This document shows positions 1-64,000 of a DNA stretch of 64,000 nt, one piece after another. This DNA comes from Marinicauda salina (GTDB taxonomy: Bacteria > Pseudomonadota > Alphaproteobacteria > Caulobacterales > Maricaulaceae): assembly GCF_003122085.1 (NCBI RefSeq), contig NZ_QEXV01000004.1, positions 186,001-250,000 of the forward strand, read 5' to 3'. The notes under the pieces are model-generated. The model was not told the origin of the DNA. It was given only the letters and a program-made list of their open reading frames with translations, and ran no database searches. The first letter of the stretch is position 1; each line of letters opens with the position of its first letter. The position numbers and the translations under genes are program-made.

Positions 1-703
1 CATCGAGCGGATGCGCGAGATGGCCGTGCGGATGGGATTCGGCCAGCTCTTCGATATCGGCATGGCGATCCCGTCGCGCGCCGAGGGGCTCTATCCGAGC
101 CCGCAATGGAAGCGCGCCCGCCGCGGCCAGCCCTGGACGACGGGCGACACCTACAACACCGGCATCGGGCAGGGCTTCGTCCTGTCCTCGCCGCTGCAGC
201 TGGCCGTGATGACGGGCCGGCTGGCGACAGGGCGGGCGATCGTGCCGACCCTGTCGCGCCGTCCCGAAGCGCCGGCCTTCCCGGAACTGGGCATCGCGCC
301 CGATCATCATTCGATCGTCCACGACGCCCTGCGCGCCGTCGTCCACGAGCCGGGCGGCACGTCCTACTGGACGCTGCGCGGCGGGCTCGGGATCGAGGGC
401 GTGGAGATGTGCGGCAAGACCGGCACCTCGCAGGTCTACTCGATCACGCCCGAGGAACGCGCCCGGGGCGTGCGCGACCAGGAGGACCTGCCCTGGCGGC
501 TCCGGAATCACGGCCTGTTCATCGGCTATGCGCCCGCGGCCGATCCCCAGTACGCCGTCGCCCTGGTCGTCGAGCACGGCGGGGGCGGTTCGAGCGCGGC
601 GGCGCGCCCGGCGCGCGACATCCTCAAGGACATCGTCGAACGCGATCCCGCCGGACGGATGGGCCCGATCGCGGCGCGCGCCGACGGCGCGGGGAGGGGC
701 TAG
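1..703 (+). CDS. mrdA: Penicillin-binding protein 2, C-terminal part (5' end outside window)
   Basis: This is the end of the class B transpeptidase of the elongasome, which cross-links lateral-wall peptidoglycan in the periplasm. The frame is open from base 2, so the start and N-terminal dimerisation domain lie upstream; 233 residues are visible. The transpeptidase KTGTS motif is present (about residues 138-142 of the visible part), preceded by the GQGF..SPLQLA segment typical of PBP2. The catalytic SxxK serine is not in the window. The next gene is rodA, starting 4 bases after this stop, which is the classical mrdA-rodA order. Family assignment is firm. Confidence 0.95.
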   Translation, partial: IERMREMAVRMGFGQLFDIGMAIPSRAEGLYPSPQWKRARRGQPWTTGDTYNTGIGQGFVLSSPLQLAVMTGRLATGRAIVPTLSRRPEAPAFPELGIAPDHHSIVHDALRAVVHEPGGTSYWTLRGGLGIEGVEMCGKTGTSQVYSITPEERARGVRDQEDLPWRLRNHGLFIGYAPAADPQYAVALVVEHGGGGSSAAARPARDILKDIVERDPAGRMGPIAARADGAGRG

Positions 704-707
704 ACCG

Positions 708-1853
708 ATGGCCGTCTTCGCCCAGACCGTCCCGCGCGATCTCCGCAGCAAGCTCTACGAGATCAACTGGGCCTTCGTGCTGCTGGTGCTGCTCGCCGGC
801 GCCATCGGCGTGGGCATGCTCTACTCGGTGGCCGGCGGCGACTGGAGCCCGTGGGCGATCCGCCATGCCGGCCGCTTCGCCGGCGGCGTTCTGCTGATGA
901 TGGTCGCGGCGATGTTCCCGCCGCGATTCTGGATCGGGCTGGCCTATCCCGCCTATCTCGGCGCGCTGATCCTGCTCGTCGGCGTCGAGCTGTTCGGCGT
1001 CACCGCGATGGGCGCGCAGCGCTGGCTCGAGTTCGGCCCGATCCGCATGCAGCCCTCGGAGATCATGAAGGTCGCGCTCGTGCTGGCGCTGGCGCGCTAC
1101 TACCACGACATCGAGCCGGAGCGCGTCTCCAGCCTCGGCGGGCTGCTCGTGCCGGCGGTGATGATCGGCGCGCCGGTGGCGCTGATCATGAAACAGCCCG
1201 ATCTCGGCACGGCGATGCTGGTGGGCGCGACCGGCGCGGCGATCGTGTTCATGGCGGGGCTGAGCTGGAAGGTGATCATCGGCGCGGGCGGACTGGCCTC
1301 CGTCGGCGCGCCGCTCTTTCTTCAGTACGGCCTGCAGGACTATCAGCGCGACCGCGTTCTGACCTTCCTCAACCCGGAGGCCGATCCGCTGGGGGCGGGC
1401 TACCAGATCCTGCAGTCGAAGATCGCCCTGGGCTCCGGCGGCCTGACCGGAAAGGGCTTCATGCAGGGCACGCAGGCCCATCTCAACTACCTGCCCGAGA
1501 AGCAGACCGACTTCATCTTCACCATGCTCGGCGAGGAGTTCGGCTTCGTCGGCGGGATCGGCGTGCTGGCGATCTATGCGCTGATCCTGGGCAACTGCAT
1601 CCTCATCGCGACCTCGTGCAAGTCGATCTTCCTGAGGCTGGTCACGATGGGCATCGCCACGACGATGGCGCTCTACGTCTTCATCAACACCGCCATGGTG
1701 ATGGGGTTGGCGCCGGTGGTCGGCGTGCCGCTGCCGATGATCTCCTATGGCGGCACGGTCATGATCACCGTCCTGTTCGGGCTCGGCCTGGTGCTGGGCG
1801 CGCACGTCCACCGCGGCGCCGAACCCCCGCAAGGCGCGGGGCTTTTCGGCTGA
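708..1853 (+). CDS. rodA: Rod shape-determining SEDS glycosyltransferase RodA
   Basis: This 381-residue polytopic inner-membrane protein of the SEDS family polymerises peptidoglycan glycan strands together with PBP2. Recognisable family segments are GAQRWLEFGPIRMQPSE, the PDLGTA loop, the NPEADPLGAGYQ periplasmic motif, TDFIFTMLGEEFG and a C-terminal VGVPLPMISYGG segment. The ATG at 708 is chosen because it follows mrdA by 4 bases and has GGGGAGGGG just upstream; the frame is open further upstream but overlaps mrdA. It is very likely cotranscribed with mrdA. Confidence 0.96.
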   Translation: MAVFAQTVPRDLRSKLYEINWAFVLLVLLAGAIGVGMLYSVAGGDWSPWAIRHAGRFAGGVLLMMVAAMFPPRFWIGLAYPAYLGALILLVGVELFGVTAMGAQRWLEFGPIRMQPSEIMKVALVLALARYYHDIEPERVSSLGGLLVPAVMIGAPVALIMKQPDLGTAMLVGATGAAIVFMAGLSWKVIIGAGGLASVGAPLFLQYGLQDYQRDRVLTFLNPEADPLGAGYQILQSKIALGSGGLTGKGFMQGTQAHLNYLPEKQTDFIFTMLGEEFGFVGGIGVLAIYALILGNCILIATSCKSIFLRLVTMGIATTMALYVFINTAMVMGLAPVVGVPLPMISYGGTVMITVLFGLGLVLGAHVHRGAEPPQGAGLFG

Positions 1854-1959
1854 GCGCGGCTTGACCCGCGTCGCCAGTTGACAGAATCTCCGCGGCCATC
1901 CGCCGCACGCGCGGCGAGGGGGAAAATGCGCCGGCGCGCCGGCAGCGGGGAGGTAAGCA

Positions 1960-3324
1960 ATGGCTTCGATGGGCGGACCGTCTGCGCACGGCACCTGGGG
2001 CACGCGATTCGGCTTTCTGATGGCGGCGATCGGCTCCTCGGTCGGCCTCGGGAACTTCTGGCGCTTCCCCTACACGGCCGGCGAGAACGGCGGCGCGGCT
2101 TTCGTCTTCATCTACCTGCTCTGCGTCGCATTCATCGGGCTTCCGATCCTGATCGCCGAGCTGAGCGTCGGCCGCCACGCCAAGCGTTCGGCCGTCGGCT
2201 CGGTGCGCAAGATGGCGTTCGACGCCGGCGCGCCGCAGGGATGGGCGATCGCCGGCTGGGTCGCGATGGCCGGCGCCACCATGATCCTGTGCTTCTACTC
2301 GGTGGTGGCCGGCTGGGTGTCGGCCTACGTGTTCAAGATGTTCACCGGCGCGTTCGTCGGCGTGGAGGGCGCCGAGGTCGCCTCCCGGTTCAACGATCAC
2401 GTGTCCAACACCGGCGCGGTCATCGGCTGGCACTCGGTGTTCATGCTCGTCACGCTCGCAGTCGTGAGCTTCGGCGTCACCAAGGGCATCGAGCGCGTCG
2501 TCTCGGTGCTGATGCCGATCTTCTTCCTGATGCTGCTCGGCCTCGTCATCTACGCCGGCGTGGCCGGGGACATGGCGGCCGCTGCGACCTATCTGTTCGC
2601 GATCGACCTGAGCGAGGTGACCGCGGACACCGTGCTCGCCGCGCTGGGTCAGGCCTTCTTCTCGATCGGCGTCGGCGGCGCGATCATGATCACCTACGGG
2701 TCCTACCTGCCGCAGTCTGACAACCTGCCCCAGTCGGCGGGCATCATCGTCGGCGCCGACACCATGATCGCGATCGTCGCCGGCCTGGCGATCTTCCCGT
2801 TCGTGTTCGCCTTCACCGCGCTGGAGCCCGACGCCGGACCGGCGCTGTTCTTCCAGGCGCTGCCCGCCGCCTTCGCGCAGATGCCGGGCGGTCAGACCGT
2901 CGGCACGGCCTTCTTCGCGCTGGCCTTCATCGCGGCGCTGACCTCGTCGATCTCGCTGCTGCAGGTGATCGTCGCCTTCGGCGAGGAGCACACCGATTTC
3001 GGCCGCGTCGGATCGGCGGTCTTCTTCACCGCGATCGTCTGGCTCGTCGGGGTCGGGGCGGCCTATTCAGGCGACTTCTTCAACTTCCTGGACCTGATCT
3101 CGGGGCGGATCCTGCTGCCGCTGGGCGGCCTGACCATCGCCCTGTTCACCGGCTGGGTCGTCTCCAAGGCGCTCATGCAGAAGGAGCTGCCGCATGCGAG
3201 CCCGGCGGTGTTCGCCTACTGGCGCTTCGCCATCCGCTACCCGGTGCCGATCGCCGTGGCGCTGATCATCGTGACGGGTCTGGCGGCGACCTTCGGCGTC
3301 GAGCTGCCGCTGGTCGGGGGCTGA
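1960..3324 (+). CDS. Sodium-dependent transporter of the NSS/SNF family
   Basis: This 454-residue secondary transporter of the neurotransmitter:sodium symporter family probably takes up amino acids or related compounds with Na+ across the inner membrane. The N-terminus carries the family signature around residues 22-36 (IGSSVGLGNFWRFPY), which forms TM1 and the Na+/substrate site. About eleven to twelve hydrophobic segments follow. A strong GGGGAGGT ribosome site lies a few bases before the ATG. The substrate cannot be read from sequence. It ends 4 bases from a convergent peptidase gene, and both stops lie in a 12-bp palindrome. Confidence 0.93.
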   Translation: MASMGGPSAHGTWGTRFGFLMAAIGSSVGLGNFWRFPYTAGENGGAAFVFIYLLCVAFIGLPILIAELSVGRHAKRSAVGSVRKMAFDAGAPQGWAIAGWVAMAGATMILCFYSVVAGWVSAYVFKMFTGAFVGVEGAEVASRFNDHVSNTGAVIGWHSVFMLVTLAVVSFGVTKGIERVVSVLMPIFFLMLLGLVIYAGVAGDMAAAATYLFAIDLSEVTADTVLAALGQAFFSIGVGGAIMITYGSYLPQSDNLPQSAGIIVGADTMIAIVAGLAIFPFVFAFTALEPDAGPALFFQALPAAFAQMPGGQTVGTAFFALAFIAALTSSISLLQVIVAFGEEHTDFGRVGSAVFFTAIVWLVGVGAAYSGDFFNFLDLISGRILLPLGGLTIALFTGWVVSKALMQKELPHASPAVFAYWRFAIRYPVPIAVALIIVTGLAATFGVELPLVGG

Positions 3325-3332
3325 GCGCTCAG
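3321..3332. terminator. 12-bp perfect palindrome holding two convergent stop codons
   Basis: CTGAGCGCTCAG is self-complementary and contains the TGA of the sodium symporter (3322-3324) and the TGA of proline iminopeptidase read on the other strand (3329-3331). There is no T-tract, so it is a weak candidate for a bidirectional transcript end. Confidence 0.3.
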
Positions 3333-4300
3333 TCCAGCCGCCGGGCGAAGGCGTCGGTGGCGCGCACGAGCGCGTCGATGACGCCCGGCTCGCCGGCGGC
3401 GTGGCCGGCGTCGGGCACGATCTCCAGGCGCGCGCCGGGCCAGGCCTTCGACAGCGCCCAAGCGGTCCGCGGCGGCGTCACCATGTCGTAGCGCCCCTGG
3501 ACGATCACGCCGGGAATGTCCTGGAGATGACGGGTGTCCTCGAGCAGGACGCCGTCGCGCTCGAGGAAGCCGCGATTGAGAAAGTAGTGCGTCTCGATGC
3601 GCGCCAGCGCGTCCGAGCGGCGCGGGTCCGGGGCGTCCTGCGAGCGGGACGGATCGAGACTGATCAGCGCGCTTTCCCAGCGCGCCCACTCCATGGTGTC
3701 GGCCCGGCGCGCGCGGATGTCGTCGATCATCACCCGGTCATGGTAGGCGCGGACTATGTCGTCGCGCTCGGTCGCGGACAGCCGGTCGGTCAGCCGCTCC
3801 CAGGCGTCGGGGAACAGCATGTTGGCGCCGTGACGGTAGAACCAGTCGAGTTCGAGCCGCGAGCAGGTGAACACGCCGCGCAGGATGAGGCCGAGCACGT
3901 GCTCGGGACAGCGCCGCGCATAGGCCAGCCCCAGCGTGGCGCCCCAGGATCCGCCGAAGACGAGCCAGCGATCGACGCCCAGCGCCGCGCGCAATCGCTC
4001 GAGATCGCCGACCAGCCGCTCGGTGTCGTTGGCGCGGGTCTCGGCGAAGGGGCGCGAGCGCCCGCATCCGCGCTGATCGAAGACGATGACGCGGTAGCGA
4101 TCGGGATCGAAGAAGCGGCGCATCGCCGCAGCCGCGCCGCCGCCGGGGCCGCCGTGCAGCGCCACGGCGGGCACGCCGTCGGGACGTCCGCACTCCTCGT
4201 AATAGAGCGTATGGCCTTCTCCGACATCGAGCATTCCGGTCCGGAAAGGCTCGATCGCGGGATGCAATCCGATCCGTCGGGCGTGGCGATGGGCGTCCAT
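3329..4300 (-). CDS. pip: Proline iminopeptidase (alpha/beta hydrolase, S33)
   Basis: This 323-residue cytoplasmic peptidase releases N-terminal proline from peptides. The alpha/beta-hydrolase landmarks are clear: the oxyanion HGGPGGG (residues 49-55), DQRGCGRS (75-82), the nucleophile elbow GGSWG with Ser118, then an acidic residue in QGRYDMVTPP and a histidine in DAGHAAGEPG near the C-terminus. Length matches the bacterial PIP family. The gene is divergent from the lipoprotein at 4430 across a relatively AT-rich spacer that probably holds both promoters. Confidence 0.93.
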   Translation of the reverse strand: MDAHRHARRIGLHPAIEPFRTGMLDVGEGHTLYYEECGRPDGVPAVALHGGPGGGAAAAMRRFFDPDRYRVIVFDQRGCGRSRPFAETRANDTERLVGDLERLRAALGVDRWLVFGGSWGATLGLAYARRCPEHVLGLILRGVFTCSRLELDWFYRHGANMLFPDAWERLTDRLSATERDDIVRAYHDRVMIDDIRARRADTMEWARWESALISLDPSRSQDAPDPRRSDALARIETHYFLNRGFLERDGVLLEDTRHLQDIPGVIVQGRYDMVTPPRTAWALSKAWPGARLEIVPDAGHAAGEPGVIDALVRATDAFARRLD

Positions 4301-4429
4301 GCGGCTGAATTTTTCCCGACGATTGCGTTTTCGCTCTTTGTATACGGGAAGATTATGCGTTTTTATTATGGGAGCAAGCGACGCAAGGGGGGCGTCGCGA
4401 ATGGCGAGACTGAGGGAGTGACCACAATC

Positions 4430-5065
4430 GTGCGATCCGTTGCGCCGTCACTACGCGCGTGCTGCATCATCGCGTGCGCCGCGGCGCTTACCGCCTGCGC
4501 CAGCGCGCCGCTCGACCTCGCCTTCCAGCGCGAGCGCGCGGCCGCGCCCGTCGAGACCGAGCTGCGCGACGCCGCCCGCGAGATGACCGATCAGGTTGAG
4601 GCCGCCGGCTGGAGTCTTTCCGAGGACGGCGGCGTCTCCATGGGCGGTTTCCTCGATCGCCTGGTGCGCGGCGGACGGCAGGGCGCGCCGGACCAGTCGC
4701 CCGTTGAACGCTATCTGGCCGAGGCCGGCGATGCTCCGGGCCCCCGTCTCGAGGCCGACATCGCCGCGGCGTCGGCGATGAGTTCCGAGGTCGCACGCAA
4801 CGCGCTCGCCGTCGCCTCGACGGGCGCGTCGCTCGACTCCGATGCGTTGGCGCGGGATATCGCGGCTGCGGAGTCCGCGCTCGGCGCGGCGCGGCGTGCA
4901 CGCGCCTTCTTCGTCGAGGTGCGCGCCAGCGCGCCGGAGGGAGCGGACGCGCCGGGCCTGGAGTCCGCGCTCGTCGATCTGGACGCCTCCATCGCCGCGC
5001 TGGCGACGGCCGCCGATGCGCTCGCGGAGCGCCGCTGGGCCGGCGAAGACGCGCTGGTCGGCTAG
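4430..5065 (+). CDS. Putative lipoprotein of unknown function
   Basis: This is a 211-residue predicted lipoprotein. A short basic N-terminus and hydrophobic stretch end in the lipobox LTAC, so the mature protein begins at a lipidated Cys. The rest is Ala/Glu/Asp-rich and helical, with no recognised domain. I take GTG 4430 because GAGGGAG lies 11 bases upstream; GTG 4418 is an in-frame alternative. A seven-codon ORF (ATG 4401) ends in TGA overlapping GTG 4418. The stop overlaps the start of the downstream methyltransferase by one base (TAGTG), so the two are translationally coupled. Long in-frame readthrough upstream of 4418 is antisense to pip and not real. Confidence 0.7.
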   Translation: MRSVAPSLRACCIIACAAALTACASAPLDLAFQRERAAAPVETELRDAAREMTDQVEAAGWSLSEDGGVSMGGFLDRLVRGGRQGAPDQSPVERYLAEAGDAPGPRLEADIAAASAMSSEVARNALAVASTGASLDSDALARDIAAAESALGAARRARAFFVEVRASAPEGADAPGLESALVDLDASIAALATAADALAERRWAGEDALVG

Positions 5066-5685
5066 TGGACGCCGCCGCGCCGGAATTCGATCCTCAAACG
5101 GTCAGTGGGTTCCTGGAGCCCGACGAGGGCGAGGCGCTGTTTCGCCAGGCGTCCGCCGTCGCCGCGCCGGGCGCATTCGTCGAGATCGGATCGTGGTGCG
5201 GGCGCTCGACGGTTTATCTGGGCCGCGCCGCGCGCCGGGCCGGACGCCTGGTCTTCGCCGTCGATCACCATCGCGGCTCCGAGGAGCACCAGCCCGGCGA
5301 GGGCTATCACGATCCCGAGCTGTTCGACGCCGAGCTCGGCCGCGTCGACACCCTGCCGGCGTTCCGCCGCACCATCGCGCACGCGGGCCTCGAGGACGCC
5401 GTCATCGCCATGGTGGGCGATTCCGCGGCGATCGGGCGGGCGTGGAGCGGCCCGGTGAGCTTTCTCTTCATCGACGGCGGGCACGCCATGGAGACCGCGC
5501 TGGCGGACTATCGGGCATGGGCCGGTCATGTCGCGCCGGGCGGGGTTCTGGCCATCCACGACGTGTTTCCCGACCCGGCCGACGGCGGGAGGCCGCCCTA
5601 CGAGATCTGGAAGCGCGCCACGGAGTCGGACCTGTTCGAGCCGGTCGAGCGCGTCAGGTCGCTCGAATTTCTGCGGCGTCTGTGA
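5065..5685 (+). CDS. Class I SAM-dependent methyltransferase (Methyltransf_24-like)
   Basis: A 206-residue Rossmann-fold protein. Motif I is FVEIGSWCGRST (residues about 38-49), followed by a beta2 acid in FAVDHHRG and a second acidic motif FLFIDGGH near residue 139, with a VAPGGVLAIHDVF strand. This pattern matches the small O-methyltransferase-like group that includes cephalosporin-hydroxylase-type proteins. The substrate is unknown. Translation starts at GTG overlapping the lipoprotein stop. Its last 32 bases overlap, tail to tail, the end of the minus-strand toroid gene. Confidence 0.8.
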   Translation: MDAAAPEFDPQTVSGFLEPDEGEALFRQASAVAAPGAFVEIGSWCGRSTVYLGRAARRAGRLVFAVDHHRGSEEHQPGEGYHDPELFDAELGRVDTLPAFRRTIAHAGLEDAVIAMVGDSAAIGRAWSGPVSFLFIDGGHAMETALADYRAWAGHVAPGGVLAIHDVFPDPADGGRPPYEIWKRATESDLFEPVERVRSLEFLRRL

Positions 5686-6754
5686 GCCAGGCGTCGGATC
5701 GCGCGTGGCGGATCAGAAGATCCGATCCCGCGCTGAGGCCGTCGAGCGCGTCGGCGGCGAGCACCATCGCCGCCGAGGTCCAGCTCGGCCGCTCCTTCGG
5801 CCAGATCATGCCGAGATCGAACTGCCAGCCCATCCAGTAGCCCTCGGCGTCGCCCGAGAGCGGGGCGAGATCGCTGACCAGCGTCCGGGCATCGTCGACC
5901 CGGCCCACCGAGAGACAGGCCAGCGCCAGCTCCGCGGTCTCGGCGGCCGTCACCCAGGGCTCCTCGCCGACGCAGCGGCAGCCGAGATCGGCGACCACGA
6001 AGCGGTCCCAGCCGCGCGACAGGTGGGCCCGCGCCTCGAGCCCCGTCACCACGCCGGTCAGCACCGGATAGTACCAGTCCATGGCGTAGTTCGAGCGATC
6101 GACGTCGAAGCGGTCGAAGCGATCGGGCCGGTGAGCGAACGCCTCGCCGATCGCCCGGCGCGCCCGGGCCCAGTCTGTGCGCGTGCGTCCCAGCGCGTCG
6201 GCGATGCGCAGCCCGCACTCGAAACTCTTGAACAGCGAGGCGTTGCCTGCGCGCAGCGAGTCGATCGCGTGCAGCGGCTGATCGGGGTCGGGATCACGCC
6301 AGACGATGTCGCCGTGGGCGGTTTGCCGAGCGGCGGCGAAATCGAGCGCGCGCGAGACCATCGCCTCGTGACGCGCGATCAGGCGGGGCTCGTCGAGGGC
6401 GAGCGCGCAGCGCAGCACGGTCACGGCGGCGTAGCCCGCGAAATTGGTGTCCCGCGCGGTGACCGGAACTTCCGGCGGGGCGATGCGCTCGCCGGCGGCG
6501 TCCATCGGCACGCCCGCGCCGAGCTCGCCGGTCCAGCCGCCGTCGGGCTCCTGGCGGTCGGCGAGGGCGTCGAGCGCGGCGTGGACCGCTTCGGCGCGAT
6601 CCGCCACGGCGAGCGCCATCGCGCACTCGCCGTGGTTCCAGGGGTCCCAGACCCCGGCCTCGATCCAGGGGATCGAGCCGTCGGCGCGTTGCAGCGCGGC
6701 GATGCGGTCGGCGCAGGCGCGCACGTCGACGCCGGCGTGGGGACGGGCCGTCAT
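5654..6754 (-). CDS. Alpha/alpha-toroid protein with QW-type motifs (prenyltransferase/squalene-oxidase-repeat-like)
   Basis: A 366-residue protein built of helical repeats. QW-like motifs (Q-x2-DG-x-W) are seen as QRADGSIPW near residue 23 and QEPDGGW near residue 65, with a degenerate RQTAHGDIVW further on. Other aromatic-rich segments are WDPWNHGECAMAL, NYAMDWYYPVLTG, EEPWVTAAETAE and YWMGWQFDLGMIWP. These suggest an (alpha/alpha)6 barrel as in terpene cyclases, prenyltransferases and some glycosidases. I see no DxDD cyclase motif, so calling it a terpene cyclase would be unsafe. Start ATG 6754 overlaps the methyltransferase stop (ATGA). It is the third gene of a coupled trio with a GT4 and a methyltransferase. 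Confidence 0.7.
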   Translation of the reverse strand: MTARPHAGVDVRACADRIAALQRADGSIPWIEAGVWDPWNHGECAMALAVADRAEAVHAALDALADRQEPDGGWTGELGAGVPMDAAGERIAPPEVPVTARDTNFAGYAAVTVLRCALALDEPRLIARHEAMVSRALDFAAARQTAHGDIVWRDPDPDQPLHAIDSLRAGNASLFKSFECGLRIADALGRTRTDWARARRAIGEAFAHRPDRFDRFDVDRSNYAMDWYYPVLTGVVTGLEARAHLSRGWDRFVVADLGCRCVGEEPWVTAAETAELALACLSVGRVDDARTLVSDLAPLSGDAEGYWMGWQFDLGMIWPKERPSWTSAAMVLAADALDGLSAGSDLLIRHARSDAWLTDAAEIRAT

Positions 6755-7470
6755 GACGCCTCCTTGGTGAAGTAGAGCGCCACGGACTTGCCCATGACGG
6801 GGTTGAGGGCGGCCTCGAGCCCGCGGGTCAGGCGCGGCGCCGACAGCAGGTCCCACTCGAGGAATTTCCGGTAGGCCGAGACCATCCGGCTCTCGTCCTG
6901 GCGGTCCCAGCGCGCGCAGCGCAGCCACCAGTAGGGGCTGTGCAGCGCATGCGCCCAGTGGCGGCGGCGGAAGGCGAAGCCGCGCTGCTCGACCGCGCGG
7001 CGCAGGCCCCGGCCCTTGAAGATGCGCACATGCCCGCCCGGCGTATTGCGATAGCCTTCCGACAGCGCCCAGCAGATCGCCTCGGGCCAGTAGCGCGGCA
7101 CGGACAGCGCGAAGCGCCCGCCGGGCTTCAGCACGCGCTCGATTTCGTCGAGCGCGGCGGCGTAGTCAGGCAGGTGCTCGAGCACTTCGGAACAGATCAC
7201 GGCGTCGAAGCTGGCGTCGGGGAAGGGCAGGGCCAGCGCGTCGCCGGTGGCGAACACGGCGCTGCGGGGCGGATTGTCGGGCGGGGGCGGGAGCTCGAAG
7301 AAGCCGTCGAGCGCGGCGGTCAGATCGTCGAAATCCAGATCGACGCCGACGATGTCGAGCGCGGCCTCATGCCAATAGAGCGCGTGAAGATGCCGGCCCC
7401 GGCCGCAGCCGAGGTCGAGCACCCGCTGGCCGTCGGTCAGCTCGAGGTCGTCCAGATTCAGCGTGATCAT
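6751..7470 (-). CDS. Class I SAM-dependent methyltransferase
   Basis: A 239-residue methyltransferase of the UbiE/Methyltransf_11 type. Motif I is VLDLGCGRGRH (residues 16-26), followed by the acidic VGVDLDF, the DA..LPFPDASFDAVICSEVLEHLPD segment and RVLKPGGRFALSVP, which are standard family landmarks. The C-terminal third has aromatic and basic residues and is probably substrate-specific. ATGA overlaps with the upstream GT4 stop and the downstream toroid start show translational coupling. A lipid or glycolipid substrate is an inference from the neighbours only. Confidence 0.85.
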   Translation of the reverse strand: MITLNLDDLELTDGQRVLDLGCGRGRHLHALYWHEAALDIVGVDLDFDDLTAALDGFFELPPPPDNPPRSAVFATGDALALPFPDASFDAVICSEVLEHLPDYAAALDEIERVLKPGGRFALSVPRYWPEAICWALSEGYRNTPGGHVRIFKGRGLRRAVEQRGFAFRRRHWAHALHSPYWWLRCARWDRQDESRMVSAYRKFLEWDLLSAPRLTRGLEAALNPVMGKSVALYFTKEAS

Positions 7471-8756
7471 GCGTGCGCCGTCTCCTCGAGGGCGGCGTCG
7501 TAGAGCGCCATCGCGGCGGCGGCGTGGTCGCGCCAGCGGAACGCGTCGCGCGCGCGGCGGGCGCCGGCCTCGCTCATCCGCGCCTGCAGGGCGGGGTCGT
7601 CGAGGACTCGAGTCATCGCGTCGGCCAGGGCGGGCGCGTCGCCGACCGGCGTCACCAGGCCCGCGTCGCCCGCGACTTCGGGCAGCGCGCCGCCGTCGGA
7701 GACGATGACGGGCGCGCCGCACGCCATCGCCTCGGCGGCGGGGAAGCCGAAACCCTCGAACCGCGAGGCCGACACGAACACGGTCGCGCGGCGATAGAGA
7801 TCGGCCACCGCCTCGCGGCTCAGACCGGAGACGAAGGCGACGCGATCGACGAGGCCGGTGCGCTCGAGCATGCGCTTCGTCGGCCCCTCGCGCAGCGCGC
7901 CGATCACGGTCAGGCGCAGATCGGGCCGGTCGGGCGCGACCAGCGCCAGCGCCGAGACGATCACGTCCAACCCCTTGATCGGGACGTCGGCGCTGGCCAG
8001 CGCGACGAGATGGTCGGCCTCGCGCGGCGTCGCCGGATCCGGCCGGAAGCTGTCATGGTCGATGCCGTTGTGGGCGACGGCGATCTTCGCGGGATCGACG
8101 CCGCAGCGCTCGGCGTAGCCGCGCCGGGCGGCTTCGGAGACGGAGAGGAAGCGCGGCAGGCGCCGCGCGGTCGCGGCCTGGGTGTCGACGAAGTCGTGCC
8201 AGCGCTGCGTCAGAAGGCGTTTCCACCAGCGATCGGCGCCGGCGACGGCGAAGTCCCGGTCGATCGCGATCGGGTGATGCAGGGTGGTGATCACCGGCAT
8301 GCGGCGACTGATTTCGACCATGCCCGGCGCCAGGGTCTGGTTGTCGTGAACGACGTCGAAGCGATCGCCCTCGCGGCGCAGGAATTCGTCGAGGCGCCGG
8401 GCGAAGGCGGTCATCTCGCCGAACGCGCCGGTGTTGTGGGCGAGCCATTCGCCGCGATCGGCGCGCGATCTCAGATGCCGCCAGCGCAGCGCGAGGAAGG
8501 CGTTGTCCTCCGCGAAGAGATCGAGCGAAGGCAGCTTGATCAGCTCGACGCCGGGGACGAGGTCGGGCCAGGGCGGCCCGGAGGCGACGCTGACCTCGCA
8601 GCCGGCCTCGGCCAGCGCGCGCGACAGCTCGCGCACATAGACGCCCTGGCCGCCCACGTGCGGGGCGGACCGGTAACTCGAGACCAGCACCCGCCGCGGC
8701 GGAGTCCGCTCGGCGAGAGAGGCCGCGTCGGGGGCTGCGTCGAGGGCGTCCTTCAT
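7467..8756 (-). CDS. GT4 family glycosyltransferase
   Basis: A 429-residue GT-B fold retaining glycosyltransferase. The N-terminal half has the GGQGVYVRELSRALA glycine-rich acceptor loop. The C-terminal half has the nucleotide-sugar-binding E-x7-E motif in FEGFGFPAAEAMACGAPVI and the following GG.LPEV. It probably transfers a sugar from a nucleotide-sugar to a lipid or polysaccharide acceptor at the inner face of the membrane. It is the first gene of the minus-strand trio, divergent from the MFS gene across a 98-base spacer in which I see no clear promoter. Confidence 0.87.
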   Translation of the reverse strand: MKDALDAAPDAASLAERTPPRRVLVSSYRSAPHVGGQGVYVRELSRALAEAGCEVSVASGPPWPDLVPGVELIKLPSLDLFAEDNAFLALRWRHLRSRADRGEWLAHNTGAFGEMTAFARRLDEFLRREGDRFDVVHDNQTLAPGMVEISRRMPVITTLHHPIAIDRDFAVAGADRWWKRLLTQRWHDFVDTQAATARRLPRFLSVSEAARRGYAERCGVDPAKIAVAHNGIDHDSFRPDPATPREADHLVALASADVPIKGLDVIVSALALVAPDRPDLRLTVIGALREGPTKRMLERTGLVDRVAFVSGLSREAVADLYRRATVFVSASRFEGFGFPAAEAMACGAPVIVSDGGALPEVAGDAGLVTPVGDAPALADAMTRVLDDPALQARMSEAGARRARDAFRWRDHAAAAMALYDAALEETAHA

Positions 8757-8854
8757 CGGTCGGGCAAGCTAGACCGGGCGCCTGCCCGGGCCAAGCGGAA
8801 ACGGCCGCGCCGACAGGGCTAGGCGCGGCGCCCGGCCCGCGTTACACGCCGGTC

Positions 8855-10021
8855 ATGCCGGACCGCGGTCTCCTGTTCTCGCCCGCCTTTCGCTTCGCGC
8901 TGTTCTACGGCGCGTTCTATCTCGGCTTCGGCGCCTATCTGCCTTACATGCCCGTCTGGTTCGAAAGCCGCGGGCTGAGCCCGGAAATGATCGGCGCGGC
9001 CGCGGCCGCGGGCATGGCCGGGCGTGTGCTCGCCGCGCCGCTGGGCGCGCTCTGGTCGGACCGGGCGCCGCGCCGGCGGGATTCCGTGATCGCGTTCGCC
9101 GCCGCCGCGCTCCTGCTGCTGCTGGCCTTCGAGCCCGCCCGGTCGCCCTGGCTGATTGTGGCGCTCGCCGGCCTGGCCGGCGCGGCGGTGACCGGCGTCA
9201 TTCCGCTCATCGACGCCTTCGCCATGGGCGAGGCGCGCCGCGTCGGATTCGCCTTCGGGCCGGCGCGCGCGATCGGTTCGGCGACGTTCATCGTCGGCAA
9301 TATCGGCTGCGGCGCGCTGATCTCGCGCCTTGGCGGCGAGGCGGCGCTCGCCTGGGCGGCCGCCGGCGCGGGAGCGGCGCTGCTCGCGGCGATCGCCCTG
9401 CCCGCGGGCCGGCGGGAGGCGGGGGCGCCGCGCCCGTCGGCGTTTTCCGGCGCAAGCGCCTTGCTGGGCGGCGGGCTGCCGCTCGCCTTCGCCGCCTCGG
9501 CGCTGATCCAGGGCGCGCACGGCTTCTATTACGGCTTCTCCGCGGTGGCCTGGCGGGCGCAGGGCGTTTCCGGCGAGGCGGTGGGCGCGCTGTGGGCGAC
9601 GGGCGTCGCCGCGGAGATCGTCTTCTTCGCGCTGTCGACGCGCGTTTTCCGGCGTTGGAGCCCGGCCGGGCTGATGGCGCTCGGCGGCGCGGCGTCTCTC
9701 GCGCGATGGGGACTGCTCGCGCTGTCGCCGCCGCTCGTCCTGCTCTTCCCGCTTCAGTGCCTGCACGCCTTCACGTTCGCGGCGACCTATCTGGGTTTCC
9801 TGCGCCATGCGAGCGCGCATGCGCCCGAGCGCTTCGCCGCGACCGCCCAGGCCATCAATTCGGCGCTGTCGGGCGGGCTCGTCCTGGCCGGCGCCACGCT
9901 GGCCTCGGGAATCGCGTATGGTGCGTTCGGAGCAGGGGGATTCGCGCTGATGGCGGCGCCGGCCGGGGTCGGACTCGGGCTGGCGCTGGTCCTGGCGAGG
10001 CGTGGCGCCAAGGCGTCATAA
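8855..10021 (+). CDS. MFS transporter (MFS_1-like, phenylpropionate-permease type)
   Basis: A 388-residue twelve-helix inner-membrane carrier. The N-terminal FYLGFGAYLPYMPVWFESRG matches the MFS_1-like/PPPP family, as does the loop GRVLAAPLGALWSDRAPRR between TM2 and TM3, the MFS motif A position. A central loop follows TM6, and the C-terminal half repeats the pattern. Substrate unknown; the phenylpropionate name is a family label only. It is followed after about 90 bases by the Mla operon on the same strand. Confidence 0.85.
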   Translation: MPDRGLLFSPAFRFALFYGAFYLGFGAYLPYMPVWFESRGLSPEMIGAAAAAGMAGRVLAAPLGALWSDRAPRRRDSVIAFAAAALLLLLAFEPARSPWLIVALAGLAGAAVTGVIPLIDAFAMGEARRVGFAFGPARAIGSATFIVGNIGCGALISRLGGEAALAWAAAGAGAALLAAIALPAGRREAGAPRPSAFSGASALLGGGLPLAFAASALIQGAHGFYYGFSAVAWRAQGVSGEAVGALWATGVAAEIVFFALSTRVFRRWSPAGLMALGGAASLARWGLLALSPPLVLLFPLQCLHAFTFAATYLGFLRHASAHAPERFAATAQAINSALSGGLVLAGATLASGIAYGAFGAGGFALMAAPAGVGLGLALVLARRGAKAS

Positions 10022-10109
10022 TTGCGCCCTTGGCAGGGTTAACCGTTCCAAATGCTTGGGCGGACGCGCGAAACAGGGGATAACGCCGTCACCCTGCGAG
10101 GGAGAATGC

Positions 10110-11264
10110 ATGGGCGCGCGGCGTCTAAACAGCGACCGGAACGCCGGGTTCTCGACCCGCCGCGAGGACGGCCGGACGATCCTCGATCCGCGCGGCGACT
10201 GGACCGTGGAAACGATCGGCGCGTTCGACGGGGCGGTTCACGAGGTCGAGGAGACCGTCGATCCCGGGGACATCGTGATCGATCTGACGGGGCTGGAGCG
10301 GATCGACACCGCCGGCGCCTATCTGCTCGGCCGCGCGCTCAGACGCTGCGACGATCCCGATTCCGATCGCCATTTCCTCGGCGAGCATCGCACCGCCCGG
10401 CGGCTCGTCCGCGAGGTGCGAGAGCGCACGAAGCCCACGCCGCCGCCGGAGTCGGGCCGGGCCGGGGTCATCGACGTGCTCGCCCGCATCGGCGAGGGCA
10501 TGGAGAATTTCTGGGACGAGGTCGTCGACACGTTCGCCTTTTTCGGGCGGATGGTCACCACAGCCGCGGCGTCGGCGATCCGCCCCCTCCGGCTGCGCTG
10601 GACGGCGACGGTCTATCTCATGGAGACGGTCGGGGTGAACGCCCTGCCGATCATCGCCGTGCTCGCCTTCTTCATCGGCGCGGTGGTCGCCTATATCGGC
10701 GCCAACCTGCTCGAGACATTCGGCGCGTCGGTCTTCACCGTCGAGCTGGTCGGGATCGCGGTGCTGCGCGAGTTCGGCGTGGTCATCACCGCGATCATGC
10801 TCGCGGGCCGATCGGATTCGGCGTTCACCGCCGCCATCGGCTCGATGAAGATGCAGCAGGAGATCGACGCGATGAAGGTGATCGGTCTCGATCCCTACGA
10901 GGTGCTGGTCCTGCCCCGCGTCATCGCCTGCATCGTGATGGCGCCGCTGCTCACCTTTGCGGCGATGCTGTCGGGCATATTCGGCGGCATGATGGTGAGC
11001 TGGAGCGCGCTCGACATCTCGCCGAGCTTCTTCATCCTCCGCATGCAGGACACGCTCGACTGGACGCATTTCATGGTCGGCCTGTCCAAAGCGCCCGTGT
11101 TCGGGCTGGTGGTCGCGATCATCGGCTGCCGGCAGGGCATGAAGGTCGGCGGTGATGTGGAGAGTCTCGGATCGCGCGTGACGGCGTCGGTGGTGCAGTC
11201 GATCTTCGCCGTCATCGTGATCGATGCGCTGTTCGCGATGATGTACCTGGAGCTCGACATATGA
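10110..11264 (+). CDS. STAS-MlaE fusion: permease of an MlaFED-type lipid ABC transporter
   Basis: A 384-residue protein. Residues about 12-110 form a STAS-like domain (the IVIDLTGLERIDTAGAYLL strand-helix unit). Residues about 150-384 are the MlaE/YrbE permease, with ETVGVNALPIIAVLAFFIGAVVA, REFGVVITAIMLAGRSDSAF and the IGSMKMQQEIDAMKVIGLDP cytosolic helix. In E. coli the STAS partner MlaB is a separate protein; here it is fused. The complex moves phospholipids between the membranes. ATG 10110 has GAGGGAGA upstream. The stop overlaps the ATPase start by ATGA. A GTTAACC sequence lies about 75 bases upstream. Confidence 0.92.
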   Translation: MGARRLNSDRNAGFSTRREDGRTILDPRGDWTVETIGAFDGAVHEVEETVDPGDIVIDLTGLERIDTAGAYLLGRALRRCDDPDSDRHFLGEHRTARRLVREVRERTKPTPPPESGRAGVIDVLARIGEGMENFWDEVVDTFAFFGRMVTTAAASAIRPLRLRWTATVYLMETVGVNALPIIAVLAFFIGAVVAYIGANLLETFGASVFTVELVGIAVLREFGVVITAIMLAGRSDSAFTAAIGSMKMQQEIDAMKVIGLDPYEVLVLPRVIACIVMAPLLTFAAMLSGIFGGMMVSWSALDISPSFFILRMQDTLDWTHFMVGLSKAPVFGLVVAIIGCRQGMKVGGDVESLGSRVTASVVQSIFAVIVIDALFAMMYLELDI

Positions 11265-12025
11265 GCGACGACCTGCTCATCGAGGTCCGGGGGCTGCGCT
11301 CCCAGTTCGGCTCGCACGTCGTTCATGACGGGCTCGACCTGGAGGTCCGCCGCGGCGAGGTGCTCGGCATCGTCGGCGGTTCGGGTTCGGGCAAGTCCGT
11401 GCTCGTGAACACCATTCTCGGGCTCAAGGAGCCCGACGGCGGCGAGATCTATTTCGACGGCAAGCCCATGTCGCGCATGAAGGCGGCCGATCGCCGCCAG
11501 CTCGAGCGGCGCTGGGGCGTGCTGTTCCAGGGCGGCGCGCTGTTCTCCTCGTTGACGGTGAAGGAGAACGTGATGACGCCGCTGCGCGAGCACATCTCGA
11601 TGCCGCTCTCGCTGATGGGCGAGATCGCCGACCTTAAGATCGGCCTCGCGGGGCTCGGCCCCGAGGCGGCGGGCAAGTACCCGTCCGAGCTGTCGGGCGG
11701 GATGAGAAAGCGCGCCGGCATCGCGCGGGCGCTGGCGCTCGATCCTGATACGCTGTTCCTTGACGAGCCGACCTCGGGCCTCGACCCGATCTCGGCGGCC
11801 CAGTTCGACGATCTGCTGAAGGAGCTGGCGGCGACCCTGGAGCTGACGGTGGTGATGATCACGCACGATCTCGACACCCTGCACGCCGTCTGCGACCGCG
11901 TCGCGGTCATCGCCGACAAGCGGATCGTGGCGACGGCGCCGCTGGACCAGCTGGTCGAGTACGATCATCCCTGGATCCAGCAGTATTTCGGCGGTCCGCG
12001 CGGTCGCGCGGTGCTGAGAACCTGA
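11261..12025 (+). CDS. mlaF: MlaF-type ABC transporter ATP-binding protein
   Basis: A 254-residue nucleotide-binding subunit. Walker A is GGSGSGKS (39-46), the signature is LSGGMRKRAGIARAL, Walker B is LFLDEPTSGLD and the switch histidine is in MITHDLDTLH. LSGGMRKR rather than LSGGQ is characteristic of the MlaF/Ttg2A/YrbF group. It powers the STAS-MlaE permease encoded just upstream (ATGA overlap) and precedes an MlaD-domain gene by 22 bases. Confidence 0.94.
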   Translation: MSDDLLIEVRGLRSQFGSHVVHDGLDLEVRRGEVLGIVGGSGSGKSVLVNTILGLKEPDGGEIYFDGKPMSRMKAADRRQLERRWGVLFQGGALFSSLTVKENVMTPLREHISMPLSLMGEIADLKIGLAGLGPEAAGKYPSELSGGMRKRAGIARALALDPDTLFLDEPTSGLDPISAAQFDDLLKELAATLELTVVMITHDLDTLHAVCDRVAVIADKRIVATAPLDQLVEYDHPWIQQYFGGPRGRAVLRT

Positions 12026-12047
12026 AGCCGAGGAGAGGAGGGGAGCG

Positions 12048-13004
12048 ATGGAGACGAAAGCGCATCACGCCCTGGTCGGGTTTTTCGTGGTCTTCCTCGC
12101 GACGGCGGGGTTGTTCTTCTTCCTGTGGCTGGCGCAGGTCTCGTTCGATCGGGAGTTCAAGGAATACGACGTCGTCTTCGAGGGGCCGGTGCGCGGTCTG
12201 CGCACCGCCTCCGAGGTTCGGTTCAACGGCATCCAGGTCGGCGAGGTGACCGATCTCGGCCTCAATCCGGAGAACCCAGGCGAGGTCATCGCGCGGATCC
12301 GCGTCGACGAGACGACCCCGGTCAAGGCCGACTCCTTCGCCCAGCTCGAGCCGCAAGGCCTCACGGGGCTGTCCTATATCCAGGTCTCCAGCGGATCGCC
12401 CGGCGCCGAGCTGCTGGAGGGCCGGCCGGGCGACCGGCCGCCGCGGATCTATGCGCGCCAGGCTCAGCTCGAGGGGCTGGTGGAAGGCGGCGAGACGCTG
12501 CTGGAGAACGCCCAGATCGTGGCGACTCGGGTGACGCGTCTTCTCAGCGACCAGAATCTCGAGAGCTTCACCAACACGATGAACAATCTGGAGACCCTGT
12601 CGGCCCAGCTCGCCGAGAACGACGAGATGATCACCGAAATGCGCAGCGCGATCCGTCGCTTCGACCAGGCCGCCGTCGACATCCAGGCCGCCGCCGCGGA
12701 GATCGAGCAATTCGGCGTCACCACCGAGGCCTTCCTCATCGACGAGGTCGGGCCGATGGTCGAGGAGACCGAGGCCGCCTCGATCGCGGTGAACCAGGCC
12801 TCGACCGAGACCTATGAAAGCGTGCTCCGGCTGCGTCCGCACGTGGAGGCGTTCGCCGAGGAAGGGCTGGGCGATCTGACCGCGGCGGCCGGCGATCTCC
12901 GGCGGCTGGTCTCGGTGCTCGAGCGTATCGCCGTGGAGCTCGAGGAAGACCCGGCCGGCTTTGTCGGCCGGTCGCGCGGAGAGGAAGTGGAGGTGCCGCA
13001 ATGA
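12048..13004 (+). CDS. MlaD/MCE-domain substrate-binding protein
   Basis: A 318-residue membrane-anchored MCE protein. An N-terminal anchor helix (about residues 8-28, HALVGFFVVFLATAGLFFFL) is followed by one MCE domain (EYDVVFEGPVRGLRTASEVRFNGI..GEVTDLGL) and a long helical region (about 150-300) typical of MlaD-like proteins that assemble as hexamers in the periplasm. It shuttles lipids to or from the MlaFE core. A GAGGAGAGGAGGGG ribosome site precedes the ATG. The stop overlaps the lipoprotein start by ATGA. Confidence 0.92.
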   Translation: METKAHHALVGFFVVFLATAGLFFFLWLAQVSFDREFKEYDVVFEGPVRGLRTASEVRFNGIQVGEVTDLGLNPENPGEVIARIRVDETTPVKADSFAQLEPQGLTGLSYIQVSSGSPGAELLEGRPGDRPPRIYARQAQLEGLVEGGETLLENAQIVATRVTRLLSDQNLESFTNTMNNLETLSAQLAENDEMITEMRSAIRRFDQAAVDIQAAAAEIEQFGVTTEAFLIDEVGPMVEETEAASIAVNQASTETYESVLRLRPHVEAFAEEGLGDLTAAAGDLRRLVSVLERIAVELEEDPAGFVGRSRGEEVEVPQ

Positions 13005-13684
13005 TCCGGATTTCGACTCGCGTCGCGGCGGCGTGCCTGTCGCTGGCCGCCGCCGCTGCGCTCCCGGGATGCATTTCGCTCCTCCCGGAAAGCGAGCCGC
13101 GGATGATCTACCGCCTCGCCGCGCCCGAGGAGGCGCGTGAGGTCGCGACGCGTCTGGAGGGCGCTTCGACGGTCGCGGTGCGGGAGCCGATCGCGCCGCG
13201 GGCGCTGGCGGGGAATCGGATCGCGCTGATGCGCGAGGGTCGCATCGCATACCTGAGCGGAGCCGACTGGATCTCGCCGGTTCCGCGGATGGTTCACGCG
13301 ATGATCCTTGACGCGTTCAACGCCGACCAGGCGGATGTGGCTGCGGTTCGCCCCGAGGAGGGCGTGCTGGCGGGCTACGACCTCAATCTCGAACTGCGCC
13401 GGTTCGAGGCGGTCTATGACGGCGGCTCCGGCGACGCGCCGCTCGTGATGATCAGGCTCCGGGCCCGCATCGTGGATTCCGGCGACCGGACGCTCGTCGC
13501 AGGCCGCTTGTTCGAGCAATCCCGGCGGGCCTCGGCGAACCGGCAGGGCGCCATTGTCGACGCCTTCAGCGAGGCGGCGTGGCTGATGTCGGAGGAGCTG
13601 GCCGCGTGGACCGCCGACGAGGTCGTCGCGGCCGGCCAAACGCCGCCGACCGACCCGGACGAGCCCGAAAGCGTGATCAGGTGA
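13001..13684 (+). CDS. ABC-type transport auxiliary lipoprotein (PqiC/YmbA-like)
   Basis: A 227-residue outer-membrane lipoprotein. The signal peptide ends in the lipobox LPGC near residue 24. The body follows the ABC-transporter auxiliary family, with a YRLAAPEE start, VREPIAPRALAGNRIALMREG and a final helix FSEAAWLMSEELAAWTADEV. Such proteins accompany MCE systems of the PqiABC and alphaproteobacterial Mla types and probably form the outer-membrane end of the path. It closes the operon; no mlaC or mlaA is present in the window. Confidence 0.85.
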   Translation: MIRISTRVAAACLSLAAAAALPGCISLLPESEPRMIYRLAAPEEAREVATRLEGASTVAVREPIAPRALAGNRIALMREGRIAYLSGADWISPVPRMVHAMILDAFNADQADVAAVRPEEGVLAGYDLNLELRRFEAVYDGGSGDAPLVMIRLRARIVDSGDRTLVAGRLFEQSRRASANRQGAIVDAFSEAAWLMSEELAAWTADEVVAAGQTPPTDPDEPESVIR

Positions 13685-13766
13685 AGCGGGAGCCGGTTCA
13701 CCGGTTCGATCGCGCGGTCACGGGAAATGCTGAAGCGGCGTCGAGCCCGCGCGAAGCGATCCGGCG

Positions 13767-15815
13767 CTAGCGTCCGCGCTTCCGGCGGCGTGATCCGGGA
13801 TCGTCCTCGGCGCGGTCGTCCTTCGCGGAGGCCTCGGCTGCGGCTTCGCTGACCTCGTCGTCTTCGGGCGCCATGTTCGCCAGCAGGTCGCGCCAGCGCC
13901 AGCCGCGGTCTCCCTCGGAGTCCTGGCTGTCGGAGGCGGCCGGCCGCTCGTCGGGTTCGGCCTTCGGCGCCGGCTTGCCGGTGCGCGGCGTCTCGTCGGC
14001 TTTCGCCGCCGCCGGCGATTCCGGCTCCGCGGGCGTATCGCGTTCCCGCCCGCGTTCCTCGCGCTCCGGCCGGGGCCGGCGCGCGCTGAGCGGGTCGGGC
14101 AGCTCGTTCGAGGCGATGTCGAGGGGCCGGCGCCCGCTCGCCACGGAGCCCATCCGCAGCATGAAGTCGGACAGCAGCTCGTAGTTCTGCCGGATCCGCG
14201 CCTGGAACATCGAGTCGACTTCGCGGGCGTTCTCGGCGGCTTCCTCGGCGGAGGCGTTGAGCTTCGTCAGGCCTTCGCTGAGCGCGCGCTCGATCTCTTC
14301 GGCGGCCTTGCGGGCGGAGTCCGGCGCGGTGTCGAGCCGGCTGCGCAGGCCGGACAGGAGCTCCTCGACGCGCTCGCTCTCCGCGCGGGCCGCCTCGAGC
14401 GTCTTTTCCAGGCGCTGGCGGACGGTCTCGCTGGCGGAGTCGGCGGCTTCGCCGGCCTTCGCCGTCAGCGTCTCGGCCTCCTTCAGGCGGGCCTGGAAGG
14501 ACTCGTCGGCGCGGCGGGCGGCTTCGAAGCCGGCCTCGCTGACGCGCTCGAGCGAGGCCTTGGCGGAGTCGGCCTGGTCGTTGAAGCGTTTGGCGGAGTC
14601 GTCGGCGGCGTCGCGGGCGGCGTCGGCGGCGGCCTTCAGCCGCGCCAGCGCGTCCTCGTGGGCGCGCGCGGCGGCGTCGCTCTCCTCGCCGATGGTCTCG
14701 GAAAGATCCTTCGCCCGGGCGATCGCCTTCTCGACGGCGTCGATGAAGACCTTCCCGCTCTGCTCGGCGGCCGACTTGAGCGTGTCGGCGCCCTCGTGGG
14801 CCGTGGTCGTCATCGTCTCCAGCTCGGCGCGGTGGAAATCCAGCGCCGCGGCGATCTTCTCCTGCTCCTTGCGCAGCACCTCGCTGGCCTCGGTGAGGCG
14901 GTCGCGGTGCTTCAGGTAGGCGGCCTCGAGGCCTTCGGAGCGCATCTTCAGCGTATCGGAGAAGTCGCGCAGCTCGCTGGTGCGCGCATCCAGCGCGAGG
15001 GCGACCTTGTCGCCGGACTCCTCGATATCGGCGCCGGCCGCGGCGAGGCGGTCGGCGCCGGAACGGATTCGGCGTTCGCTTTCGTCGGCCTTGGACTCGG
15101 CGAGCTCGGCGGCGGCGGCGACCATCTTCGACTGGTCCTGGATCGCCGCGGCGATCAGGGCGGCCTTGTCGTCGAGCGTCTCGGCGATGTCGGAGAGGCG
15201 CTCGCGTTCCTTGCGCAGCGCGCTCACCAGCGTCTCCGTGCGATCGCGGGCGCTGCCGGCGGTCTCCTCCAGCGTGTCGGCGTGATGGGCGATGACCTCC
15301 TCCATCGCCGCCAGCCGCGCGAGCGCGCTCTCCATCCCTGAATTGACCCGGTCGATCTCGACGCTGACCGCGTCGGCGAGGCTGCGCATTTCGCTCTCGG
15401 CCAGGTCGGCCGGCGCGGCCAGCCGCGTCAGCGCGCGGTCGACGCGGGCGGCGCGGCCCGCGGCGCGCGCGACCTCGCGGCCGAGAAATCCGGCGAGCAG
15501 GAAGAGCAGGGCCGGCGCCCCGGCGAACACGCCGAGCCCGGCGAGCTGGGTCGCCGACAGGCTGCCGATGTCGTCGATCACCCAGCCGGCGAGATAGGCC
15601 GCCGCGCCGCCCATCCAGAGCAGGGCGAAGGCGACGCCGGTGAAGGCCAGCCATCCGCCGCCGGAGGGCTTCTCCTCGGCCGCCGGCTGATCGGCCACGG
15701 TTCGGCGTATCCGGTCGATCGCGCCGCCCTCGGCTTTCGCGAAGGGCGCCGGGGCGGATCCGCCGGCCTCGGTCTGATCGGAATCCGAGCGGGTTGAGAG
15801 ATCGTCTGCGGCCAT
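13767..15815 (-). CDS. Two-TM long coiled-coil protein, TipN-like polarity factor candidate
   Basis: A 682-residue protein with a cytosolic N-terminal tail, two membrane helices (about 55-80 and 90-112), then about 400 residues of Ala/Glu/Lys/Arg-rich heptad-like coiled coil (about 115-530) and a charged, low-complexity C-terminus ending RRKRGR. This layout is the one known for Caulobacter TipN, the new-pole marker, which also has two N-terminal TM segments and a large coiled coil. The TipN call is inferred from architecture, neighbours being uninformative. ATG 15815 is preceded by GGCGAGG; an earlier in-frame ATG would add 18 residues. Confidence 0.6.
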   Translation of the reverse strand: MAADDLSTRSDSDQTEAGGSAPAPFAKAEGGAIDRIRRTVADQPAAEEKPSGGGWLAFTGVAFALLWMGGAAAYLAGWVIDDIGSLSATQLAGLGVFAGAPALLFLLAGFLGREVARAAGRAARVDRALTRLAAPADLAESEMRSLADAVSVEIDRVNSGMESALARLAAMEEVIAHHADTLEETAGSARDRTETLVSALRKERERLSDIAETLDDKAALIAAAIQDQSKMVAAAAELAESKADESERRIRSGADRLAAAGADIEESGDKVALALDARTSELRDFSDTLKMRSEGLEAAYLKHRDRLTEASEVLRKEQEKIAAALDFHRAELETMTTTAHEGADTLKSAAEQSGKVFIDAVEKAIARAKDLSETIGEESDAAARAHEDALARLKAAADAARDAADDSAKRFNDQADSAKASLERVSEAGFEAARRADESFQARLKEAETLTAKAGEAADSASETVRQRLEKTLEAARAESERVEELLSGLRSRLDTAPDSARKAAEEIERALSEGLTKLNASAEEAAENAREVDSMFQARIRQNYELLSDFMLRMGSVASGRRPLDIASNELPDPLSARRPRPEREERGRERDTPAEPESPAAAKADETPRTGKPAPKAEPDERPAASDSQDSEGDRGWRWRDLLANMAPEDDEVSEAAAEASAKDDRAEDDPGSRRRKRGR

Positions 15816-15945
15816 GAAGCCTCGCCTTGCGAAATCGCCGCGCGACAGGCCCGCGCGCGCACCGGTCATCGAGGATCCGGAGCAGCGCCGCGCATCCACG
15901 GCGTAGCCCTTCTTTTTAGGCGGACAGGCGGAGGATTTAAAGCCG

Positions 15946-16227
15946 CTAGATCGAGCTCGACCGCGCCGCGGCGGAACGGTCGCCGCCGCCGCCGCAATCC
16001 GAAAGCGTCCGGAGGCTCGCGCGCGGCGCGCTTTCCGCGCCGCCATCCCGGATGAAGAATTCGGCCGTCGCCTCGCCGTCCTCGGTCCAGGTCAGCTGAT
16101 GGATCTCGTACTGACGCACCGGCTGGACGGCTGCAGCCGAGCAGTCGTCGCCCGCGTAGTCCAGGCCGAGCAGCGAGAACGCGCCGGCGGCGATCGCATG
16201 CAGGACGTCGATGAGGAGGCGCAGCAT
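15946..16227 (-). CDS. Small hypothetical protein
   Basis: A 93-residue protein of unknown function. The N-terminus (MLRLLIDVLHAIAAGAFSLLGL) is a hydrophobic helix that could be a signal anchor or weak signal peptide. The remainder is polar, with two cysteines (in DDCSA and SDCGG). ATG 16227 is preferred because GGGAG lies 8 bases upstream; a GTG three codons earlier is possible. It lies 130 bases upstream of the TipN-like gene on the same strand. Confidence 0.55.
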   Translation of the reverse strand: MLRLLIDVLHAIAAGAFSLLGLDYAGDDCSAAAVQPVRQYEIHQLTWTEDGEATAEFFIRDGGAESAPRASLRTLSDCGGGGDRSAAARSSSI

Positions 16228-16402
16228 CGCCCACACTCCCGTAAGGGTTTCCTCCGCTTATGCGCGCCTCGCCGCGCGCTTGCAAGGTTTCGCTCGCCCG
16301 AGGCCCATGAAATCTTCGTAAGGCGGAGACCGTTGCGCGCTTGCCAGCATGCGCGACGCGTCGGTAGTTTCGTCCCATCGGTCTGGGGAAGGCGGACATC
16401 TT

Positions 16403-17629
16403 ATGAGCACGACCATCGCCCCGGTGAGCGCCGCGGCGCGGTTCGAGAGCCTCGACGCGCTGCGCGGGGTCGCGGTGCTCGGCATTCTCATGATGAACGT
16501 CCAGGCGTTCCTCATGCATCCGAACGCCTACCAGTATCCGCCGGCCCACATGGATCTGTCCGGCGCGAACGAGACGGTCTGGTTCCTCTCCCACGTCTTC
16601 TTCGAGATGAAGTTCATCACGATCTTCTCCGCGCTGTTCGGCGCCGGGATCGTGCTCATGGTCGGCGAGGCCTCCGACGCGCCGCTCGGGCTTCATTACC
16701 GGCGCATGATCTGGCTGCTCGGCTTCGGTCTCGTCCACGCCTACGCGTTCTGGTACGGCGACATCCTCGTATCCTACGCCGCCGTCGGCATGGTCGCGGT
16801 TCTGTTCCGCGCCATGCCGGCCTCCAAGCTGATCCTGTGGGGCGCGTTCTGGATCGCCGTGACCGGCCTGTTGATGCTGGTCTTCTTCGGGGCCTTCGCG
16901 CTTTCTCCCGAGACGCTGGACCCGGTGGAGACCGGCATGGCGCCGTCGGCCGAGGACCTTGCCCACTGGGTGGCGGCCTACCAGGCCGGATTCTGGGCGC
17001 GCCTGCCGGGCAACGCCGTCTTCGCCCTGTTCGGCGAGCTGTTCAGCCTGACACTGCTGGCCGGCCGCCTCGTCGGCGTGATGTTCGTCGGCATGGCGCT
17101 GTTCAAGACCGGCTTCCTGACGCTGCAGTGGCGCGCGCGCGCCTACGCCGCCGGCGCGGCGATCGGGCTCGGAATCGGCCTCCCGCTCGTCTGGTTCGGG
17201 GGGCGTCACGCGGTCGCGTCGCAGTTCGCGCTCGACGAAATGTGGGTGCACATGGCGACCAACTATTTCGGCAGTCTCGCCGTCGCGTTCGGCTACGCCG
17301 CCTTGATCATGCTCGTCTGCAAGCCCGGCTGGCTGCGACTTGCGCGTCTGCCGTTCGCCGCGGCCGGCCGGATGGCGTTCACCAACTATCTCACCCAGAC
17401 CCTGATCATGACCTTCATCGCCGTCGGCGGGATCGGCCTGGGCTATTACGGCCGGGTCGAGCGGATCGACCAGGTCAAGATCGTGCTCGCCGTGTGGATC
17501 GTGCAGCTCGTCGTCTCGACCCTCTGGCTGCGCTTCTTCCGCTTCGGCCCGTTCGAATGGGCCTGGCGGTCGCTGAGCTATGGCCGGGTTCAGCCCTTCC
17601 TGAGGGATGACGCCGAGCGCAGCGGCTGA
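16403..17629 (+). CDS. DUF418 domain-containing membrane protein
   Basis: A 408-residue polytopic inner-membrane protein with about ten hydrophobic segments. The N-terminal RFESLDALRGVAVLGILMMN is the acyltransferase-3/DUF418-type opening motif, and the C-terminal GRMAFTNYLTQT...FRFGPFEWAWRSLSYG block is diagnostic of DUF418 (YeiB-like). The biochemical role of the family is not established. ATG 16403 is used; the upstream in-frame codons have no better site. It abuts the convergent maiA gene with no base between the two stop codons. Confidence 0.88.
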   Translation: MSTTIAPVSAAARFESLDALRGVAVLGILMMNVQAFLMHPNAYQYPPAHMDLSGANETVWFLSHVFFEMKFITIFSALFGAGIVLMVGEASDAPLGLHYRRMIWLLGFGLVHAYAFWYGDILVSYAAVGMVAVLFRAMPASKLILWGAFWIAVTGLLMLVFFGAFALSPETLDPVETGMAPSAEDLAHWVAAYQAGFWARLPGNAVFALFGELFSLTLLAGRLVGVMFVGMALFKTGFLTLQWRARAYAAGAAIGLGIGLPLVWFGGRHAVASQFALDEMWVHMATNYFGSLAVAFGYAALIMLVCKPGWLRLARLPFAAAGRMAFTNYLTQTLIMTFIAVGGIGLGYYGRVERIDQVKIVLAVWIVQLVVSTLWLRFFRFGPFEWAWRSLSYGRVQPFLRDDAERSG

Positions 17630-18283
17630 TCACGCCTCGGCGGGCGCGTCGGGCTGGTTCGACGGATGGGCCTTCTCGAACTCGGGCAGGGCCGAGGCGG
17701 CGGCGTCGGCGGCGACCAGGCGGGGATAGGCGTCGAGATCCACGCCGAACCGGCGCGCATTGTACATCTGCGGCAGCAGGTAGATCTCCGCCATCGTCGG
17801 GCCGTCGCCGAACAGGAAGCCGCGCTTCCCATCGCCGGCCGCGGCGAGGCGCTCGAGCGCGGCGAAGCCGGTCTCGATCCAGTGCCGAGCCCAGGCCAGC
17901 GCGCCGTCCTGGTCGACGCCGTAATCGGCGCGCACCTTCTTCAGCACGCGCAGGTTCTGCAGCGGATGGATGTCGCAGCCGATGGCGGCGGCGAAGGCGC
18001 GCACGCGGCTGCGTTCGATCGGGTCGGCGGGCAGGAGCGGGCGATCGGGCCAGGTCTCCTCGATCCATTCGAGGATGGCCGGGCTCTGGGTCAGAACGGC
18101 GCCGCCGTATTCGAGCGCCGGCACGAGGCCCTGCGGATTGCGCGCCTTGTAGGCGTCGCCGGACTGCTCGCCCTCGACCAGATTGACCGGGACATAGTCG
18201 TAGGCGACGCCCTTCCAGTTGAGCGCCAGGCGGACGCGATAGGTCGTCCCCGAGCGGAAATAGCCGTGCAGCACAGGTTTCAT
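17630..18283 (-). CDS. maiA: Maleylacetoacetate isomerase (zeta-class GST)
   Basis: A 217-residue glutathione-dependent isomerase converting maleylacetoacetate to fumarylacetoacetate in tyrosine and phenylalanine breakdown. The zeta-class N-terminus is clear: HGYFRSGTTYRVRLALNWKG (catalytic Ser region near residue 10), NPQGLVPALE, and TQSPAILEWIEE contacting glutathione. The C-terminal helical domain includes NLRVLKKV and an NARRFGVDLDAYP block. It is divergent from hppD, a gene of the same pathway, across a 140-base spacer with AT-rich palindromes that probably bind the nearby MarR protein. Confidence 0.92.
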   Translation of the reverse strand: MKPVLHGYFRSGTTYRVRLALNWKGVAYDYVPVNLVEGEQSGDAYKARNPQGLVPALEYGGAVLTQSPAILEWIEETWPDRPLLPADPIERSRVRAFAAAIGCDIHPLQNLRVLKKVRADYGVDQDGALAWARHWIETGFAALERLAAAGDGKRGFLFGDGPTMAEIYLLPQMYNARRFGVDLDAYPRLVAADAAASALPEFEKAHPSNQPDAPAEA

Positions 18284-18329
18284 GAGGAATGGCCTCCGCA
18301 TCCGCCCGACGGGAACGCCGGGCCCGTGA

Positions 18330-18360
18330 AACTAGTTACAAATGATACTAATTAGTGTAT
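18330..18360. promoter_or_regulatory. AT-rich palindromes between maiA and hppD, candidate MarR operator
   Basis: The spacer between the two divergent tyrosine-catabolism genes is GC-rich except for this patch. It contains the perfect palindromes AACTAGTT (18330-18337) and ACTAATTAGT (18347-18356), the latter inside ATACTAATTAGTGTAT. MarR dimers bind such AT-rich inverted repeats, and a MarR gene follows hppD directly. Binding is inferred. Confidence 0.5.
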
Positions 18361-18423
18361 CGACGATGCGAAACGCCGACGGGGCGATCAAGCCCCGCCC
18401 GAACGCCGCGAGAGGAGCACGCC

Positions 18424-19500
18424 ATGGCCGATCTGTTCGAAAACCCGCTCGGCACCGACGGGTTCGAGTTCGTCGAGTACACTCATCCCGAGCCGGAGAA
18501 GCTCGATGCGCTGTTCCGCAAGCTCGGCTTCACGCCCGTTGCGACGCACCCGACGAAGGACATCGTTCGCTACAAGCAGGGCGACATCAGCTTCCTGGTC
18601 AATCGCGAGACGTCGGGCCAGGCCGCCGAGTTCCGCAAGGCGCACGGCCCGTCGGCCAACGCCATGGCGTTCCGCGTCAAGGACGCCAAAGAGGCCTACA
18701 AGAAGGCGCTCGAGCGCGGGGCCGAGCCGTTCGGCGAAGGAATCTGGACCGACGGCGAGACCGTGCCGGCGATCAAGGGCATCGGCGGATCGGTGCTCTA
18801 TCTCGTCGACACGTACGGCGACGAAACGATCTATGACGACTGGAAGCCCACCGGCGAGACCGACGCGGGGGGCGTCGGCCTCGAGGTGCTCGACCATCTC
18901 ACGCATAACGTCCATTTCGGCAACATGGACAAGTGGGCGAGCTTCTACGAGAACGTCTTCAACTTCCGCGAAATCCGCTATTTTGACATCAAGGGCCAGC
19001 ACACCGGGCTCAAGTCGCGGGCCATGACCGGTCCGTGCGGCAAGCTGAAAATCCCGCTCAACGAGTCCTCCGACGACCAGTCGCAGATCGCGGAATACCT
19101 GCGCGATTACAACGGCGAGGGCATCCAGCACATCGCTCTGACGACGCCGCGGATCTATTCCACCGTCGAGGAGATGCGCGACAAGGGCGTCGACTTCCAG
19201 GACACCCCGGAGACCTATTACGAGCTGGTCGACGAGCGGGTGCCCGGCCATGGCGAGGACCTGGAGCGCCTGGAGAAGAACCGCATCCTCATCGACGGCG
19301 ACGTGGAGAGCGAGCAGGGCCTGCTGCTGCAGATCTTCACCACCAACGCCATCGGCCCGATCTTCTTCGAGATCATCCAGCGCAAGGGCAATGAGGGCTT
19401 CGGCGAGGGCAACTTCAAGGCGCTGTTCGAGTCGATCGAGCTCGACCAGATCCGCCGCGGCGTGATCAAGCCGAAGACGGAAGACACGCCGGCCGAGTGA
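18424..19500 (+). CDS. hppD: 4-hydroxyphenylpyruvate dioxygenase
   Basis: A 358-residue Fe(II) dioxygenase that converts 4-hydroxyphenylpyruvate to homogentisate. Two vicinal-oxygen-chelate halves are visible. The metal triad is intact: His158 (LDHLTHNV), His236 (IQHIALTT) and Glu316 (FFEIIQRKG), spaced as in bacterial HPPDs. ATG 18424 has GAGAGGAG upstream. The stop overlaps the MarR start by ATG/TGA, so enzyme and regulator are made together. Homogentisate dioxygenase and fumarylacetoacetase are not in the window. Confidence 0.97.
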   Translation: MADLFENPLGTDGFEFVEYTHPEPEKLDALFRKLGFTPVATHPTKDIVRYKQGDISFLVNRETSGQAAEFRKAHGPSANAMAFRVKDAKEAYKKALERGAEPFGEGIWTDGETVPAIKGIGGSVLYLVDTYGDETIYDDWKPTGETDAGGVGLEVLDHLTHNVHFGNMDKWASFYENVFNFREIRYFDIKGQHTGLKSRAMTGPCGKLKIPLNESSDDQSQIAEYLRDYNGEGIQHIALTTPRIYSTVEEMRDKGVDFQDTPETYYELVDERVPGHGEDLERLEKNRILIDGDVESEQGLLLQIFTTNAIGPIFFEIIQRKGNEGFGEGNFKALFESIELDQIRRGVIKPKTEDTPAE

Positions 19501-20054
19501 TGGCGAAAGACGCCCCGGACGCTGCCGCAGGCGCAGGCGCGGACGAGCCCGCCCTGCGCCTGCCGGACTATCTGCCCTACCGGCTGTCGGTGGCGTCTAA
19601 CCAGGTCTCGCGGCTGATCGCGCGCGCCTACCAGGACCGCTTCGGGCTCTCGATCTGGGAGTGGCGCGTCATCGCCGTGCTCGGCGCCGGCGAGGCGCTC
19701 ACCGCCCAGGCGATCTGCGAGGCGACCGCGATGGACAAGGTGTCGGTCAGCCGGGCGATCCGCTCGCTCGACGACCGGGGCCTCGTCGCGCGCACGCCGC
19801 AGGAAGCCGACCGGCGCGCCTCGGACGTCTCGCTCACGGACGCCGGACGGGCGGTCTACGCCGAGATCGCGCCGCTTGCGCTGGTCTATGAACAGGCGCT
19901 GCTGGAGGGCTTCTCCGAAACCGAGCGCGAAATGCTCGACGGCCTGCTGACGCGGCTCGAGGAGCGCGCCGCCTCGCTCGCGTCCGAGGGCGGTCCGTCG
20001 GACGACCCGAGCGGCCTCAGCCGGCGACCACCAGGCTCAGCCACTGCGCGATGA
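19500..20054 (+). CDS. MarR family transcriptional regulator, probably of tyrosine catabolism
   Basis: A 184-residue winged-helix regulator. The core runs from LPYRLSVASNQVSRLIARAYQDRFGLSIWEWRV through the recognition helix (ICEATAMDKVSVSRAIRSLDDRGLVAR) and the wing TPQEADRRASDVSLTDAGR, which has the family's conserved D-R pair. Start ATG 19500 uses the last base of the hppD stop. Regulation of hppD and maiA is inferred from position and the operator-like palindromes at 18330-18360. The last 38 bases overlap the convergent MaoC gene. Confidence 0.87.
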   Translation: MAKDAPDAAAGAGADEPALRLPDYLPYRLSVASNQVSRLIARAYQDRFGLSIWEWRVIAVLGAGEALTAQAICEATAMDKVSVSRAIRSLDDRGLVARTPQEADRRASDVSLTDAGRAVYAEIAPLALVYEQALLEGFSETEREMLDGLLTRLEERAASLASEGGPSDDPSGLSRRPPGSATAR

Positions 20055-20469
20055 GGGCGGGGCTCTCGGAGTCCTCGATTTCGACGACGCAGTCCTGCTG
20101 GATCTGAACCTGGCCGGCCCGGCGCTCCTCGGCGCGGGCGAGCGTGAACTTGCCGCGGATGCGCGCGCCGACAGGCACGGGGGTGAGAAAGCGCACCTTC
20201 TCGAAACCGTAATTGACGCCGATCGCGCCGTCGGGAAACGGCGGCAGCGCCTGGGCGGCGAAGTGCGACATCAGCGACAGCGTCAGGAAGCCGTGGGCGA
20301 TGGGGCCGCCCCACGGCGTCTCCCTGGCCGCCCGCTCCGGGTCGACGTGGATGAACTGGTGATCGAGCGTGGCGTCGGCGAAGGCGTTCACCCGCTCCTG
20401 GTCGACGCGGAGCCAGTCGGAAACATTGGTCTGACCGATCCGGTCGGCGTAGGCGGCGACGAGACTCAT
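20017..20469 (-). CDS. MaoC family dehydratase
   Basis: A 150-residue hotdog-fold protein of the R-specific enoyl-CoA hydratase group. The catalytic D-x4-H motif is present in ATLDHQFIHVDPERA, and the hydratase-2 segment GPIAHGFLTLSLMSHFA follows. It probably hydrates 2-enoyl-CoA to 3-hydroxyacyl-CoA. ATG 20469 is chosen since earlier in-frame codons lack a ribosome site. Its 3' end overlaps the MarR gene by 38 bases. Confidence 0.9.
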   Translation of the reverse strand: MSLVAAYADRIGQTNVSDWLRVDQERVNAFADATLDHQFIHVDPERAARETPWGGPIAHGFLTLSLMSHFAAQALPPFPDGAIGVNYGFEKVRFLTPVPVGARIRGKFTLARAEERRAGQVQIQQDCVVEIEDSESPALIAQWLSLVVAG

Positions 20470-20524
20470 GGTTGCAATCGGAGAGGCGTTCCCCGTCCGC
20501 GTCAAGCCGCCTTGTGCGCCGGCC

Positions 20525-20716
20525 TCAACCGCGTCGGCGCAGGCGCCGCGCCAGCAGCGCGCATCCCGCGGCGCCGGCGAGCAGGCCGAGCGGCGTCAGG
20601 TCTGTGGCGTGAAATTCCGCGCCGCGAATATCCGCGAGCATCACCGACAGCGCGCCCGCGGCGGCGAGCTGAATCCAGACGACCGCGGACAGTACAAGCG
20701 AAATCAGGCTTTCCAT
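20525..20716 (-). CDS. Small membrane protein, hypothetical
   Basis: A 63-residue protein with two hydrophobic helices (about 3-27 and 41-56) and an Arg-rich end (RRLRRRG), suggesting a two-TM hairpin. A strong GAGGGGGA ribosome site lies 8 bases before the ATG, which is the main reason to accept it. No function is recognised. Confidence 0.55.
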   Translation of the reverse strand: MESLISLVLSAVVWIQLAAAGALSVMLADIRGAEFHATDLTPLGLLAGAAGCALLARRLRRRG

Positions 20717-20747
20717 CGAATTTTCCCCCTCACACCCCGCCGCATTC

Positions 20748-20868
20748 GTTAACCGATGACGAATTACTTGTAAACAATTCGCTTCTGTCGCGATTTGGTC
20801 AGGATTTCGTTAACCGCGCTTCGCCTTGGCGCTCAACGACCGCCCGATTCGTCCAACCCCGCGTTAAC
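20748..20868. promoter_or_regulatory. Three GTTAAC hexamers upstream of the Hpt gene
   Basis: GTTAAC occurs at 20748, 20809 and 20863 in an unusually AT-rich spacer. TTAACC is the half-site of the alphaproteobacterial cell-cycle regulator CtrA (full site TTAA-N7-TTAA), but no full site is seen. They could be half-sites or other operators for the Hpt gene. Confidence 0.25.
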
Positions 20869-20907
20869 GGTCGGCGTGATCCGATGGGGCCTTCCAGGAG
20901 GATCCCG

Positions 20908-21252
20908 ATGTCCGCACCCGTCCTCGATCGCGAGCATCTCGCGCGCTACACCGACGGCGACGCCGCCCTCGAGGCGGAGCTGTTCTCACTGCTTCGTGGC
21001 CAGATCGAGGCGTGCTCGGCCCGGTTGACGGCCGCTGGCGACGACGCGGACGCGTGGCGGGACGCGGCCCACACGCTCAAGGGCGCGGCGCGCGGGGTCG
21101 GCGCGATGGCGCTCGCCGACGCGTGCGAAGCCGCCGAGGACAAGCCGCAGGACGAAGCCGCGTGCGCCGCGGTGCGGGCCGCCGCCGATGCGGCGGTCGC
21201 GGCGATGGACGCGGCGTCGTCCGCGCCGGGTAGGAACAAGGCGGCCGGATGA
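20908..21252 (+). CDS. Standalone histidine phosphotransfer (Hpt) protein
   Basis: A 114-residue Hpt-domain protein. The phosphorylatable histidine sits in AAHTLKGAARGVGA (near residue 56), the standard H-x-LKG-x4-G pattern. The rest is Ala-rich helix, forming a four-helix bundle by analogy. An AGGAGGA site precedes ATG 20908; in-frame readthrough further upstream is not used. No kinase or receiver gene is adjacent, so its partner in a phosphorelay is unknown. The preceding spacer carries three GTTAAC hexamers. Confidence 0.82.
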   Translation: MSAPVLDREHLARYTDGDAALEAELFSLLRGQIEACSARLTAAGDDADAWRDAAHTLKGAARGVGAMALADACEAAEDKPQDEAACAAVRAAADAAVAAMDAASSAPGRNKAAG

Positions 21253-21258
21253 CGGCGC

Positions 21259-21468
21259 CTACTGCGTCTGACCGCCGGCCTGTCTGCGCCGGGTCTCGTA
21301 GGCGGCGCGGCGTTCCTCCAGCCGCGGCCTGACGGCCTCGCGTTCGGCGTCGGTCATCTTCGTCCAGCACCCCAGCTCGTCGAGCGTGCGGAAACAGCCG
21401 ACGCAGGTGCGCGTCGCCGGATCGACGAAGCACACCTGTATGCAGGGCGACCAGATCGGTTTCGACAT
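21259..21468 (-). CDS. DUF1289 domain-containing protein
   Basis: A 69-residue protein with the DUF1289 pattern: SPCIQVC near the N-terminus, then TCVGCFRTLDELGCW and a charged helix. The conserved cysteines suggest metal or Fe-S binding, but the family's role is not known. It is convergent with the Hpt gene, 6 bases apart. Confidence 0.85.
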   Translation of the reverse strand: MSKPIWSPCIQVCFVDPATRTCVGCFRTLDELGCWTKMTDAEREAVRPRLEERRAAYETRRRQAGGQTQ

Positions 21469-21514
21469 GATGCGAAGATGAGGCGGCGGCGCGGCCGCTG
21501 CAAGCGCTGGCGGA

Positions 21515-22237
21515 TCAGTCGCTCCGCCGCGGGAACAGCTTGGTGCGCAGCCAGCCGAGCGTGGAGTTGCCGGCGAGCTCCTCGCGATAGGCGGCGTCCA
21601 TGAAGCGGTCGAGCCCGGTCGGATCGCCGAGCATGTCGAAGCGCGTGCGGAACGGGCCGTCGGGATCGAGTTCGCCGACCTTGCGCGCCGGGACCCCGGC
21701 GACGACCGTGTTGGCGGGCACGTCCTTCACCACGACGGCGCGGGCGCCGACGACGCTGTTCTCGCCGATGGTCACGCCCTTGCCGACGAAGGCGCCGTCG
21801 CCGATCCAGACATTGTTCTCCAGCGTCACCGGCTTCCAGTCCGGCGCCGGGTCGACGCGGTCATAGAGGCCGTGCCAGTCGCTGTCGGTGACCGTGGCGT
21901 TGCGCGCGAACAGGCAGGAATCGCCGATCTCGATGGAGCCAGCCGCGAGCAGGCGGACCCCGCCGGCGAAGAAGCAGGCGTCGCCGATGGCGATGCGGCC
22001 GGGCGCGTCCTTCGGCGACCAGACGGTGAAGCTCACCGCCTGGTCGTGGCGGGAGACGATATGGATCGACCGCCCCGCGGTGACGTTCGGGCCGAACACC
22101 TCGACATTCCAGGGCCGCACGACCTTGGCGTGCTCGCCCAGCGCGTCGAAATGGGGCGCGAGGAAGCGCCGCGCCCACCAGTTCTCGTAGGCTTCCCAGA
22201 GGGAATGCATCCAGTAAGGGCGGTGGTCTCGGCGCAT
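21515..22237 (-). CDS. CatB-type O-acetyltransferase (left-handed beta-helix)
   Basis: A 240-residue protein. After a helical N-terminus (residues about 1-45), hexapeptide repeats form a left-handed beta-helix, ending in NNVWIGDGAFVGKGVTIGE, NSVVGARAVVVKDV and NTVVAGVPARKVG, which is the xenobiotic/sugar acetyltransferase signature. It probably transfers acetyl from acetyl-CoA to a sugar or small molecule. ATG 22237 is the best start, although no strong ribosome site is visible. It is divergent from the DUF3253 gene, with 24 bases between starts. Confidence 0.82.
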   Translation of the reverse strand: MRRDHRPYWMHSLWEAYENWWARRFLAPHFDALGEHAKVVRPWNVEVFGPNVTAGRSIHIVSRHDQAVSFTVWSPKDAPGRIAIGDACFFAGGVRLLAAGSIEIGDSCLFARNATVTDSDWHGLYDRVDPAPDWKPVTLENNVWIGDGAFVGKGVTIGENSVVGARAVVVKDVPANTVVAGVPARKVGELDPDGPFRTRFDMLGDPTGLDRFMDAAYREELAGNSTLGWLRTKLFPRRSD

Positions 22238-22261
22238 GGGAAAGGCTAGATCGAAGGCGTT

Positions 22262-22531
22262 ATGAGCGAAGATCCCATCCAAGCCGCGATTCTGCGCCTC
22301 GTCGAGCAGCGCGGGCCCGAAAAGTCGATCGATCCGGCGGAAGCCGCGCGCGAGGCCTTTCCCGAGGACTGGCGCGACCGCGTGCGCGCGGTGCGCGCCG
22401 CGGCGATCGGGCTGGCCCGGCGCGGCGAGGTGGTGATCCTCCGCAAGGGCAAGCCGGTCGACCCCGACTCCTTCAAGGGCGTCTACCGCATCGCCGCGCC
22501 GCCGGAGGCCTCCAAAGACGGCGATGGCTGA
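22262..22531 (+). CDS. DUF3253 domain-containing protein
   Basis: An 89-residue protein matching DUF3253: an N-terminal winged-helix-like part (IQAAILRLVEQRGPEKSIDPAEAAR), a WRDRVRAVRAAAIGLARRGEVVILRKGKPVDP core and a FKGVYRI end. A DNA-binding role is possible but not shown for the family. The last 8 bases overlap the uracil-DNA glycosylase start, hinting at joint expression. Confidence 0.82.
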   Translation: MSEDPIQAAILRLVEQRGPEKSIDPAEAAREAFPEDWRDRVRAVRAAAIGLARRGEVVILRKGKPVDPDSFKGVYRIAAPPEASKDGDG

Positions 22532-23120
22532 GGACTTCGCCGCGCTCAAGACCGAGATCCGCGCCTGCACGGTCTGCGAGCCCGACCTGCCGCGCGGCGC
22601 CCGGCCGATCATCCGCGGCGCGGCGACGTCGCGCATCCTCGTCGTCGGCCAGGCCCCGGGCGTGCTCGCCCACGAAAGCGCGACGCCGTTCAACGATCCG
22701 TCGGGGCGGCGCCTGCGCGCCTGGATGGGGGTGAGCGACGCCGAGTTCTACGACGAGGCGCGCGTGGCGATCGCGCCGATGGGCTTCTGCTATCCCGGCC
22801 AGGACGCGCGCGGCGGGGATCGGCCGCCGCGGCCGGAATGCGCGCCGCTCTGGCAGGCCCGCGTGCGCGCTGCGCTGCCCGCCCTCGAGCTCACCGTGCT
22901 CGTCGGCGCCCACGCCCAGCGCTTTCATCTCGGCCGGCGGGCGAGGCGGACCCTCACCGAGACGGTGCTGCACTGGCGAGAGTGCTGGCCCGAATTTATT
23001 GCGCTGCCGCATCCCAGCTGGCGGAACAACGCCTGGCTGAAGCGAAACCCTTGGTTTGAGGCGGATGTTCTTCCCGCCCTCCATTCTCGCGTTCGCAGCA
23101 TTCTCGAACGGGCCGAATGA
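22524..23120 (+). CDS. Uracil-DNA glycosylase family protein with 4Fe-4S cysteines
   Basis: A 198-residue base-excision-type glycosylase. Motif A is VGQAPGVLAH (about 41-50) and motif B is LPHPSWRNNAWLKRNPWF near the C-terminus. Four cysteines (15, 18, 89, 106) are spaced C-x2-C...C-x16-C, as in the Fe-S family 4/5 uracil-DNA glycosylases. It would excise uracil or related bases from DNA. ATG 22524 lies inside the end of the DUF3253 gene. A CCGTCC-GCA-GGACGG hairpin follows at 23183-23197. Confidence 0.85.
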   Translation: MAEDFAALKTEIRACTVCEPDLPRGARPIIRGAATSRILVVGQAPGVLAHESATPFNDPSGRRLRAWMGVSDAEFYDEARVAIAPMGFCYPGQDARGGDRPPRPECAPLWQARVRAALPALELTVLVGAHAQRFHLGRRARRTLTETVLHWRECWPEFIALPHPSWRNNAWLKRNPWFEADVLPALHSRVRSILERAE

Positions 23121-23276
23121 GACGCGCGCACAGGTGACCGCGGCGCGCTTGCGCCGGGCAGTCTGAGCGGGTATCCCCTCCGCCGTCCGCAGGACGGACC
23201 CCGGAGAAACACGCCGCCGCAAGAGCGGAAGCTCCGGAGAAGCCTCGCGAAAAGCCGCTTGAAGGACTCCCCGCTC

Positions 23277-24338
23277 ATGAGCGTGTTTGAAAATCCCGCC
23301 TTCGACAATCACGAGAAAATTCTCTACGCGACCGACGAGGCCACCGGCCTCAAGGCCATCCTCGCCGTTCACTCGACGGCGCGCGGCCCGGCGGTCGGCG
23401 GTTGCCGGATGTGGAAGTACGACACCTCCGACGACGCCGTCACCGACGTGCTCCGTCTGTCCCAGGGCATGAGCTACAAGAACGTCATGGCCGACCTGCC
23501 GATCGGGGGCGGCAAGAGCGTCATCATCCGTCCCGAAGGCGATTTCGACCGCGTCGCGCTGTTCGAGGCCTTCGGCCGCGCCATCGAGGCGCTCAACGGC
23601 AACTACATCTCCGCCGAGGACGTCGGCGTCGGTCCGGACGACATGGTCGCCGCGCGTCGCTCGACCCGCCATGTCGTCGGCCTGCCCGAGGGCACGGGCG
23701 ATCCTTCGCCGACGACGGCCAAGGGCGTCTATCTGGGCGTCCGGATCTGCGTCGATCGCGGTCTCGGCAAGCAGGACCTCAAGGGCGTGAAGGTCGCCGT
23801 GCAGGGCGCGACCGGCCATGTCGGCCACTACCTCGTCGACCATCTCGCCGAGGCGGGCGCGGAACTCTTCCTGTCGGACATCAACGAGCAGCCCCTCAGG
23901 GAGCTGGCCGAGCGCCACGGCGCGACGGTGGTGGGGACCGACGAGATCTACGACGTCGACGCCGACGTGTTCGCCCCGTGCGCGCTGGGCGCGGTGATCA
24001 ACGAAAAGACGATCGACCGGCTCAAGGTGAAGGTCGTCGCCGGCGCGGCGAACAACCAGCTGTCCACGCCCGAGATGGGCGCCGAGCTGCAGAAGCGCGG
24101 CATCCTCTACGCGCCGGACTACGTCATCAACGCCGGCGGCATCATCAACGTGATGGGCGAGATCGATCCCAAGCTCGACGCGCGCTGGGTCGAGGGGAAG
24201 CTCGACGGTCTGCAGCGCACGCTCGCCGAAGTGCTCGACAAGGCCGAGCGCGAAGGCCGGCCGGCCAATGTGGTCGCCGACGACATTGCGCGCCAGCGCA
24301 TCGAGGAAGCCCGCGCCGCCAAGCAGGAAGCCGCCTGA
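23277..24338 (+). CDS. Glu/Leu/Phe/Val dehydrogenase, leucine dehydrogenase-like
   Basis: A 353-residue NAD-dependent amino-acid dehydrogenase. The N-terminal catalytic domain has GPAVGGCRMW and the lysine in LPIGGGKSVI. The C-terminal Rossmann domain has VAVQGATGHVGHYL and ends with NAGGIINV. Size and motifs fit leucine/phenylalanine/valine dehydrogenases (about 350 aa) rather than glutamate dehydrogenase. The product is the branched-chain or aromatic 2-oxo acid. ATG 23277 is preferred over TTG 23259 because GAAGGA lies about 10 bases upstream. It abuts the convergent ABC ATPase with no spacer. Confidence 0.88.
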   Translation: MSVFENPAFDNHEKILYATDEATGLKAILAVHSTARGPAVGGCRMWKYDTSDDAVTDVLRLSQGMSYKNVMADLPIGGGKSVIIRPEGDFDRVALFEAFGRAIEALNGNYISAEDVGVGPDDMVAARRSTRHVVGLPEGTGDPSPTTAKGVYLGVRICVDRGLGKQDLKGVKVAVQGATGHVGHYLVDHLAEAGAELFLSDINEQPLRELAERHGATVVGTDEIYDVDADVFAPCALGAVINEKTIDRLKVKVVAGAANNQLSTPEMGAELQKRGILYAPDYVINAGGIINVMGEIDPKLDARWVEGKLDGLQRTLAEVLDKAEREGRPANVVADDIARQRIEEARAAKQEAA

Positions 24339-25385
24339 TCAGTCCTTCGTGACGCTGGCGAAACGCGCGTCCAGGCGAAGCCGGACGGCGTCGCCGGCGC
24401 GCGCGGTTTCGGTGACCGGCGCGAGCGCGCGCACCACGCGTCCGTTCTCCAGCCGGCAGACCAGCCAGACCGACCCGCCCGCGGGCCGGCGCTCCACGAT
24501 GTCGGCCAGCACGCCGGCGTCGGCGGCGCGGCCGACGATCACGCCCTCCGGCCGGACGAGCACCTTGACGGAGTCGCCGTCGGAGAACCCCTTCGCCTCG
24601 ACCGGGCCCAGCGGGGTTTCGGCGCGGCCGTCGGCGACGCGGGTCTCGAACACCTCGAGATCGCCGAGCAGATGGCCCGCCGTCTCGCTCACCGGCGCCA
24701 GATAGAGCGCCTCGGCCGGACCGGACTGGATGATGCGGCCCGCGCTCATCAGCGCGATCTCGTCGGCGACCGCCATCGCCTCCTCGGCGTCGTGGGTGAC
24801 GATCAGTGAGGCCGTCTCGGCCTGCCTGAGCGCGTTGAGCGTCGTGTCGCGCAGCGTTCGCCGCAGGCGCCGGTCGAGGCCGGAGAACGGCTCGTCCAGC
24901 AGCACCACGTCGGGGTCGGGCGCCAGCGCGCGGGCCAGCGCGACGCGCTGCTGCTCGCCGCCGGACAGCTCGTGGGGATAGCTCCCCGCGCGGTCGCCGA
25001 GCTCGACGGACTCCAGCCGCGCCCGGGCCCGATTCCGGCGGGCCTCGCGGGACAGTCCGCGCAGGCCGAAGGCGACATTGTCCAGCGCGGTGAGATGGGG
25101 AAACAGCGCATAGTCCTGGAACACGACGCCGCAGCGCCGCGCCTCCGGCGGCAGATGCGCGCCGGGGCCGCTCCACGGCTGGCCGCCGAACCGGATCTCG
25201 CCGGATTCGAGTGTCTCCAGCCCCGCGATCGCGCGCAGGAGCGTCGACTTGCCCGAGCCCGAGGGGCCCAGCAGGGCGGTCACGCGCCCGCAGGTCAGGC
25301 GCAGGTCGGCGGCGTCGACGGCGGGCCGGTCCGGCGCGAAGCTGACCGTCGCCGCGGCGACTTCGAGACGGGCGCCTTCGATCAT
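24339..25385 (-). CDS. Fe(III) ABC transporter ATP-binding protein (FbpC-like)
   Basis: A 348-residue ATPase of the FbpC/CysA-type importer group. Walker A is GPSGSGKS (40-47), the signature LSGGEQQRVALARAL, Walker B VVLLDEPFSGLD and the H-loop IVTHDAEEAM. The C-terminal third is a TOBE-like regulatory domain. The ATG overlaps the permease stop (ATGA). It energises the permease and binding protein encoded upstream. Confidence 0.9.
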   Translation of the reverse strand: MIEGARLEVAAATVSFAPDRPAVDAADLRLTCGRVTALLGPSGSGKSTLLRAIAGLETLESGEIRFGGQPWSGPGAHLPPEARRCGVVFQDYALFPHLTALDNVAFGLRGLSREARRNRARARLESVELGDRAGSYPHELSGGEQQRVALARALAPDPDVVLLDEPFSGLDRRLRRTLRDTTLNALRQAETASLIVTHDAEEAMAVADEIALMSAGRIIQSGPAEALYLAPVSETAGHLLGDLEVFETRVADGRAETPLGPVEAKGFSDGDSVKVLVRPEGVIVGRAADAGVLADIVERRPAGGSVWLVCRLENGRVVRALAPVTETARAGDAVRLRLDARFASVTKD

Positions 25386-27040
25386 CCCGGATCCCCCAGG
25401 CCGGCGGCGTCGGGCGCGCGCAGGCGCTCCTCGCGCGTGATGCGCCGGGCGATCCAGATCATCGGCCCGAGCGCGAGCAGCGCCAGCAGCACGGCCGGCG
25501 CGGCGGCCTCGCCGAGGCGTTCGTCGGAGGCGTAGTTATGCGCGGTGACGGCGAGCGTCGAGAAGTCGAAAGGCCGCAGGATCATCGTCGCCGGCAATTC
25601 CTTGAGCGTCTCGACGAAGACGAGCAGGCCGGCGAGCAGGATCCCCGGCGTGATCAGCGGACGGTGCACCCGCCAGGCGATCTCGCGCGGTCCCGCGCCC
25701 AGCGTGCGCGCCGCGCCGTCGAGCGTCGGCGTGACGCGGGACAGCGCGGTCTCCGCCGGGCCGATCGCGGCGGCGGCGAAGCGGGACTGGTAGGCGAAGA
25801 CCAGCGCGACGACCCCGCCGCCCAGAAGCAGCGGGAACTGGGCGCCGAGGAGCGCCCCGGCGACGGCGTCGAGCCCGGTCTGCAGCCAGCCCAGCAGCGC
25901 CAGCACGCCGACCGCGGCGACCGCGCCCGGCACGGCGTAGCCGAGGCCCGCCAGGCGGGCCGCGGCGACGGCGCGACGCCGGCCGCTGCGCAGGGCGTAC
26001 GCCGCGGCCAGGCCCAGCCCGGCCGCGATGGTTCCCGAGATCGCCGCGAGCATGAGCGAGTTCGACGCCGATGCGGCGAGGTCCGTGGCGATCGGGGCGT
26101 TCAGGGCGCGCCAAGCGAGCCGGCCGAGCGGGATCAGCAGCCCCAGAAGGAGCGGGACGGCGCACATGCCGGCGACGGCCCAGCCGCGCCCGCCGGCGAG
26201 ACGGACCCGCCGGGCGGGGCGGCGGCGTCCCGAGGCGGCCGATCGGCGCGCGCGGCGGCGCTGCGACCGTTCCAGATAGAAAAGCAGAAAGGCGAAGGCC
26301 ACGAGGATCATCGCGATGCGCGCGGCGTCGGCGGTCGAACCTTCGCCGGCCCAGGCCCGGATGAGCCCGACCGAGAGCGTCGGCGCGCCCAGATGCACGA
26401 CCGCGCCGTAATCGGCCAGCGTCTCCATGATGACCAGCGCGAGCCCGGCGGCGACGGCCGGGCGCGCCATCGGCAGGGCGGCGCGCAGGAAGGCGTCGCG
26501 CGGTCCCGAGCCCAGCGTGCGGGCGGCCTCGTAGGCCTCCGACGACTGGCCGGCGAAGGCCTCGCGGGCCAGCAGGTAGACATAGGGGTAGAGGGTGAAG
26601 CCGAAGATCAGCCCCGCCCCGAGCGGGCCGCGCACGGTGGGAAACCAGGCCGGCAGCGGTCCGGCGACCTGGGTGAGGTCGTACCAGCCATAGGCCGCCG
26701 CATAGGCGGGCATCGCCAGCGGCAGGGCGAGCAGCCACTCGAACGCGCGGCGGCCGGGGAAGGCGTAGCGCGCCACGAACCACGCCGTGCTCGCGCCCCC
26801 GGCGCCGGCGGTGGCGGCGGCCACCAGCGTCACCGCCGCGGTGTTGGCGAGATAGTCGGGAAGCCGCGTGCGCGCGATGTGGAGGATGTAGTCGGTCCAG
26901 GGCCCGGCGACCGCGATCACGGCGACGGCGATCAGCGGGGCCGCGCAGATCAGCGCGGCGGCCGCCGCCGGCCAGACCGGGTCGAAACCCGATCGCCGAT
27001 CGCGCGTCGCCGCGCCCGCCGCGGCGTCGTTCACGGCCAT
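25382..27040 (-). CDS. Fe(III) ABC transporter permease (FbpB-like, fused two-domain)
   Basis: A 552-residue permease with two tandem BPD_transp_1 halves of about six helices each. EAA loops are visible as EAARTLGSGPRDAFLRAALPMARP in the first half and GAARTLGAGPREIAWRVHRPLITPG in the second. The doubled organisation is typical of FbpB/SfuB-type ferric permeases. It overlaps the binding-protein gene by 10 bases upstream and the ATPase by 4 bases downstream, giving a single coupled operon. Confidence 0.92.
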   Translation of the reverse strand: MAVNDAAAGAATRDRRSGFDPVWPAAAAALICAAPLIAVAVIAVAGPWTDYILHIARTRLPDYLANTAAVTLVAAATAGAGGASTAWFVARYAFPGRRAFEWLLALPLAMPAYAAAYGWYDLTQVAGPLPAWFPTVRGPLGAGLIFGFTLYPYVYLLAREAFAGQSSEAYEAARTLGSGPRDAFLRAALPMARPAVAAGLALVIMETLADYGAVVHLGAPTLSVGLIRAWAGEGSTADAARIAMILVAFAFLLFYLERSQRRRARRSAASGRRRPARRVRLAGGRGWAVAGMCAVPLLLGLLIPLGRLAWRALNAPIATDLAASASNSLMLAAISGTIAAGLGLAAAYALRSGRRRAVAAARLAGLGYAVPGAVAAVGVLALLGWLQTGLDAVAGALLGAQFPLLLGGGVVALVFAYQSRFAAAAIGPAETALSRVTPTLDGAARTLGAGPREIAWRVHRPLITPGILLAGLLVFVETLKELPATMILRPFDFSTLAVTAHNYASDERLGEAAAPAVLLALLALGPMIWIARRITREERLRAPDAAGLGDPG

Positions 27041-28071
27041 CCGACGCGGTCGAAGATGCGCTGCGCCTCGGCGGCGTTCTCGCCCAGCGCGACCACGTTG
27101 ACCGTGTCGGCGGCGAAGGGCGCGTAGGCCGAAAGGACCGGGTTGTCGTAGGCCGCATCCTCGACGGCGGGGAACTCGCTGGTGCCCTCGGCGAAGATGC
27201 GCTGGGCCTCGTCGCTGAGGAGATAGGCGAGGAATTCGCGCGCGGCCTCGGGGTGCGGCGCGCCCGCGGCCATCCCCGCTCCGGAGACGTTCACATGGGT
27301 TCCGCGCCCGGCGAGGCTGGGGAAGGACAACGCGACCGCGTCAGCGACGTCCTGATCGGCCGGATCTTCGGAGCGGGCCAGTCGCGCGTAGTAATAATGG
27401 TTCACGATCGCGACATCGCACTGGCCCGCCGCGACGGCGCGGATCTGGTCGGTGTCGCCGCCCTGCGGCGGACGCGCGAAATTGTGAACGACGCCGTCGG
27501 CCCAGGCCTCGGCGGCTTCGACGCCCTCGGCGGCGATCATCGCGGCGAGCAGGGACTGGTTGTAGACATTGTTCGACGAGCGCACGCAGACTCGGCCGCG
27601 GAAGCGCGGATCGGCGAGCGCCTCGTAGGTCGCGACATCGGACGCGTCGACGCGGTCCGGCGCATACGCGATGACGCGGGCGCGGACAGAGAAACCGAAC
27701 CAGTCGCCGTCGGGATGGCGGAGATTCGACGGCGCGCGCGCGAGCGCGCCGCCCAGGTCGCCGGCGGGCTGGAACAGGCCGGCCTGCTCGGCGCGGTGAA
27801 GCCGGCCTGCATCGACGGTGACGATGATGTCGGCGGGCGAGCGGTCGCCGGCGGTGCGCACGCGTTCGATCAGGAGATCGCCGGGCGCCTCGATGACGTT
27901 GACCTCGATGCCGGTGGAGTCGGTGAAGGCGGCGTAGACCGTTTCGTCGGCCGGGTAATGCCGGGCCGAGAACACGTTGACTTCACGCGCCTCTTCGGAG
28001 TCCGGCGCGCCGCAGGCGGCGGCGAAACCGGCCGCGGCGGCGAGACCGAGTCGGCGAACGATACGGAGCAT
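27031..28071 (-). CDS. Fe(III) ABC transporter substrate-binding protein (FbpA/FutA-like)
   Basis: A 346-residue periplasmic ferric-ion-binding protein. A signal sequence ends at AAAC, so it may be lipid-anchored. The mature part begins with VNVFSARHYPADETVYAAF and carries the iron-binding tyrosines in VNHYYYARL (near residue 224), plus NVYNQSLLAAMIA. It delivers iron to the downstream permease and ATPase. A 17-bp imperfect palindrome 66 bases upstream of the ATG could be its operator. Confidence 0.92.
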   Translation of the reverse strand: MLRIVRRLGLAAAAGFAAACGAPDSEEAREVNVFSARHYPADETVYAAFTDSTGIEVNVIEAPGDLLIERVRTAGDRSPADIIVTVDAGRLHRAEQAGLFQPAGDLGGALARAPSNLRHPDGDWFGFSVRARVIAYAPDRVDASDVATYEALADPRFRGRVCVRSSNNVYNQSLLAAMIAAEGVEAAEAWADGVVHNFARPPQGGDTDQIRAVAAGQCDVAIVNHYYYARLARSEDPADQDVADAVALSFPSLAGRGTHVNVSGAGMAAGAPHPEAAREFLAYLLSDEAQRIFAEGTSEFPAVEDAAYDNPVLSAYAPFAADTVNVVALGENAAEAQRIFDRVGWP

Positions 28072-28137
28072 GGCGGCGATCCTTCCTCGCGCTCGGCGCC
28101 GCTCGGCGCGGCGCTGGGACGCGCCCTCGTGCCACTT

Positions 28138-28154
28138 TTGAGAATGTTTCGCAA
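28138..28154. promoter_or_regulatory. 17-bp imperfect palindrome upstream of the ferric transporter
   Basis: TTGAGAA-TGT-TTCGCAA has arms matching at 6 of 7 positions and lies 66 bases before the binding-protein start. Iron importers are commonly controlled by Fur- or Irr-type repressors at such sites, but I cannot match it to a specific consensus. Confidence 0.3.
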
Positions 28155-28281
28155 GTCTGCGGCGGAGCGCCGCACCGGTCGAAAAATCGTCCCGCGGGAC
28201 TGGCGCCTCACGCTGCGATGCACCATATCCATCGCCGAGCGTCGTGGGATGATTGACCGGCGGCGCGTCACGCCGAGCAAA

Positions 28282-28356
28282 TGGTGGGCGGTACTAGGAT
28301 CGAACTAGTGACCCCTTCGGTGTGAACGAAGTGCTCTACCGCTGAGCTAACCGCCC
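28282..28356 (-). tRNA. tRNA-Val (anticodon CAC)
   Basis: A 75-base tRNA with encoded CCA. Acceptor arms GGGCGGT/ACCGCCC, D-arm GCTC..GAGC, anticodon stem CTTCG/CGAAG with loop TTCACAC (anticodon CAC, reading GUG) and T-arm ACTAG-TTCGATC-CTAGT all pair. It stands alone, 210 bases upstream of the ferric operon on the same strand. Confidence 0.96.
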
Positions 28357-28370
28357 GGAAACGGGAGGCT

Positions 28371-28399
28371 GCTATACGGCGGAGCAACGGGCCGGTCAA
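28371..28399 (-). promoter_or_regulatory. Promoter of tRNA-Val
   Basis: Read on the minus strand: -35 TTGACC (28399-28394), a 17-base spacer, and -10 TATAGC (28376-28371). The predicted start is a few bases before the tRNA 5' end at 28356. The boxes are close to sigma-70 consensus. Confidence 0.6.
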
Positions 28400-28604
28400 G
28401 GTCCGGAGGACGTTGACGGAAGCGTCAGGGCTACAGGCGAGACCGCAGGCGACGCCGGGCCATACTTTCGTCAAGAACGGACTTCATATAGGAGACAAAG
28501 CGACTCTCGTCCGCCATTGCGGTTCGAGTTTTGTTCTCCCCCACGATGGGATGCAGCATCGCGGCGCGCCGCCGTCCATCGCGCGCGCCTGAAGGAGGTT
28601 TGTG

Positions 28605-28838
28605 ATGGCCAGCAATGATCTGTGCACCCCCGAGGGCGCGCGTCGTCTGAAGGAACGCATCGAGGCGTACTGGAAGGAACGCGGCTACGACGTGAAGGTC
28701 GACCTCGTCGAGGCGGGTTTCATGCCCGCCATGCGCTCGGCGCGCACCGACGTGCGCTCGAATCTCGTCAACGGTCTGCCTTCGCCGGCCAATGACCGCG
28801 TCGCCGAAGAGCGCGTCGTCAAGCGCCGCTCCGCCTGA
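28605..28838 (+). CDS. Conserved small hypothetical protein
   Basis: A 77-residue basic protein with no recognised domain. It opens with NDLCTPEGARRLKERIEAYWKERGY, an amphipathic helix, then a VEAGFMPAMRSARTDVRSNLVNGLP segment and a charged tail. A near-perfect GAAGGAGGT ribosome site 5 bases before ATG 28605 marks it as real and well translated. The stop codon lies in a 22-bp perfect palindrome shared with the convergent gph gene. Confidence 0.72.
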   Translation: MASNDLCTPEGARRLKERIEAYWKERGYDVKVDLVEAGFMPAMRSARTDVRSNLVNGLPSPANDRVAEERVVKRRSA

Positions 28839-28855
28839 TCCGTCGACGGATCAGG
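28834..28855. terminator. 22-bp perfect palindrome containing both convergent stop codons
   Basis: CCTGATCCGTC followed directly by GACGGATCAGG is fully self-complementary. It covers the TGA of the small gene (28836-28838) and the TGA of gph on the other strand (28851-28853). There is no T-run. It may act as a bidirectional transcript end or an RNA-stabilising hairpin. Confidence 0.45.
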
Positions 28856-29531
28856 ACGTGCGCGAGAGCGCGTGGGCGAGGGCTTCGTCCAGCGCATCGA
28901 AATGAGCAAAGAGCCGGTCGGCGCCGAGATCGCCGGCCGGCTTTTCGCTGTATCCCCCCTCGAACACGACGATCGGTGCGCCGGCCGCCCGCGCGGCGAG
29001 CACGTCCGGTTCCGAATCGCCGACCATGACTCGGCCCGAACCCGTCTCGCCGAAAGCCGCGGCGAGATGGCGCGGATCGGGCTTCTTCGCGGGAACGTGC
29101 TCGGGCGAGACGATTCGCTCGAAATGCCCGGCCAGGCCGAGCGTTGCGAGCAACGGCTCCGTCAGGGCGGCGGGCTTGTTCGTGCACACCGACAGCCGCG
29201 CGCCCGCCGAGCGGAGCCGTTCGAGCGCCGCCTCGACGCCCGCGAAGGGGCGGCTCTGGCCGGCGATGTCGGCGCGATAGACGTCCAGGAACAAGTCGAG
29301 CCGCGCCTCCAGCGTCGGATCGTCGATTTCGCGGCCGGCGCGCTCGTAGGCGCGCCGGATCAGCGCGCGCGCGCCGCGGCCGACCATGGCGCGCACGTCC
29401 TCGATGGGCACGGGCTCCAGCGCGTCCGGCGCGATCGCGGCGTTGAGCGACCGCACGAGATCCGGCGCGGTGTCGACCAGCGTGCCGTCGAGATCGAAGG
29501 CGATGCGCGCGTCCCTGAAGACCGCCGTCAT
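28851..29531 (-). CDS. gph: HAD hydrolase, phosphoglycolate phosphatase-like
   Basis: A 226-residue HAD phosphatase. Motif I is [10 protein letters not shown] (residues 12-21), motif II lies in LSVCTNKPA, and motifs III and IV are KKPDPRHL and [17 protein letters not shown]. The helical cap between motifs I and II fits the Gph/PGP subgroup, which removes 2-phosphoglycolate arising from DNA repair or oxygenase side reactions. It is divergent from glmU, with 91 bases between starts. Confidence 0.85.
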
Positions 29532-29622
29532 GTCCGCTCCGCTGACTTGCCGCGCGACGGTCGCGCCGCGCGTCCGGATCGGCTATAGCCCAACGCGAAG
29601 GCGATGTCCCCGGAGCCGCTGC

Positions 29623-30987
29623 ATGCCGTCACCCCGCGCCGCCGTCATTCTCGCCGCCGGGCAGGGAACCCGGATGAAGTCGGCGCTCGCCAAGCCGCTG
29701 CACGCCGTCGGCGGCGCCACCATGCTCGACTGGAGCCTCGATCTCGCCGCCGAATGCGGCGCGGATCGGCGCGTGGTCGTGTGGGGCGCGCATTCGCCCG
29801 CGGTGCGCGACGCCGCCGAGGCCGCAGGCGCGAAGGCTGCGCTGCAGCATCCGCCCGAGGGCACCGGCCACGCCGTGCTGTGCGCGAAGGAGGCGCTGGC
29901 GGATTTCGACGGCGACGTCGTGGTGCTCTACGCCGACACGCCGCTCATTCGCCCCGAGACGATCGACCGCGTCTTCGCCGCCCTCGACGACGGCGCGGCC
30001 GTCGCCGTGCTCGGATTCGAGCCTGAAGACCCCGACGGCTACGGCCGGCTGATCGAGGATGCGCATGGCGGGCTCGAGGCGATCGTCGAGGCGAAGGACG
30101 CTTCGCCAGAGGAGCTGGCCGTCCGCCTGTGCAATTCGGGCGTTCTGGCGTGCTCGGCCTCGCTGCTCTTCGATCTCCTCTCCGAGGTCGGCAACGACAA
30201 CGCCAAGGGCGAGTACTATCTCACCGACATCGTCGCGCTGGCGCGCGGCCGCGGCCTGTCCTGCGTCGCGGTGCGCGGCGCGGAATCCGAGATGCTGGGG
30301 GTGAATTCGCGCGCCGATCTCGCCGCCGCCGAGGCCGCCTTCCAGGCGCGCCGCCGCGCCGAGATGATGGAGGCCGGCGTGACGCTCGTCGCCCCGGAGA
30401 CGGTCTTCTTCAGTCGCGACACGCAGATCGCGGCCGATGTCGTCGTCGAGCCGAACGTCGTCTTCGGTCCCGGCGTGACCGTTGCGGGCGGCGCGCGCAT
30501 CCGCGCCTTCTCCCATCTCGAGGGCTGCACGGTGGGCGAAGGCTGCGAGGTCGGCCCCTACGCCCGCCTGCGGCCCGGCGCCGCGCTGGAGCCGGACGCG
30601 AAGATCGGCAATTTCGTCGAGGTGAAGAAAGCCCGGATCGGAAAGGGCGCGAAGGCCAATCACCTTTCCTATATCGGGGATGCGGACGTCGGCGCGGGCG
30701 CCAATATCGGAGCCGGGACGATCACGTGCAATTATGACGGCTACTTCAAGCACCGCACGATCATCGGCGAGAACGCCTTTATCGGCTCCAACACCGCGCT
30801 GGTCGCGCCGGTGACGGTCGGGACGGGCGCCTTCACCGGATCGGGCGGCGTGATCACCGACGACGTGCCCGACGACGCGCTGGCGCTGGCGCGCGCGCGC
30901 CAGGAGATCAAGCCCGGCTGGGCGAAGCGATTCCGCGAGGCGATGCAGGCCCGCAAGGACAAGGCGAAGAAGGACGGATCGACATGA
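29623..30987 (+). CDS. glmU: Bifunctional UDP-GlcNAc pyrophosphorylase / GlcN-1-P acetyltransferase
   Basis: A 454-residue enzyme making UDP-N-acetylglucosamine for peptidoglycan and LPS. The N-terminal uridyltransferase has [15 protein letters not shown] (10-25) and YADTPLI. The C-terminal left-handed beta-helix acetyltransferase includes [16 protein letters not shown] and [16 protein letters not shown] 29623 puts the nucleotide loop at the proper distance from the N-terminus. The stop overlaps the next gene by ATGA. Confidence 0.97.
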
Positions 30988-32474
30988 CCGCAGTGGAAGC
31001 CACGACCCCGACGCTCAAGGACCGGCTGAACGATCCCGAGCTGCTGAAGACCGGCGCGTTCGTCGGCGGAAAGTGGATCGACGCCGACACGCGCGCCGAG
31101 GTCACCAATCCGGCCGACAACTCCGTGATCGCCACGGTGGCCGATGTCGGCGAGACCGGCGCGCGCCAGGCCGTGGCCGCCGCCGCCGAGGCCTTCGAGA
31201 CCTGGAAGAAGACCTCCGTGTTCGAGCGCGCGCGGCTGGTGCAGCGCTGGCACGACCTGATCATGGAGCACGTCGCCGATCTCGGGACCATCATCACCGC
31301 CGAGATGGGCAAGCCGCTGAAGGAGGCGCGCGGCGAGGTCGCCTACGGCGCCGGCTTCCTGTCGGTCTCCGCCGAGGAGGCCAAGCGCATCCACGGCGAG
31401 ACGCTGCCGGTGCCGTTCCCCGGCGCGCGCGGCTGGACCATCCGCCAGCCCGTCGGCGTGGTCGGATGCATCACGCCCTGGAACTTCCCCTCGGCGATGA
31501 TCACGCGCAAATGCGGCCCGGCGCTCGCGGCGGGCTGCACGATGGTGCTCAAGCCGGCGCCGGAAACGCCGCTCTCGGCGCTCGCCCTGGCCGAGCTGGC
31601 GCGCCGGGCGGGCTTCCCCGACGGCGTTTTCAACGTCGTGTGCGGCGACGCCGAGAAGATCGGCCCGGTGCTCACCGGCTCCGACGAGATCGCGATGATC
31701 GGCTTCACCGGATCGACCGAGGTCGGCAAGCTCCTGATGCGCCAGGCCGCCGACGGGGTGAAGCGCGTCGCGCTGGAACTCGGCGGCAACGCGCCCTTCA
31801 TCGTCATGGACGACGCCGACGTGGAAGCCGCCGCCGACGGCGTCATCTCCTCGAAGTTCCGCGCCGCCGGCCAGACCTGCGTATCGGCCAACCGCATCAT
31901 CGCCCAGGACGCCGTCGCCGATAAGCTCACCGAGGCGCTCAAGGCGCGCGTCGAGAAGATCAAGGTCGGCTCGGGCTTCGACGAGGACACCCAGGTCGGC
32001 CCGCTGATCCACCAGGAGGCGGTGAACCGCGTCGACCAGCTCGTCCGCGACGCCGAGTCGAAGGGCGCGAAAATCCTCGCCGGGGGAAGGCCGCTCGACG
32101 ACGAGCTGGGCGGATCGTTCTACGCGCCAACGCTCATCGAGGGCGGCGACTTCAAGCTCGATCTCGCCTGCTTCGAGATCTTCGGCCCCGTCGCCTCGGT
32201 CTACCGGGCCAGGGACGAAGCCGAGATCCTGCGCCTGGCCAACGACACGCCCTACGGGCTCGCGGCCTATGTCTACACGCAGGATATCGGCCGCGTGCAC
32301 CGCATCTCCGAAGGCCTCGACTACGGCATGATCGGGATCAACGCGCCCCAGGTCGGCTCGCCGACGACGCCCTTCGGCGGCGTCAAGCAGTCGGGCATCG
32401 GCCGCGAAGGCGGCAAGTGGGGCGTCGAGGAGTTCACCGAGCTCAAATTCGTCCTGCTCGGAGGCGTCGAGTAA
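30984..32474 (+). CDS. gabD: NAD(P)-dependent succinate-semialdehyde dehydrogenase
   Basis: A 496-residue aldehyde dehydrogenase. The catalytic Glu lies in [11 protein letters not shown] and the nucleophilic Cys in [12 protein letters not shown]; the NAD-binding [12 protein letters not shown] and PWNFP segments are intact. The [23 protein letters not shown] context is the usual one for GabD. It oxidises succinate semialdehyde to succinate; a related short aldehyde substrate cannot be excluded. It is coupled to glmU (ATGA) and to rpiA, an order without an obvious metabolic logic. Confidence 0.9.
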
Positions 32475-33178
32475 TGAGCACCGTCGAGCAGAAGACGAAC
32501 GCCGCCGCGGCCGCGCTGGAGTATGTCGAGGACGGCATGACGCTCGGCCTCGGCTCGGGTTCGACGGCGGAGATCTTCGTCCGCCTGCTCGGCGCGCGCA
32601 TCGAGGAGGAGGGGCTCAAGGTCCAGGGCCTGCCGACCTCGAAAGAGACCGAGGCGCTCGCCCGCGAGGTCGGCGTGCCGCTCATGCCCGTTGAGCACGC
32701 CGTGACGATCGACGTCACCGTCGACGGCGCCGACGAGGTCGACGGCCGCTTCCACCTGATCAAGGGCGGGGGCGGGTGCCTCTTGCGCGAGAAGATCATC
32801 GCCGCGGCGTCGGACCGGATGGTCGTCATCTGCGACGAGACCAAGCTCGTCGAGACGCTCGGCCGCTTTCCGCTGCCCGTCGAGGTCGACCCGTTCGCCT
32901 TCACCATCACGGCCAAGAAGGTGTTCGACGCGCTCCGCCGCGCCGGGGTGAAGCGTCCCGACGTCAATCTCCGGCGGCGCGGCGACGGGCTCGAGCCCTT
33001 CGTCACCGACGGCGGCCACTACATCCTCGACTGCGCCTGCGGCGAGATCCCCGAGCCCGAGCTCGCCGACGCGGAACTCATCGACCTGCCCGGCGTCATC
33101 GAGCACGGCCTGTTCCTCGACCTCGCCCGCGTGGTGATCGTCGGCGAGGACGAGGCGGCGCGGGTGATGGAGTTGTAG
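32474..33178 (+). CDS. rpiA: Ribose-5-phosphate isomerase A
   Basis: A 234-residue enzyme interconverting ribose-5-phosphate and ribulose-5-phosphate. The phosphate loop GLGSGSTAEIFV (about 25-36), the catalytic DGADEVDGRFHLIKGGGGCLLREK (Asp and Lys) and a C-terminal VIEHGLFLDLARVVIVG are characteristic. The ATG shares one base with the gabD stop. It is the last gene before the AT-richer scar at 33179-34119. Confidence 0.96.
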   Translation: MSTVEQKTNAAAAALEYVEDGMTLGLGSGSTAEIFVRLLGARIEEEGLKVQGLPTSKETEALAREVGVPLMPVEHAVTIDVTVDGADEVDGRFHLIKGGGGCLLREKIIAAASDRMVVICDETKLVETLGRFPLPVEVDPFAFTITAKKVFDALRRAGVKRPDVNLRRRGDGLEPFVTDGGHYILDCACGEIPEPELADAELIDLPGVIEHGLFLDLARVVIVGEDEAARVMEL

Positions 33179-33259
33179 GGGGCTTATACGTTAGGCGATC
33201 GTCGACAAAAGGGGGATAGACGCGCTTTCATCGCCATTCGCGCGTGAAACCTTGTTCTC

Positions 33260-33493
33260 TCAATCTCGACGCTGCGAGCATTCTGTATCGATTATTCGGT
33301 CAATTGCGTCCAGTGCCTGTTTCCTCTCCTCAGAAAACGGTAGCTTTGATGCGGCGCGCCACGCATAAGCTGCGTTTTTAAGAAGGCGAGGGTGGCTAGT
33401 CCGCTGGGTGCGGGGATTGATGTGCTTGCTGAGCCACTTGGCGAGCTTGAGAACCGGTCCGAGATATCTCGGCAAATCCAACGGATCCGTCAT
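33260..33493 (-). CDS. Hypothetical protein in low-GC region
   Basis: A possible 77-residue basic protein (begins MTDPLDLPRYLGPVLKLAKW). GGAG lies 8 bases before the ATG. The base composition is near 50% GC, clearly lower than the surroundings, and codon use follows. This could be a recently acquired gene, a fragment or a chance ORF; no family is recognised. Confidence 0.35.
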   Translation of the reverse strand: MTDPLDLPRYLGPVLKLAKWLSKHINPRTQRTSHPRLLKNAAYAWRAASKLPFSEERKQALDAIDRIIDTECSQRRD

Positions 33494-34119
33494 TTGCGCC
33501 GCTCCATACGCAACAATCTCGACGCGGGTTTGCCCGTGCGCCGGAACTCTCTCAACGCACCGTGGGTAAGCCGGTGCTACGTCCGAGTCTCGAACAGGTG
33601 ACGACGGGGGTGGCGATAGATTTCCACAATATTTTATTGCGATGAATCAGTGGCATAGAGGTTCAAGCGCTTCTTTTCTGCCGCTTCGACAGGATTGTGA
33701 GTTCCCTGCCCGAATCGGGACTCGTGGCTGAATTGGACGGTGCGTTGCCCCCGAAACGACTCGTGACCGCGGTCCAGCAGTTGTTTTTTGGCTGTGAACT
33801 CGCTTACAGCCGGACGACGCAGCACTTGCTCCTCGTTGTTGTGACCCACTCCACCTCCCTCCCCTTGATGGGGAGGGTCGCGAGCGCAGCGAGCGGGGTG
33901 GGGTGAGGATCGAAGGGCGCTCTACGTTCGCCCCCCACCCGGCCGGACCTGCGGTCCGTCCACCCTCCCCACGGAGGGGGAGGGAGGCGCGCGGCTCCCG
34001 CTCACCCCCTCGTGACCTGCGCGCGACCGCCCGCCGCCTTGCCCTGCGCCGCCGCCCGCGCCACCTTCCGCGCAAATCCGGCGCGCTGACCCGCGCCAGC
34101 GACACCGCGGAGAGCCTCG
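33494..34119. other. Gene-poor, AT-richer scar between rpiA and gor
   Basis: The first 350 bases or so are near 50% GC and carry only short overlapping ORFs on both strands, for instance a 71-codon one on the minus strand from a GTG at 33849 with GGGAGG before it. None is recognisable. From 33851 a GC-rich palindromic repeat follows, then about 130 bases of gor leader. I see no transposase, att site or RNA gene. It looks like the remnant of an insertion or deletion. Confidence 0.5.
33851..33988. repeat. Long palindromic intergenic repeat
   Basis: The left end CCTCCCTCCCC-TTGAT-GGGGAGGG and right end CCCTCCCC-ACGG-AGGGGGAGGGAGG are near-perfect inverted copies about 85 bases apart, and each is itself a hairpin. 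Between them are CGAGCGCAGCGAGCGGGGTGGGG and CCCCCCACCC-type arms and the GGACCTGCGGTCC palindrome (33955-33967 region). Layered inverted repeats of this type are typical of dispersed REP/BIME-like elements in proteobacteria. Confidence 0.6.
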
Positions 34120-35511
34120 ATGGCGGAATACGACTACGACCTGTTCACGATCGGCGCGGGCTCGGGCGGGGTGCGCGCCTCGCGCCTGTCGGCGCTCAAG
34201 GGCGCGAAGACCGCCGTCGCCGAGGCGCACCGGCCCGGCGGCACCTGCGTCATCCGCGGCTGCGTGCCCAAGAAATACATGGTCTACGCCTCGAACTTCG
34301 CGAAGTCCTTCAAGACCGCGAAGGACTATGGCTGGTCCTTCTCCGAGCCGGAATTCGACTGGCCGGCCTTCCGCGACGCGATGAACGCCGAGGTCGACCG
34401 GCTGTCGGGCATCTACGCGAAGAACCTCGCCAACGCCGGCGTCGAGCTGATCGAGGACCGCGCCGTGCTGGAGGACGCCCACACCATCCGGCTCGGGGGC
34501 GAGGACCGCACGGTGACGGCCAGGCACATCCTGATCGCCACGGGCGGGACTCCGAACACGCCGCCGGGCGTCAAGGGGACCGAGCTGGCGGTGAGCTCCA
34601 ACGAGCTGTTCCATCTCGACAAGCTGCCCGAGCACATCGTCATCGCCGGCGGCGGCTATATCGCCTGCGAGTTCGCCCAGATCTTCGCCGGGCTGGGCGT
34701 GAAGACCTGCCTGGTCTATCGCCGCGACACCGTGCTCCGGGGCTTCGACGACGACGTCCGCGCGGTCGTCCACGAAGGGCTCAAGGACGCCGGCGTGCGC
34801 GTGATCACCCACGCGGTTTTCACCGAGATCGAGGCCGGCGAGAAAGAAGGCTGGAAGAAGGTCCGTCTCGACAACGGCACGGTGCTCGACGCCGACGTCG
34901 TGGTGCTGGCGACCGGCCGCGACCCGGCGACGAAAGGCCTGGGCCTGGAGACCGCCGGCGTCGAGACCGACGCGGCCGGGGCGGTCAAGGTCGACGCCTA
35001 TTCGAAGACGAATGTCGATCACATCTACGCCGTCGGCGACGTCACCAACCGGGTCAATCTCACGCCGGTGGCGATCCGCGAGGGCGCCTGCTTCGCCGAG
35101 ACCGTGTTCGGCGGAAAGCCCGAGGCTTACGACCATTCCGATATCGCCAGCGCGGTCTTCACCCAGCCGCCGGTCGGGACCGTCGGGCTCACCGAGGCCG
35201 AGGCGCGCAAGTCCCACGGCGAGATCGACATCTACAAGTCGCGCTTCCGTCCGATGAAGGGCCTGCTCGGCGACGATCCCGACTGGATGCTGATGAAGCT
35301 CGTCGTCCGCGCCTCCGACCAGCGCGTGCTCGGCGTGCACATCGTCGGCGAGGACGCGCCCGAGATCATCCAGGCCGTAGGGATCGCGGTGAAGGCCGGC
35401 CTCACGAAGGATCAGTTCGACGCCACCTGCGCGGTTCATCCCACGGCGGCCGAAGAGCTCGTCACCATGCGCGAGAAATGGGTCCCCCCGGAGATGCGCG
35501 CCGCGGAGTGA
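34120..35511 (+). CDS. gor: Glutathione-disulfide reductase
   Basis: A 463-residue FAD/NADP(H) oxidoreductase that keeps glutathione reduced. FAD site GAGSGGVRASR (12-22), redox disulfide in GGTCVIRGCVPKK (about 40-52), NADPH-binding VIAGGGYIACEFA, second FAD motif YAVGDVTNRVNLTPVA, and the C-terminal catalytic HPTAAEE. RGCVPKK rather than NRGCIPSK is the plant/alphaproteobacterial GR type. Length is standard. Confidence 0.95.
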   Translation: MAEYDYDLFTIGAGSGGVRASRLSALKGAKTAVAEAHRPGGTCVIRGCVPKKYMVYASNFAKSFKTAKDYGWSFSEPEFDWPAFRDAMNAEVDRLSGIYAKNLANAGVELIEDRAVLEDAHTIRLGGEDRTVTARHILIATGGTPNTPPGVKGTELAVSSNELFHLDKLPEHIVIAGGGYIACEFAQIFAGLGVKTCLVYRRDTVLRGFDDDVRAVVHEGLKDAGVRVITHAVFTEIEAGEKEGWKKVRLDNGTVLDADVVVLATGRDPATKGLGLETAGVETDAAGAVKVDAYSKTNVDHIYAVGDVTNRVNLTPVAIREGACFAETVFGGKPEAYDHSDIASAVFTQPPVGTVGLTEAEARKSHGEIDIYKSRFRPMKGLLGDDPDWMLMKLVVRASDQRVLGVHIVGEDAPEIIQAVGIAVKAGLTKDQFDATCAVHPTAAEELVTMREKWVPPEMRAAE

Positions 35512-35622
35512 GCCGGCTGCGTAGCATGCACGCGTCTTGCAAGCCGGGGCTTATAATCCGGCCCGTCGGCGCATACCTTTGAGGGGAAGGGTCGGGCGCC
35601 GACCCGACGAGGCGAGGGATCG

Positions 35623-36990
35623 ATGACCGCGTGGAGCCCTGACAGCTGGCGGACCAAGACCGCGCTGCAGCTTCCGGACTATCCGGACGCCGCCGCGCTG
35701 GCCGACGTCGAGGCCGAGCTGTCGCGCCGGCCGCCGCTGGTCTTCGCCGGCGAGGCGCGCCGCCTGCGCCGCCAGCTCGCCAACGTGGCCTCCGGTCAGG
35801 CCTTCCTGCTGCAGGGCGGCGATTGCGCGGAAAGCTTCAAGGAATTCTCCGCGGCCAATGTGCGCGACACCTTCCGGGTGCTGCTGCAGATGGCCGTCGT
35901 GATGACCTTCGCCGCGGCGAAACCCGTGGTGAAGGTCGGCCGCATCGCCGGCCAGTTCGCCAAGCCGCGCTCGTCGCCCACCGAGACCCAGGACGGCGTC
36001 GAGCTGCCGAGCTATCGCGGCGACTCCGTCAATGAAATGGCCTTCACGCCCGAGGCGCGCGTTCCCGATCCGCAGCGCCTTGTGCGCGCCTACGAGCAGT
36101 CGGCCTCGACGCTCAACCTGCTGCGCGCGCTGGCCTCGGGCGGCTACGCCGACCTGCACAACGTCCATCAGTGGACGCTCGACTTCCTCGCCGGCAGCCC
36201 GGCGGGCGAGCGCTACCAGGAATACGCCGACCGCATCACCGAGGCGCTCGCCTTCATGCGCGCCTGCGGGGTGACGCCCGACGCCGCGCCGTCGCTCGAG
36301 GGCGTCGACTTCTTCACCAGCCACGAGGCGCTGCACCTTCCGTTCGAGGAGGCGCTCACGCGGATGGATTCGACGACGGGGCGCTGGTACGCGACCTCGG
36401 CGCACCTGCTGTGGATCGGCGACCGCACGCGCCAGCCGGACGGCGCCCATGTCGAGTTCGCCCGCGGCGTGGAGAACCCGATCGGGCTCAAGTGCGGGCC
36501 GAGCATCGAGGTCGACGACCTGCTGCGCCTGATCGATGCGCTCAATCCCGCCAACGAGGCCGGCCGCATCGTGCTCTATGCGCGCATGGGCGCCGACAAG
36601 GTCGGCGAACATCTGCCGGAGCTTGTGCGCAGGGTCGAGGCCGAGGGGCGCAGGGTCGTCTGGTCGTGCGACCCGATGCACGGCAACACGATGAAGACGG
36701 GCTCGGGCTACAAGACGCGGGATTTCGACCGGATCCTCGCCGAGCTGCGCGGCTTTTTCGAGATCGTCCGCGCCGAGGGCGCGGAGCCCGGCGGGGTCCA
36801 TTTCGAGATGACCGGCGGCGCCGTCACCGAATGCGTCGGCGGGGCGGGGCATCTCTCGGAAGCCGATCTGTCCAGCCGCTACCACACCCATTGCGATCCG
36901 CGGCTCAACGCCGACCAGGCCCTTGAGATGGCCTTCCAGATCGCCGATGCGCTGAAGCCGGCGGCGGGCGTGCGACGCGCGGCGGAGTGA
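35623..36990 (+). CDS. Class II DAHP synthase
   Basis: A 455-residue 3-deoxy-7-phosphoheptulonate synthase, the first step of the shikimate pathway, condensing PEP with erythrose-4-phosphate. Plant/Mycobacterium-type class II landmarks: [16 protein letters not shown] (metal Cys), [30 protein letters not shown] and [14 protein letters not shown]. The length matches class II. GGCGAGGG precedes the ATG. Two palindromes follow the stop (37005-37083). Confidence 0.96.
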
Positions 36991-37004
36991 GGTCCGATCC
37001 TCTC

Positions 37005-37083
37005 GGCCCTTGGACTTGATCCAAGGGCCCAGGGGTGAGGGTTCGGCCGGGCCGACTGGGTCCTTGGGTCAAGCCCAAGGACC
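37005..37083. repeat. Inverted pair of 25-base palindromes
   Basis: Copy 1 (37005-37029) has arms GGCCCTTGGA/TCCAAGGGCC and loop CTTGA. Copy 2 (37059-37083) has arms GGTCCTTGGG/CCCAAGGACC and loop TCAAG, the reverse complement of loop 1. The two copies therefore face each other and could pair into a larger cruciform. They lie 14 bases after the DAHP synthase stop and may also end its transcript. Confidence 0.65.
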
Positions 37084-37109
37084 GAGCCATCGAGGGACAC
37101 GCCCCCCCA

Positions 37110-37144
37110 AACAAAAACGCCGCCCGGTTTCCCGGGCGGCGCTT
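37110..37144 (-). terminator. Rho-independent terminator of the HU gene
   Basis: A perfect 10-bp stem, CGCCGCCCGG (37118-37127) and CCGGGCGGCG (37132-37141), closes a 4-base loop. On the minus strand it is followed by TTTTTGTTT. It lies about 25 bases after the HU stop codon. Confidence 0.8.
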
Positions 37145-37166
37145 TCGTCAAAGCGTGTGGAACCGC

Positions 37167-37433
37167 CTAGATGTCCTTGAGCGCCGACGCCGGCCGGAAG
37201 GCCAGCGAGGTCTTCGCCTTGGACATCATCTTCTCGCCGGTGCGCGGGTTGCGCACTTCGCGCGCATCGCGGTGCTTGGCGTGGAACGTGCCGAAGCCGG
37301 CGAGCTGGACGCTGTCGCCCTTCTTGGCCGATTTCACGACGGAATCGATCACCGCATCGACCGCGTCGCCCGCCTGGGCGCGGGTGATGCCGGCGGCGTC
37401 GGAAACGGCTTTGGCGAGTTCGGACTTATTCAT
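37167..37433 (-). CDS. HU family DNA-binding protein
   Basis: An 88-residue nucleoid protein. It starts MNKSELAKAVSDAAGITRAQA, has the GDSVQLAGFGTFHAKHR turn and the R-x-x-RNPRTGEKM DNA-binding arm with MSKAKTSLAFRPASALK at the end. It bends and compacts DNA as a dimer. ATG 37433 gives the standard HU length; readthrough upstream is not coding. A clear terminator lies downstream. Confidence 0.95.
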   Translation of the reverse strand: MNKSELAKAVSDAAGITRAQAGDAVDAVIDSVVKSAKKGDSVQLAGFGTFHAKHRDAREVRNPRTGEKMMSKAKTSLAFRPASALKDI

Positions 37434-37648
37434 GAGAGGGTTCCCCCCTTTCTGACTTTCAGCGGGTGTCGCGGGGATGCGACGGGGACCGCAGGTTCTT
37501 TGGACCCCGGCATCAAGCGCGATTCTGACGCGGGATTGCAAGCGAATACAGGGGAATCCGAGGGTTTTCCTCAGAAAGTCGGCCCGGAGTTGCGCGTCAT
37601 GGTAAACAAAGCGTCGCAAACCGGCCCGCTGTTTGCGTTTGGGAAACC

Positions 37649-37831
37649 ATGACCCGCCCGACCGCACCATTGCTGGACAGAATCGCCGCCGCCGGCCTGG
37701 CCGTGTCGACGGCGGTGCTCAGCTATGCGGGCTTCCTGCACCTGTTCGGACAGGCCGGCCTGGCCGCGCTGGTCGGCGCGGTCGTCGGCGGTTTCGTGCT
37801 GGGCCGGATGCACCGGGCCGCGCGCGCCTGA
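37649..37831 (+). CDS. Small hypothetical membrane protein
   Basis: A 60-residue protein with two hydrophobic stretches (about 10-30 and 36-52) and an Arg-rich C-terminus. No ribosome site stands out (GGGAAACC before the ATG). It is convergent with the oxidoreductase at 37844, with 12 bases between stops. Function unknown. Confidence 0.45.
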   Translation: MTRPTAPLLDRIAAAGLAVSTAVLSYAGFLHLFGQAGLAALVGAVVGGFVLGRMHRAARA

Positions 37832-37843
37832 GGCGCCGGGCGC

Positions 37844-38851
37844 CTACACCTTCACCAGCATCTTTCCGAGATTGGCCCCGGTGAACAGGCCCATGAACGC
37901 CTCTGGCGCCTTCTCGACGCCGTCATAGACCGTCTCGCGCGTCTTCACCTTGCCCGCCATCATCCACTCCGAGAGATCGGAGATGAACTGGCTCTGCATG
38001 TCCATGTGCTCGGTGACGATGAAGCCGCGCATGGTCAGCGACTTGGTCACGATATTGGTGAGATTGGACGGGCCGGGGACGGGCCGGTCGTCGTTGTAGC
38101 GCGCGATCATCCCGCACGCGGCGATGCGGCCGAAGCGCTTGAGCACGTCGAGCGCGGCGGCGAGGTGATCCCCGCCCACATTCTCGAAATAGGCGTCGAT
38201 CCCGTCGACGCCGATCTCTTTCGCCGCGTCCTTCACCGCCCGGCCGAGATTGTCGGCGGCCTTGTAGTCGACGGCGGCGTCGGCGCCGATCTCCTTGCAG
38301 AAGGCGACCTTTTCGGCTCCGCCGGCGGTGGCGATCACGTTGGCGCCCATGGCCTTGGCGAACTGGATGCCCGCCGAGCCGACCGCCCCGGCGCCGGCGC
38401 TCATCCACAGCGTCTCGCCTTGCTTCAGCTCGATGATGCGCTTGAGGCCCACATAGGCGGTCAGCCCCGTCAGGCCGGCGATGCCGAGATACGCCTCGGG
38501 GGGGAGGATCTCGGCGTCGACCTTCATCAGCGCCTCGGCGGGCGCGTTGAAGCCCTCGCGCCAGCCCAGCATCGAGAAGACGTAGTCGCCCTCGGCGAGC
38601 TTGTCGGAGTTGGACTTCACGACCTTGCCGACGGCGCCGCCCTCCATGGGCTTTCCGACCTCGAACGGGTCGATATAGGTCTTCAGCCCGGCCATGCGCG
38701 GGCGCATGTAGGGATCGACCGACAGCCATTCATTGGCGACCTGGACCTCGCCGGCGCCGGGCTCGGGCAGCTCGACCTCGGCGATCTCGAAATATTCGGG
38801 CTTCACCGGGCCGGTGAAGTGCTGGGTCAGGCGGACTTCGCGCGATTTCAT
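37844..38851 (-). CDS. NADP-dependent oxidoreductase (MDR superfamily, CurA/alkenal reductase-like)
   Basis: A 335-residue medium-chain zinc-independent reductase. The N-terminal domain opens VRLTQHFTGPVKPEYFEI and WLSVDPYMRPRM, typical of leukotriene B4 dehydrogenase/curcumin reductase-like proteins. The Rossmann part has SAGAGAVGSAGIQFAKAMGANVIATAGG. It probably reduces alpha,beta-unsaturated ketones or aldehydes. ATG 38851 (MKSREV) is the natural start; the longer frame upstream has none of the fold. Confidence 0.9.
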   Translation of the reverse strand: MKSREVRLTQHFTGPVKPEYFEIAEVELPEPGAGEVQVANEWLSVDPYMRPRMAGLKTYIDPFEVGKPMEGGAVGKVVKSNSDKLAEGDYVFSMLGWREGFNAPAEALMKVDAEILPPEAYLGIAGLTGLTAYVGLKRIIELKQGETLWMSAGAGAVGSAGIQFAKAMGANVIATAGGAEKVAFCKEIGADAAVDYKAADNLGRAVKDAAKEIGVDGIDAYFENVGGDHLAAALDVLKRFGRIAACGMIARYNDDRPVPGPSNLTNIVTKSLTMRGFIVTEHMDMQSQFISDLSEWMMAGKVKTRETVYDGVEKAPEAFMGLFTGANLGKMLVKV

Positions 38852-39009
38852 GAGGTTTCTCCCGGTGCGCTCGACGCTTCCGGGACGGATGGTAGAGCGC
38901 GCGTGCTGCGGCGCAACAGGCGCGTCGGCAAGAATCCGCAATGAATTGTCAGCCCGCCCGCGGCGCGGCCGATTTGCCTTCCTCGCCGGGCCGTGCTTGG
39001 TCCGCGCCC

Positions 39010-39954
39010 ATGAACGAGCAAGCGACCAAGCTGCGCGCCGGCGTCGTCGGCGCGGGCGTCTTCGGGGGCTATCACGCCTCGAAATACGCCGCCGATCCGC
39101 GCGCCGACTTCGTCGGCGTTTTCGATCCCGTGCACGACCACGCCGAGGCGCTGTGCGCGAAGCATGGCGGGCGAGCCTTCGAGTCGCTGCACGACCTCGT
39201 CGAGGCCGTCGACGTCGTCACCGTCGCCAGCCCGGCGGTGTTCCATCACGACGCGGTGCGCCGCGCGCTCCTGGCCGGCCGGCCCGTACTGGTGGAGAAG
39301 CCGGTCGCGGCCACCGTCGAGGAGGCCCGGGAGCTTGTCGATCTCGCGCGCGAGACGGGCCTGGTGCTTTCCGTCGGCCACCAGGAACGCTTCGTCTTCG
39401 ACGCGATGGGCCTGTTCGGCGACCTGCCGAAGCTGACCGGCCTGTCTGCGCGGCGCATGGGCACGCCGAGCGCGCGCAATCTCGACGTCTCGGTCACGCT
39501 CGACCTGATGATCCACGACATCGATCTCGTCCTGGCGCTGGCCGGCGGCGCGCCCGAGCGCGTCGAGGCGGAGATGTTCGAGGCGCGCGCGGGACTTCCC
39601 GATCATGTCCGCACGCGGCTGACCTTTCCCGGCGGGATGGTCGCCGAGCTCGAGGCGAGCCGGGTGGCGGAGGCGCGCGACCGGATCATGGACCTCGACT
39701 ACGAGACCGGCGCGCGCGTCGAGGTCGATTTCCTCGCGCGCACCTTCGAGATCACCGACGGGCTGAAGCTCGACCCGGACTTCGCCGACCGCCCCGCGGC
39801 GAAGGATTCGCTGGGCGCCAATGTCGCCGCCTTCCTCGACGCCGTGCTCGACCCGAAGGCCGAAACGGTCGCCGCGACGGGCGCCGACGGGCTCATGGCG
39901 CTTGAGACCGCGCTGGCCATCGACGCGGCCGCGGGCGGGGCGAGCCGCATCTGA
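39010..39954 (+). CDS. Gfo/Idh/MocA family oxidoreductase
   Basis: A 314-residue NAD(P)-dependent dehydrogenase. Dinucleotide loop GVVGAGVFGGYHASKY (about 10-25), the EKPVAATVEEARELVD motif with the conserved Lys, and a C-terminal alpha/beta domain with MIHDIDLVLALAGG. It resembles predicted sugar-nucleotide or inositol dehydrogenases; the substrate is not readable. ATG 39010 places the loop near the N-terminus; an in-frame ATG at 38941 would add 23 residues. Confidence 0.86.
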   Translation: MNEQATKLRAGVVGAGVFGGYHASKYAADPRADFVGVFDPVHDHAEALCAKHGGRAFESLHDLVEAVDVVTVASPAVFHHDAVRRALLAGRPVLVEKPVAATVEEARELVDLARETGLVLSVGHQERFVFDAMGLFGDLPKLTGLSARRMGTPSARNLDVSVTLDLMIHDIDLVLALAGGAPERVEAEMFEARAGLPDHVRTRLTFPGGMVAELEASRVAEARDRIMDLDYETGARVEVDFLARTFEITDGLKLDPDFADRPAAKDSLGANVAAFLDAVLDPKAETVAATGADGLMALETALAIDAAAGGASRI

Positions 39955-40054
39955 TCCCGCGCATCCCGGTTTGATTCCCGCGCGCGGGCGTGGCAAAGCC
40001 GCGCGGCCCGTCGTATGAGACGGCGATCGTCCCGCCTGACCGGAACCCGACCGC

Positions 40055-41401
40055 ATGACCGTCAAAGTCCGCTTCGCGCCGAGCCCGACCGGCCGCATCC
40101 ATGTCGGCAATGTGCGCACCGCGCTGATGAACTTCCTGTTCGCCAAGTCGCAGGGCGGACAGTTCGTTCTGCGCATCGACGACACCGATCTCGAGCGCTC
40201 GACGAAGGCCTACGAGGACGGCATCAAGGCCGATCTCGAGTGGCTCGGCCTGAACTGGGACGAGACGTTCAACCAGTCGAGCCGGTTCGACCAGTACGAG
40301 GCGGCCAAGCAGCGCCTGATCGAGGCGGGGCTGCTCTATCCCTGCTACGAGACCGGCGACGAGCTCGAGCGCAAGCGCAAGCTCCAGCGCGCCCAGGGCA
40401 AGCCGCCGGTCTATGACCGCGGCGCGCTCAATCTCACCGACGCCGACCGGGCGAAGCTCGAGGCCGAGGGGCGCAAGCCGCACTGGCGCTTCAAGCTGTC
40501 GGGCGGGCGCATTGCGTGGGACGATCTCGTCCGCGGGCCGAGCCGCATCGAGACGAGCTCGGTGTCCGACCCGATCCTGGTGCGCGAGGACGGCAGCTAT
40601 CTCTACACCCTGCCGAGCGTGGTCGACGATATCGACGCGGGGATCACCGACATCATCCGCGGCGAGGACCACGTCACCAACTCGGCCGCCCAGATCGAGA
40701 TTTTCGAGGCGCTCGGCGGCAGGAACGCCGCGCCGCGCATGGGCCATCACCCGCTGCTGGTCGGACCCGACGGCGGCAAGCTGTCCAAGCGGCTCGGCGC
40801 GCTGTCGATCGAGGGCCTGCGCGAGGAGGAGGGGATCGAGCCGATGGCGATCCTGTCGCTGCTGGCCAAGATCGGCACGTCGGATTCCGTCGAGGCGCGC
40901 GACTCGCTCGAGACCCTGATCGCGGAGTTCGATCTCGCCAAGCTGTCGCGCAATCCGGCGCGCTTCGATCCCGCCGAACTGACCCGCCTCAACGCGCGCC
41001 TGCTGCAGGCGACGCCCTTCGAGGCGGTCGCCGATCGGCTGAAGGCGATGGGCGTCGACGGCGACGCGGCGTTCTGGGAGGCGGTGCGCCCCAATCTGGA
41101 ACGCCTGTCCAACGCGCGCGAATGGTGGCGTCTCGTCGAGGGACCGGTCGAGCCGGACGTCGAGGATGCGGACTATCTCGCCAAGGCGGCCGAACTCCTG
41201 CCCGGCGGGACGCTCACGGCGGACAGCTGGCGGGAATGGACCGGCGCCATCAAGGCCGAGACCGGACGCAAGGGCCGCGAGCTCTTCCAGCCGCTGCGCA
41301 TGGCGCTCACCGGCCAGCGCCACGGTCCCGAGATGGACGTGCTGCTGTCGCTGATGGACCGGAACAAGGTCGAGGCGCGCCTGAAGGGCGAGCGCGCCTA
41401 G
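40055..41401 (+). CDS. gltX: Glutamyl-tRNA synthetase
   Basis: A 448-residue class I synthetase. The HIGH-equivalent HVGNVRTALMN lies in FAPSPTGRIHVGN (residues 7-19) and the KMSKS-equivalent KLSKRLG near residue 243; LRIDDTDLERS and the anticodon-binding helical C-terminus are present. Alphaproteobacteria often carry two gltX genes (discriminating and non-discriminating); which one this is cannot be told. Start ATG 40055 gives a normal N-terminus. Confidence 0.95.
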   Translation: MTVKVRFAPSPTGRIHVGNVRTALMNFLFAKSQGGQFVLRIDDTDLERSTKAYEDGIKADLEWLGLNWDETFNQSSRFDQYEAAKQRLIEAGLLYPCYETGDELERKRKLQRAQGKPPVYDRGALNLTDADRAKLEAEGRKPHWRFKLSGGRIAWDDLVRGPSRIETSSVSDPILVREDGSYLYTLPSVVDDIDAGITDIIRGEDHVTNSAAQIEIFEALGGRNAAPRMGHHPLLVGPDGGKLSKRLGALSIEGLREEEGIEPMAILSLLAKIGTSDSVEARDSLETLIAEFDLAKLSRNPARFDPAELTRLNARLLQATPFEAVADRLKAMGVDGDAAFWEAVRPNLERLSNAREWWRLVEGPVEPDVEDADYLAKAAELLPGGTLTADSWREWTGAIKAETGRKGRELFQPLRMALTGQRHGPEMDVLLSLMDRNKVEARLKGERA

Positions 41402-41457
41402 GTCGGCCGGATCCGCACGGCGTTGGCGGTCCGCCAGTCACGGAATCCTGTCATTTA

Positions 41458-41520
41458 GTCAGGTTCTCTTGACGTCGCGCGGGTGTCAGGTTTACATGAC
41501 ACATAGTCATGCAAACCTGA
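41458..41520 (+). promoter_or_regulatory. Promoter with 35-bp palindromic operator for the XRE micro-operon
   Basis: A -35 TTGACG (41469-41474) and a weak -10 TTACAT (41492-41497) are 17 bases apart. A palindrome at 41486-41520 (arms TCAGGTTTACATGAC and GTCATGCAAACCTGA, 14 of 15 pairs, loop ACATA) covers the -10. A further TCAGGTT lies at 41459-41465, giving three copies of this half-site. The layout suits repression by the XRE protein encoded at 42040. Confidence 0.6.
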
Positions 41521-41531
41521 TGGAGCGAACC

Positions 41532-41660
41532 ATGAAGAAGCTGCGCGGCGCATCCTTCGGAGTCATCACGGCGCTGGTGATCGCGATTGCGGCGGCATTG
41601 GCCTCGGCGGGCGTGTTCGACGCCGACGCCGCACCGGCGCAAGTTGAGGCGACGCCGTGA
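41532..41660 (+). CDS. 42-residue membrane or secreted micropeptide
   Basis: The short peptide begins MKKLRGASFGVITALVIAIA, with a basic start and one hydrophobic helix (about 9-29) followed by a small acidic tail ending QVEATP. This could be a cleavable signal peptide or a single-pass anchor. GGAGCG is 7 bases before the ATG. It starts 11 bases after the 35-bp palindrome and its stop overlaps the next start (GTGA), which supports it as real. No family recognised. Confidence 0.6.
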   Translation: MKKLRGASFGVITALVIAIAAALASAGVFDADAAPAQVEATP

Positions 41661-42043
41661 GCCCGGCGGCGAAACGCTATTCCTTCCGGATCGCCGGGGC
41701 GGCCGGCGCTTACGCCGGCGCGGTGGTCGGCGTCAATGCGCTCGACGCCGGGTTCGCGCTCGACGCGCCGGTGCGCGTCGGGCTCGCCCTGCTGCCGGTG
41801 CTTCCCGCGCTCTACGGCCTGTGGGCGGCGCTGCAGTTCGTGCGCGCCATGGACGAGGTGCAGGCGCGCATCATCTCGGAGGCGATGCTCGTTTCCGCGC
41901 TGATCGTCGGCTTCGCCAGTTTCACGTACGGTTTCCTCGAAGGCGCGCTCGCGCTTCCGGACATCTCGATGATCTGGGTGCTTCCGGCGCTGCTCGGCGT
42001 CATGGGCGTGGCGCAGGTCTTCGTGCGGATGCGCTACCAATGA
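41657..42043 (+). CDS. Four-helix membrane protein, uncharacterised, paired with XRE regulator
   Basis: A 128-residue protein with four predicted membrane helices (about 9-30, 39-60, 72-95, 104-122). Between the second and third is a polar turn, FVRAMDEVQARIISEA, that looks conserved and may be functional. GTG start overlaps the micropeptide stop and the ATGA overlap at its end couples it to the XRE gene. Membrane-protein/XRE pairs of this shape are common in bacteria, but I know of no established function. Confidence 0.7.
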   Translation: MSPAAKRYSFRIAGAAGAYAGAVVGVNALDAGFALDAPVRVGLALLPVLPALYGLWAALQFVRAMDEVQARIISEAMLVSALIVGFASFTYGFLEGALALPDISMIWVLPALLGVMGVAQVFVRMRYQ

Positions 42044-42243
42044 AGAATCGCATTCGCGTGCTCCGGGCGGAGAGGCGGTGGAGCCAGGCCGAGCTGGGCG
42101 AGCGGGTCGGGGTGTCGCGCCAGGCGATCAACGCAGTCGAGTCCGGCAAACACGTCCCCTCGCTGGCGCTCGCCTTCGGCATCGCCCAGGCCTTCGGCCT
42201 GAGCATCGAGGAGGTGTTCGAGCCGCCGGATTCCGTTTCCTAG
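42040..42243 (+). CDS. XRE family helix-turn-helix regulator
   Basis: A 67-residue single-domain regulator of the Cro/C1 type. The HTH is WSQAELGERVGVSRQAINAVE (about 14-34), followed by PSLALAFGIAQAFGLSIEEVF. Such minimal proteins bind as dimers to inverted repeats; the palindrome at 41486-41520 in front of its operon is the obvious target, giving autoregulation. It overlaps the stop of the convergent LOG gene by 4 bases. Confidence 0.87.
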   Translation: MKNRIRVLRAERRWSQAELGERVGVSRQAINAVESGKHVPSLALAFGIAQAFGLSIEEVFEPPDSVS

Positions 42244-42785
42244 TCGGCTCCCAGCAGCCGGTCGAGAGCGTCTTCCAGATCCGCCTCGAAGCTGAGCCCC
42301 TCGAACGCGTCGCCAATCACGAACCCCTCTTCGGCCACCTTGTCGAGCAGGGCCTTGAGCGGCGCCCAGAACTCGGCGTCGGCGAACACGACGGGCTTGG
42401 CGCGATGGCCTTCGCGCCGTCGCGAGATGAGATCGAAGATCGACTCGAGCGTGCCCGTGCCGCCGGGCAGGATTAGGAAGGCGTCGGCCTCCTCGATCAG
42501 GATGGCCTTGCGCGCGCCCATCGTGGCGACCTTCCTGAGCTCGATCTCCTCCTGGGCGCCCTCGGCGGGGATCATGAACTCCGGGATTACGCCCAGCACC
42601 TCGCCGCCGGCGGCCTGCGCGGCGCGCGCGGCGACGCCCATCAGGCCGATCTCGCCGCCGCCGTAAACGAGCCGCACCCCGGACTCGGCGATGTGTCGGC
42701 CGGCGGCGTCAGCCATCGCCTCGTAGCGGGGATCGTCGCCGGGTTCGGACCCGCAGAAGATGCAGATGCTCCGCAATTTCGCCAT
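42240..42785 (-). CDS. LOG family protein (TIGR00730; cytokinin riboside 5'-monophosphate phosphoribohydrolase type)
   Basis: A 181-residue Rossmann-like protein. ICIFCGSEPGDDPRY opens the fold, and the LOG signature PGGTGTLESIFDLIS (about 106-120) with VYGGGEIGLMG is intact. The family hydrolyses nucleoside 5'-monophosphates to base and ribose 5-phosphate; the bacterial role is mostly housekeeping. Divergent from the LysM gene with 139 bases between starts. Confidence 0.92.
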   Translation of the reverse strand: MAKLRSICIFCGSEPGDDPRYEAMADAAGRHIAESGVRLVYGGGEIGLMGVAARAAQAAGGEVLGVIPEFMIPAEGAQEEIELRKVATMGARKAILIEEADAFLILPGGTGTLESIFDLISRRREGHRAKPVVFADAEFWAPLKALLDKVAEEGFVIGDAFEGLSFEADLEDALDRLLGAD

Positions 42786-42924
42786 GGCTGGTGTCCATCC
42801 TGTCGGCTAACGGGTTGAGTCGGCGCGCGGCGCGGCTCACTTTAGGCGGGAGGCGCGGCCGGTGCGAGTTTTGCAGCCCGATCCCCGGGGGCTGGAATCC
42901 GGCCGAGCACCAGGGAGACACGCC

Positions 42925-43914
42925 ATGACCGCGACGCGGTCTTTCCTTATCGCCACAGCGCTTCTGATCGCGGCGCTGGTCGCTGCGGTCGTCTATGTCG
43001 TGACTCGCGAGACGGCCGAACCCGACATCACGCCGGGCGAGCCCGTCGTGGAGGACACGATCGCACCCGACGCCTCCGACGAGGTCGTCGCGGGCATGTC
43101 GCCGCCGAGCTTCGACGTGGTGCGCGTGGATCCGCGCGGCACGGCCGTGGTGGCCGGTCGCGGCGCGCCGGGCTCGCGCGTCGTGCTGGTCGCCGGCGAG
43201 CGCGACATCGCCGAGGTCGAGGTCGACGAGGCCGGCGAATGGGTGATCATCGTCGACGAGCCGCTGCCGGCGGGCTCCGTCGAGCTGAGCCTGGTCATGC
43301 GCACCGAGGCCGGCCAGGAGATCCGCTCCGACCAGGTCGTCGTCGTCGCCGTGCCGGAGTCGCGCGACGAGACTCCGCTTGTCGTGCTGGGGCGGCCGGG
43401 CGAGGCGAGCCGGGTGCTCCAGGGGCCGTTCCAGGGCGTCGAGATGGGGCCGCTCGCTTTGGAGGCGGTCGATTACGACGAATCCGGCACCGTCATCTTT
43501 TCCGGCCGCGCCACGCCGGGTTCGCAGGTGCGCGTGCTCGCCGACGGCGAGGTGGTCGGCGAGACCCGCGCCGATGAGGACGGGCGCTGGTCCGTCCAGG
43601 CCGGCGACAGCTTCGCGCCGGGCGTCTACGACCTCCAGGTCGACCAGCTCGACGAGGAAGGCCGGGTGACCGCCGTGATCGCCGTGCCGTTCGAGCGCGC
43701 CAGCGCCGAAGCGCTCGCCGACCGCGCCCCGGGAAGCGTGGTGGTCCAGCCGGGCAATTCGCTCTGGCGCATCGCGCGCCGGCTCTACGGACGGGGCATC
43801 CAGTACACGGTCATCTACGAGGCCAACCAGGACCAGATCCGCGATCCCGACCTGATCTATCCCGGCCAGGTGTTCGAGACGCCCGAAACCGAAGGCGGCG
43901 AAGACGGGGAGTAG
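42925..43914 (+). CDS. LysM peptidoglycan-binding protein with Ig-like repeats
   Basis: A 329-residue envelope protein. An N-terminal anchor helix (about 8-27) is followed by a short acidic linker, two bacterial Ig-like modules (a V-V-x-GRGAPGSRV strand near residue 75 and its repeat FSGRATPGSQVRVLADGE near 193) and a C-terminal LysM domain (VVQPGNSLWRIARRLYGRGIQ..NQDQIRDPDLIYPGQVF). It probably binds peptidoglycan in the periplasm. CAGGGAGA precedes the ATG; 21 upstream in-frame codons are not used. Confidence 0.87.
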   Translation: MTATRSFLIATALLIAALVAAVVYVVTRETAEPDITPGEPVVEDTIAPDASDEVVAGMSPPSFDVVRVDPRGTAVVAGRGAPGSRVVLVAGERDIAEVEVDEAGEWVIIVDEPLPAGSVELSLVMRTEAGQEIRSDQVVVVAVPESRDETPLVVLGRPGEASRVLQGPFQGVEMGPLALEAVDYDESGTVIFSGRATPGSQVRVLADGEVVGETRADEDGRWSVQAGDSFAPGVYDLQVDQLDEEGRVTAVIAVPFERASAEALADRAPGSVVVQPGNSLWRIARRLYGRGIQYTVIYEANQDQIRDPDLIYPGQVFETPETEGGEDGE

Positions 43915-44020
43915 TCCGCTTTCGGTGGACGCTCTTTGGCGCGGGGCGGGAGCTGTTGTATCCGTGCGGTGGTCGATCCGCGCCATTTGGCGGAGGGATC
44001 GGCCTGTGTGCGGAGCCTGA

Positions 44021-45094
44021 ATGACCCTTCTCGTCTTCTACGTCGCGCTCGCGATCGGGTTCTCCTTTCTGTGTTCGATTCTCGAAGCCGTACTGTTGTC
44101 GGTGACGCCGTCCCATGTCGCGGCGCTCGAAGAGCATGACTCGGCGACGGCCCGGCTGATCCGGAAGCTGAAGAGCGATGTGGATCGGCCGCTCGCGGCG
44201 ATTCTGAGCCTGAACACCGTGGCCCACACCGTCGGCGCGACTGCGGCGGGCGCCCAGGCCGCGCGCCTGTTCGGGGATGCGGGCGTCGGCGTGTTCTCCG
44301 CCGTCCTGACGCTGATGATCCTGGTGGCCTCCGAGATCATTCCGAAGACTCTCGGTGCGACCTACTGGAAGCTGCTGACGCCTTTCACCGCCCGGGTCCT
44401 GCCCCCGCTGATCTGGTCGATGTGGCCGCTGGTCTGGCTGGCGCGCGGGCTGACCCGGCTCATCTCGTCCGGTCGGCGCGACGGCGTCAGCCGCGAGGAG
44501 ATCGCGGCCATGGCGCGGATCGGCCACCAGCAGGGCGTGATCGAGAAGAACCAGTCGACCGTCGTGGCCAACCTTCTGCGCTTCGATTCCCTCAGCGCCC
44601 ACGACATCATGACGCCGCGAACAGTGGTCGAGGCGTACGACGAGGCCGTCAGCGTGCGCCAGGCCGCCGCCCAGATCGCGCAGGTGCCGTTCTCCCGCCT
44701 GCTCGTCTATCAGGATGATATCGACACGGTGACGGGCTTCGTCCTGAAGACGGACATTCTGGCCGCCGCGCTCGAGGACCGGCTCGACGTGCCGCTCAAG
44801 CAATTGCGGCGCGACATCGCCCATGTCGACGAGCAGACGACGCTCCAGTCGCTGTTCGAGACCCTGCTGCGGGGCAACAGGCACATCGCGGTCGTGGCCG
44901 ACGAGTTCGGGGGCACCGCAGGCGTCGTCACGATCGAGGATCTGGTCGAGACTCTGCTGGGTCTCGAGATCACCGACGAGGTCGACAGCATCGAGGATCT
45001 GCAGGCGCTGGCCCGCGATCAGTGGCGCAAGCGCGCCGCCCGGATGGCCGCCCCGAGCGGCGCCTCCGGCGAGGGGCGCGGCGAGGCGGAATAA
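44021..45094 (+). CDS. CNNM/DUF21 domain protein with paired CBS domains (hemolysin-like)
   Basis: A 357-residue membrane protein. Residues about 1-170 form the DUF21/CNNM transmembrane domain (CSILEAVLLSVTPSHVAAL, ASEIIPKTLGATYW), followed by two CBS domains (HDIMTPRTVVEAYDE and FGGTAGVVTIEDLVETLLGLEI). It lacks the extra C-terminal CorC_HlyC domain. Family members are linked to Mg2+/Co2+ transport; the hemolysin name is historical. It precedes the Atm1-like exporter by 46 bases on the same strand. Confidence 0.9.
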   Translation: MTLLVFYVALAIGFSFLCSILEAVLLSVTPSHVAALEEHDSATARLIRKLKSDVDRPLAAILSLNTVAHTVGATAAGAQAARLFGDAGVGVFSAVLTLMILVASEIIPKTLGATYWKLLTPFTARVLPPLIWSMWPLVWLARGLTRLISSGRRDGVSREEIAAMARIGHQQGVIEKNQSTVVANLLRFDSLSAHDIMTPRTVVEAYDEAVSVRQAAAQIAQVPFSRLLVYQDDIDTVTGFVLKTDILAAALEDRLDVPLKQLRRDIAHVDEQTTLQSLFETLLRGNRHIAVVADEFGGTAGVVTIEDLVETLLGLEITDEVDSIEDLQALARDQWRKRAARMAAPSGASGEGRGEAE

Positions 45095-45140
45095 TCTCGC
45101 GGACTGGCGTCGCGGACGCCGCCGCCCTAAGTAGCGCGCC

Positions 45141-46970
45141 ATGCATGGCGACTCCCAGACCGACGCGACCGAAGGCGCGGCGCCGGAAGGCCGGCTGGGC
45201 GATGCGATCGGCCGGCTGCTCATCCTGCTCGCCTCGCCGGAGATGGCCCGCTGGCGCGTGCGGATGGTGGTCGCCTTCGCGCTGACTGTCGTCGCCAAGC
45301 TGTTCGCCGTCGCCTCGCCGGTCCTGTTCGGCGAGGGCGTGAACGCGGTGACGCGCGCGGTGCAGTCCGACGCCCCGCAGACGGCGATCCTCTGGCCGTT
45401 CGCCGCGTTCTTCCTCATCTACGGGCTGAGCCGCTTCGCCTCGAGCGCCGCCCCGCAGGCGCGCGACGCGCTGTTCGCGCCGGTCTCGAACGACGCCCAG
45501 CGCCTGACCGCCGTGCAGGGCTTCGCCCACGTCCAGGGGCTTTCGCTCGGCTATCACCAGAACAAGCGCACCGGGGCGGTGAACCGGATCATCGATCGCG
45601 GCGCCAACGCGGTCGATTTCCTGCTGCGCTTCCTCGTCTTCAACATCCTGCCCGCGCTGATCGAGCTGGCGCTGGCCGCCGTCGTCGCCGCGGTGATGTA
45701 TGGCTGGATCTTCTCGGTGATCGTCGTGGTCGCGGTGCTCGCCTACGCCTTCGCCACCTGGTCGATGACGCAGTGGCGGGTGAAGCTGCGCCGGCGCATG
45801 AACGAGGCCGACACCGAGGTGAACGCGCGCGCCGTCGACACGCTGGCCAATTTCGAGACGGTCAAGGCCTTCGCCGCCGAGGACCGCGAGGTCGCCCGCT
45901 TCGATTCGGCCAAGACCCGCTACGCCGATGCGGCCTCGGCCTCCCAGCAGAGCCTCGCCGCGCTCAACGCCACCCAGGCCGCGATCATGAACGGCGGCCT
46001 GCTGGCCGTGGCGCTGCTGGCCGGCTATCGCGTGCTGCAGGGCCAGCTCGAGCCCGGCGACATCGCCGCGCTCACGCTGATGCTGATGAACGTCTATCAG
46101 CCGCTCAACATTCTCGGCTTCGCCTATCGCGAAATCCGCCAGGCCACGGTCGATCTCGAGCGGCTGTTCCAGCTGCTCGGAATCGAGCCGGAGGTCGCCG
46201 ACGCGCCCGGGGCGCGGCCGCTGGACGTGACCGGCGGCGCGGTGCGGTTCGAGCATGTCAGCTTCGCCCACCCGGGCCGCGCGCGGTCGGTCGAGGACGT
46301 CGATCTCGAGATTCCCGCCGGCGCGTTCGTCGGCCTCGCCGGTCCGTCGGGCGCGGGCAAGTCGACCCTGCTGAGGCTGCTCTTCCGCTTCTACGACCCC
46401 GACAGCGGACGCGTCCTGATCGACGGGCAGGACATCGCCGGCGTCACGCAGCAATCCCTCAGAGCCAGTCTGGGTCTCGTGCCCCAGGAGGTCGTGCTGT
46501 TCAACGACACGCTCAGGGAGAACATTCTCTACGGCCGGCCCGACGCCGACGAGGCCGCATTGATGGACGCCGTCGAGCGCGCCCGCCTGGGCGACTTCGT
46601 TCGCGATTTGCCGACCGGGCTGGATACGCGGGTGGGCGAGCGCGGCCTCAAGCTGTCGGGCGGCGAGAAGCAGCGCGTCGGCGTGGCGCGCGCGATCCTG
46701 AAGAACCCGCCGATCCTGATCCTGGACGAGGCGACCTCGGCGCTGGATTCCGAGACCGAGGGCGAGGTCCAGGCCGCGATCGCCGAGGCCGCGCGCGGGC
46801 GCACCACGATCGCCGTGGCGCACCGGTTGTCGACGATCGCGCGCGCCGACCGGATCTTCGTCATGGAGAACGGGCGCCTCAGCGAAGCCGGCGCCCACGC
46901 CGAGCTGCTCGCCGCCGACGGGCGCTATGCGGCGATGTGGCGCCGGCAGGCCGAGACCGCCTCGGCGTGA
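45141..46970 (+). CDS. Atm1-type ABC exporter (fused TMD-NBD)
   Basis: A 609-residue half-transporter of the ABCB7/Atm1 type. Six helices lie in about 35-310; KRTGAVNRIIDRGANAVDFLLRF and NFETVKAFAAEDREVARF resemble the glutathione-binding part of Atm1. The ATPase has Walker A GPSGAGKST (near residue 402), LSGGEKQRVGVARAI, LILDEATSALD and AHRLSTI. It probably exports glutathione-linked metal or sulfur compounds as a homodimer. Confidence 0.93.
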   Translation: MHGDSQTDATEGAAPEGRLGDAIGRLLILLASPEMARWRVRMVVAFALTVVAKLFAVASPVLFGEGVNAVTRAVQSDAPQTAILWPFAAFFLIYGLSRFASSAAPQARDALFAPVSNDAQRLTAVQGFAHVQGLSLGYHQNKRTGAVNRIIDRGANAVDFLLRFLVFNILPALIELALAAVVAAVMYGWIFSVIVVVAVLAYAFATWSMTQWRVKLRRRMNEADTEVNARAVDTLANFETVKAFAAEDREVARFDSAKTRYADAASASQQSLAALNATQAAIMNGGLLAVALLAGYRVLQGQLEPGDIAALTLMLMNVYQPLNILGFAYREIRQATVDLERLFQLLGIEPEVADAPGARPLDVTGGAVRFEHVSFAHPGRARSVEDVDLEIPAGAFVGLAGPSGAGKSTLLRLLFRFYDPDSGRVLIDGQDIAGVTQQSLRASLGLVPQEVVLFNDTLRENILYGRPDADEAALMDAVERARLGDFVRDLPTGLDTRVGERGLKLSGGEKQRVGVARAILKNPPILILDEATSALDSETEGEVQAAIAEAARGRTTIAVAHRLSTIARADRIFVMENGRLSEAGAHAELLAADGRYAAMWRRQAETASA

Positions 46971-47028
46971 GCCGCCGCGGTCCCGGGCTGTCCATCAGCG
47001 CTGTCCGAGCGAGGGGGCGTCGGGTCGG

Positions 47029-47472
47029 TCAGCAGCCCTTGCCGGCGTGGAGACCGTTCAGCGAGGTTCGCCGCAGCTCGGCCGTCCGGGCGTTCTCTGC
47101 GCGGCGTTCCGCCTCGGCGCGGGCGCGATCGGCCGCCACGCCGCTGGCGGCGTTGGCCAGGATTCCGAGCCCCGGCGCCCGTCCGAGCGCGCCGCTATAG
47201 CCGGCCGCGCTGACCGCGGCCGCGCCGGCTGCGCCGGCGACTTGTTCGGACGCCTCGGCGCTGGCCGCCCCCTGCTGGGCGTCCGCCATCATCTGCTCCA
47301 TGCGCGCGATCTCGGTCTCGAGCTCGGCGCAGCTCATGTCCGCGTCGCCCGGATAGGAAACCTGGAGCGCGGGCTCGAGCGCAGCCTGCGTCGAGTTCGA
47401 GGTCGTCGCGCATGCGACGAGGGCGGATGCGGCGAGCGGCGCGAGCGCGGCGCGTGCGAGTGTGTTGATCAT
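47029..47472 (-). CDS. Putative lipoprotein with Cys-bracketed helical body
   Basis: A 147-residue protein. Its signal peptide ends LVACATT (lipobox near residue 19). A segment MSCAELETEIARMEQMMADAQ and a long Ala-rich, Arg/Glu helix follow, ending in GKGC. It resembles other short alphaproteobacterial lipoproteins, but the function is unknown. GAGGCTGACGCC precedes ATG 47472. It is convergent with the Atm1 gene and divergent from the STAS-like gene. Confidence 0.65.
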   Translation of the reverse strand: MINTLARAALAPLAASALVACATTSNSTQAALEPALQVSYPGDADMSCAELETEIARMEQMMADAQQGAASAEASEQVAGAAGAAAVSAAGYSGALGRAPGLGILANAASGVAADRARAEAERRAENARTAELRRTSLNGLHAGKGC

Positions 47473-47676
47473 GGCGTCAGCCTCCCTGGATGCGTCTTCG
47501 GGGACTGGAGCAGGCTCCGGCCGGAGGCGGCATCCCCTGTCCGGGGGAGAGGGCGCGACCGGTTCGGTCCGAGCGCCGGCGCATGCCATATGCGCATAAT
47601 CCTCATATTAACCTGTCGCCGCGACACTCCGTCTCCTGACCGGCTCCGGGGGGAGCGCTGATCGGGGGAAATCCGC

Positions 47677-48168
47677 ATGGGAAGGAGCGTCGAGGTCGTC
47701 GACGGTCGGATCGTGTCGCGCCGGGTTGGCGGCGTCGACTGGCAGGACGCGATGGACTCCGCCGAGATCTATGTCGCGCTGTTTGCGGAGTCCCAGGCCA
47801 CCGAGCTCGTCATGGACATGGCGGAAGCGGATCTGCAGATCCCGTTCGCCGACGCCTCGTCGCTCGGCGAGGTGTTCGCCAACGAATTGCCGGAACATGT
47901 CGCGATCGCGATGGTCAAGCCGCGCAACCGGAGCGGCGCGCGCGCGATCGAGGCGTTCGTGGATACGCTCTCGGCCGCCGGCCGCCATGTCGCCACCGTG
48001 CGGGATCTCGCCGAGGCGGACGCCTTCTTCCGCAAGCTTCGCGCGCTCGATCCGGACGACGCGCCTGAGCCCGAGCCGACCGGGGGCATCGTCGGCTGGC
48101 TGGGACGGATATTCGGCGGATCGGGGACCGTCAGGGTCCGCAGCGGCGCCGCGCGCGACGACTTCTGA
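47677..48168 (+). CDS. STAS/SpoIIAA-like hypothetical protein
   Basis: A 163-residue protein. Its first 125 residues have alternating strands and helices (VEVVDGRIVSRRVGG, ELVMDMAEADLQIPFADASSL, VAIAMVKPRNRSGARAIEAFVD, GRHVATVRDLAEADAFFRKL), as in SpoIIAA-like or STAS folds, then a Pro/Glu linker and a hydrophobic GIVGWLGRIFGG segment. The fold call is by eye. GGGGGAAATCCGC precedes the ATG. Spacer 47473-47676 upstream holds an ATATTAACC patch and otherwise nothing clear. Confidence 0.5.
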   Translation: MGRSVEVVDGRIVSRRVGGVDWQDAMDSAEIYVALFAESQATELVMDMAEADLQIPFADASSLGEVFANELPEHVAIAMVKPRNRSGARAIEAFVDTLSAAGRHVATVRDLAEADAFFRKLRALDPDDAPEPEPTGGIVGWLGRIFGGSGTVRVRSGAARDDF

Positions 48169-48313
48169 TTTTCCGGCCGGGCGGGCCGATCCGCGCGGCC
48201 GGATCGTGGAATTGCGAAGTTTCAGCGACACGGCCTCATCCACGCTTTCCGCCCATTTCCCGGACTCATAAAAGGAAGCGCTTCACGGCGATCGGTCGGT
48301 CGAGGAGGGCTTC

Positions 48314-48841
48314 ATGACCAGGACGGGAATCACGATGTCGGCGCTCATCGCGGCGTTCGCGCTCGCCGGTTGCGGGGACGCCGGCGACGCTGCGCCCTCG
48401 TCGGCGGAGCTTCAGTCTGAGGGCGTCGAACCAGAGGCGACCCAGGACGAGGAGACCGGCCTCAGCGCGCTGGATGCGGCCGCGCAGCAGGCCTGCCGGG
48501 CGGAGACCGACGACGCGCTGCTCGCCGCGCTGCCGGACGGGGCGAGCTTCTCCAGCCGCGGTCCCGACGGGGTCGTGGTCGTCGGGTGCGACATGGCCGA
48601 CGGCCGGTTCGTCCGCCGTCTCCGCTCGACCGAGCTTTCCGAGGAGGCGCGCATCGAGTTCGATCTCGCCGTCGCCGATCATATCCGTTTCGGGCTGCGC
48701 CCGGGCGACGATCGCTCCGGGACCGGCGCCTACCGGATGCGCGACGGCCGATTCTGCGCGGTCCAGACCGATGATGCGATCTCGCAGCGCCTGTGCGCCG
48801 CGGCGGCCGAAGCCGCGCCTGACGCCGACGCGGAAGAGTAG
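48314..48841 (+). CDS. Hypothetical lipoprotein
   Basis: A 175-residue predicted lipoprotein. The lipobox LAGC lies near residue 20; an acidic linker (about 25-50) is followed by a small domain with cysteines at about 62, 92, 150 and 161 (QQACRAE, VVGCDMADG, GRFCAVQTD, RLCAAA) that could form two disulfides. No family recognised. GGTCGAGGAGG lies just before the ATG. It is convergent with the lipoprotein coupled to the gsp operon, 19 bases apart. Confidence 0.65.
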   Translation: MTRTGITMSALIAAFALAGCGDAGDAAPSSAELQSEGVEPEATQDEETGLSALDAAAQQACRAETDDALLAALPDGASFSSRGPDGVVVVGCDMADGRFVRRLRSTELSEEARIEFDLAVADHIRFGLRPGDDRSGTGAYRMRDGRFCAVQTDDAISQRLCAAAAEAAPDADAEE

Positions 48842-48860
48842 GCGACGCCGGGTTTGCGCG

Positions 48861-49376
48861 TTACCGGTCGCGCCGCGTCGAGCCGGGCGGCGAGGGCGCG
48901 TCGGTCCGGCAGGAGCGCACGCCGAGCACCGGGGCGACGATCTCGGCGCCGTCGGCCAGCCGGGTGCGCAGAAGCCCCCGTTGCAGGCGCACGCCGGCGG
49001 CCGTCGGCTCGCCGGCTTCGCCCTCGAGCGTGAAGATCAGCCCGTTCTCTGCGTCGCGATAGGTCCGCTCGACCGGCGTTCCCGTAGAGAACGCCGCCGG
49101 TCCGCCATGAGTCGCGATGTTCAGGATACGGGCGTCGTGGAGGATCCGCGCCATCCCGCGCGACTCGTTCTCGAACAGGATGAAGCGGTGCGGCTGGGCG
49201 CGGGTCCAGACGAACAGGCCGCACTCGCCTTCGGCCAGCTGCTGGGGCGGGAGCTGCTCGAGCCGGGTCTCCGCCCCGGCGGCCGGTTCCGCTGGCGCGA
49301 CATTGGGCGCGGCTCCGGGGATCTGCGCGCAGCCTGTGAGCAGAAGTATCGCAGCGAGCGTGGCGGCTGGCTTCAT
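48861..49376 (-). CDS. Lipoprotein coupled to the gsp operon, candidate T2SS accessory factor
   Basis: A 171-residue lipoprotein with lipobox LLTGC (Cys16), a Pro/Ala-rich linker and a globular part (about 45-157) bracketed by Cys52 and Cys156, a likely disulfide. Its ATG overlaps the gspN stop by ATGA, so it is the thirteenth gene of the secretion operon. Outer-membrane lipoproteins serve T2SS as secretin pilotins (GspS/AspS), but I see no sequence match to those families, so a pilotin role is only inferred from position and lipidation. Confidence 0.72.
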   Translation of the reverse strand: MKPAATLAAILLLTGCAQIPGAAPNVAPAEPAAGAETRLEQLPPQQLAEGECGLFVWTRAQPHRFILFENESRGMARILHDARILNIATHGGPAAFSTGTPVERTYRDAENGLIFTLEGEAGEPTAAGVRLQRGLLRTRLADGAEIVAPVLGVRSCRTDAPSPPGSTRRDR

Positions 49377-50104
49377 CGATAGCTCCCTTCGCCTTCGGCG
49401 CGCCAGGCCGCGCCGGTCTCCTCAAAGCCCAGCGCGATCAGCACCGCGATCACGCCCGGCTCCTCAGTGCCGGCCTCCGCCGTCCAGCGGTAGCCGTCGG
49501 CGTCCAGGCGGACCGAGCCGGTCAGATCGAGCGCCGCGCTTGCGCCTTCGAACGTGACCGCGACGGCCTCGCCCGCGCAGCCGAACGCGCCCGTGATCTC
49601 GGGCAGCGCCACATCATAGCGTCCGCCGAGGCGTGCGAGCAGCTGCGTCGAGATCGTTCCCGACGCGCCCTCGCACCGTCCGTCCCGGAAGGTCAATCTC
49701 TCGATCTCGGCGTAGACGCGCTCGGTCTGCGGCGCGGGCAGTTCGGCGAGGCCGGGCAGGCGTCGGATCTCCGCCGCCAGGCTGGCGTCGGTCAGCGTCA
49801 GCGCGCCGGGCCGCGCCACCAGGGTTCCGCGCCCCAGCGCGCTCTCGTCGCGCAGCTCGGCCTCGAGGCGCGCCGCGCCCGTGAGCAAGGGCAGGAAGGC
49901 GAGCGCGAGATCGGCCTCGGCGAAGGGCTGGCCGGCGAATCGCACCCGGTAGGCGCGCGCGTTCCAGACCGGTCCCGTGACGTGGTCGGCCTCGACGCCG
50001 GCCGGCCGCAGGGCCGCGGCGTAGAGCGCGCGGGCGGGCAGGAACGCGACGAGCGCGGCGACAAACACGCCGAGCCCGGCCAGCGCGAGTGCGAGCGGGC
50101 GCAT
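49373..50104 (-). CDS. gspN: Type II secretion protein N
   Basis: A 243-residue inner-membrane protein with an N-terminal anchor (about 3-25) and a beta-rich periplasmic domain. The GPVWNARAYRVRFAG opening and GSVRLDADGYRWTAEAGTEEPG near the end fit T2SN. It is an optional T2SS component of uncertain role. Its ATG shares one base with the gspM stop. Confidence 0.82.
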   Translation of the reverse strand: MRPLALALAGLGVFVAALVAFLPARALYAAALRPAGVEADHVTGPVWNARAYRVRFAGQPFAEADLALAFLPLLTGAARLEAELRDESALGRGTLVARPGALTLTDASLAAEIRRLPGLAELPAPQTERVYAEIERLTFRDGRCEGASGTISTQLLARLGGRYDVALPEITGAFGCAGEAVAVTFEGASAALDLTGSVRLDADGYRWTAEAGTEEPGVIAVLIALGFEETGAAWRAEGEGSYR

Positions 50105-50616
50105 CACGAGCCGGCGCTTCCGGCGCGCGCGAGCACGACCTGGCTGCGCACCCGGCCGTCGCCTTCGCGGTCGAGGCTCAGCCGGGTGACGCGGACATTG
50201 TCGCTGCGGGCGAGATCGAGCAGCAGGCCCATCAGGTCGCCTTCGGCCACCGGATCGGTCCAGACGCTGACCTGGCCGTTCTCGAGCGGCTGGATGCGCG
50301 TGATCGGGACGCCGGTCTCGCGCGCCTTCGAGCCGACCAGCGTGCGCAGCGACGCCGCCGACTGCGGCTCGGCGTCGCCCGCGCCTCTGAGCGCGCGATA
50401 GCGTTCGATCCCGGCGACCAGCTGGAGATGATCCTCGAGCTGGGCCTCGTAGCTCGCGCGCATGGCGTCGCGGTGCGCCAGCGCCGGCGCGAGCATGAAG
50501 CTCCACACCGCCGTGAGCGCGAACAGCGCCGCGGCCGCGGCGATCAGGATCTGCTCGCGCGCGGTTCTCTGCGCCCAGGTCTGGCGCAGCAGGGCGAGGA
50601 GGGATTCCAGCGTCAT
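50104..50616 (-). CDS. gspM: Type II secretion protein M
   Basis: A 170-residue bitopic protein. A short cytosolic part is followed by one membrane helix (about 25-42, ILIAAAAALFALTAVW), a helical linker and a small ferredoxin-like periplasmic domain (GVPITRIQPLENGQVSVWTDPV). GspM pairs with GspL in the inner-membrane platform. ATGA overlap with gspL. Confidence 0.85.
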   Translation of the reverse strand: MTLESLLALLRQTWAQRTAREQILIAAAAALFALTAVWSFMLAPALAHRDAMRASYEAQLEDHLQLVAGIERYRALRGAGDAEPQSAASLRTLVGSKARETGVPITRIQPLENGQVSVWTDPVAEGDLMGLLLDLARSDNVRVTRLSLDREGDGRVRSQVVLARAGSAGS

Positions 50617-51890
50617 GGCCGCCTCACGAGGAAATCGCCGGTGACGCCGCCCGGGCCCTGGCGCGCGCCGCCGTCCTCGATGACGAGCCCCGCCTCGTCG
50701 GCCATCGTCCGGAAGGCCTCGAAGTCGGCGAAATCGGGATAGGTGGCCGTGACCGAAAGTCCGTCGCGCTCGGCGCTGTAGCGGATGGAGTCGATGCGGA
50801 CCTGATCGGCTTCGCCCGCGGCCTCGGCGAGGCGCGCGGCGAGTTCGAGAAAGGCGCTTTCGCCCGGCCCGCCGCCGAGCGCGCGCAGCTTCACGCGCAG
50901 CTGGGCGGCCGGATCGGTGGCGCGCTCGTCGAACTCGGCGCGGTACATCTCCCGGGAAGCTTCGTAATAGCGGTCGGCGCGCTGGGAATAGTAGACGCCC
51001 TCGGCGAAGAACAACGCGCTCGCGCCGATCACGGCCACGCCGAGCAACGCGCCGGCGCGCGTCCACGGCCGGATCATGGAGGCCCAGTCGACGCCGGAGA
51101 CCAGGGCGGTTCCGAAGAAGGCGGGCAGCCGGACGAGGGCGGCTTCCGGCGCGCGGGCGGCCTCGACGCGCAGGTCGGGCGCCGGCTGGCGCTTGACGGC
51201 GACGGGCTCGGCGTCGGGCGCGACCCGCTCGGGCGCGATATCCTCGGTCAGCAGGACGCGCTGCGGATTGAGGCGCGCGCCGAGGGCGGGCAGCACCGCA
51301 TCGGCGAGATCGCGCTCGACGCCGCCGCAGACGGGATCGTCGTCGGGGGCGGCTTCCGCCTCGTCGCCTAGCCGCGCCTGGCGGACGAGATCGCCGCCCC
51401 GGGTCTGGAACAGGACGACGTCGTCATAGGCGGCGACCGTGAGGTCTCCGCCGTGTCCGGACAGGAACATCGCGTCGGGCGCGGCGTAGACCGGCTTGAC
51501 GCCCAGCCCGGCGAGATAATCCCGCCAGCCCTGCTGGACGGGCTTCGCCGCGGCGAACAGCCAGGCCCGGCCGTCGGCGTCGCGCGCGCCCGGGACGACG
51601 TGCTGGGTCTCCAGCGGCGCGGCGAGTTCTTCCTCGACGAGGAAGGGCGCGGCCTGGGCGGCGTCGCGCTCGCTGCGCCCGGGCACGGCGCGATAGCGCG
51701 CGAACATGTCCTGGGCGGGCAGGAGCGCCACCGCGTAGTCGGGCGACTCGCCGTTCGGCCAGTCGGGCGCCTCGCCCGGGCGGATCGCGCCCTCGGCCCG
51801 GATCGCGCCGTCGTCGGAGACGAGCGCCCAGCCGGCCGGCGTCTCGGCGTCGCCTCCGCCGGGGGGCAGCGAGATGACGAGCACGCTCAT
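50613..51890 (-). CDS. gspL: Type II secretion protein L
   Basis: A 425-residue protein. The N-terminal cytosolic actin-like domain (about 1-250; LLPAQDMFARYRAVPGR, AAPFLVEEELAAPLE) recruits GspE. One membrane helix lies near residue 278 (AGALLGVAVIGASALFFAEG), then a periplasmic coiled coil and a ferredoxin-like domain. Order and size agree with GspL. Overlaps gspM (ATGA) and gspK. Confidence 0.87.
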   Translation of the reverse strand: MSVLVISLPPGGGDAETPAGWALVSDDGAIRAEGAIRPGEAPDWPNGESPDYAVALLPAQDMFARYRAVPGRSERDAAQAAPFLVEEELAAPLETQHVVPGARDADGRAWLFAAAKPVQQGWRDYLAGLGVKPVYAAPDAMFLSGHGGDLTVAAYDDVVLFQTRGGDLVRQARLGDEAEAAPDDDPVCGGVERDLADAVLPALGARLNPQRVLLTEDIAPERVAPDAEPVAVKRQPAPDLRVEAARAPEAALVRLPAFFGTALVSGVDWASMIRPWTRAGALLGVAVIGASALFFAEGVYYSQRADRYYEASREMYRAEFDERATDPAAQLRVKLRALGGGPGESAFLELAARLAEAAGEADQVRIDSIRYSAERDGLSVTATYPDFADFEAFRTMADEAGLVIEDGGARQGPGGVTGDFLVRRP

Positions 51891-52906
51891 CGCACCGCTC
51901 CGAAGCGCTGGCTCAGCCGCAGCATGCGCCCGTCCGGCGTCAGCTCGCTGGTCTGGAACAGGCTGAACTCGGTCTCGTCCAGGCGGACCGTCACGTCGAT
52001 CTCGAACCAGCGCGAGCGCAGCGTCACCGCCTCGCGCATGGCGAGCTCGGGCTCCAGCGCGACGATGGCGGGATGCTTGAAGAAGGCCTCGACGTCGTCA
52101 TAGCCCTCCGCGGGGCGCTGCAGCAGCACGGCCTCGGCGTCTCCCACCGTGAGCCGCCCCTGGAACAGGGCCGTCAGCAGCACCGCCTGTTCGAGCTGCA
52201 GCGTGTTGAGATTGAGCGGCGGCTGCCGGGGATCGGGCCGCACGCACACGAAGGGTCGGATCCGCTCGAACAGCTCCGGCGTCATCGCCGGCAGGACGAG
52301 CAGCTCCTCGATCTCGACCATCGGCTGGTTGGCCGCGCGCAGGGGCGGGTCGAAGGCGCGGTAGGCGTCGTCCTCCGCGCCGCCGGGCTCGCGCCAGGCG
52401 TCCTCGTCGATCCAGTCGACGATCTGGGCCTTCAGCGTCTCGATGCGTCCGGGGTCGGCGCCCAGGCGTTCGAGCAGAACCGAGAACATGACCCGCACGT
52501 CCTCGCTCGTCAGGCCCGGCTCCATCCCCGCCGCGCCCTCGGCGCCGTCTCCGGCCATGGCGTTGAGATTGAGGCAGTTATTGCCGTCACGGATATGACC
52601 GGTGAGCGCGCCGTCCTCGATCGGGAAGGTCTGCGGGCCGGCCAGCCAGGGCTCGACCGGGCGCATCACCTCGCGCTCGGCCGGGCCGGAGCGCAGAAGC
52701 ACGCTCTCGGAGAATTCCCGCGCGCCCATGGCGTACCAGTAGGCGGCGTCGCGCCGGTCAACATTCGCGGTTCGGAACAGTGCGAAGCGCGTCTGGTCGA
52801 CCAGCTCGACGGCGATCACCGCCATCAGCGCCGTCACCAGCACCGCGGTGATCAGCGCCGTGCCTTCCTCCCGGCGCCGGGCGAATATGCGCGTCAGCCG
52901 GTTCAT
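51887..52906 (-). CDS. gspK: Type II secretion minor pseudopilin K
   Basis: A 339-residue minor pseudopilin that caps the pseudopilus. A short Arg-rich prepilin leader is followed by EEGTALITAVLVTALMAV, where the usual position-5 Glu of the mature protein is replaced, as in other GspK. The large alpha-helical insert typical of GspK is present (SEDVRVMFSVLLERLGAD...). It overlaps gspJ and gspL by 4 bases each. Confidence 0.9.
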   Translation of the reverse strand: MNRLTRIFARRREEGTALITAVLVTALMAVIAVELVDQTRFALFRTANVDRRDAAYWYAMGAREFSESVLLRSGPAEREVMRPVEPWLAGPQTFPIEDGALTGHIRDGNNCLNLNAMAGDGAEGAAGMEPGLTSEDVRVMFSVLLERLGADPGRIETLKAQIVDWIDEDAWREPGGAEDDAYRAFDPPLRAANQPMVEIEELLVLPAMTPELFERIRPFVCVRPDPRQPPLNLNTLQLEQAVLLTALFQGRLTVGDAEAVLLQRPAEGYDDVEAFFKHPAIVALEPELAMREAVTLRSRWFEIDVTVRLDETEFSLFQTSELTPDGRMLRLSQRFGAVR

Positions 52907-53568
52907 GCGGCGATGTCCGCGGCGGGGCTGAGCAGCACGTGCTCGATCTCGCCGAGGCCCGGCGCGACATAGCGCACGCGGACGCCGCGCGGGGGGGCGG
53001 GGGAGTTCTCGCCGCCCGACGAGACCAGGATGTCGGGGCGCCAGACATTCCCGACGAGGAATTCGAGCCGGAGGTCGCGCGCCGTCTCGAGCACGGTCAT
53101 CGTCGTCGGCTCGGCGTCGCGGGCGGCGTCGGGATAGGTCCAGGCGCGCCGCTTGAGAGTGGTTCCGTCATAGATCCAGGCCACACGCTGCAGGGTCGAG
53201 CGCGGCTGCGCGCCGCCCGGATTGGCCCAGCCCGACCGCGTCAGCACGAGGATCTCGCGGGGTTCGCCGGGCTGCGCCGGCTCCAGCGGGTCGGCGCCGG
53301 AGACGTCGCCGGAGAAGACCCGGCCGTCGACCACGCCCTCCTCGGTGCGGAAGGGGCGCATGACGAGCTGGCCGATATCGTCGCGCAGCAGGACGCGCGC
53401 GCGCTGGACGGCCTCGATGCGTTCGAGCTGCTCGGCGTGGACGTCGCGGCTGCGCACCGCCGTGGTGAGCAGGCCGAGCGCGGCGGTGCTGATCAGCGCG
53501 AAGATCGCCACCGCGACCAGCACCTCGGTCAGCGTGAAGCCGCTGTCTCTGCGAACCGGCCCGGTCAT
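52903..53568 (-). CDS. gspJ: Type II secretion minor pseudopilin J
   Basis: A 221-residue pseudopilin. The cleavage site is RRDSG/FTLTEVLVAVAIFALIS near residue 11, with Glu at mature position 5. The globular domain is beta-rich. With GspI and GspK it forms the tip complex. Coupled by ATGA overlaps on both sides. Confidence 0.92.
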   Translation of the reverse strand: MTGPVRRDSGFTLTEVLVAVAIFALISTAALGLLTTAVRSRDVHAEQLERIEAVQRARVLLRDDIGQLVMRPFRTEEGVVDGRVFSGDVSGADPLEPAQPGEPREILVLTRSGWANPGGAQPRSTLQRVAWIYDGTTLKRRAWTYPDAARDAEPTTMTVLETARDLRLEFLVGNVWRPDILVSSGGENSPAPPRGVRVRYVAPGLGEIEHVLLSPAADIAA

Positions 53569-53933
53569 GGGGTCGCCTTCCGGAAAGTCACGAGTTCGTG
53601 GACGGGCCCGCGCGCGTCGGACAGGGTCAGCGTGACGCGCTCCAGGCCCGGGTCGGGCGTCTCTTCCAGCGTGATCGTCCAGTCGTAGTCCGTTCCCGCG
53701 AGGCTGTAGGTTCCGCTCGTCTCCCTCAGCCTGCGGACCGAGCGCGCCTCGAGGATGAGCGTGTTCATCACGCTCTCCGCGGCGACGGCCGCCAGGGCGC
53801 GTTCGCGCGCGTGAATCGCGCTGCGCCCGGCGGTGGTCATCGCCTGCATCAGGGCGAGGCCGGCCAGCGACACCACCGCCAGGGCGGCGAGCATCTCCAC
53901 GAGCGAGAAGCCGGACTGGCGCGACACGCTCAT
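53565..53933 (-). CDS. gspI: Type II secretion minor pseudopilin I
   Basis: A 122-residue pseudopilin with the prepilin site RQSG/FSLVEMLAALAVVSLA near residue 9 and Glu5. Its small C-terminal domain has YSLAGTDYDWTITLEETPDP. Length is normal for GspI. Coupled to gspH and gspJ. Confidence 0.92.
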   Translation of the reverse strand: MSVSRQSGFSLVEMLAALAVVSLAGLALMQAMTTAGRSAIHARERALAAVAAESVMNTLILEARSVRRLRETSGTYSLAGTDYDWTITLEETPDPGLERVTLTLSDARGPVHELVTFRKATP

Positions 53934-54424
53934 CGCATCGCCTCCGGCGTCTCGATGCTCAGCGCGCCGTCGCCGTCGCGGACGAGGAAGAGATCCCGCC
54001 GGCCGTCCTGGAGCAGAAGCTCGAAGGGCTGATCGACCCCGGTCGGGTCGAACCAGACCAGCGGCGCGTCGCCGGTCTCGCGGCCGGTTTCGCCGTGCAG
54101 GCGCAGCCCGGCGGGCAGGTCATGCGGCGCGAACGCGGGATGGGCCGGATAGTCGCGCCAGTCGCCGTCGGCGTGGCGCAGGAAGAGATATCCCGCGCCG
54201 TCGGGCTCCGGGGCGAAGCCGATCACGCGTCCGGTCACGAGCGCTGTCTCGCGCGCCTCGTGGAAGCGCGCCAGCAGCCGCTCGGCCTCGCGCTCGATCG
54301 GCGCCGGGCGCATCGTGATGCTCATCACGACGGCGCTCGCCATCAGGCCCGCGACGGCGAGCGCGACCAGCATCTCCACCAGGGAGAAGCCCGCCTCTCG
54401 CCGTATCGTCGCCCGAGTGCGCAT
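53930..54424 (-). CDS. gspH: Type II secretion minor pseudopilin H
   Basis: A 164-residue pseudopilin with leader RREAG/FSLVEMLVALAVAGLMA, Glu5, and a beta-sandwich domain (EREAERLLARFHEARETALVTGR after the helix, the usual GspH motif). It joins the pseudopilus shaft to the tip. It starts 18 bases after gspG ends and overlaps gspI by ATGA. Confidence 0.9.
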   Translation of the reverse strand: MRTRATIRREAGFSLVEMLVALAVAGLMASAVVMSITMRPAPIEREAERLLARFHEARETALVTGRVIGFAPEPDGAGYLFLRHADGDWRDYPAHPAFAPHDLPAGLRLHGETGRETGDAPLVWFDPTGVDQPFELLLQDGRRDLFLVRDGDGALSIETPEAMR

Positions 54425-54442
54425 GGTTCGCCGGTCGCGTCC

Positions 54443-54895
54443 TCAGAGATCCCAGTTGCCGATATCGGCGTTGTCGCCTTCGCCGCCGGGCCGGCCGTCG
54501 GCGCCGAGGGAGTAGAGGTCGTAGCGGCCCTGCTCGCCGGGGAAGAGATACTGGTACTCGCGCCCCCACGGGTCCTCGGGCAGGCGTTCGATGAATCCTT
54601 CCTCGGCGTAGCGCGCCGAGATCCGGTCCTCTTCGGGCGGCGCCACCAGCGCCTCGAGCCCCTCGTCGGTCGTCGGGAAGCGCCCGTAGGTCGCGTAGAA
54701 GGTCGTCAGCGAGCTCTCCAGCGTGGCGAGATCTGCGCGCACCTTGTCCTCGCGCGCCGTGCCGAGCAGCGGCAGGACATTGATCACCACCACCGTCGAG
54801 AGCAGTCCGATGATGGCGATGACGACCATCATCTCCGTCAGCGTGAAGCCCGCCTCGGCGGCGCGCCTGCGGGCGAGTGATCTGCAAACGCTCAT
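54443..54895 (-). CDS. gspG: Type II secretion major pseudopilin G
   Basis: A 150-residue major pseudopilin. The leader ends RRAAEAG/FTLTEMMVVIAIIGLLS (Glu5) near residue 17. The domain ends with the calcium-binding loop (DLYSLGADGRPGGEGDNADIGNWDL region). FYATYGRFPTTDEGLEALV is the classic GspG block. It polymerises into the pseudopilus that pushes substrates through GspD. Confidence 0.96.
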   Translation of the reverse strand: MSVCRSLARRRAAEAGFTLTEMMVVIAIIGLLSTVVVINVLPLLGTAREDKVRADLATLESSLTTFYATYGRFPTTDEGLEALVAPPEEDRISARYAEEGFIERLPEDPWGREYQYLFPGEQGRYDLYSLGADGRPGGEGDNADIGNWDL

Positions 54896-54925
54896 GGCTT
54901 GAGCTCCTCCAGGTGAACGGCCGGG

Positions 54926-56155
54926 CTATCCGCCCATGGCCAGCGTGTTGAGACGCAGGATCGGCAGCAGGATCGACAGCACGATCAGCGCGACGATCCC
55001 GCCCATGAAGACGATGACGCCCGGCTCGAGCAGGTTGAGACCGACGCCCACCGCGCTGTCGACCTCGGCCTCGAGGTGATCGGCGGCGCGCGCGAACATC
55101 GCGTCGACGCGGCCCGAGCGCTCGCCGGAGGCGACCATGTACACCACCAGCGGCGGAAACCAGCCCGTCGCGCGCAGCGAGTCCGACAGGCCCGCGCCCT
55201 GCTCGACCTGGTCGATGACGCGGGCGATCCGGTCCTGGAAGGGCGCGTTGGCGCTGGCGCGCCGCGCCGCGCGCAGGGCGTCGGGCAGCACCGCGCCGGC
55301 GGCCACCAGGATCGACATGGTCCGCGCGAAGCGCGCGCTCTCGACCTTGCGGATGAAGCCGCCGAGCCAGGGCAGGGAGAGCAGCGTCGAGTCGATCCGG
55401 CGCTTCACGCCGGGCCGCCGGCCGAGCGCCGACAGTCCGAACACGCCGACAAGCACTGCGAGCGCGATCCAGATCCACCCGGCCTGAAGGAATTCCGACA
55501 GCCCGATCATGGCCCGGGTGATCAGCGGCAGCGTCACGTCGAGGGTGGAGAACTGCTCGGCGATGCGCGGCACGATGAAGACCATCAGCACGCCGACGAC
55601 GAGCAGCGCGACGACCCCCAGAACGGAGGGATAGATCATCGCCACGGAGATGCGCCGCGACAGCGCGCGGGACTTCTCCAGATACTCGGCCAGCCGCTCG
55701 AGCACCTCCGACAGACCGCCCGCGCTTTCGCCGGCGGCGACCATGGCGCGGTAGACCGCCGGGAAGCTGTCGGGATGGGCGGCCATCGCCTCGGACAGGC
55801 GCTCGCCCTCGGTGACGCGCCCGCGCACCGCCATCAGCACGCGCCGGGCCGGGACGCGTTCGGCCTGGTCGGCGATCAGGCCGACGGCCTCCTCGACCGG
55901 CATGCCGGCGCCAACCAGCGTGGCGAGCTGGCGCGTGACGCTCATCAGGTCGGCGGCGTTGAGGCCGGCGGGCCGGAAAAGCCGGGGCAGGGCGAGGCCG
56001 GTGAGCGCCGGGCGCCGGTCGGCGCGATGCAGCTTGAGCGGCGCCATGCGCCGGCGGCGCAGTTCGCGCCGGGCGGCGAGCTCGCTGTCGGCCGAGAGCA
56101 GCCCCTTGGCGCGCTTGCCGGCGGAATCGAGCGCCTCGTACTCAAACGCCGGCAT
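54926..56155 (-). CDS. gspF: Type II secretion inner-membrane protein F
   Basis: A 409-residue platform protein with two T2SSF domains, each followed by membrane helices. FEYEALDSAGKRAKGLLSAD opens it, and MSVTRQLATLVGAGMPVEEA and MVAAGESAGGLSEVLERLAEYLE are family markers, repeated in the second half as ARTMSILVAAGAVLPDALR. Overlaps gspE by 14 bases. Confidence 0.95.
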   Translation of the reverse strand: MPAFEYEALDSAGKRAKGLLSADSELAARRELRRRRMAPLKLHRADRRPALTGLALPRLFRPAGLNAADLMSVTRQLATLVGAGMPVEEAVGLIADQAERVPARRVLMAVRGRVTEGERLSEAMAAHPDSFPAVYRAMVAAGESAGGLSEVLERLAEYLEKSRALSRRISVAMIYPSVLGVVALLVVGVLMVFIVPRIAEQFSTLDVTLPLITRAMIGLSEFLQAGWIWIALAVLVGVFGLSALGRRPGVKRRIDSTLLSLPWLGGFIRKVESARFARTMSILVAAGAVLPDALRAARRASANAPFQDRIARVIDQVEQGAGLSDSLRATGWFPPLVVYMVASGERSGRVDAMFARAADHLEAEVDSAVGVGLNLLEPGVIVFMGGIVALIVLSILLPILRLNTLAMGG

Positions 56156-57635
56156 TGCGCTCTCCGTCCTCGCGGCAGACGCGCAGCACCTCGGCGAGGC
56201 TCGTCTCGCCGGCGAGCGCCAGCTTCATCCCGGCCTCGTACAGCGTGTCGCGGTCCTGGAAGGCGTGGCGGGCGAGATCTGTCTCGCGCGCGTCGTCGTG
56301 GATCAGCGTGCGCATCGCCTCGTCGATCATGACGACCTCGTAGACGCCTCGGCGACCGGCGTAGCCGAGCTGCTTGCAATGCTCGCAGCCGACCGGGCGA
56401 TAAAGCGTGACCGGCTCGTCGGGGCCGACTCCGAGCAGGCCGCGCTCGGCCTCGTCGGGCGCGACCGCCTCCTTGCAGTGATCGCACAGCCGGCGAACGA
56501 GGCGCTGGGCGACGATGGCCGACAGCGTCGAGGCCAGCAAATAGCTCTCCAGCCCCATGTCGCGCAGGCGCGCGATCGCGGCGACGGCCGAGTTCGTGTG
56601 CACCGTCGACAGAACGAGGTGGCCCGTGAGCGAGGCCTGCACGGCGATCTCGGCGGTCTCGACGTCGCGGATCTCGCCGACCATCACCACGTCCGGGTCC
56701 TGGCGCAGGATGGCGCGTAGACCGGCGGCGAAGGTCATGCCGACCTTGGAATTGACCTGGGTCTGGCCGACGCCGGGCACGGCGTATTCTACGGGATCCT
56801 CGACGGTGAGGATGTTGCGGGTCTGGTCGTTGAGCAGGTTGAGCCCGGCGTAGAGCGTGGTCGTCTTGCCCGCCCCGGTCGGGCCGGTGACGAGCACGAT
56901 GCCGTTGGGCTGAGCGAGCGCGCGCCTGAAATCGGCGAGCGCGTCGGGCGCCATGCCGAGCTCGTCGAGGCTGAACTGGGCGCTCTCCTTGTCGAGCAGG
57001 CGCAGCACGACCCGCTCGCCGTAGCGCGAGGGCAGGGTGGAGACGCGCACGTCGATCGCCTTGCCGCCGAGCGAGAGCGACAGCCGGCCGTCCTGGGGAA
57101 TGCGCTTTTCCGCGATGTCGAGGCGGGCCATGACCTTGATGCGGCTGACAAGCGGCGAGGCGACGCGCGGCGACAGCGAGACGGTCTCCTGCAGCACGCC
57201 GTCGACGCGGAAGCGGACCGAGACGCGCTCCTCGAAGGGCTCGACATGGATGTCGGACGCCGACAGGCGGACGGCCTCGGCGATCAGCCCGTTGATGAGG
57301 CGGATGATCGGCGCGTCCGATGCGCTGTCGAGCAGGTCCTCGGTCCTGGGAATTTCATCGATCAGCCGCGACAGGCTTTCGGAGGCGGCCGGGTCGTCCT
57401 CGTCCTCGAGCGCGGCGTCGATGCCGTCGAAGGAGTAAAGCTCCGACAGCGCGCGGTCATAGGCCTTCGCGTCGCACGCCTCGACGGGATGGGCCGCGCC
57501 GGCGGCGCGGCGCGCCTCGACCAGCGCCAGCGGGTCGGCGCCTTCGCGCATCAGGAAGACCGGCGCGTCGCCGGGGCGCACGACGACGCCGCGCTCCTTG
57601 GCGAACCCGTAGGCGATGGGCGTGCGCTCACTCAT
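56142..57635 (-). CDS. gspE: Type II secretion ATPase E
   Basis: A 497-residue hexameric ATPase. Walker A GPTGAGKTTTLYAGL (near residue 250), Asp box and Walker B in ILRQDPDVVMVGEIRDVETAE, the His box and the zinc-binding CDHCKEAV..CEHCKQLGYAGR tetracysteine module characteristic of GspE are all present. It powers pseudopilus assembly, docked on GspL and GspF. Overlaps gspD by 8 bases. Confidence 0.97.
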   Translation of the reverse strand: MSERTPIAYGFAKERGVVVRPGDAPVFLMREGADPLALVEARRAAGAAHPVEACDAKAYDRALSELYSFDGIDAALEDEDDPAASESLSRLIDEIPRTEDLLDSASDAPIIRLINGLIAEAVRLSASDIHVEPFEERVSVRFRVDGVLQETVSLSPRVASPLVSRIKVMARLDIAEKRIPQDGRLSLSLGGKAIDVRVSTLPSRYGERVVLRLLDKESAQFSLDELGMAPDALADFRRALAQPNGIVLVTGPTGAGKTTTLYAGLNLLNDQTRNILTVEDPVEYAVPGVGQTQVNSKVGMTFAAGLRAILRQDPDVVMVGEIRDVETAEIAVQASLTGHLVLSTVHTNSAVAAIARLRDMGLESYLLASTLSAIVAQRLVRRLCDHCKEAVAPDEAERGLLGVGPDEPVTLYRPVGCEHCKQLGYAGRRGVYEVVMIDEAMRTLIHDDARETDLARHAFQDRDTLYEAGMKLALAGETSLAEVLRVCREDGERNAGV

Positions 57636-59652
57636 CCGCAGCCTCGTCGGCGCGATCGGGAAGCGCCCGGTCGAACGGCGCCTCGCCGTCCATCATCATA
57701 TCGACGATGTCCTCGAGGCTCGAGCTGCGCCCGCGGGTCGCCGCCCGCTGCGCCGCCGTCATCGACGTGTAGTTCTGGCGGGTCACCTCGCGCATGTCCT
57801 CGGCCGAGCGGATGATCTGCGGGCGGATGAACACCATCAGGTTGCGCCGCTGCTCGCTCTGGCTCTCGTTGCGGAACAGCCGGCCCACGCCGGGGATGTC
57901 GCCGAGCACGGGCACGGAATCGTCGCTGAACTGCTGATCGTTCTCGATCAGGCCGCCGAGCACGATGATCTCGCCGTCGTCGGCGAGCACCGTGGTCTGG
58001 ATCTCGCGCTGGTTGGTGATCAGCTCCTGGAAGCTGGCGCTGACCGGTCCGGCGATCGAGGAGACCTCCTGGCGGATCGTCAGGCGGATCGTGTCGCCCT
58101 CGTTGATCTGGGGCGTCACGTCGAGCTGGACCCCGACCTCCTGGCGCTCGATCGTGCGGAACGGGTTGGTGTTGTTCGATCCGAGCGCCTCGCCGGTCGT
58201 GATCGGGATCTGCTGGCCGACGAGGATCGAGGCCTCCTCGTTGTCGAGCACCGTCACCGACGGCTTCGAGAGCACGTTGGAGTCGGTGTCCGTCTCGAGC
58301 GCGTTGAGGATGAGGCCGAACAGCGTGCCGTCGTCCGACTGGCCGCCGACGCCGAGCACGCCGCCGCGGCTGCCGAGCAGCGAGGCGATCGCGACCTGGC
58401 GCAGCGAGATCGAGCCGGTCGCGCCCTCATCGTCCTCGTCGACCTCGGCGAGGGCGCCGGTGAGCGCGAGCAGGTCGACATTATTGCCGCCGAAGCGGGA
58501 GTAGGAGAACGGCACCGCGTCGTCGCCGTCGCCGGCGACGAGGTACTGGACGCCGAGCTCGCGGGCGGCGGTGTCGGAGATCTCCACGATGATCGCCTCG
58601 ATCATCACCTGCGGCCGGCGGATGTCGAGCCGGCCGATGACGAGATCGAGCTCGCGCAGCGTGTCCGGGTCGCCGTTGACGATGATCGCGTTGGTCGCGC
58701 GGTGGAAGGCGATCGACGTGCGCGGGTCGGACGAGTCTCCGCCCTGGCCGGGATCGATGAGCTGGGCGAACTGTTCGAGGATCGGCAGCAGCTGGGCGCC
58801 GTCGGCGTGGTTGAGATAGATCACGCGGAAGGTCTGGCTCGAGCGGCTGACCGCATCGACCCGGCGCGCCAGCGAGATCATTTCCGCGACTTCGTCGGCG
58901 TCGCCGCGCAGCAGGATCGAGTTCGACGCCGGCACCGCGGCGATGGTCACGCCGTAGCGGCTGGAGTCCTCGCCGGCGATCGTGCTTGCGCGCATGCGCT
59001 CGAGGATGCGGCTCATCTCCTCGGCGGAGACGTTCTCCAGCGCGACCATCTCGACGACCGACGTGTCGCGGTCCATCGCGCGCAGCACGTCTTCGATCGC
59101 GTCGACGTTCGAGCTGTAATCGACGATCACGACGAGATTGCCCGTATCCGAGGCGTTCACCGCGCCCGAGGGGCTGACGAGCGGCCCGACCGAGCGGATC
59201 GCCTCGCGCGCGCCGATATTCCCCAGCCGGACGACCGAGGTGAGGAAGACGTCGTCCCCGCGCTCGCCCCGGCTCGGGGCGCCGGTGCGCGCGCCTTCCT
59301 GCTCGGGCACGATCTGGAACACGCCCGGCGCCGTGCGGACGGCGGCGAAGCCGTGCGTGCGCAGCGTCGACAGGAAAACCTGGAACACCTCGGCCTCGCT
59401 CAATGCGCTCTGCGAGGTGATCGTGACCGTGCCGCGGACCTCCGGATCCACGATGAAGGTATAGCCGGTCACGATGGACACGTCGTCGATGAAGGCCTGG
59501 ATGTCGGCGTTGCGGAAATTCAGCGTGTGGCCGGTCTCGGTTTCGGCCTGGACGAGCGCGGCGCGGGCCGGCGAAGCCGTCGGGCCGAAGACCGTCGATG
59601 CGACGAGGAGCAGCAGCGCGCCGCCCGTCCGGGCGAGAAGTTGGATCGTCAT
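57628..59652 (-). CDS. gspD: Type II secretion secretin D
   Basis: A 674-residue outer-membrane secretin with a cleavable signal peptide (about 1-30). N0 (LNFRNADIQAFIDDVSIVTGYTF) and the repeated N1-N3 domains (NIGAREAIRSVGPLVSPSG, TNAIIVNGDPDTLRELDLVI) precede the beta-barrel core (LSKPSVTVLDNEEASILVGQ, GVQLDVTPQINEGDTIRLTI, GVGRLFRNESQSEQRRNLMVF). Ends with an acidic tail that could bind a pilotin. Overlaps gspC by 4 bases. Confidence 0.96.
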   Translation of the reverse strand: MTIQLLARTGGALLLLVASTVFGPTASPARAALVQAETETGHTLNFRNADIQAFIDDVSIVTGYTFIVDPEVRGTVTITSQSALSEAEVFQVFLSTLRTHGFAAVRTAPGVFQIVPEQEGARTGAPSRGERGDDVFLTSVVRLGNIGAREAIRSVGPLVSPSGAVNASDTGNLVVIVDYSSNVDAIEDVLRAMDRDTSVVEMVALENVSAEEMSRILERMRASTIAGEDSSRYGVTIAAVPASNSILLRGDADEVAEMISLARRVDAVSRSSQTFRVIYLNHADGAQLLPILEQFAQLIDPGQGGDSSDPRTSIAFHRATNAIIVNGDPDTLRELDLVIGRLDIRRPQVMIEAIIVEISDTAARELGVQYLVAGDGDDAVPFSYSRFGGNNVDLLALTGALAEVDEDDEGATGSISLRQVAIASLLGSRGGVLGVGGQSDDGTLFGLILNALETDTDSNVLSKPSVTVLDNEEASILVGQQIPITTGEALGSNNTNPFRTIERQEVGVQLDVTPQINEGDTIRLTIRQEVSSIAGPVSASFQELITNQREIQTTVLADDGEIIVLGGLIENDQQFSDDSVPVLGDIPGVGRLFRNESQSEQRRNLMVFIRPQIIRSAEDMREVTRQNYTSMTAAQRAATRGRSSSLEDIVDMMMDGEAPFDRALPDRADEAADE

Positions 59653-60590
59653 CTCAAGCGTACCTCGATTGTCTGGCTCTCGCCGTCGCGCAGGACGGTG
59701 AAGCGCGCCTCGGAGGCCTCGGCGAGCTCCTCCAGAACCTCCAGGGTGTTGACCGAGCCCGCAAGGGCGCGGCCATTGACGGACGTGATGATGTCGCCGG
59801 TTCGGAGCCCGGTCGCGTCCAGCAGGGCCGGATCGCTCTCGGCGAGGATGCGGTAGCCGCGCGCGTCGGCGGTTTCCTCGACCGGGGCCAGGCGCAAGCC
59901 GCGGACCCAGTCCTCCTCGCTCAGCCCGCCCGCCGCGCGCGGTCCCGGCGCACGGGATTCCGCCTCTGCGGCTGGCGGCTCGGCGCCGGGCTGCAGGAAG
60001 GATGTGCTGCGGGCCGATTGCTCGCGCAGGAACAGGCTCTCGCGATTGCCGCGCCGATTGATGATGACGCGGTCGGCGTAGACGGCCTCGAGCGTGACGT
60101 TCGGCGCGATCTCGCCGCCGATCGCCACGGTGCGCTGGCCCTCCTGCGGGGTCTGGACGACCGCCGCGCCGGATTGCGGGGTCGGGCCGCGGCGCACGCC
60201 CCGAAGCGTGAGATCGAGCTGGGTCTCGGGCGCGGACTCCACCGGGTCGACCTCCGCTTCGAACGCGGCCGACGCGAACAGGCGGCCCTCGGCCAGGATC
60301 GTCAGGTCGGTCGGCGCCTCGTCGGTCGCCAGGCGCGCGGAGGGCGCGACCATGTCGGCCGATAGGCGGTCGATCTCCCCGCCATAGATCCCGAACCAGA
60401 CGGCGCGGGCCAGCAGCATGGCGATGACCGCGACCAGGGCGAGCTCGACCGCGCCACGGGCCAGCGCCGTGAAACGGCGCGGCGCTCCGCGGCGGTTTTG
60501 TGTCCGCCCCGTGTCAGCGGCGATGCGCGCCGTCGCCTGCTCGTCTCTCCTCAGCGCCTTCAGTTTCGCCTCCAGGCGTTCCGGACGCAC
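59649..60590 (-). CDS. gspC: Type II secretion protein C
   Basis: A 313-residue inner-membrane protein linking the platform to the secretin. One membrane helix (about 48-68) is followed by the homology region (LFASAAFEAEVDPVESAPETQLDLTLRGV) and a C-terminal PDZ domain (LDATGLRTGDIITSVNGRALAG). The only plausible start is GTG 60590. A GCGGGCCC hairpin directly before it may mask translation. First gene of the gsp set. Confidence 0.88.
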   Translation of the reverse strand: MRPERLEAKLKALRRDEQATARIAADTGRTQNRRGAPRRFTALARGAVELALVAVIAMLLARAVWFGIYGGEIDRLSADMVAPSARLATDEAPTDLTILAEGRLFASAAFEAEVDPVESAPETQLDLTLRGVRRGPTPQSGAAVVQTPQEGQRTVAIGGEIAPNVTLEAVYADRVIINRRGNRESLFLREQSARSTSFLQPGAEPPAAEAESRAPGPRAAGGLSEEDWVRGLRLAPVEETADARGYRILAESDPALLDATGLRTGDIITSVNGRALAGSVNTLEVLEELAEASEARFTVLRDGESQTIEVRLR

Positions 60591-60593
60591 GGA

Positions 60594-60618
60594 GCGGGCC
60601 CCCCGGAGGAGGGCCCGC
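60594..60618 (-). promoter_or_regulatory. Hairpin at the gspC translation start
   Basis: GCGGGCCC (60594-60601) and GGGCCCGC (60611-60618) form a perfect 8-bp GC stem just upstream of the GTG start of gspC and 35 bases after the receptor stop. With no T-tract it is more likely an RNA structure that tunes gspC translation or protects transcripts than a terminator. Confidence 0.4.
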
Positions 60619-60652
60619 CCGCGCAGTCCTGGCTTCGACTGTCGGGGACCGG

Positions 60653-63349
60653 TCAGAAGGTCCGCGACAGGTTGATCGAGAACGTCGTCCCGATCTCGTA
60701 GGAATCGACCTCGATCGAGCTGTTCCCGGCCGACTGCGTGGCGACGTAATCCTCGCCTAGCAAGTTGCGGACCGCAAAGCGAACGTTTGCGATCTCGCGG
60801 CCGCGGAACTCGAGCTCGCGGCTATGCACGAAATCGAGCATGACCGGCGGCTCCTCGACCACCTCGGGCAGACCGACGGCGAGGTTCTGCAGCGCCCGCG
60901 TCCGCTCGCCGGTGAAGTTCACCAGGAACGCGGTCCGGCGACCGGCGGCGGGTTCCTCCCAGCCGATTTGCAGGTTGGCGAGGTGCTCGGACTGACCCTG
61001 GAGCGTCTGGCCGTCCGCGATGAAGCCCGAGGCCGGCGCCGTTGCGGCGACGGCTTCGCCGCCCGCCGGCTCGGACAGGATCACCGTGTCGCCGTCGCCC
61101 GCCGCCATCGAGGAGTCGGTGAAGGTGTAGTTGGCCTTCACGAACACCTCGGCGTCGTCCCAGAACGCCGCCTCGAAGCGGTCGGAGAAGTCGAAACGCT
61201 TCTCGAACTCGACCTCGAAGCCCGTCAGCTCGGCCGACGGCGCGTTCAGGAACGAGGTCGCCAGCGTTTCGCCTTCACGCAGGATGTACTCCACGACCGG
61301 CGATTCCAGCTCCTTGTAGAAGAGACCGGCGGTGAAGAACTGGTCCCGACCGAAATACCATTCGAAGCGGGCGTCGAAATTGGTGATTTCGGTGTTGGTC
61401 AGGAACGGGTTGCCGCGGAAGCGCTCGTCGGTCTCGGTGTTGAAGAAGGTCGTCGGACCGAGTTCGCGGAATTGCGGCCGGGCGATCGTCTCCGAGTAGC
61501 CGAGGCGAAGCTGCATGTTCTCGGCGAACGTCCAGGTGAGCGTCACGGCCGGAAGCGCATAGTCCTCCGAGATGAAGCCCTCGTTGTCGCCGAAATCGGA
61601 CGCGTCGAGGATCGGCAGGTTGTAGGTGTCCACAGTCTGCTCGCCGTCCTCGAAGCGCACGCCGGCGGCGGCCCGAAGGAACGGCGTCAGCGCGACGTCG
61701 GTCGAGATGTAGCCGGCCTCGACCTCGAGATCGCCCCGATAGGCTTCCGGGCTCAGCGAGCCGCCCACCTCGGTCAGCCGGAAGCGGCTGTCGAGAATGT
61801 TCTGGTCGGCGAAGATGTAATCGATCCGGCTGCCGCGCAGATCGGCCGGGATGGAGCCGAAGAAGCGGAATTCCCGCGCGAACGCGACGCGCTCCTTGTC
61901 CATCCGGTTGTAGCCGGCGCTCCATTCCCAATCCATGCCGCCGAGCGTGACGGGCAGCGTGACGTCGAAGCCGATGTCGTCGGTGACGTCGTCGACGCGG
62001 CTGAAGGTGATGGTGTTGCCGTCGCCGGAATTGCGGAGCAGGAAGTCGCCCGCGTAGCGGGAGTCGCCAAGCAGCTCGAAATTGTCGCCGATGGCGGATT
62101 CGTCGCCGTCGAACTCGTAGAAGGCGCGACGCTGGTTCGGGGCGTAGCGCGAGGCGTCGGACGTCGCCGCCCGCCACTCGACGTTCAGGCCCTCGCCCAG
62201 GTCGAACGTGTGATCGCCCGACAGCTGGTAGGTGTAGACCTGACGCTCGAACCAGGCGTTGGCGTCGTTGCGCACCAGCGAGTCCAGGTCGTCGTCCCGG
62301 CCGAGCAGGCTCGACGTCTCCTTTTCGGTCGAGCGCAGGACCAGGGCGAGCGCCTGGACCTCGTGCTCGCCGAACTCGACGCCGAGATTGAACATGCCGT
62401 TGGTCTCGACGGTGTTCGCCGTCGAGGTGCGGGCGAACTGGGACCTCGGCGTGAGGCCGCCGGACGAGACGCGCGCCTTGCCGCGACGGCCGATTTCCGT
62501 CTGCCACGAATTGTCGTAGCCGACCGCGGCGAGGACGCCGACCGAGAAGTTGTCGAAGTCGAACCGGTCGCCGGCGCTCAACGAGAAGCCCGCGTCGCCC
62601 GGGATCTGTTCCTCGAACTGAACCCAGAGCCGCGAGTTCTCCAGATTGCGGCCGATCTCGGCGAGTTCGACCGGGTCCTGCTCGGAGGGGCCGATATTCT
62701 CGGTCAGAAGGATGTCCGCGAACTGTGCGGGCCAGTCGCGGGTGCCGTCCTCGAAGCCGGTCCAGTCGTCGTCGCCGCCGTCATACGTGAGGCCTTCGTC
62801 GAAGCTCGTGATGGTGTCGGCCGCGAAACTGACGCCGACTTCGAGAAAGCGCTCTTCAGGCAGCGCCGAAGTTTCGATCTCGACGAGACCGCCGCCGAAC
62901 TCGCCGGGGAAGCGCGGCGAGTAGGTCTTCTGGACGAGCGTGTTGCTGATCAGGCTGGTCGGAAACAGGTCCAGGGGGACGGCCCGGCGGAGCGGCTCCG
63001 GGCTCGCCAGGGGCGAGCCGTTGATCAGCGTGTTCGAGTAGCGCTCGTTGAGGCCGCGCACGACGACATAGCGCCCCTCGGAGACCGACAGGCCCGTGAC
63101 GCGTCCCAGCGCCGAGGCGATGTCGGAGTCGCCGGTGGTGACGATGTCGTCGATGGAGAGGAAGCTCGAGACTTCCGACGTCGCCCGCTTGTCGTCGGGA
63201 ACGTACTGGTAGCGCACGACGATGACGTCGTCGGTCTGGGTCGGTGCGGACGCCGACGGATCGGCCTCCTGCGCCCAGGCGGCGCTGGCGGGGACCAGGA
63301 CGGTCGATGCCAGCAGGGCCGCCGAGAGCGCGATGCGGTGATGGTTCAT
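60653..63349 (-). CDS. TonB-dependent outer-membrane receptor
   Basis: An 898-residue receptor. A signal peptide ends at AWAQ/EADP (near residue 27). The plug domain includes DIVTTGDSDIASALGRVTGLSV, YVVVRGLNERYSNTLINGSPL and SPRFPGEFGGGLVEIET. A 22-strand-type barrel follows, with AENMQLRLGYSETIARPQFREL, and ends in the terminal Phe (INLSRTF) used for barrel insertion. The ligand is not known. It lies between an extracellular-type protein and gspC on one strand, an arrangement like the Caulobacter elpS/T2SS locus. ATG 63349 is the start with a proper signal peptide. Confidence 0.94.
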   Translation of the reverse strand: MNHHRIALSAALLASTVLVPASAAWAQEADPSASAPTQTDDVIVVRYQYVPDDKRATSEVSSFLSIDDIVTTGDSDIASALGRVTGLSVSEGRYVVVRGLNERYSNTLINGSPLASPEPLRRAVPLDLFPTSLISNTLVQKTYSPRFPGEFGGGLVEIETSALPEERFLEVGVSFAADTITSFDEGLTYDGGDDDWTGFEDGTRDWPAQFADILLTENIGPSEQDPVELAEIGRNLENSRLWVQFEEQIPGDAGFSLSAGDRFDFDNFSVGVLAAVGYDNSWQTEIGRRGKARVSSGGLTPRSQFARTSTANTVETNGMFNLGVEFGEHEVQALALVLRSTEKETSSLLGRDDDLDSLVRNDANAWFERQVYTYQLSGDHTFDLGEGLNVEWRAATSDASRYAPNQRRAFYEFDGDESAIGDNFELLGDSRYAGDFLLRNSGDGNTITFSRVDDVTDDIGFDVTLPVTLGGMDWEWSAGYNRMDKERVAFAREFRFFGSIPADLRGSRIDYIFADQNILDSRFRLTEVGGSLSPEAYRGDLEVEAGYISTDVALTPFLRAAAGVRFEDGEQTVDTYNLPILDASDFGDNEGFISEDYALPAVTLTWTFAENMQLRLGYSETIARPQFRELGPTTFFNTETDERFRGNPFLTNTEITNFDARFEWYFGRDQFFTAGLFYKELESPVVEYILREGETLATSFLNAPSAELTGFEVEFEKRFDFSDRFEAAFWDDAEVFVKANYTFTDSSMAAGDGDTVILSEPAGGEAVAATAPASGFIADGQTLQGQSEHLANLQIGWEEPAAGRRTAFLVNFTGERTRALQNLAVGLPEVVEEPPVMLDFVHSRELEFRGREIANVRFAVRNLLGEDYVATQSAGNSSIEVDSYEIGTTFSINLSRTF

Positions 63350-63392
63350 TGGTATCCCCAATCGCTTTGCTTCGCTGACGCGAGAGCGGGGA

Positions 63393-63413
63393 CCCGGCCG
63401 GAGACCGGCCGGG
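63393..63413. repeat. GC hairpin between receptor and upstream gene
   Basis: CCCGGCCGG-AGA-CCGGCCGGG forms a perfect 9-bp stem in the 76-base gap. There is no T-tract on either strand, so it may be an mRNA-stability element rather than a true terminator. Confidence 0.4.
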
Positions 63414-63425
63414 CCCGGCGCGCCC

Positions 63426-64000
63426 TTACTGCTGCTGGAGCGTCCAGCCCTGGAACCAGTCGTCGTTCGCGTCCTCGACGGCGCCGATGTAGTCGACGCT
63501 GTCGAAGAACGGATCGATCGTGGACGGATCGATCACCGTCACGCCCGCCTCGGGGCCGGCCGCATCCGGCACGACGCCCTTGGCGTTGTTGTTCGACATG
63601 TCGGTGATGAACGAGAAGCCGGCCAGCGAGGTCGTGCCCGTGGTGTTGTTGGCCTCCCCGCTGAAGAAGGCGGCTTCGTCGAACTGGCTGCTGTCGCCGT
63701 CGGCGACGTCGTCGTCGGTGTTGAAGTTCTCCGGGTTGTCGAAGAACACCGAGCGGACCTGCAGCTCGTCATTGTTGGCGTGGGTGAAAGTCAGGTCGTT
63801 GTCGACATCGGCGCCGGCGTCGTTGAAGTCGACGACGATGCCGTTGATCAGATCGCCCTTCGTGCCCTCGCGCAGCAGCATGCCCAGGTCGGAGGCCGAC
63901 GAGGCCCGCTGACCGATCAGCGTGAAGTTCGAGATCGTCGGGTTCGAGAACGGCTCCGCGGAGTTGTCGTCGCCGTTGCTGTCGAACTCGAAGCCCTGGT
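63426..64000 (-). CDS. Extracellular-type protein, ElpS-like candidate (5' end outside window)
   Basis: The last 190 or so residues of a gene that runs past the window edge without a stop. The sequence is Asn/Asp-rich, with few basic residues and regular beta-strand spacing (NPTISNFTLIGQ, GMLLREGTKGDLINGIVVDFN, ELQVRSVFFDNP, FNTDDDVADGD), as in right-handed beta-helix or secreted surface proteins. It ends DDWFQGWTLQQQ. In Caulobacter the lipoprotein ElpS is encoded beside a 12-gene T2SS. The ElpS link is by position and composition only; the N-terminus and any lipobox are not visible. Confidence 0.6.
   Translation of the reverse strand, partial: QGFEFDSNGDDNSAEPFSNPTISNFTLIGQRASSASDLGMLLREGTKGDLINGIVVDFNDAGADVDNDLTFTHANNDELQVRSVFFDNPENFNTDDDVADGDSSQFDEAAFFSGEANNTTGTTSLAGFSFITDMSNNNAKGVVPDAAGPEAGVTVIDPSTIDPFFDSVDYIGAVEDANDDWFQGWTLQQQ

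Follow-up and report, generated by a model that had tools for sequence, protein, structure and literature searches.

The type II secretion system (T2SS) gene cluster of Marinicauda salina ends with a gene for a small lipoprotein, here called lip, which is a real and conserved component of the T2SS in this lineage. In the reading we prefer, to which we give a probability of about 0.5, Lip would be a lineage-specific outer-membrane lipoprotein of the T2SS that serves the secretin GspD by helping to assemble, deliver or stabilise the channel and acts beside GspC and GspN. Its small and probably disulphide-closed β-barrel would face the periplasm, and we infer a direct contact with GspD and a pilotin-like role. 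Lip most probably belongs to the secretin side of the system; a function as a pilotin is hypothetical, and so is a role together with GspN.

The window, a stretch of 64,000 nucleotides of the Marinicauda salina genome, contains a complete gspC-gspN cluster, and lip is its last gene (Table 1). A preliminary description of this DNA had read lip as the gene of a lipoprotein with two further cysteines, coupled to gspN by an ATGA overlap. The open reading frame is real, with the tabulated strand, length and cysteine positions, and the overlap is confirmed by the coordinates of the lip start codon (49376-49374) and the gspN stop codon (49375-49373). It was also fair to say that most genes of the operon use such a junction, as the coordinates give four-nucleotide overlaps at seven of the twelve junctions between gspC and lip (C/D, H/I, I/J, J/K, K/L, L/M and N/lip). 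No gspS or gspO had been seen in the window, and this agrees with a search of the whole Marinicauda salina genome, in which the profiles PF09691 (PulS-OutS pilotins), PF16549 (AspS pilotins) and PF06750 had no match. Three loci of the prepilin peptidase type (PF01478) are present on a contig other than that of the window (G000:C1:82061, 662331 and 883878); since PF06750 matches none of them, GspO may lack its usual N-terminal domain here. Convergent with lip, a second small lipoprotein is predicted from an open reading frame on the plus strand (48314-48841), which starts with ATG and carries a lipobox-like LAGC motif.

Table 1. Coordinates of lip and the gsp genes in the window
Gene	Position	Strand	Remarks
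lip	48861..49376	minus	171 aa; signal peptide with lipobox Cys16, low-confidence tether, predicted β-barrel domain ~49-158, Cys52 and Cys156
gspN	49373..50104	minus	243 aa, T2SSN; PF01203, E 2.1e-21 (the scan used the longer ORF 49373-50506)
gspM	50104..50616	minus	170-aa seed; profile matches 96/106 operon loci
gspL	50613..51890	minus	
gspK	51887..52906	minus	
gspJ	52903..53568	minus	name from operon order and sequence
gspI	53565..53933	minus	name from operon order and sequence
gspH	53930..54424	minus	name from operon order and sequence
gspG	54443..54895	minus	
gspF	54926..56155	minus	name from operon order and sequence
gspE	56142..57635	minus	name from operon order and sequence
gspD	57628..59652	minus	secretin; 60-residue C-terminal tail with short helix-like motif SSLEDIVDMMM
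gspC	59649..60590	minus	PDZ type

The assignment of Lip to the T2SS is based on its distribution. A profile search detected lip in 77 of 130 genomes of the order, all at least 90% complete and Marinicauda salina among them, with one match each. GspK passed its cut-off in 96 of these 130 genomes; all 77 lip-positive genomes belong to these, and lip was found in none of the 34 genomes without GspK, which identifies it as a T2SS component. Furthermore, lip adjoins gsp genes in all 77 genomes, in six of them within one half of a split cluster (gspC-D-N-lip). The suggestion that lip encodes a secretion accessory is therefore well supported by its occurrence with the T2SS only, its single copy in 77 genomes and its membership in the operon. 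The T2SS can do without Lip, since 19 of the 96 GspK-positive genomes lack it. Beyond the order, an even draw across the class yielded lip in at least 3 of 289 genomes, two of the order of the window and a third outside it (G209), where the gsp cluster ends with gspN and then lip; this search considered no more than 13 candidates in each genome, so that distant members may escape it.

Judged by sequence comparison, the family is unnamed in Pfam, NCBIfam and PADLOC: the window protein had no match in any of the three at E 1, and a Lip profile gave nothing credible among PDB sequences (best E 1.2). Weak matches of 5 of 30 homologues to DUF6491 (best E 0.011) and scattered matches among the 30 to NCBIfam lipoprotein families (best E 0.0016) were taken as noise. 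In an initial search, homologues were found in 39 of 61 genomes including Marinicauda salina, and an alignment of 30 homologues, the window protein included, has four invariant residues, L42, C52, P149 and C156 (window numbering). Among named genomes, a scan with the single protein gave no match and a second scan gave 43 loci, in Hyphomonas, Henriciella, Ponticaulis, Marinicauda, Woodsholea, Robiginitomaculum and Hellea among others. Thirty-nine of these loci have the order N-lip, two M-lip and one D-lip-E, and the remaining locus is a second copy that stands alone; as some of these genomes are also part of the order set, the two counts are not additive.

Across the 78 homologues (the 77 of the order and that of G209), a lipobox was recognised by script in 70 and by eye in two more, whereas six (G007, G050, G371, G395, G407 and G408) have none by either approach; forms with an ordinary signal peptide thus occur, and the presence of the lipobox changes four times on a GspE tree. 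Among the 70 script-detected lipobox proteins, position +2 is alanine or serine in 50, with alanine the commonest residue (40/70), and position +3 is serine or threonine in 63. The residues after the lipidated cysteine fit the rules of Lol-type sorting, and the presumed location of Lip at the outer membrane is based on them. In a metagenome-assembled Hellea sp. genome (G437), a normal lip copy follows gspN in the cluster, and a second copy of the Lip domain, encoded outside the gsp cluster (L073, 3962-5176), carries a C-terminal SPOR domain (PF05036, E 1.8e-9). SPOR domains bind peptidoglycan, and this copy at least should therefore face the periplasm.

The position of lip within the cluster is highly conserved. 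Operon regions were mapped with iterated profiles at 106 loci, which comprise those of the 96 GspK-positive genomes and ten extra loci. A check named in the preliminary description was whether lip always adjoins gspN in relatives; it does so in 71 of the 77 genomes of the order, 65 with full, slightly permuted or contig-cut clusters and six with split ones; in the other six (G011, G026, G044, G349, G382 and G422), lip is kept at the end of the gsp operon, there after gspM. Five of these six lack gspN by profile, and that of G044 is encoded on another contig (192.5 bits). With G209 included, 72 of 78 homologues follow gspN, and start and stop codons overlap by four nucleotides at 46 of the 72 junctions (40 ATGA, 4 GTGA and 2 TTGA, with putative starts), which is more than chance. 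A 551-aa open frame in G020, considered as a fusion of Lip and GspN, merely overlaps gspN. The cluster was also seen in metagenome-assembled genomes labelled Acidobacteria and Sulfopaludibacter (L046 and L047), the record name of L047 looking wrong.

Three rearrangements separate parts of the cluster from each other. In six genomes of one genus, gspC-D-N-lip is encoded in one place and gspE-F-G-H-I-J-K-L-M in a distant one (L109, L114, L118, L173, L180, L189 and L201-L206); the open reading frames of the C-D-N-lip part are a few bases apart or overlap, and the ATGA overlap is kept in the one locus that was read. This order equals the arrangement described in the cited part of the GspN literature (PMC12802150), with lip added. 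In G436, gspC, gspD and lip are followed by about 1.3 kb with one open reading frame and then by gspE to gspN, so that gspN lies at the far end. The intervening frame has a match to HTH_32 below the cut-off (E 1.6e-5) and is transposase-like by our own reading; a PF01478 peptidase is encoded just upstream of gspC at this locus (L219, G436:C7:1-20000). In the third case, G044, lip ends an operon from gspC to gspM, and the single gspN detected is on another contig. Isolated gspN genes with no other gsp gene found nearby were detected in G044 (L207), G408 (L208) and G350 (L209), of which G408 and G350 possess the unlinked gene as a second gspN besides the operon copy; since such copies exist, the pattern of G044 may have arisen by loss of the operon gspN, with the unlinked copy left. 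In all three rearrangements, which are the only cases of this evidence, lip stays with gspC and gspD.

These gene orders bear on the idea that Lip works with GspN in the export of surface lipoproteins by the T2SS, in which GspN, an AsmA-like protein with a β-taco fold, would shield the acyl chains and Lip would receive or pass them on at the outer membrane. According to the available text of PMC12802150, GspN is needed for surface transport of T2SS-dependent lipoproteins in Acinetobacter and Klebsiella, and its authors suggest a hand-off and further factors or helpers. The idea is also favoured by the adjacency and overlap of the two genes, by Lip being the best co-evolving partner of GspN (0.293) and by their co-occurrence in the 96 genomes (Fisher p 4e-4, a value that ignores kinship). 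However, the presence of lip does not depend on gspN, given the five lip-positive genomes without gspN by profile and the one with gspN on another contig; conversely, 11 of the 96 GspK-positive genomes encode gspN without lip, and eight have neither gene. A quick tree of GspE from 94 genomes requires six changes for lip and six for gspN, and lip without gspN arises on it four times. Among independent pairs with lip in one member only, gspN differs in the same direction in a mean of 0.6 out of 4, too few pairs for significance. G436, with lip beside gspD and gspN at the opposite end, also speaks against it, as does Caulobacter crescentus, whose lipoprotein ElpS does not need the T2SS to reach the surface according to the cited part of PMC2996285. 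The published gsp cluster of this bacterium ends with gspN and an oppositely oriented gspO (PMC2996285, same part). Since lip without gspN arises four times and the co-occurrence is significant only when kinship is left uncorrected, lip and gspN are neighbours and not mutually dependent. An obligate partnership with GspN, our first choice, was dropped on the gene orders and the GspE tree, and the wider partnership outlined above seems doubtful to us.

A role on the side of GspD is further suggested by co-evolution, which was assessed with a distance-matrix analysis of the mirror-tree type in 66 of 69 complete genomes (G371, G408 and G050 were dropped for gaps, and G209 was left out). As a correlation of distances, this signal is sensitive to alignment and rate. 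The partial correlation with Lip was highest for GspD (0.386), followed by GspF (0.330, close to GspD in this full-length test), GspN, GspC (0.144) and GspL (0.109); the remaining Gsp proteins had values around zero or negative ones, with GspK lowest at -0.234. In turn, Lip is the best partner of GspD, ahead of GspC (0.309), whose contact with GspD is established (PMC10128026, in part). GspD was the first partner of Lip in 142 of 200 subsamples, GspF in 39 and GspN in 19, and it also remained first when 95 random columns per family were used (0.328, compared with 0.162 for GspF and 0.151 for GspN). A separate run with 55 genomes, from which short rows and with them the genome of the window were absent, gave 0.437 for GspD. 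When GspD was divided into its parts, with E-M as control set, the correlation was 0.468 for N1-N2, 0.337 for the secretin domain, 0.273 for N0, 0.212 for the tail and 0.082 for N3. Because N1-N2 and the secretin domain score higher than the tail, a stabiliser that grips the body of the channel is as likely as a pilotin that binds the tail.

The latter, a special case of the preferred secretin-side reading, would bind the C-terminal tail of GspD and use the Lol pathway to bring the secretin to the outer membrane. Lip resembles such pilotins as a small lipoprotein with alanine or serine at +2 in 50 of 70 homologues, it is linked to the secretin by gene order and co-evolution, and the GspS and AspS families are absent from the Marinicauda salina genome. 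Pilotins are, moreover, convergent, with AspS structurally unrelated to PulS/OutS (PMC3542185, in the part cited). The helix pattern of the GspD tail is conserved in 59 of 74 lip-positive genomes, but it is likewise present in all 18 tails from lip-negative genomes (one further lip-negative genome has no gspD in reach), and between close relatives the tails are very similar whether or not lip is present. The tail also gives the second-weakest co-evolution signal within GspD, far below that of N1-N2, and an Ala-Phe dipeptide, proposed in the cited part of PMC6532946 as a signature of pilotin-dependent secretins, occurs in only 5 of 74 tails of lip-positive genomes. Structure modelling with the GspD tail, a check named in the preliminary description, did not dock the tail with confidence: tethered to the barrel with a natural intergenic sequence (L057), it had a pLDDT of 47-56 with the barrel mostly above 90, a negative result from a weak test that had no own tail alignment (the window GspD tail was left out as misaligned) and no control run, and that returned neither contacts nor coordinates. 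Six of 78 homologues without a lipobox likewise argue against a classical pilotin, which we consider unlikely. The earlier proposal that Lip is the pilotin of this lineage is thus half supported. It is favoured by the persistence of lip beside the secretin genes where clusters are rearranged and by the first rank of GspD among the co-evolving partners; it is weakened by GspD tails that look alike without lip, by the homologues without a lipobox, by the GspK-positive genomes without the gene and by a tethered tail that did not dock with confidence.

The predicted fold sets Lip apart from the pilotins it resembles in size and genomic context. AlphaFold2 modelled Lip from 38 sequences as an eight-stranded β-barrel with no helix of four or more residues, at an overall pLDDT of 84; of the twelve ten-residue blocks between residues 41 and 160, eleven scored 92-97 and one 78. 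In the model, Cys52 lies at the start of the first strand and Cys156 at the end of the last. A disulphide between these two invariant cysteines would thus close the barrel and is probably formed. Foldseek gave no match to the model at E 0.001, the best being a designed retro-aldolase (0.04), and the matches listed by a second structure comparison were mainly designed barrels and avidins with Z up to 8.3, values that are common for models without a clear match. Avidin-like eight-stranded barrels reached Z 6.2-8.3 among the matches listed, at 5-13% identity to Lip, and imply no function. An identification by fold was rejected, as the searches yield a common barrel arrangement.

Several known secretin accessories can be compared with this model. 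GspS or PulS/OutS proteins (PF09691) are, like Lip, small lipoproteins linked to the T2SS secretin, but their published structure is a four-helix bundle (PMC3542185, in part) and that of Lip is modelled as all-β. AspS/EpsS (PF16549) shares with Lip the small size, the lipid anchor, a conserved disulphide (inferred for Lip) and an occurrence where PulS/OutS is absent, whereas it combines helices with strands (PMC3542185, same part). At E 1, none of 30 Lip members matched PF09691 or PF16549. The type III pilotins MxiM and YscW/ExsB are β-rich lipoproteins that serve a secretin, as Lip may do; they were not among the Pfam matches of the 30 members at E 1, and the 50 structural matches listed included no known pilotin structure, which excludes nothing. 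GspN (PF01203) is, like Lip, a T2SS accessory of variable presence and both its neighbour and co-evolving partner; it is a protein separate from Lip, with a predicted β-taco and one inner-membrane helix (PMC12802150, in part). GspB/OutB is another secretin accessory, which binds the N-terminal domain of GspD and peptidoglycan according to the cited part of PMC10128026, but it is located in the inner membrane; Lip has no such Pfam match, and SPOR is found only in a rare Lip paralogue. We regard it as improbable that Lip represents a new and structurally unrelated class of pilotin or secretin chaperone, a disulphide-closed β-barrel lipoprotein that would hold GspD not by the tail but by its periplasmic N1-N2 or secretin region, and that would couple the assembly of the channel in alphaproteobacteria to the GspN-dependent export of lipoproteins.

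Lip might also be cargo or a periplasmic guard, that is, a T2SS substrate itself or an inhibitor that restrains a hydrolytic substrate before export. In Caulobacter, the release of ElpS, a lipoprotein whose gene adjoins the gsp genes, depends on the T2SS (PMC2996285, in part); Lip forms with an ordinary signal peptide exist, and one copy is linked to the periplasm by its fusion to SPOR. It would be unusual for cargo to be a single-copy member of the operon, to co-evolve with the channel and to be encoded between gspD and gspE, as Lip is in one genome, and the commonest +2 residue of Lip is alanine and not part of the G/S or N/D motif given for GspN-dependent lipoproteins in the cited part of PMC12802150. 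We consider this explanation very unlikely and favour a role of Lip on the side of the secretin.

The delivery of secretins to the outer membrane is understood for pilotins of the PulS/OutS and AspS classes. Among the titles listed for the open-access literature, none concerned a pilotin for an alphaproteobacterial T2SS. The relation of lip and gspN is of interest since the surface transport of T2SS-dependent lipoproteins is now known to require GspN, and Lip is one candidate for the additional factor suggested by the authors of the GspN study (PMC12802150, in part). For the question of the alphaproteobacterial pilotin, Lip offers a conserved, single-copy and secretin-linked candidate, which is available in the cultured genera Hyphomonas, Henriciella, Ponticaulis, Marinicauda and Woodsholea.
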